NCBI GenBank assembly: GCA_035288405.1 | Contig: DATEAK010000131.1 | Coordinates: forward strand, 1-10,297 | DNA from: JACPSX01 sp035288405 [NCBI: bacterium] | Lineage (GTDB): Bacteria > JACPSX01 | Direction: 5' to 3' | Length of the DNA: 10,297 bases | Part shown: positions 1 through 10,297 of the stretch, in pieces | Numbering within the stretch: position 1 is the stretch's first letter | Layout of the letters: every line of letters starts with the position of its first letter | Translations under genes and position numbers: made by a program | Notes under the pieces: model-generated | Told to the model about the DNA's origin: nothing | Database searches by the model: none | The model's input: only the letters and a program-made list of their open reading frames with translations

Positions 1-100
1 TTCGGGGGCTCCTTGTTGTCATGAGACGGGAGCGCGGCAAACCAGCCTCCACAGAAATTCCAAGTCGGAACCGTGTGGATTCTTTAACGCTCAACAGTAC

Positions 101-106
101 GGAGGA
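101..106 (+). promoter_or_regulatory. Ribosome binding site of hyuA
   Basis: GGAGGA lies 7 bases before ATG 114. It decides the start against the upstream in-frame ATG at 21. Bases 1-100 hold no other gene I can support, and I found no convincing promoter hexamer pair there. Confidence 0.75.
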
Positions 107-113
107 AAGAAGG

Positions 114-2177
114 ATGTACAGAGCCTGCATCGACATAGGCGGGACTTTCACGGATTGTCTTGTCTTGGACGATCAAGGAGATATTCACGAATTCAAATCA
201 CCCACGACTCCCCAAGATCCCTCCCTGGGTTTCCTCGCCTGCCTGGAAAAAGCAGCGAAGAGTTATCATCAATCCCTTTCCTCCTTTCTAGCGGAAGTAG
301 ACCTCCTCATTCACGGCACCACCCTGGCTACCAATACGCTCATCAACGAGAACGGCGCCAAGACCGGAATGATCACCACCAAAAACTTCCGGGACATCAT
401 CGAGATCCGAAGGGGCTTTAAGAACATCCGCACCTCTATGTACAACGTGTTCGTCCCCCCCTACAGCCCCCTGGTCCCCCGGAACCTGCGCCTGGAAGTC
501 GAGGAGCGCATCCTAGCCTCCGGAGAAATTTTAACCACCCTGAACGAGGCTGAGGTGCAACAGGCAGTCGCCCAATTAAAGAAGGACGGAGTCCAGGCGA
601 TCGCTGTCTGCTTCCTCCATTCTTATGCGAACCCCAACAACGAGCAACGGGCCACGGCAATCTGCAAGGAGTCTTTCGACGGAGCCTACGTGACGGCCTC
701 CCACGAGATTTTGCCCGTCTGGCGGGAGTATGAGCGGTTTTCCACTGCGGTGGTGTCCGCTTATGTGGGGCCTGTGGTAGAGCGCTATCTGCGAGCCCTG
801 GAGAAGCGGCTGCGGGACTCCGGATTCAAGAGAAGTCTCCTCCTCGTGCTCTCCAGCGGGCTTGTAGAAACAGTCGAGAATTGCATACCGCGCGCCGTCT
901 TCCTCATCGGATCGGGGCCTGCGGCAGCTCCTACGGGAGCTCTCTATCTGGGAAAAGCCGTGGATCATCAGAATCTCCTCTCCATCGACATGGGAGGAAC
1001 CTCCCTGGATGTGTGTATGATCCGGAACGGGGAGATCCCCACCACGACCGAGAGCTGGGTGGGAGATGAGCGCGTCGCGATCAAGATGGTGGACATCCAC
1101 TCGGCGGGAGCTGGAGGGGGCTCCATTGCCTGGGTCGATTCCCTGGGTCTCCTGCGGGTAGGCCCCCATTCCGCTGGCGCCGAGCCCGGGCCCGCCTGCT
1201 ACGGCAAGGGAGGGGAAAACCCCACTGTCACGGATACCGATCTTCTGTTGGGCTATGTTCCGGCTGATTTCTTCCTAGGCGGCGAGATCTCCCTGGATGC
1301 ACAGCGGGCCACCGAGGCCATCCAGAAGGTTGCCACCCCGCTCGGGATGACTGTTCCCCAGGCCGCACAGGCCATCTTCACCACGGTGAACTCCTTCATG
1401 GCCGACCAGATCACGGAGGTTTCCACGAAGAGAGGCTACGATGTCCGGGACTTCGCGCTGGTGGTGGGAGGCGGAGCCGGTCCGGTCCACGCTGCCTCCA
1501 TCGCGGACCTTCTGCACATCCCTACAGTGGTCATCCCTTCTGTGGCAGCCGAGTACTCCGCCTTTGGCATGTTCGCCATGGACATTGGCCGCAACTACGC
1601 CCGCTCCTATATTTCTCGGGCGGACAGCATCGATCTGGAGAAAGTGAGCCGGCTCTACCAGGAAATGGAACAGGAAGCGCTGGAGGCGTTTCGTTCCACG
1701 GGGGGCTTCCCGGAGCAGGTGGTGTTCTCCCGCACGGCGGACATGCGCTACACGGGTCAGTTCCACGAAGTGGAGACGTCGATCGCCGGAGGGAAAATCT
1801 CCCCCGCTGATCTGGAAACCGCAATTCAGGGCTTCCACCGGAAGCACGAGGAGCTCTATACCTTCAACATGCACTGGAGAGGGGTCGAATTTCTCACGTT
1901 CCGTCTGCGGGCTACGGCTCCCAAGGCCCCCTTCCACCTAAGCCAGATTGCCAGTGGGACGGAGGACGCATCGGCCGCCCTCAAGAGGCACCGATCCTGC
2001 TGGTTCAACGGTCGTGAGGTGAATACCCCGGTGTACGACGGGGACAAGCTCCTGGCGGGCAACCGGATTCCCGGCCCCGCGATCATCGAGGAGACCACGA
2101 CGACGGTGGTCGTCCCGGGTTCTTACACATGCGCTGTGGACCGGTTGAAAAACTATGTGATCTCGCGAAAGAGTTAG
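114..2177 (+). CDS. hyuA: Hydantoinase A/oxoprolinase family subunit (HyuA-like)
   Basis: This 687-residue protein is the ATP-binding subunit of a HyuA/HyuB-type enzyme. The superfamily includes N-methylhydantoinases, 5-oxoprolinases and acetone/acetophenone carboxylases, which use ATP to activate an amide or carbonyl substrate in the cytoplasm. The N-terminal Hydant_A_N domain (about residues 3-180) opens with the phosphate-binding motif IDIGGTFTD (6-14) and contains HGTTLATNTL (67-76). The main Hydantoinase_A domain (about 200-490) has a second actin-like motif IDMGGTSLD (291-299), the glycine-rich HSAGAGGGSIAWVD (329-342), AGAEPGPACYG (354-364) and VGGGAGPVHA (451-460). A C-terminal domain follows. 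I chose ATG 114 because GGAGGA at 101-106 lies 7 bases upstream and the family motif then begins at residue 6; an in-frame ATG at 21 would add 31 non-family residues. The hyuB pair follows. Family assignment is secure; the substrate is unknown. Confidence 0.93.
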   Translation: MYRACIDIGGTFTDCLVLDDQGDIHEFKSPTTPQDPSLGFLACLEKAAKSYHQSLSSFLAEVDLLIHGTTLATNTLINENGAKTGMITTKNFRDIIEIRRGFKNIRTSMYNVFVPPYSPLVPRNLRLEVEERILASGEILTTLNEAEVQQAVAQLKKDGVQAIAVCFLHSYANPNNEQRATAICKESFDGAYVTASHEILPVWREYERFSTAVVSAYVGPVVERYLRALEKRLRDSGFKRSLLLVLSSGLVETVENCIPRAVFLIGSGPAAAPTGALYLGKAVDHQNLLSIDMGGTSLDVCMIRNGEIPTTTESWVGDERVAIKMVDIHSAGAGGGSIAWVDSLGLLRVGPHSAGAEPGPACYGKGGENPTVTDTDLLLGYVPADFFLGGEISLDAQRATEAIQKVATPLGMTVPQAAQAIFTTVNSFMADQITEVSTKRGYDVRDFALVVGGGAGPVHAASIADLLHIPTVVIPSVAAEYSAFGMFAMDIGRNYARSYISRADSIDLEKVSRLYQEMEQEALEAFRSTGGFPEQVVFSRTADMRYTGQFHEVETSIAGGKISPADLETAIQGFHRKHEELYTFNMHWRGVEFLTFRLRATAPKAPFHLSQIASGTEDASAALKRHRSCWFNGREVNTPVYDGDKLLAGNRIPGPAIIEETTTTVVVPGSYTCAVDRLKNYVISRKS

Positions 2178-2216
2178 TTGCCGGAACTTGGAAATACAAA
2201 AGGAGAGAGCACAACC

Positions 2217-3983
2217 ATGAACACGCGCAATATGGACGCGATCACGCTTTCTACTATATGGCACACCTTTCACAGCACCTGCCGGGAGATGCGCTACGTT
2301 CTGGACCGCACGGCTCAGAGTTATCTGATGGCCCAGCTTCACGACGTAGGTGCCGGGATTTGGGATGCCCAGGCCCGCACCCTCGCGGTTCCTGCCGGTC
2401 CGACCTCCCAGTTCCTGGGCCAGAAGTTCTCGGTGCGCTATATCCTGGACAAGTTCGGCGACAATCTCTACCCGGGCGACGTGATCCTGAACAACGATCC
2501 CCACCACGGCTACTGCAACCACCTGCCCGACTGGGGTTTTTTCCGCCCCATCTTCTACAAGGAGGAACTCCTCTTCTTCACACTCGCCCGCGGCCACCAG
2601 ATGGACACCGGCGGTTCGTACCCAGGCGCCTACTTTCCCGACGGCTACGACATTCACGCCGAAGGGATCTGCATCCCCCCCATCAAAGTCTTCGAGAAGG
2701 GGGTGGAGAGAAAGGATGTCTTTGAGCTGGTCTGGAATAACGTGCGCTGGCCGGAAGCGGTACGAGTCGATAACTACTCGCTCATTGCCGCCACCAAGAT
2801 CTGTGAAAACCGGATTCTGGCACTGCTCAATAAGTACGGTAGAGATACGGTGATGGACTGCGTTGATGAGATGATCGTTCGGATGGAGCGGGCCATACGG
2901 ACCGAGATCAAGAAGATTCCCGACGGGACTTATTACGGTGAAGCCGCTTCCGACGACGACGGCTCCGAGCATGACGTGAAGGTTTGGGTGCGGTGCGAGG
3001 TCACGGTCAAAGGGGACGAGATGATCTTCGACTTCTCCAAGAGCGACAAGCAGAGAAAGGGGTTCGTAAATAACGTGCTCTCCTCCACTTACAGCCGGGC
3101 CGTGGCCGGGAGTTTTATCTTTTTCGATCCTGCCCTGGCCGACTTCCACAATGAGGGAAGCATGAACCCGATCAAGCTCATCGCCCCTGAGGGAACCGTG
3201 GTCAACGCCCAGTATCCGGCCACGGTCGGTGGGTCTCCGGTGAGCGTGGGGACACAGATTCTGGAGTCCCTTGTGATGGCTCTCTCTCAAGCAACGCCCG
3301 GCAAGGCCATCGCGGCATGGGGACGTCACCAGGGCCATTACATCTTCGGCTCCGATCCCCGAACCGGGGAGCGCTACGTGCAGACTACTTTCGACTCGGA
3401 CGGTGGTGCCGGAGCCGTGTCAGGATACGACGGCTTTGAAGGGGCTGCCGCATTTCCCTCACTCGGATCCGTGCAGCGGGGTAATACAGAGGAGTTGGAA
3501 ATCCGGTTCCCCTGGCGCATACTGCGCAACCATCTAGCGACCGACCTGTGCGGCGCCGGCAAGTGGCGAGGGGCCTGCGGCGTACACTGGGAAGCACTGA
3601 ACGTGGGAAGCGACGGGGGGATGGCCACAGGTAGCTCGGACGGCCACCAGACCCAGCCTCCAGGAGCTGCTGGAGGAGCGCCTGGCCCACGGTGCAAAGC
3701 GTTCCTGCAGCGTGGCAACGAGCAAATTGTAGTGAAGCCCCACCGGATGTACCAGCTCCGCGCAGGGGATGTCCTGGTAAAGATCAGCGGCGGTGGTGCG
3801 GGTGTAGGCAACCCGCTGGAGCGTGACCCGCAAAGGGTTCGGGCCGACGTGGTAAAGGGAGTCGTCTCACTGAAAGCAGCCCGGGAGACCTACGGTGTGG
3901 TCCTCCATCCCGAAACCCTGGAAGTGGATCTGGCGCAGACAGCCTTGCTGAGAGGCCGGCCAAAGGAGATGACACAGAAATGA
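2217..3983 (+). CDS. hyuB: Hydantoinase B/oxoprolinase family subunit, copy 1
   Basis: This 588-residue protein is the HyuB-type partner of the upstream HyuA. The B subunit of this superfamily forms the catalytic complex with A. Family hallmarks are PGDVILNNDPHHG (86-98) with HLPDW (102-106), GHQMDTGGSYPGAYFPDG (126-143) and EGICIPP (149-155). These correspond to the NDPYxGGxHLPD and H-x-x-DxGG-x-x-PG blocks known in HyuB proteins. The C-terminal region has glycine-rich GSSDGHQTQPPGAAGG. ATG 2217 is preferred over a TTG at 2178 abutting the hyuA stop, because AGGAG at 2201-2205 precedes it and because the tandem paralogue starts at the same residue with a matching leader. The length is normal for HyuB (roughly 500-600) and shorter than acetone carboxylase alpha. 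The gap to hyuA is 39 bases, so co-transcription is likely. Biochemical activity (hydrolysis versus carboxylation) cannot be decided. Confidence 0.93.
   Translation: MNTRNMDAITLSTIWHTFHSTCREMRYVLDRTAQSYLMAQLHDVGAGIWDAQARTLAVPAGPTSQFLGQKFSVRYILDKFGDNLYPGDVILNNDPHHGYCNHLPDWGFFRPIFYKEELLFFTLARGHQMDTGGSYPGAYFPDGYDIHAEGICIPPIKVFEKGVERKDVFELVWNNVRWPEAVRVDNYSLIAATKICENRILALLNKYGRDTVMDCVDEMIVRMERAIRTEIKKIPDGTYYGEAASDDDGSEHDVKVWVRCEVTVKGDEMIFDFSKSDKQRKGFVNNVLSSTYSRAVAGSFIFFDPALADFHNEGSMNPIKLIAPEGTVVNAQYPATVGGSPVSVGTQILESLVMALSQATPGKAIAAWGRHQGHYIFGSDPRTGERYVQTTFDSDGGAGAVSGYDGFEGAAAFPSLGSVQRGNTEELEIRFPWRILRNHLATDLCGAGKWRGACGVHWEALNVGSDGGMATGSSDGHQTQPPGAAGGAPGPRCKAFLQRGNEQIVVKPHRMYQLRAGDVLVKISGGGAGVGNPLERDPQRVRADVVKGVVSLKAARETYGVVLHPETLEVDLAQTALLRGRPKEMTQK
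3962..3983 (+). promoter_or_regulatory. ATGA stop-start overlap and RBS between the hyuB copies
   Basis: AAAGGAG at 3962-3968 lies inside the last codons of hyuB copy 1, 11 bases before ATG 3980. The ATG shares ATGA with the stop 3981-3983. The leader resembles the one before copy 1 (both AAAGGAGA about a dozen bases before ATGAA), so the duplicated unit appears to have carried its own ribosome binding site. Translational coupling is inferred. Confidence 0.7.
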
Positions 3984-5734
3984 ATCCGCGCAATGTTGAT
4001 GCGATCACGCTTTCTACCATATGGCACACGTTTCAGAGCACCTGCCGGGAGATGCGCCACGTCCTGGACCGCACCGCTCAGAGCTACCTCATGGCCCAGC
4101 TTCACGACGTGGGTGCCGGGATTTGGGACGCACAGGCTCGCACCCTGGCGGTTCCCGCCGGACCGACCTCCCAGTTCCTGGGCCAGAAGTTCTCGGTGCG
4201 CTACATCCTGGACAAGTTCGGAGACAACCTCTACCCGGGCGACGTGATCCTGAACAATGACCCCCACCACGGCTACTGCAATCACCTTCCCGACTGGGGC
4301 TTTTTCCGCCCCATCTTCTACAAGGACGAGCTCCTCTTCTTCACACTCGCCCGCGGCCACCAGATGGACACCGGAGGCTCGTATCCGGGCGCTTACTTCC
4401 CCGACGGCTACGACATTCACTCCGAAGGGATCTGCATCCCCCCCATCAAAGTGTTCGAGAAGGGGGTGGAGAGGAAGGATGTCTTCGAGCTGGTCTGGAA
4501 CAATGTGCGCTGGCCCGAAGCGGTACGAGTCGATAACTACTCGCTCATTGCCGCCACCAAGATCTGTGAAAACCGGCTTCTGGCCCTTCTGGACAAATAC
4601 GGTAAGGACACGGTGCTGGACTGCGTGGAGGAGATGCTGGACCGGATGGAGAAGGCAATTCGGGCCGAGATTAGTCAGATGCCCGACGGGACTTATTACG
4701 GCGAGGCTGCCTCGGACGATGACGGCACCGAGCACGACGTGAAGGTGTGGGTAAAGTGTGAGGTCACGATCAAAGGCGACGAGATGCTCTTCGACTTCTC
4801 CAAGAGCGACAAGCAGAAGAAAGGGTTTGTGAACAACGTGCTCCCCTCTACGTACAGCCGGGCCATCGCCGGAAGTTTTCTGTTCTTCGATCCTGGGCTC
4901 GCCGATTTCCACAATGAGGGAAGCATGAGACCGGTCAAACTCATCGCCCCCGAGGGAACCGTGGTCAACGGCCAGTATCCGTGCACAGTCGGGGGTTCGC
5001 CCGTGAGCGTGGGGACACAGATTCTGGAAGCCACGACAATGGCCCTCTCCCAGGCGATGCCTCACAAGGCAGTCGCCGCGTGGGGGCGCCACCAGGGCCA
5101 TTACATCTTCGGCTCCGATCCCCGAACGGAGGAGCGCTACGTGCAGACTACTTTCGACTCGGACGGTGGTGCCGGAGCCGTGTCAGGATACGACGGCTTT
5201 GAAGGGGCTGCGGTGTTCCAAACCTTGGGCTCCGTGCAGCGAGGTGAGATGGAGGAGGTGGAAATCCGGTTCCCCTGGCGCATCCTTCGCTACGGGTTCG
5301 AGCCGGATCTGTCGGGCGCCGGCAAATGGAGAGGCGCTTGCGGCATGCACTGGGAAGCGCTGAACGAGGGAAGCGACGGGGGCATGGCCACCGGCAGCTC
5401 GGACGGCCACCAGACCCAGCCTCCGGGAGCCGCAGGAGGCGACCCGGGACCGCTGTGCAAAGCCTACTTGCAGCGAGGTGACGAGCGAATCGTGTTGAAG
5501 CCCCACCGGATGTACCAGATCCGCACGGGCGATGTAGTGGTCAAATTCAGCGGCGGCGTCGGCGGGGTGGGCAATCCACTGGAGCGAGACCCCGAGAAGG
5601 TCCGGGCCGATGTGGTAAAGGGAGTCGTCTCACTGAAGGCAGCCCGGGAGACCTACGGTGTGGTCCTCCATCCCGAAACCCTGGAAGTGGATCAGGCCCA
5701 AACCGCCTTGTTGAGAGGCCGAGCGCCTGATTGA
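3980..5734 (+). CDS. hyuB: Hydantoinase B/oxoprolinase family subunit, copy 2 (tandem paralogue)
   Basis: This 584-residue protein is a near duplicate of the preceding HyuB. It aligns gap-free except for a C-terminus four residues shorter, with about 70 substitutions by eye. All family blocks are kept: NNDPHHG, HLPDW, GHQMDTGG, EGICIPP and the QTQPPGAAGG region, so it looks functional and not decaying. Its ATG overlaps the stop of copy 1 in an ATGA junction, with AAAGGAG at 3962-3968, which suggests translational coupling and similar expression. Residues 28-199 differ at only two positions (116 E/D, 148 A/S). Changes cluster at 200-234 (12 differences) and around the region matching NHLAT/YGFEP near 440. 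This could be a heteromeric B/B' pair with one HyuA, or a second specificity; which one is not readable from sequence. Confidence 0.93.
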   Translation: MNPRNVDAITLSTIWHTFQSTCREMRHVLDRTAQSYLMAQLHDVGAGIWDAQARTLAVPAGPTSQFLGQKFSVRYILDKFGDNLYPGDVILNNDPHHGYCNHLPDWGFFRPIFYKDELLFFTLARGHQMDTGGSYPGAYFPDGYDIHSEGICIPPIKVFEKGVERKDVFELVWNNVRWPEAVRVDNYSLIAATKICENRLLALLDKYGKDTVLDCVEEMLDRMEKAIRAEISQMPDGTYYGEAASDDDGTEHDVKVWVKCEVTIKGDEMLFDFSKSDKQKKGFVNNVLPSTYSRAIAGSFLFFDPGLADFHNEGSMRPVKLIAPEGTVVNGQYPCTVGGSPVSVGTQILEATTMALSQAMPHKAVAAWGRHQGHYIFGSDPRTEERYVQTTFDSDGGAGAVSGYDGFEGAAVFQTLGSVQRGEMEEVEIRFPWRILRYGFEPDLSGAGKWRGACGMHWEALNEGSDGGMATGSSDGHQTQPPGAAGGDPGPLCKAYLQRGDERIVLKPHRMYQIRTGDVVVKFSGGVGGVGNPLERDPEKVRADVVKGVVSLKAARETYGVVLHPETLEVDQAQTALLRGRAPD

Positions 5735-5794
5735 CCCCACATTAGAAACACCCACGCGACCGTTTCCTATATGGGAAGCCAAGAAGGAGAAGGA

Positions 5795-6805
5795 ATGATG
5801 GTAAAAAGAGGGTTGATAGGGATCGCAATCTCGCTAGTCGCTTTGACCCTCGGGGCCCAGGCGACTCCAGCGGCTGTTCCTCGAAGCGCCACATTGGCTA
5901 CCCATGCAGTGGGAACCGGCTACAACGCCATGGGGACTGGCATCGCCACTGTTGTAAGCCGTCACACGCCCATCGCCGTTCGGGTGCAGCCCTTTGCAGG
6001 TCCGCCGGCCTGGCTCCCTTCCATGGACCAGGGGGAGACGGACATGGGGATTCTCACCAGTGCCGACGGGGTCAGCTCCTATAAGGGGGTCGTGATCTAC
6101 AAAAGGCCGTTTAAGAATACCCGGATCCTCGTAGTTGGCGGCACACTCAAGCTTGGCTTTTTCGTCCCCAAAGACTCCCCAATTGAGACCGTCGCTGACT
6201 TGAAAGGGAAAAAGATCCCCGCTGATTACCCTGGAATCCCAATCGGCCGCCTGAGTACCACAGCCTCCCTCGCCTCAGCCGGCCTCACTTACAACGACAT
6301 CATAAGAGTCCCCGTATCGGATATGGCAGCAGGGATTCAGGCCTATTTGGAGGGAAGGCTGGATGCGGGATGGCACTCTGTCGGTAGCCCCGCCATTGAG
6401 GAGGTCAATGCCCGCAAGGGAGGGGTAAAGTTCATCTCCGTGAACTCCACGCCGGAGGGGGCCAAGAGAATGGCGGAGATCTACCCCGGGAGTTACCCGA
6501 GTTTCCTCAAGGCGGGAACTGCAACCGCGGTGGTGAAGGATACCGCCGTCCTGACCAACGACATCTATCTGGTGGCGTCCAAGGATTTTAGCGATGCGGC
6601 GGCCTACGAGATCGTCAAGGCCCTTTGGGAGTACAACCAGGAATTGGGGGCCGCCTATCCCACTCTCAAGGAATGGCAGCGGGACCGGATGGTGAGCGAG
6701 AAAGCCTTTATCCCCTACCACCCCGGAGCGATCAAGTTCTTCAAGGAAAAGGGGGCATGGAGCAAAGAGATGGAGGCCCTGCAAGCAAGCCTCTTGAGTC
6801 AATAG
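5795..6805 (+). CDS. TAXI-family TRAP transporter solute-binding protein
   Basis: This 336-residue protein is an exported periplasmic receptor of the TAXI (TRAP-associated extracytoplasmic immunogenic) family, which hands small organic anions to a fused DctQM-type TRAP permease. A signal peptide is clear: basic VKRG, a hydrophobic core of about 16 residues (LIGIAISLVALTLGA), and a likely cleavage after AQA near residue 25. The mature part starts with a TAXI-like segment, TLATHAVGTGYNAMGTGIATVV, followed by GETDMGILTSADG; DLKGKKIP and the AYLEGRLDAGW stretch are also typical. Tandem ATGs at 5795 and 5798 are both served by AAGGAG at 5784-5789 (5 or 8 bases); an upstream ATG at 5771 would place residues before the SD. 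The gene lies 60 bases behind hyuB2, so it is likely the uptake component for the Hyu substrate. No TRAP permease gene is in the window. Family call firm, ligand unknown. Confidence 0.88.
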   Translation: MMVKRGLIGIAISLVALTLGAQATPAAVPRSATLATHAVGTGYNAMGTGIATVVSRHTPIAVRVQPFAGPPAWLPSMDQGETDMGILTSADGVSSYKGVVIYKRPFKNTRILVVGGTLKLGFFVPKDSPIETVADLKGKKIPADYPGIPIGRLSTTASLASAGLTYNDIIRVPVSDMAAGIQAYLEGRLDAGWHSVGSPAIEEVNARKGGVKFISVNSTPEGAKRMAEIYPGSYPSFLKAGTATAVVKDTAVLTNDIYLVASKDFSDAAAYEIVKALWEYNQELGAAYPTLKEWQRDRMVSEKAFIPYHPGAIKFFKEKGAWSKEMEALQASLLSQ

Positions 6806-7070
6806 TGTACCCGGAACGGTCCGAACCTATCGGGCAACAAAACAGGAGATCCATCTCTCGGTCAACTGGCTGGGCGCACAACCCCGATCCGACATGAATC
6901 AGATCCGGAAATCGTTGCTGATCAGCGATCGATCACGAGACAAAGTTGCTTCTGCCATGAATCGACAACTCACCTTGAGCGAGTTTCTGGACCCGCGACC
7001 CATATGCCGACAGCCCTTACAGGAAGCGGCCCAGAATCGCATAGGGCTTGAGTTTTATATCGGATCGGGG
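6806..7070. other. Convergent intergenic region with no recognised gene
   Basis: This 265-base gap separates the plus-strand Hyu/TAXI block from the minus-strand block. Short open frames exist on both strands, but none has a family motif together with a good ribosome binding site. I looked for a PIN or RelE-type toxin on the minus strand, where an antitoxin partner would sit, and found only broken frames. A perfect 10-base palindrome GCTGATCAGC is present at 6917-6926 without a T-run, so it is not an intrinsic terminator. Confidence 0.5.
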
Positions 7071-7292
7071 TTAGGGTCTCTCTCTGGATTCACGAATAGC
7101 TTCAATGATATCCTTGCGGGTGATCCTTTTCTTCAAACCAGGCACATCGAAAGGAGACCGGCGGCGAGATTTCTTTGGAACAATGGCGAACATATCACCA
7201 CTCCGCCGACGAATGACAACCTCTTCGCCCTTTGACTCTTCAAGGATGCCTGCCAATCTCTGCCTAGCCTGAGAGTATGTATAAATTTTCAT
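7071..7292 (-). CDS. Phd/YefM-like type II antitoxin (orphan)
   Basis: This 73-residue protein resembles Phd/YefM antitoxins, DNA-binding proteins that repress their own operon and neutralise a partner toxin (Doc, RelE/YoeB or PIN). The N-terminal half fits the family: TYSQARQRLAGILEE (5-19), then EEVVIRRRSGDMFAIVPK (23-40), the usual strand-turn-strand block. The rest is basic and helical (KKRITRKDIIEAIRESRER), as expected for a toxin-neutralising tail. ATG at 7292 is preceded on the minus strand by AAGGTGG about 8-9 bases away. The length is typical (70-90). The expected toxin would lie directly downstream (below 7071) or overlap upstream, and neither is visible, so it may be a relic or act on a distant partner. 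The alternative is a small uncharacterised regulator of the same fold. Confidence 0.7.
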   Translation of the reverse strand: MKIYTYSQARQRLAGILEESKGEEVVIRRRSGDMFAIVPKKSRRRSPFDVPGLKKRITRKDIIEAIRESRERP

Positions 7293-7353
7293 GTCTTATT
7301 CCACCACCTTAATGCCAAGACGCTCATTTGTACAACGTTTCAATCCTTATGGG

Positions 7354-8142
7354 TTAGTAGCCTGTCCCCTTTTCCTCAACTTTTCTCTCACAAATGAACG
7401 GCCATATAACTTTAGCCCCTGGCGGATGCACTTTTCCAAACTGGTCCATATAGGCGACCTTCACCTTTTGGTTTCGTTTTTTGACTGGATCAATTGGTGT
7501 CATGTCTCCTGAAAGGAGTTGGAGAAAGTCATAACGATATCTTATTTTTCGGTTGCCAAGCTGGGTTTGTTGTCTTCCATAAATATTTAAATGCAAATGA
7601 GAATAAGTTACTCCTTTCCCCGTCTTCCCAACAAATCCTATGACCTGACCTAGTTTTACTTCCTGATTTACATCAACATTAAAGCCGGATAAATGGACGT
7701 AACTGGCGCTTATGTCATCTCGTCTAGGGTAATGCCTTATGATGACATGATTACCAAGTTCACTTCCGGGCTCATCAATCTGTCTAGCAATAACTCGACC
7801 ATCGGCAATTGCTACGATTGGAGTGCCTTCCGGTAAACCCCAATCAACCCCAGCATGAAAAAGCCACTGGGCGTATTCACTCCTCAATCTCCCGGAGCGA
7901 TTGTAACGATCAGCAAAACCAGAAGCTATCACAGGGCAATTTGCATCTTCCGGCATTTCTGCGGTCAATCCAGTTTCAAAAATACCAGCAGCTATATATT
8001 CTTCCTCGGTTCCAGTAATGCTCCTTTGGCTAACGGTTGTTTGGCTTGCTGCCAGTGAGACACATGCAGATGCAACCGCAAATATTATTCCAAGTTTTGA
8101 TAAATGAGGTGAAGGCGTCTGAATACCTCTGCAAGCACGCAA
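7354..8142 (-). CDS. Secreted M23 (LytM-type) zinc metallopeptidase
   Basis: This 262-residue protein is a peptidoglycan endopeptidase-type M23 domain protein. The zinc and catalytic signature is complete: HAGVD (H96, D100) and HLHLN (H182, H184), with YVHLSG (H150) between. WGLPEGTPIVAIADGRVI (101-118), GNHVIIRHY (130-138) and GQVIGFVGKTGKGVTYSHLH are the usual beta-strand and glycine motifs. N-terminal residues 15-33 (SKLGIIFAVASACVSLAAS) look like a signal peptide, so it should act in the periplasm or cell wall. The start is uncertain: TTG 8142 has only a weak AGAG upstream. The frame stays open back to a stop at 8326-8328 but offers no ATG, GTG or TTG earlier. The gene is visibly AT-richer than its neighbours (33% GC at 7561-7620), which suggests transfer. 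M23 proteins can also be inactive regulators, but here all ligands are present. Confidence 0.87.
   Translation of the reverse strand: MRACRGIQTPSPHLSKLGIIFAVASACVSLAASQTTVSQRSITGTEEEYIAAGIFETGLTAEMPEDANCPVIASGFADRYNRSGRLRSEYAQWLFHAGVDWGLPEGTPIVAIADGRVIARQIDEPGSELGNHVIIRHYPRRDDISASYVHLSGFNVDVNQEVKLGQVIGFVGKTGKGVTYSHLHLNIYGRQQTQLGNRKIRYRYDFLQLLSGDMTPIDPVKKRNQKVKVAYMDQFGKVHPPGAKVIWPFICERKVEEKGTGY
7357..7376 (-). repeat. Possible dispersed-repeat string at the end of the M23 gene
   Basis: On the minus strand this stretch reads as a purine run followed by GGGGACAGGCTACT and encodes the tail EEKGTGY directly before the stop. The string resembles short words I associate with dispersed intergenic repeats in environmental bacterial genomes. 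Only one copy is present here, so the repeat call depends on memory and not on the window. Confidence 0.25.
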
Positions 8143-8199
8143 TACAGATACTCTAACACGAAAAAGGATAGACCTGTTGTGATTCCCATCCCTCAGCGA

Positions 8200-8251
8200 G
8201 AATATTTCAAGCTCCTGGATCGCCGCGAATACTGCGGCGTTTGAGAAATTC
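8200..8251. other. Composite dyad upstream of the M23 gene
   Basis: An inner perfect 6-bp stem CGCCGC (8221-8226) / GCGGCG (8234-8239) with a 7-base loop is nested in outer arms 8200-8210 and 8241-8251. The outer arms pair at 10 of 11 positions, counting one G-U. The structure lies between the stop of the dienelactone hydrolase gene and the TTG of the peptidase gene, both on the minus strand. There is no T-run after it on that strand, so it could be an mRNA processing or attenuation hairpin or an operator, and not a standard terminator. Confidence 0.4.
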
Positions 8252-8258
8252 CGATATC

Positions 8259-8966
8259 TCAGGACTTCCCGGGCGAATTTTTCAGGTGCTTGGACAGGAA
8301 TTCCAGAGTCCGGGTCCAGGAGATTTCAGTGGCTTCCGCATGGTAGCGCTCCGGGTGCATGTCATTGGTAAAGGCGTGCCCCGCTCCGGGATAGAGATGG
8401 ATCTCGTGCTCCTTGTTCCCTTTCTCCAAGGTTGCCCGGAACTCTTCCACCTCGGAGAGCGGCGTGACATCGTCCTCTTCCCCATAGTGACCCAGGAGCG
8501 GACAGGACAATCCTTCCAGCTCCATCGGGTCAGGGAAGAGACTCTGGAAGTAGATGACAGCCGCTTTCCATGAAGGCTGGCGGCAAGCAGCCAGCAAAGC
8601 CAGGCCGCCGCCCATGCAGAACCCCACGATCCCCACGCGCTCGCCGTCCACGAAGGGGAGTCCGCGAAGATAGGGGACGCCGCCAAGGATGTCCTGAACT
8701 GCCCGCTCCAGATCCAGGGATGTTTTCAGGCGCGCGGCTATTTCCGGGTCCATGGTCAACTGGCCATGGTAGAGGTCGGGGACGAGAACCACATACCCCT
8801 CCCGAGCCAGCTTCCGGGACAGATCCCGGAAGTGGCTGTCCAGCCCCCACCACTCATGAAGCACGATCAGCGCCGGGTGTTTTCCTGTTGCCGTGGGGCG
8901 GCTGAGAAAAGCATCCACCCCCTGCTCTCCGTTCTTGTAAAAGGCATGCATGGAGACGATGCTCAT
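8259..8966 (-). CDS. Dienelactone hydrolase family protein
   Basis: This 235-residue alpha/beta hydrolase belongs to the dienelactone hydrolase (carboxymethylenebutenolidase) family, cytoplasmic enzymes that open lactones in aromatic-compound catabolism or hydrolyse other esters. The complete family signature is visible: HEWWGL with Glu38, the nucleophile elbow GFCMGG with Cys117, GEEDDVTP with the acid at Asp165/166, and GAGHAF with His197. The length matches the family (about 230-240). ATG 8966 is chosen because GGGGAG precedes it by about 7 bases. An in-frame start at 9131 would run through the REP-like palindrome and the 3' end of the upstream gene and adds non-family sequence. The gene lies 76 bases behind the lyase gene, probably co-transcribed. 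The Cys nucleophile supports true DLH over serine esterases. The physiological substrate is not known. Confidence 0.9.
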   Translation of the reverse strand: MSIVSMHAFYKNGEQGVDAFLSRPTATGKHPALIVLHEWWGLDSHFRDLSRKLAREGYVVLVPDLYHGQLTMDPEIAARLKTSLDLERAVQDILGGVPYLRGLPFVDGERVGIVGFCMGGGLALLAACRQPSWKAAVIYFQSLFPDPMELEGLSCPLLGHYGEEDDVTPLSEVEEFRATLEKGNKEHEIHLYPGAGHAFTNDMHPERYHAEATEISWTRTLEFLSKHLKNSPGKS

Positions 8967-8973
8967 CGCAAAT

Positions 8974-9013
8974 CTCCCCTCACCCTGACCCTCTCCCCGA
9001 TACGGGGAGAGGG
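8974..9013. repeat. REP-like palindromic repeat (CCCTCTCCCC / GGGGAGAGGG)
   Basis: A perfect 10-bp inverted repeat, 8989-8998 and 9004-9013, encloses the 5-base loop gatac. It is flanked by an imperfect extension, CCCCTCACCCTGA, on the left. Read as protein, it gives the LSPYRGEGQGEG type string that is recurrent in spurious annotations of many bacterial genomes. This fits a known class of dispersed, REP/MITE-like intergenic palindrome. It sits between the lyase and hydrolase genes, and its outer edge contains the GGGGAG used as the ribosome binding site of the hydrolase. Confidence 0.7.
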
Positions 9014-9042
9014 AAAACAAAAGGATTGCCTGAACAGAAGCT

Positions 9043-9909
9043 TCAGGTGGCCCTGTACTTTTGGTCCATGGCGTACTTCTCCTGGAGTCCCACAATTTCG
9101 TGGAATTCATCGAACGAGATGAGGCGTTCAAGAATCCCTTGGGTAGTCCCTTGCCGGCTTAGCGAGCTATAGACATCATTCAGTGCTTTGGCAGCCGCGT
9201 ACAGAGGGGCTAAGGGCCATACGATCAGGTGAAATCCCAAAGCCCGCAGCTCCTCAAGGCTCAGCAGCGGCGTAACCCCGCGTTCGATCATGTTCGCCAC
9301 CAGGGGACCCGGGACACTGCGGGCAATCTCCTTCATCTCATCGATCGACTCGGGCGCTTCAATAAAGACGGCGTCGGCTCCCGCTTCGTGAAACATCCTG
9401 CCGCGCCGGATCGCTTCTTCGATCCCGTGGGCCTGTCGGGCGTCGGTTCTCGCCACGATGAAGAGATCTCCGCCGGCTCGGGCATCCCTGGCCGCTTTCA
9501 GCTTCTGGAGATACTCCTCCAGAGGAATCACCTGCTTGCCCTTCATATGGCCGCAGCGCTTGGGCCACACCTGGTCCTCCAGGAAGATTCCGGCGGCTCC
9601 CGCCGCCATCACTTCTTTGACCGTGCGCATCACGTTAATGGCGTTCCCGTAACCGGTGTCCACATCGACGACGACCGGGGTTTCCACGACACGACAAATC
9701 CGCCGGGCCGCCTCCATCATCTCCGATTGGGTGAGAAGGCCGAAATCCGGCTCTCCCAGATAGGTGGCTGAGACGCTGTACCCCGTGATGAAAAGGATCC
9801 GGCAGCCGGCCCGCGCACCGATCCTCGCAGTGAGCGCGTCATACACTCCCGGCATGATCACAGTACCCGATTCTTTGAGAAGCTCTCGGATCTCTTGAGC
9901 CTTATTCAT
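9043..9909 (-). CDS. Isocitrate lyase/PEP mutase family C-C lyase
   Basis: This 288-residue TIM-barrel enzyme belongs to the isocitrate lyase/phosphoenolpyruvate mutase superfamily. These are cytoplasmic Mg-dependent enzymes acting on alpha-oxo-acid-derived substrates. Visible signatures are PGVYDALTARI (20-30), the metal-binding VDVDTGYGN (81-89), ED (111-112) and the active-site loop PKRCGHMKGK (116-125), with Cys119, then ARTDA (153-157), FIEAP and ANMIE. The KRCGH loop with cysteine is the lyase form (2-methylisocitrate lyase, 2,3-dimethylmalate lyase and relatives); PEP mutases lack this cysteine. ATG 9909 has GGAGGA just upstream (4-base gap). An ATG at 9939 falls within a candidate -10 box and is less likely. 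Databases often label such proteins carboxyvinyl-carboxyphosphonate phosphorylmutase, which I would not accept. The precise substrate is open. Confidence 0.9.
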   Translation of the reverse strand: MNKAQEIRELLKESGTVIMPGVYDALTARIGARAGCRILFITGYSVSATYLGEPDFGLLTQSEMMEAARRICRVVETPVVVDVDTGYGNAINVMRTVKEVMAAGAAGIFLEDQVWPKRCGHMKGKQVIPLEEYLQKLKAARDARAGGDLFIVARTDARQAHGIEEAIRRGRMFHEAGADAVFIEAPESIDEMKEIARSVPGPLVANMIERGVTPLLSLEELRALGFHLIVWPLAPLYAAAKALNDVYSSLSRQGTTQGILERLISFDEFHEIVGLQEKYAMDQKYRAT

Positions 9910-9937
9910 GGGTCCTCCCGGTGAGAAAGTTGAAGTC

Positions 9938-9966
9938 ATTTTAAGCTCAGCAGCACTTTAGAGCAA
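9938..9966 (-). promoter_or_regulatory. Candidate sigma-70 promoter of the lyase-hydrolase unit
   Basis: On the minus strand TTGCTC (9966-9961) and TAAAAT (9943-9938) are 17 bases apart. The -10 box matches the consensus at 5 of 6 positions and the -35 box at 3 of 6. Transcription would start near 9931, giving a leader of about 20 bases to ATG 9909. The spacing is ideal, but no other support exists. Confidence 0.4.
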
Positions 9967-9978
9967 GTTCCGACTCGA

Positions 9979-10075
9979 AGAGCTAAGGGCCAAGTGCCGA
10001 GAGCTAAGTGCCGGGAAAAGGGAAGGGCAAAGAGTACTCTGGCTCTCAGCTCTCAGCACTTAGCACTTGACAGCC
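9979..10075. repeat. Degenerate direct/inverted repeat of an agctaagtgc-type word
   Basis: The left part holds two partial tandem copies of a word like agagctaagtgccg (around 9979-10013). The right part (10041-10075) holds the opposite orientation, with gctctcagc and cacttagcac words. Bases 9989-10004 pair with 10049-10064 at 14 of 16 positions, leaving two C-A mismatches, across a 44-base spacer. It looks like a dispersed intergenic repeat able to form a long hairpin. No coding potential is convincing here. Confidence 0.55.
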
Positions 10076-10096
10076 AAGCGGAGACGGAATAAAGAT
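10067..10096 (+). promoter_or_regulatory. Possible promoter for the exported-protein gene
   Basis: A perfect -35 box TTGACA lies at 10067-10072, on the edge of the inverted repeat. About 17-18 bases on is only a weak -10 candidate (TAAAGA or AAAGAT within 10090-10096). A start there would leave a leader of about 100 bases before ATG 10203. Tentative. Confidence 0.25.
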
Positions 10097-10202
10097 AGCC
10101 CATAAATCCCAACTTTTTCTCAACAAGGAAGCGATCAGGACACAGCATTCAGCCTGAGTCCATCCTTCCGAGCTGAGCGCTGATTGCTTCAAGGGGGGAA
10201 CT

Positions 10203-10297
10203 ATGGGTTCTATGGCTCGGTTCTGGGCAATTCTGTGGATGCTCTTTTTTCTGATCCTTCCCAATACCGTTCCTGCAGGCCAGATGAACTTCAGCTG
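10203..10297 (+). CDS. Exported protein, N-terminal fragment cut by window end
   Basis: This open frame starts at ATG 10203 and runs off the window after 31 codons. GGGGGGA at 10193-10199 is a plausible ribosome binding site. The encoded start is a textbook signal peptide: Arg6, a hydrophobic core from about residue 7 to 19 (FWAILWMLFFLIL), then NTVPA with probable signal peptidase I cleavage after Ala25. An in-frame ATG at 10212 is an alternative start. The product is thus likely periplasmic, secreted or outer-membrane. A solute-binding protein would fit the theme of the window, but nothing of the mature domain beyond GQMNFS is available, so no family can be named. Confidence 0.6.
   Translation, partial: MGSMARFWAILWMLFFLILPNTVPAGQMNFS

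What the first reader, a model, noticed from the sequence alone, without database searches (positions are those of the whole stretch)
2217..5734. Tandem, near-identical hyuB paralogues sharing one hyuA
Two complete HyuB subunits, about 88% identical by eye count and gap-free in register (offset 1763 bases), follow a single HyuA with an ATGA overlap. HyuA/HyuB systems normally pair one A with one B. Both copies keep all family blocks, and differences cluster in residues 200-234 and around 440, while 28-199 differs at only two positions. This pattern suggests either a B/B' heteromeric enzyme or a recent copy evolving a new specificity with the catalytic face fixed.
Basis: partly seen in the sequence, partly recalled or inferred. 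Interest (0 to 1): 0.6.

Follow-up and report, generated by a model that had tools for sequence, protein, structure and literature searches.

The report
Two hyuB copies sharing one hyuA
A bacterium of unknown source carries a duplicated enzyme-subunit gene beside a single partner gene, and its relatives keep a much older version of the same one-plus-two layout, which suggests that one energy-supplying subunit may serve two different substrate-handling subunits.

Summary
hyuB1 (2217-3983) and hyuB2 (3980-5734) are intact, 88% identical without gaps, and overlap by ATGA after one visible hyuA (114-2177). They arose by a 1,763-bp tandem duplication that carried the ribosome-binding site. The copy is lineage-specific as far as seen but not recent (dS 0.52, against 1.2-1.5 to the nearest orthologues). 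Both copies keep the metal ligands and are under purifying selection (dN/dS 0.12). Amino-acid change concentrates in residues 200-540. The near-frozen N-terminal domain reflects constraint plus, modestly supported, gene conversion. Of 15 caprolactamase pocket positions only 412, 414 and 415 differ, all on one wall. Relatives hold more HyuB than HyuA (277 v 205 matches in 24 genomes), B-TAXI-B-TAXI arrays, and an independent, older A-B-B' operon in at least 19 genomes of the order. There the second B has fixed changes in the pocket and in the B-B contact segment. Best reading: one ATPase subunit serving two HyuB with different pockets. Whether mixed B-B' enzymes form is open, and dosage remains a rival. 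New variant of a known kind.

The parts
114..2177 (+). hyuA, ATP-binding (ASKHA) subunit, 687 aa; start taken at MYRACID, which matches relatives; motifs DIGGTFTD (7), DMGGT (292), GAEPGP (355)
   Evidence: PF01968 4.9e-80, PF05378, PF19278
2199..3961 (+). tandem duplication unit, copy 1 (1763 bp: Shine-Dalgarno + hyuB)
   Evidence: register identity begins at about 2199 and is lost after about 3959
3962..5722 (+). tandem duplication unit, copy 2
2217..3983 (+). hyuB1, 588 aa; its last residues PKEMTQK read as the duplicated ribosome-binding region translated, and its stop is the TGA of ATGA
3980..5734 (+). hyuB2, 584 aa; own Shine-Dalgarno AAAGGAGA inside the hyuB1 3' end
3980..3983 (+). ATGA overlap of hyuB1 stop and hyuB2 start
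3450..3461 (+). hyuB1 codons 412-415, pocket-wall loop (CapB P408-C411): A, F, P, S
5213..5224 (+). hyuB2 codons 412-415, same loop: V, F, Q, T
5795..6805 (+). TAXI-family TRAP solute-binding protein, probably last gene of the operon (upstream alternative start 5771)
   Evidence: (TIGR02122 155.8 bits, cut-off 84.35)

Best explanation
hyuA-hyuB1-hyuB2-TAXI is an uptake-and-activation operon of the ATP-dependent hydantoinase/lactamase/ketone-carboxylase family in which one kinase-like subunit (HyuA) serves two metal-bearing HyuB subunits. A 1,763-bp tandem duplication copied hyuB with its ribosome-binding site, so both B proteins are probably made from one message. Both keep the four metal ligands and a nearly identical N-terminal domain (metal site, HyuA contact, B-B contact), kept alike by constraint and some gene conversion, so either could dock on HyuA. 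They diverged in the linker and in the barrel that walls the pocket. The most likely result is two enzyme forms, (A-B1)2 and (A-B2)2, perhaps with mixed tetramers, acting on two related substrates (or a substrate and its follow-up product) brought in by the TAXI receptor. Shown: the anatomy, the duplication and its relative age, conserved ligands, where the differences lie, and the older parallel A-B-B' operon. Inferred: shared HyuA, co-transcription, two specificities, role of TAXI. The substrate is unknown.
For: Ligands D43, H102, D105, H127 are identical in B1 and B2 (ligand list from PMC8453981). dN/dS 0.12 overall. In codons 200-540 nonsynonymous:synonymous changed codons are 60:89 between B1 and B2, against 34:91 in an orthologue pair of similar dS (odds ratio 1.8, Fisher p 0.030), while codons 1-199 show 6:37 against 9:55 (p 1.0). 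Three of 15 pocket positions differ, all on one wall: 412, 414, 415; sites 412-415 have 3 differences against 0.7 expected from family variability (P 0.021). The B-B contact segment has one difference (148). Parallel old case: B and B' of one orthologous group follow each other in 19 genomes (14 of the family, 5 others of the order; A visible in 15; under 400 bp apart in 17), in separate clades (97/94 and 100/100), with the ligands kept in both. Fixed first/second differences are enriched in pocket columns (6 of 13 v 45 of 556, p 2e-4, 13+13 sequences; 3 of 12 v 21 of 557, p 0.008, 20+19 sequences).
Against: No substrate, expression or complex data. For the window pair alone, pocket sites are not significantly enriched for differences (3 of 15 v 64 of 565, p 0.25), and differences in general sit at family-variable sites (p 7e-13), as relaxed drift would also give. 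The p of 0.030 is modest and is one of several tests. In the old operon, with the larger set, the barrel-only pocket test is not significant (2 of 8 v 14 of 187, p 0.11). The CapB alignment (about 34% identity or less) shifts by one or two residues around 336-339 and 408-411 between runs. B2 changes a glycine that is otherwise invariant in the 34 relatives compared (G527V), which could mean weakened function. In a second A-B-B set (L097, L099) all four HyuBs have His where the ligand Asp105 stands.
Confidence: 0.52

Rival explanations
1. B1 and B2 form an obligate or preferred mixed enzyme, A2-B1-B2, with two unlike active sites across the B-B contact, a mirror image of acetophenone carboxylase (two unlike A subunits, one B).
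For: In the old A-B-B' operon every fixed first/second difference of the N-terminal domain falls in the B-B contact segment (CapB 129-174): 5 of 46 v 0 of 155, p 5e-4; in the genomes outside the family alone 21 of 46 v 29 of 155, p 3.5e-4; same-position comparisons between the two groups of genomes show no such bias (3 of 46 v 8 of 155, p 0.48; 3 of 46 v 12 of 155, p 0.71). ATGA overlap would favour matched translation. Apc shows that subunit duplication can give heteromers in this family (PMC5214803, passages).
Against: The window pair differs at only one contact-segment site (148), so nothing visible drives B1-B2 over B1-B1. Four of the five old-operon sites are close neighbours, so they are not independent; one first-copy row (L095, chimeric) is the likely deviating row there. 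Contact changes could equally keep B and B' apart.
Confidence: 0.2
2. Gene dosage: the copy simply raises the amount of HyuB, with some relaxed drift in less constrained parts; both copies do the same job.
For: Differences track family-variable sites; signs of gene conversion; near-symmetric branches, 0.092 and 0.073; HyuB matches exceed HyuA matches in 19 of 24 family genomes.
Against: dS of 0.52 is long for a pure dosage copy; amino-acid change is raised (odds ratio 1.8) only in the pocket half; changes at otherwise fixed or nearly fixed positions (335 A/C, 527 G/V).
Confidence: 0.22
3. One copy is on its way to loss (B2 with G527V, or B1 with Q19H), and the pair is a passing state.
For: No direct B-B pair was seen among the 10 close relatives found in 25 family genomes; B2 alters an otherwise invariant glycine.
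Against: Both frames intact with dN/dS 0.12, both ligand sets intact, both start sites with Shine-Dalgarno sequences.
Confidence: 0.06

Closest known systems
ATP-dependent caprolactamase CapAB (Pseudomonas jessenii; PDB 6yra; PMC8453981)
   Same: Two-subunit HyuA/HyuB plan, ATP motifs, four metal ligands; HyuA gives 648 bits and the HyuBs 337 and 346 bits to the NCBIfam models
   Different: Below the family cut-off of 1000 bits; no vicinal Cys-Cys in the pocket (P/S or Q/T instead); two B genes after one A; gene order A-B rather than B-A
Acetophenone carboxylase Apc (PMC5214803)
   Same: Same superfamily; subunit duplication within one enzyme
   Different: Apc doubles the ATP-binding subunit (alpha, alpha') and has gamma and epsilon subunits; here the metal-bearing B is doubled, and there is no room for a gamma gene between hyuA and TAXI
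Older A-B-B' operon of the same order (loci L085, L087-L096, L098, L101, L102, L109-L113)
   Same: One HyuA followed by two HyuBs that both keep the ligands and differ mainly outside the N-terminal domain (79% identity in 1-199 against 54-58% in 200-531)
   Different: Independent, much older duplication: B and B' are 52-68% identical, and 29-31% to the window's HyuBs (L085 rows); in 2 of 19 genomes 1.0-1.2 kb with an open frame of about 300 codons lies between them
Plain hyuAB clusters on plasmids (Ensifer, Rhodococcus, Bosea, Corynebacterium, Shinella, Paracoccus)
   Same: HyuA/HyuB neighbours
   Different: 6 of 6 examined list one A and one B (the plasmid gene table is incomplete)

Membership tests
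Hydantoinase B / oxoprolinase subunit (PF02538) | Full-length profile match above cut-off | tested here: met
   B1 434 bits and B2 431 bits, cut-off 26.8, profile 1-519 of 519
Hydantoinase B / oxoprolinase subunit (PF02538) | Metal ligands Asp41, His99, Asp102, His124 of CapB | tested here: met
   D43, H102, D105, H127 in both copies; ligand residues taken from PMC8453981 section 2.7
ATP-dependent hydantoinase HyuAB | Two-gene cluster, one alpha and one beta (as stated in PMC5214803) | tested here: not met
   One visible alpha, two beta genes; upstream of base 1 unseen
Caprolactamase CapAB (NCBIfam NF050156/NF050157) | Score above equivalog cut-off | tested here: not met
   647.8, 336.8 and 345.6 bits against 1000
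Caprolactamase CapAB | Vicinal disulfide Cys410-Cys411 | tested here: not met
   P414-S415 in B1, Q414-T415 in B2
Acetophenone / acetone carboxylase | Equivalog-level score and a small gamma subunit gene in the cluster | tested here: not met
   ApcC 365 bits of 1500, ApcD 117 and 106 bits of 1500; gene spacing leaves no room for a gamma gene between hyuA and TAXI; upstream unseen
TAXI-family TRAP solute-binding protein | TIGR02122 above cut-off | tested here: met
   155.8 bits, cut-off 84.35
Older A-B-B' operon of this order | HyuBs fall in the two position clades of that operon | tested here: not met
   Window B1+B2 are sisters (100/100) and far from both clades
B-B' heteromeric enzyme | Both B proteins in one complex | not testable with these tools
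   Needs protein work

The most novel reading that the evidence does not exclude
This bacterial order uses HyuA as a common ATP-spending module that drives several interchangeable HyuB modules, and in A-B-B' operons builds an asymmetric A2BB' enzyme with two different pockets facing each other across the B-B contact, so that the product of one site can be passed to the other. The window catches a younger, independent repeat of that step.
Probability: 0.18. Interest if true: 0.68.

Novelty: new variant of a known kind. Interest (0 to 1): 0.45.

Why it matters
A structural paper on the family (PMC5214803, passages seen) describes hydantoinase clusters as one alpha and one beta gene only. A repeated, long-maintained A-B-B' arrangement would show that specificity in this family can evolve by adding B subunits to a shared ATP-using partner. 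It gives a direct test case: an old pair with fixed pocket and contact-face differences, and a younger pair still 88% identical. It also flags a lineage rich in HyuAB, UbiD and TAXI genes as a source of new ring-opening or carboxylating enzymes.

Tried and rejected
Own genome: none held, so read depth, upstream genes and copy number in the source organism could not be checked. Assembly artefact: held unlikely on divergence and junction anatomy. 'Recent copy': rejected on dS. 'Only selection freezes 28-199': rejected in part, because silent sites in 1-199 are also less diverged; the formal patchiness tests are modest (max chi-square P 0.022, longest identical silent run P 0.022; five control pairs P 0.18-0.49), the strongest breakpoint was near codon 482, not 199, and the longest identical silent run spans codons 373-410. 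Structure prediction of B2 from 8 sequences gave mean pLDDT 41.9 and was not used, so no fold search was run. Swapped C-terminal domain: B1 and B2 share a C-terminus (541-579) that differs from four orthologues at 21-24 of 39 sites; no donor was found in the loci held (best matches 51-62% identity), so it stays unexplained. The older A-B-B' operon as direct ancestor of the window pair: rejected by tree. Phylum-wide spread of the older operon: 3 of 297 sampled genomes matched at E<=1e-130, two of them family members and the third only at 42% (how many family genomes the sample held is not told, and in the rows shown at most four candidates per genome were scored). Six paper searches on tandem or duplicated HyuB and related terms listed no report of an A-B-B' cluster; the lists were capped (20 of 6,835; 20 of 22; 14 of 14; 7 of 7; 0; 15 of 59). 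In one search none of the 14 listed papers holds both 'UbiD' and 'hydantoinase'.
Full report
OBSERVATION. The window holds, on the + strand, hyuA (114-2177, start chosen at the conserved MYRACID), hyuB1 (2217-3983), hyuB2 (3980-5734) and a TAXI solute-binding protein (5795-6805). The two HyuBs match PF02538 over its whole length, align without gaps, and differ at 70 of 584 residues and 246 of 1,755 nucleotide positions (whose counts of 71 and 585 include the stop column).

ORIGIN. In the 1,763-bp register the similarity begins at about 2199, that is with the Shine-Dalgarno of hyuB1, and ends at about 3959/5722. So the copied unit is 'ribosome-binding site + hyuB'. At the junction hyuB1 runs through the copied site (PKEMTQK) and stops at the TGA of ATGA, where hyuB2 starts; hyuB2 ends differently (APD). 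One event explains both the overlap and the different tails (inference from sequence).

AGE AND SELECTION. On a tree of 40 HyuBs, B1 and B2 are sisters (100/100) inside a clade of 12, nearest to copies in three 'Deltaproteobacteria' MAGs, L001-L003 = genomes G001-G003 (82-83%; the fork joining the window pair to these three has support 84/94). None of the 10 other members of that clade is seen directly before or after another HyuB, though several lie at contig ends. A TAXI gene follows directly in 7 of the 10 (L006, L052, L053, L054, L057 and both L071 copies, the second cut by the contig end). In L055 a 661-codon frame comes first and TAXI after it; L072 shows only a 36%-identity piece; in L056 no TAXI hit was found on the contig. 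NG86 dS is 0.52 between B1 and B2, against 1.16-1.49 to the orthologues in L071 and L006, with dN/dS 0.12. So the copy is particular to the window's lineage as far as seen, not recent, and both copies are constrained. Codons 200-540 carry more amino-acid change than an orthologue pair of similar dS (60:89 v 34:91 changed codons, p 0.030), while codons 1-199 do not (6:37 v 9:55).

WHY 28-199 IS SO ALIKE. Given how variable each column is in 34 relatives, 14.6 differences were expected and 2 seen. Fourfold sites between B1 and B2 are also less diverged in 1-199 (20 of 92, 0.22) than in 200-540 (63 of 150, 0.42); in the eight comparisons of B1 or B2 with four orthologues the drop is at most 0.10 (0.43-0.58 in 1-199, 0.50-0.66 in 200-540). 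Patchiness tests give P about 0.02, controls 0.18-0.49. I read this as constraint plus some gene conversion; the conversion part is modestly supported, and the tests do not place its border at 199.

WHERE THE DIFFERENCES LIE. Mapping on caprolactamase CapB (PDB 6yra; sequence alignment). From PMC8453981 I saw the abstract and outline, sections 2.6, 2.7 and 2.8, and the first of two parts of section 2.1; domain limits, ligands and pocket list come from 2.7. The N-terminal domain has 6 differences in 200 positions, linker 10 in 27, mixed-beta domain 16 in 122, barrel 29 in 167, C-terminal domain 3 in 43. Metal ligands are unchanged. In the B-B contact segment only residue 148 differs. Of 15 pocket positions, 412 (A/V), 414 (P/Q) and 415 (S/T) differ, matching CapB P408, C410, C411. 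That is not an enrichment of the pocket as a whole (p 0.25), though the loop 412-415 exceeds what family variability predicts (3 v 0.7, P 0.021).

THE WIDER PICTURE. The relatives are unusual. G001, G002 and G003 give 34, 27 and 20 HyuB matches, fragments included. In 24 genomes of the family there are 277 PF02538 and 205 PF01968 matches; B exceeds A in 19, equals it in 4, is fewer in 1. The matches of these genomes lie on many contigs, so fragments are counted; two genomes of the order whose listed matches all lie on one contig (G034, G035) have 20 B v 15 A and 17 B v 12 A. In G034 the listed coordinates put four of the five surplus B in long, stand-alone HyuBs and one in a tandem pair (my reading of the rows). 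Gene orders include UbiD-B-A-B-TAXI-A-B-TAXI-B (L071, with a partial TAXI next in the overlapping L003), B-TAXI-B-TAXI-TAXI (L057) and UbiD-A-A-B-TAXI-DctM-B (L053). UbiD ORFs lie near HyuA/HyuB in 11 of the 35 stretches surveyed (34 in L052-L085 plus L006, two of them overlapping); all 11 match PF01977.

AN OLDER A-B-B' OPERON. Two HyuBs of one orthologous pair follow each other in 14 family genomes and in 5 of the 10 genomes of the order outside the family (A visible beside them in 15 of the 19). In 17 of 19 they are under 400 bp apart; in G004 and G019 1.0-1.2 kb with an open frame of about 300 codons lies between. Two more genomes outside the family show the parts at contig ends. Counts are lower bounds, because one search does not list all matches. 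First and second copies form separate clades (97/94, 20 rows; 100/100, 19 rows); the tree is rooted at the midpoint, with a single-B Ensifer relative on a long branch at the root. A second, different A-B-B set occurs in G011 and G015 (L097 and L099, in L099 with 1.1 kb between the B); its four HyuBs have His in the column of ligand Asp105. B and B' of the older operon are 52-68% identical, keep the ligands (one row has a gap at the first), and are more alike in 1-199 (79%) than elsewhere (42-58%), the same pattern as in the window. Fixed first/second differences: 45 of 556 columns overall and 6 of 13 pocket columns with the 13+13 family sequences (p 2e-4; within columns 333-531 5 of 9 v 29 of 186, p 0.005); 21 of 557 and 3 of 12 with the 20+19 set (p 0.008; within 333-531 2 of 8 v 14 of 187, p 0.11). 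The second alignment moved some pocket columns by one or two residues. All five fixed differences of the N-terminal domain lie in the B-B contact segment (5 of 46 v 0 of 155, p 5e-4; controls p 0.48 and 0.71; four of the five are close neighbours; one deviating row per class was allowed, which in the first class is probably the chimeric L095). The Ensifer protein matches the first copy at 16 of 21 fixed sites, the second at 3, neither at 2, so B' looks like the changed copy if Ensifer is a fair outgroup.

READING. Because the older operon shows that one-A/two-B layouts can be kept for a long time with the second B altered in its pocket and contact face, I favour functional sharing of HyuA by two B subunits for the window too, with two specificities more likely than a mixed enzyme. 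Dosage remains a serious rival. The window's genome is not held, but its methylisocitrate-lyase-like neighbour is 73-75% identical to G001-G003 genes, in line with membership of that family.

KNOWN OR NEW. PMC5214803 (abstract and passages, 12 of 15 places) states that hydantoinase clusters consist of only two genes, hydAB; 6 of 6 plasmid clusters I examined fit this (6 of the 50 hits listed). My six paper searches (capped lists) listed no A-B-B' report. I call it a new variant of a known kind.

Noticed in passing
L053, L058, L059, L060, L063, L064, L068, L071, L077, L078, L081: UbiD decarboxylase genes (11 of 11 match PF01977) sit near HyuA/HyuB genes in this family; no paper listed holds both 'UbiD' and 'hydantoinase'.
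   Followed up: partly
L053 1770-7853: Two adjacent hyuA genes (58% and 73% to the window's) before one hyuB, an A-A-B layout that recalls acetophenone carboxylase.
   Followed up: no
L095 9-1706 (G001:C322): First hyuB of the older operon looks chimeric: residues 1-200 only 42-54% identical to either copy of G003, the rest 84-96% to its first copy (last 16 columns 62%); domain swap or misjoined contig end.
   Followed up: partly
window 3837-3953 and 5600-5716 (B residues 541-579): Both HyuBs share a C-terminal stretch differing from four orthologues at 21-24 of 39 residues, far above the rest; no donor found.
   Followed up: partly
L057 3925-5967: Two TAXI receptor genes in tandem after a hyuB; B-TAXI-B arrays without an A between (also L055, L071).
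   Followed up: no
window 7354-8142: M23 peptidase gene on the minus strand in a clearly lower-GC stretch (41-47% against about 54-65% over the hyu genes), perhaps recently acquired.
   Followed up: no
G034:C1 1220475, 2134989, 4032839, 4115879: Long (open frames of 751-768 aa) stand-alone HyuB-like genes without a listed HyuA next to them.
   Followed up: no
L097 3097-6573 and L099 4588-9104: Second, different A-B-B set in G011 and G015 whose HyuBs have His in place of metal ligand Asp105, so perhaps a different metal site.
   Followed up: no
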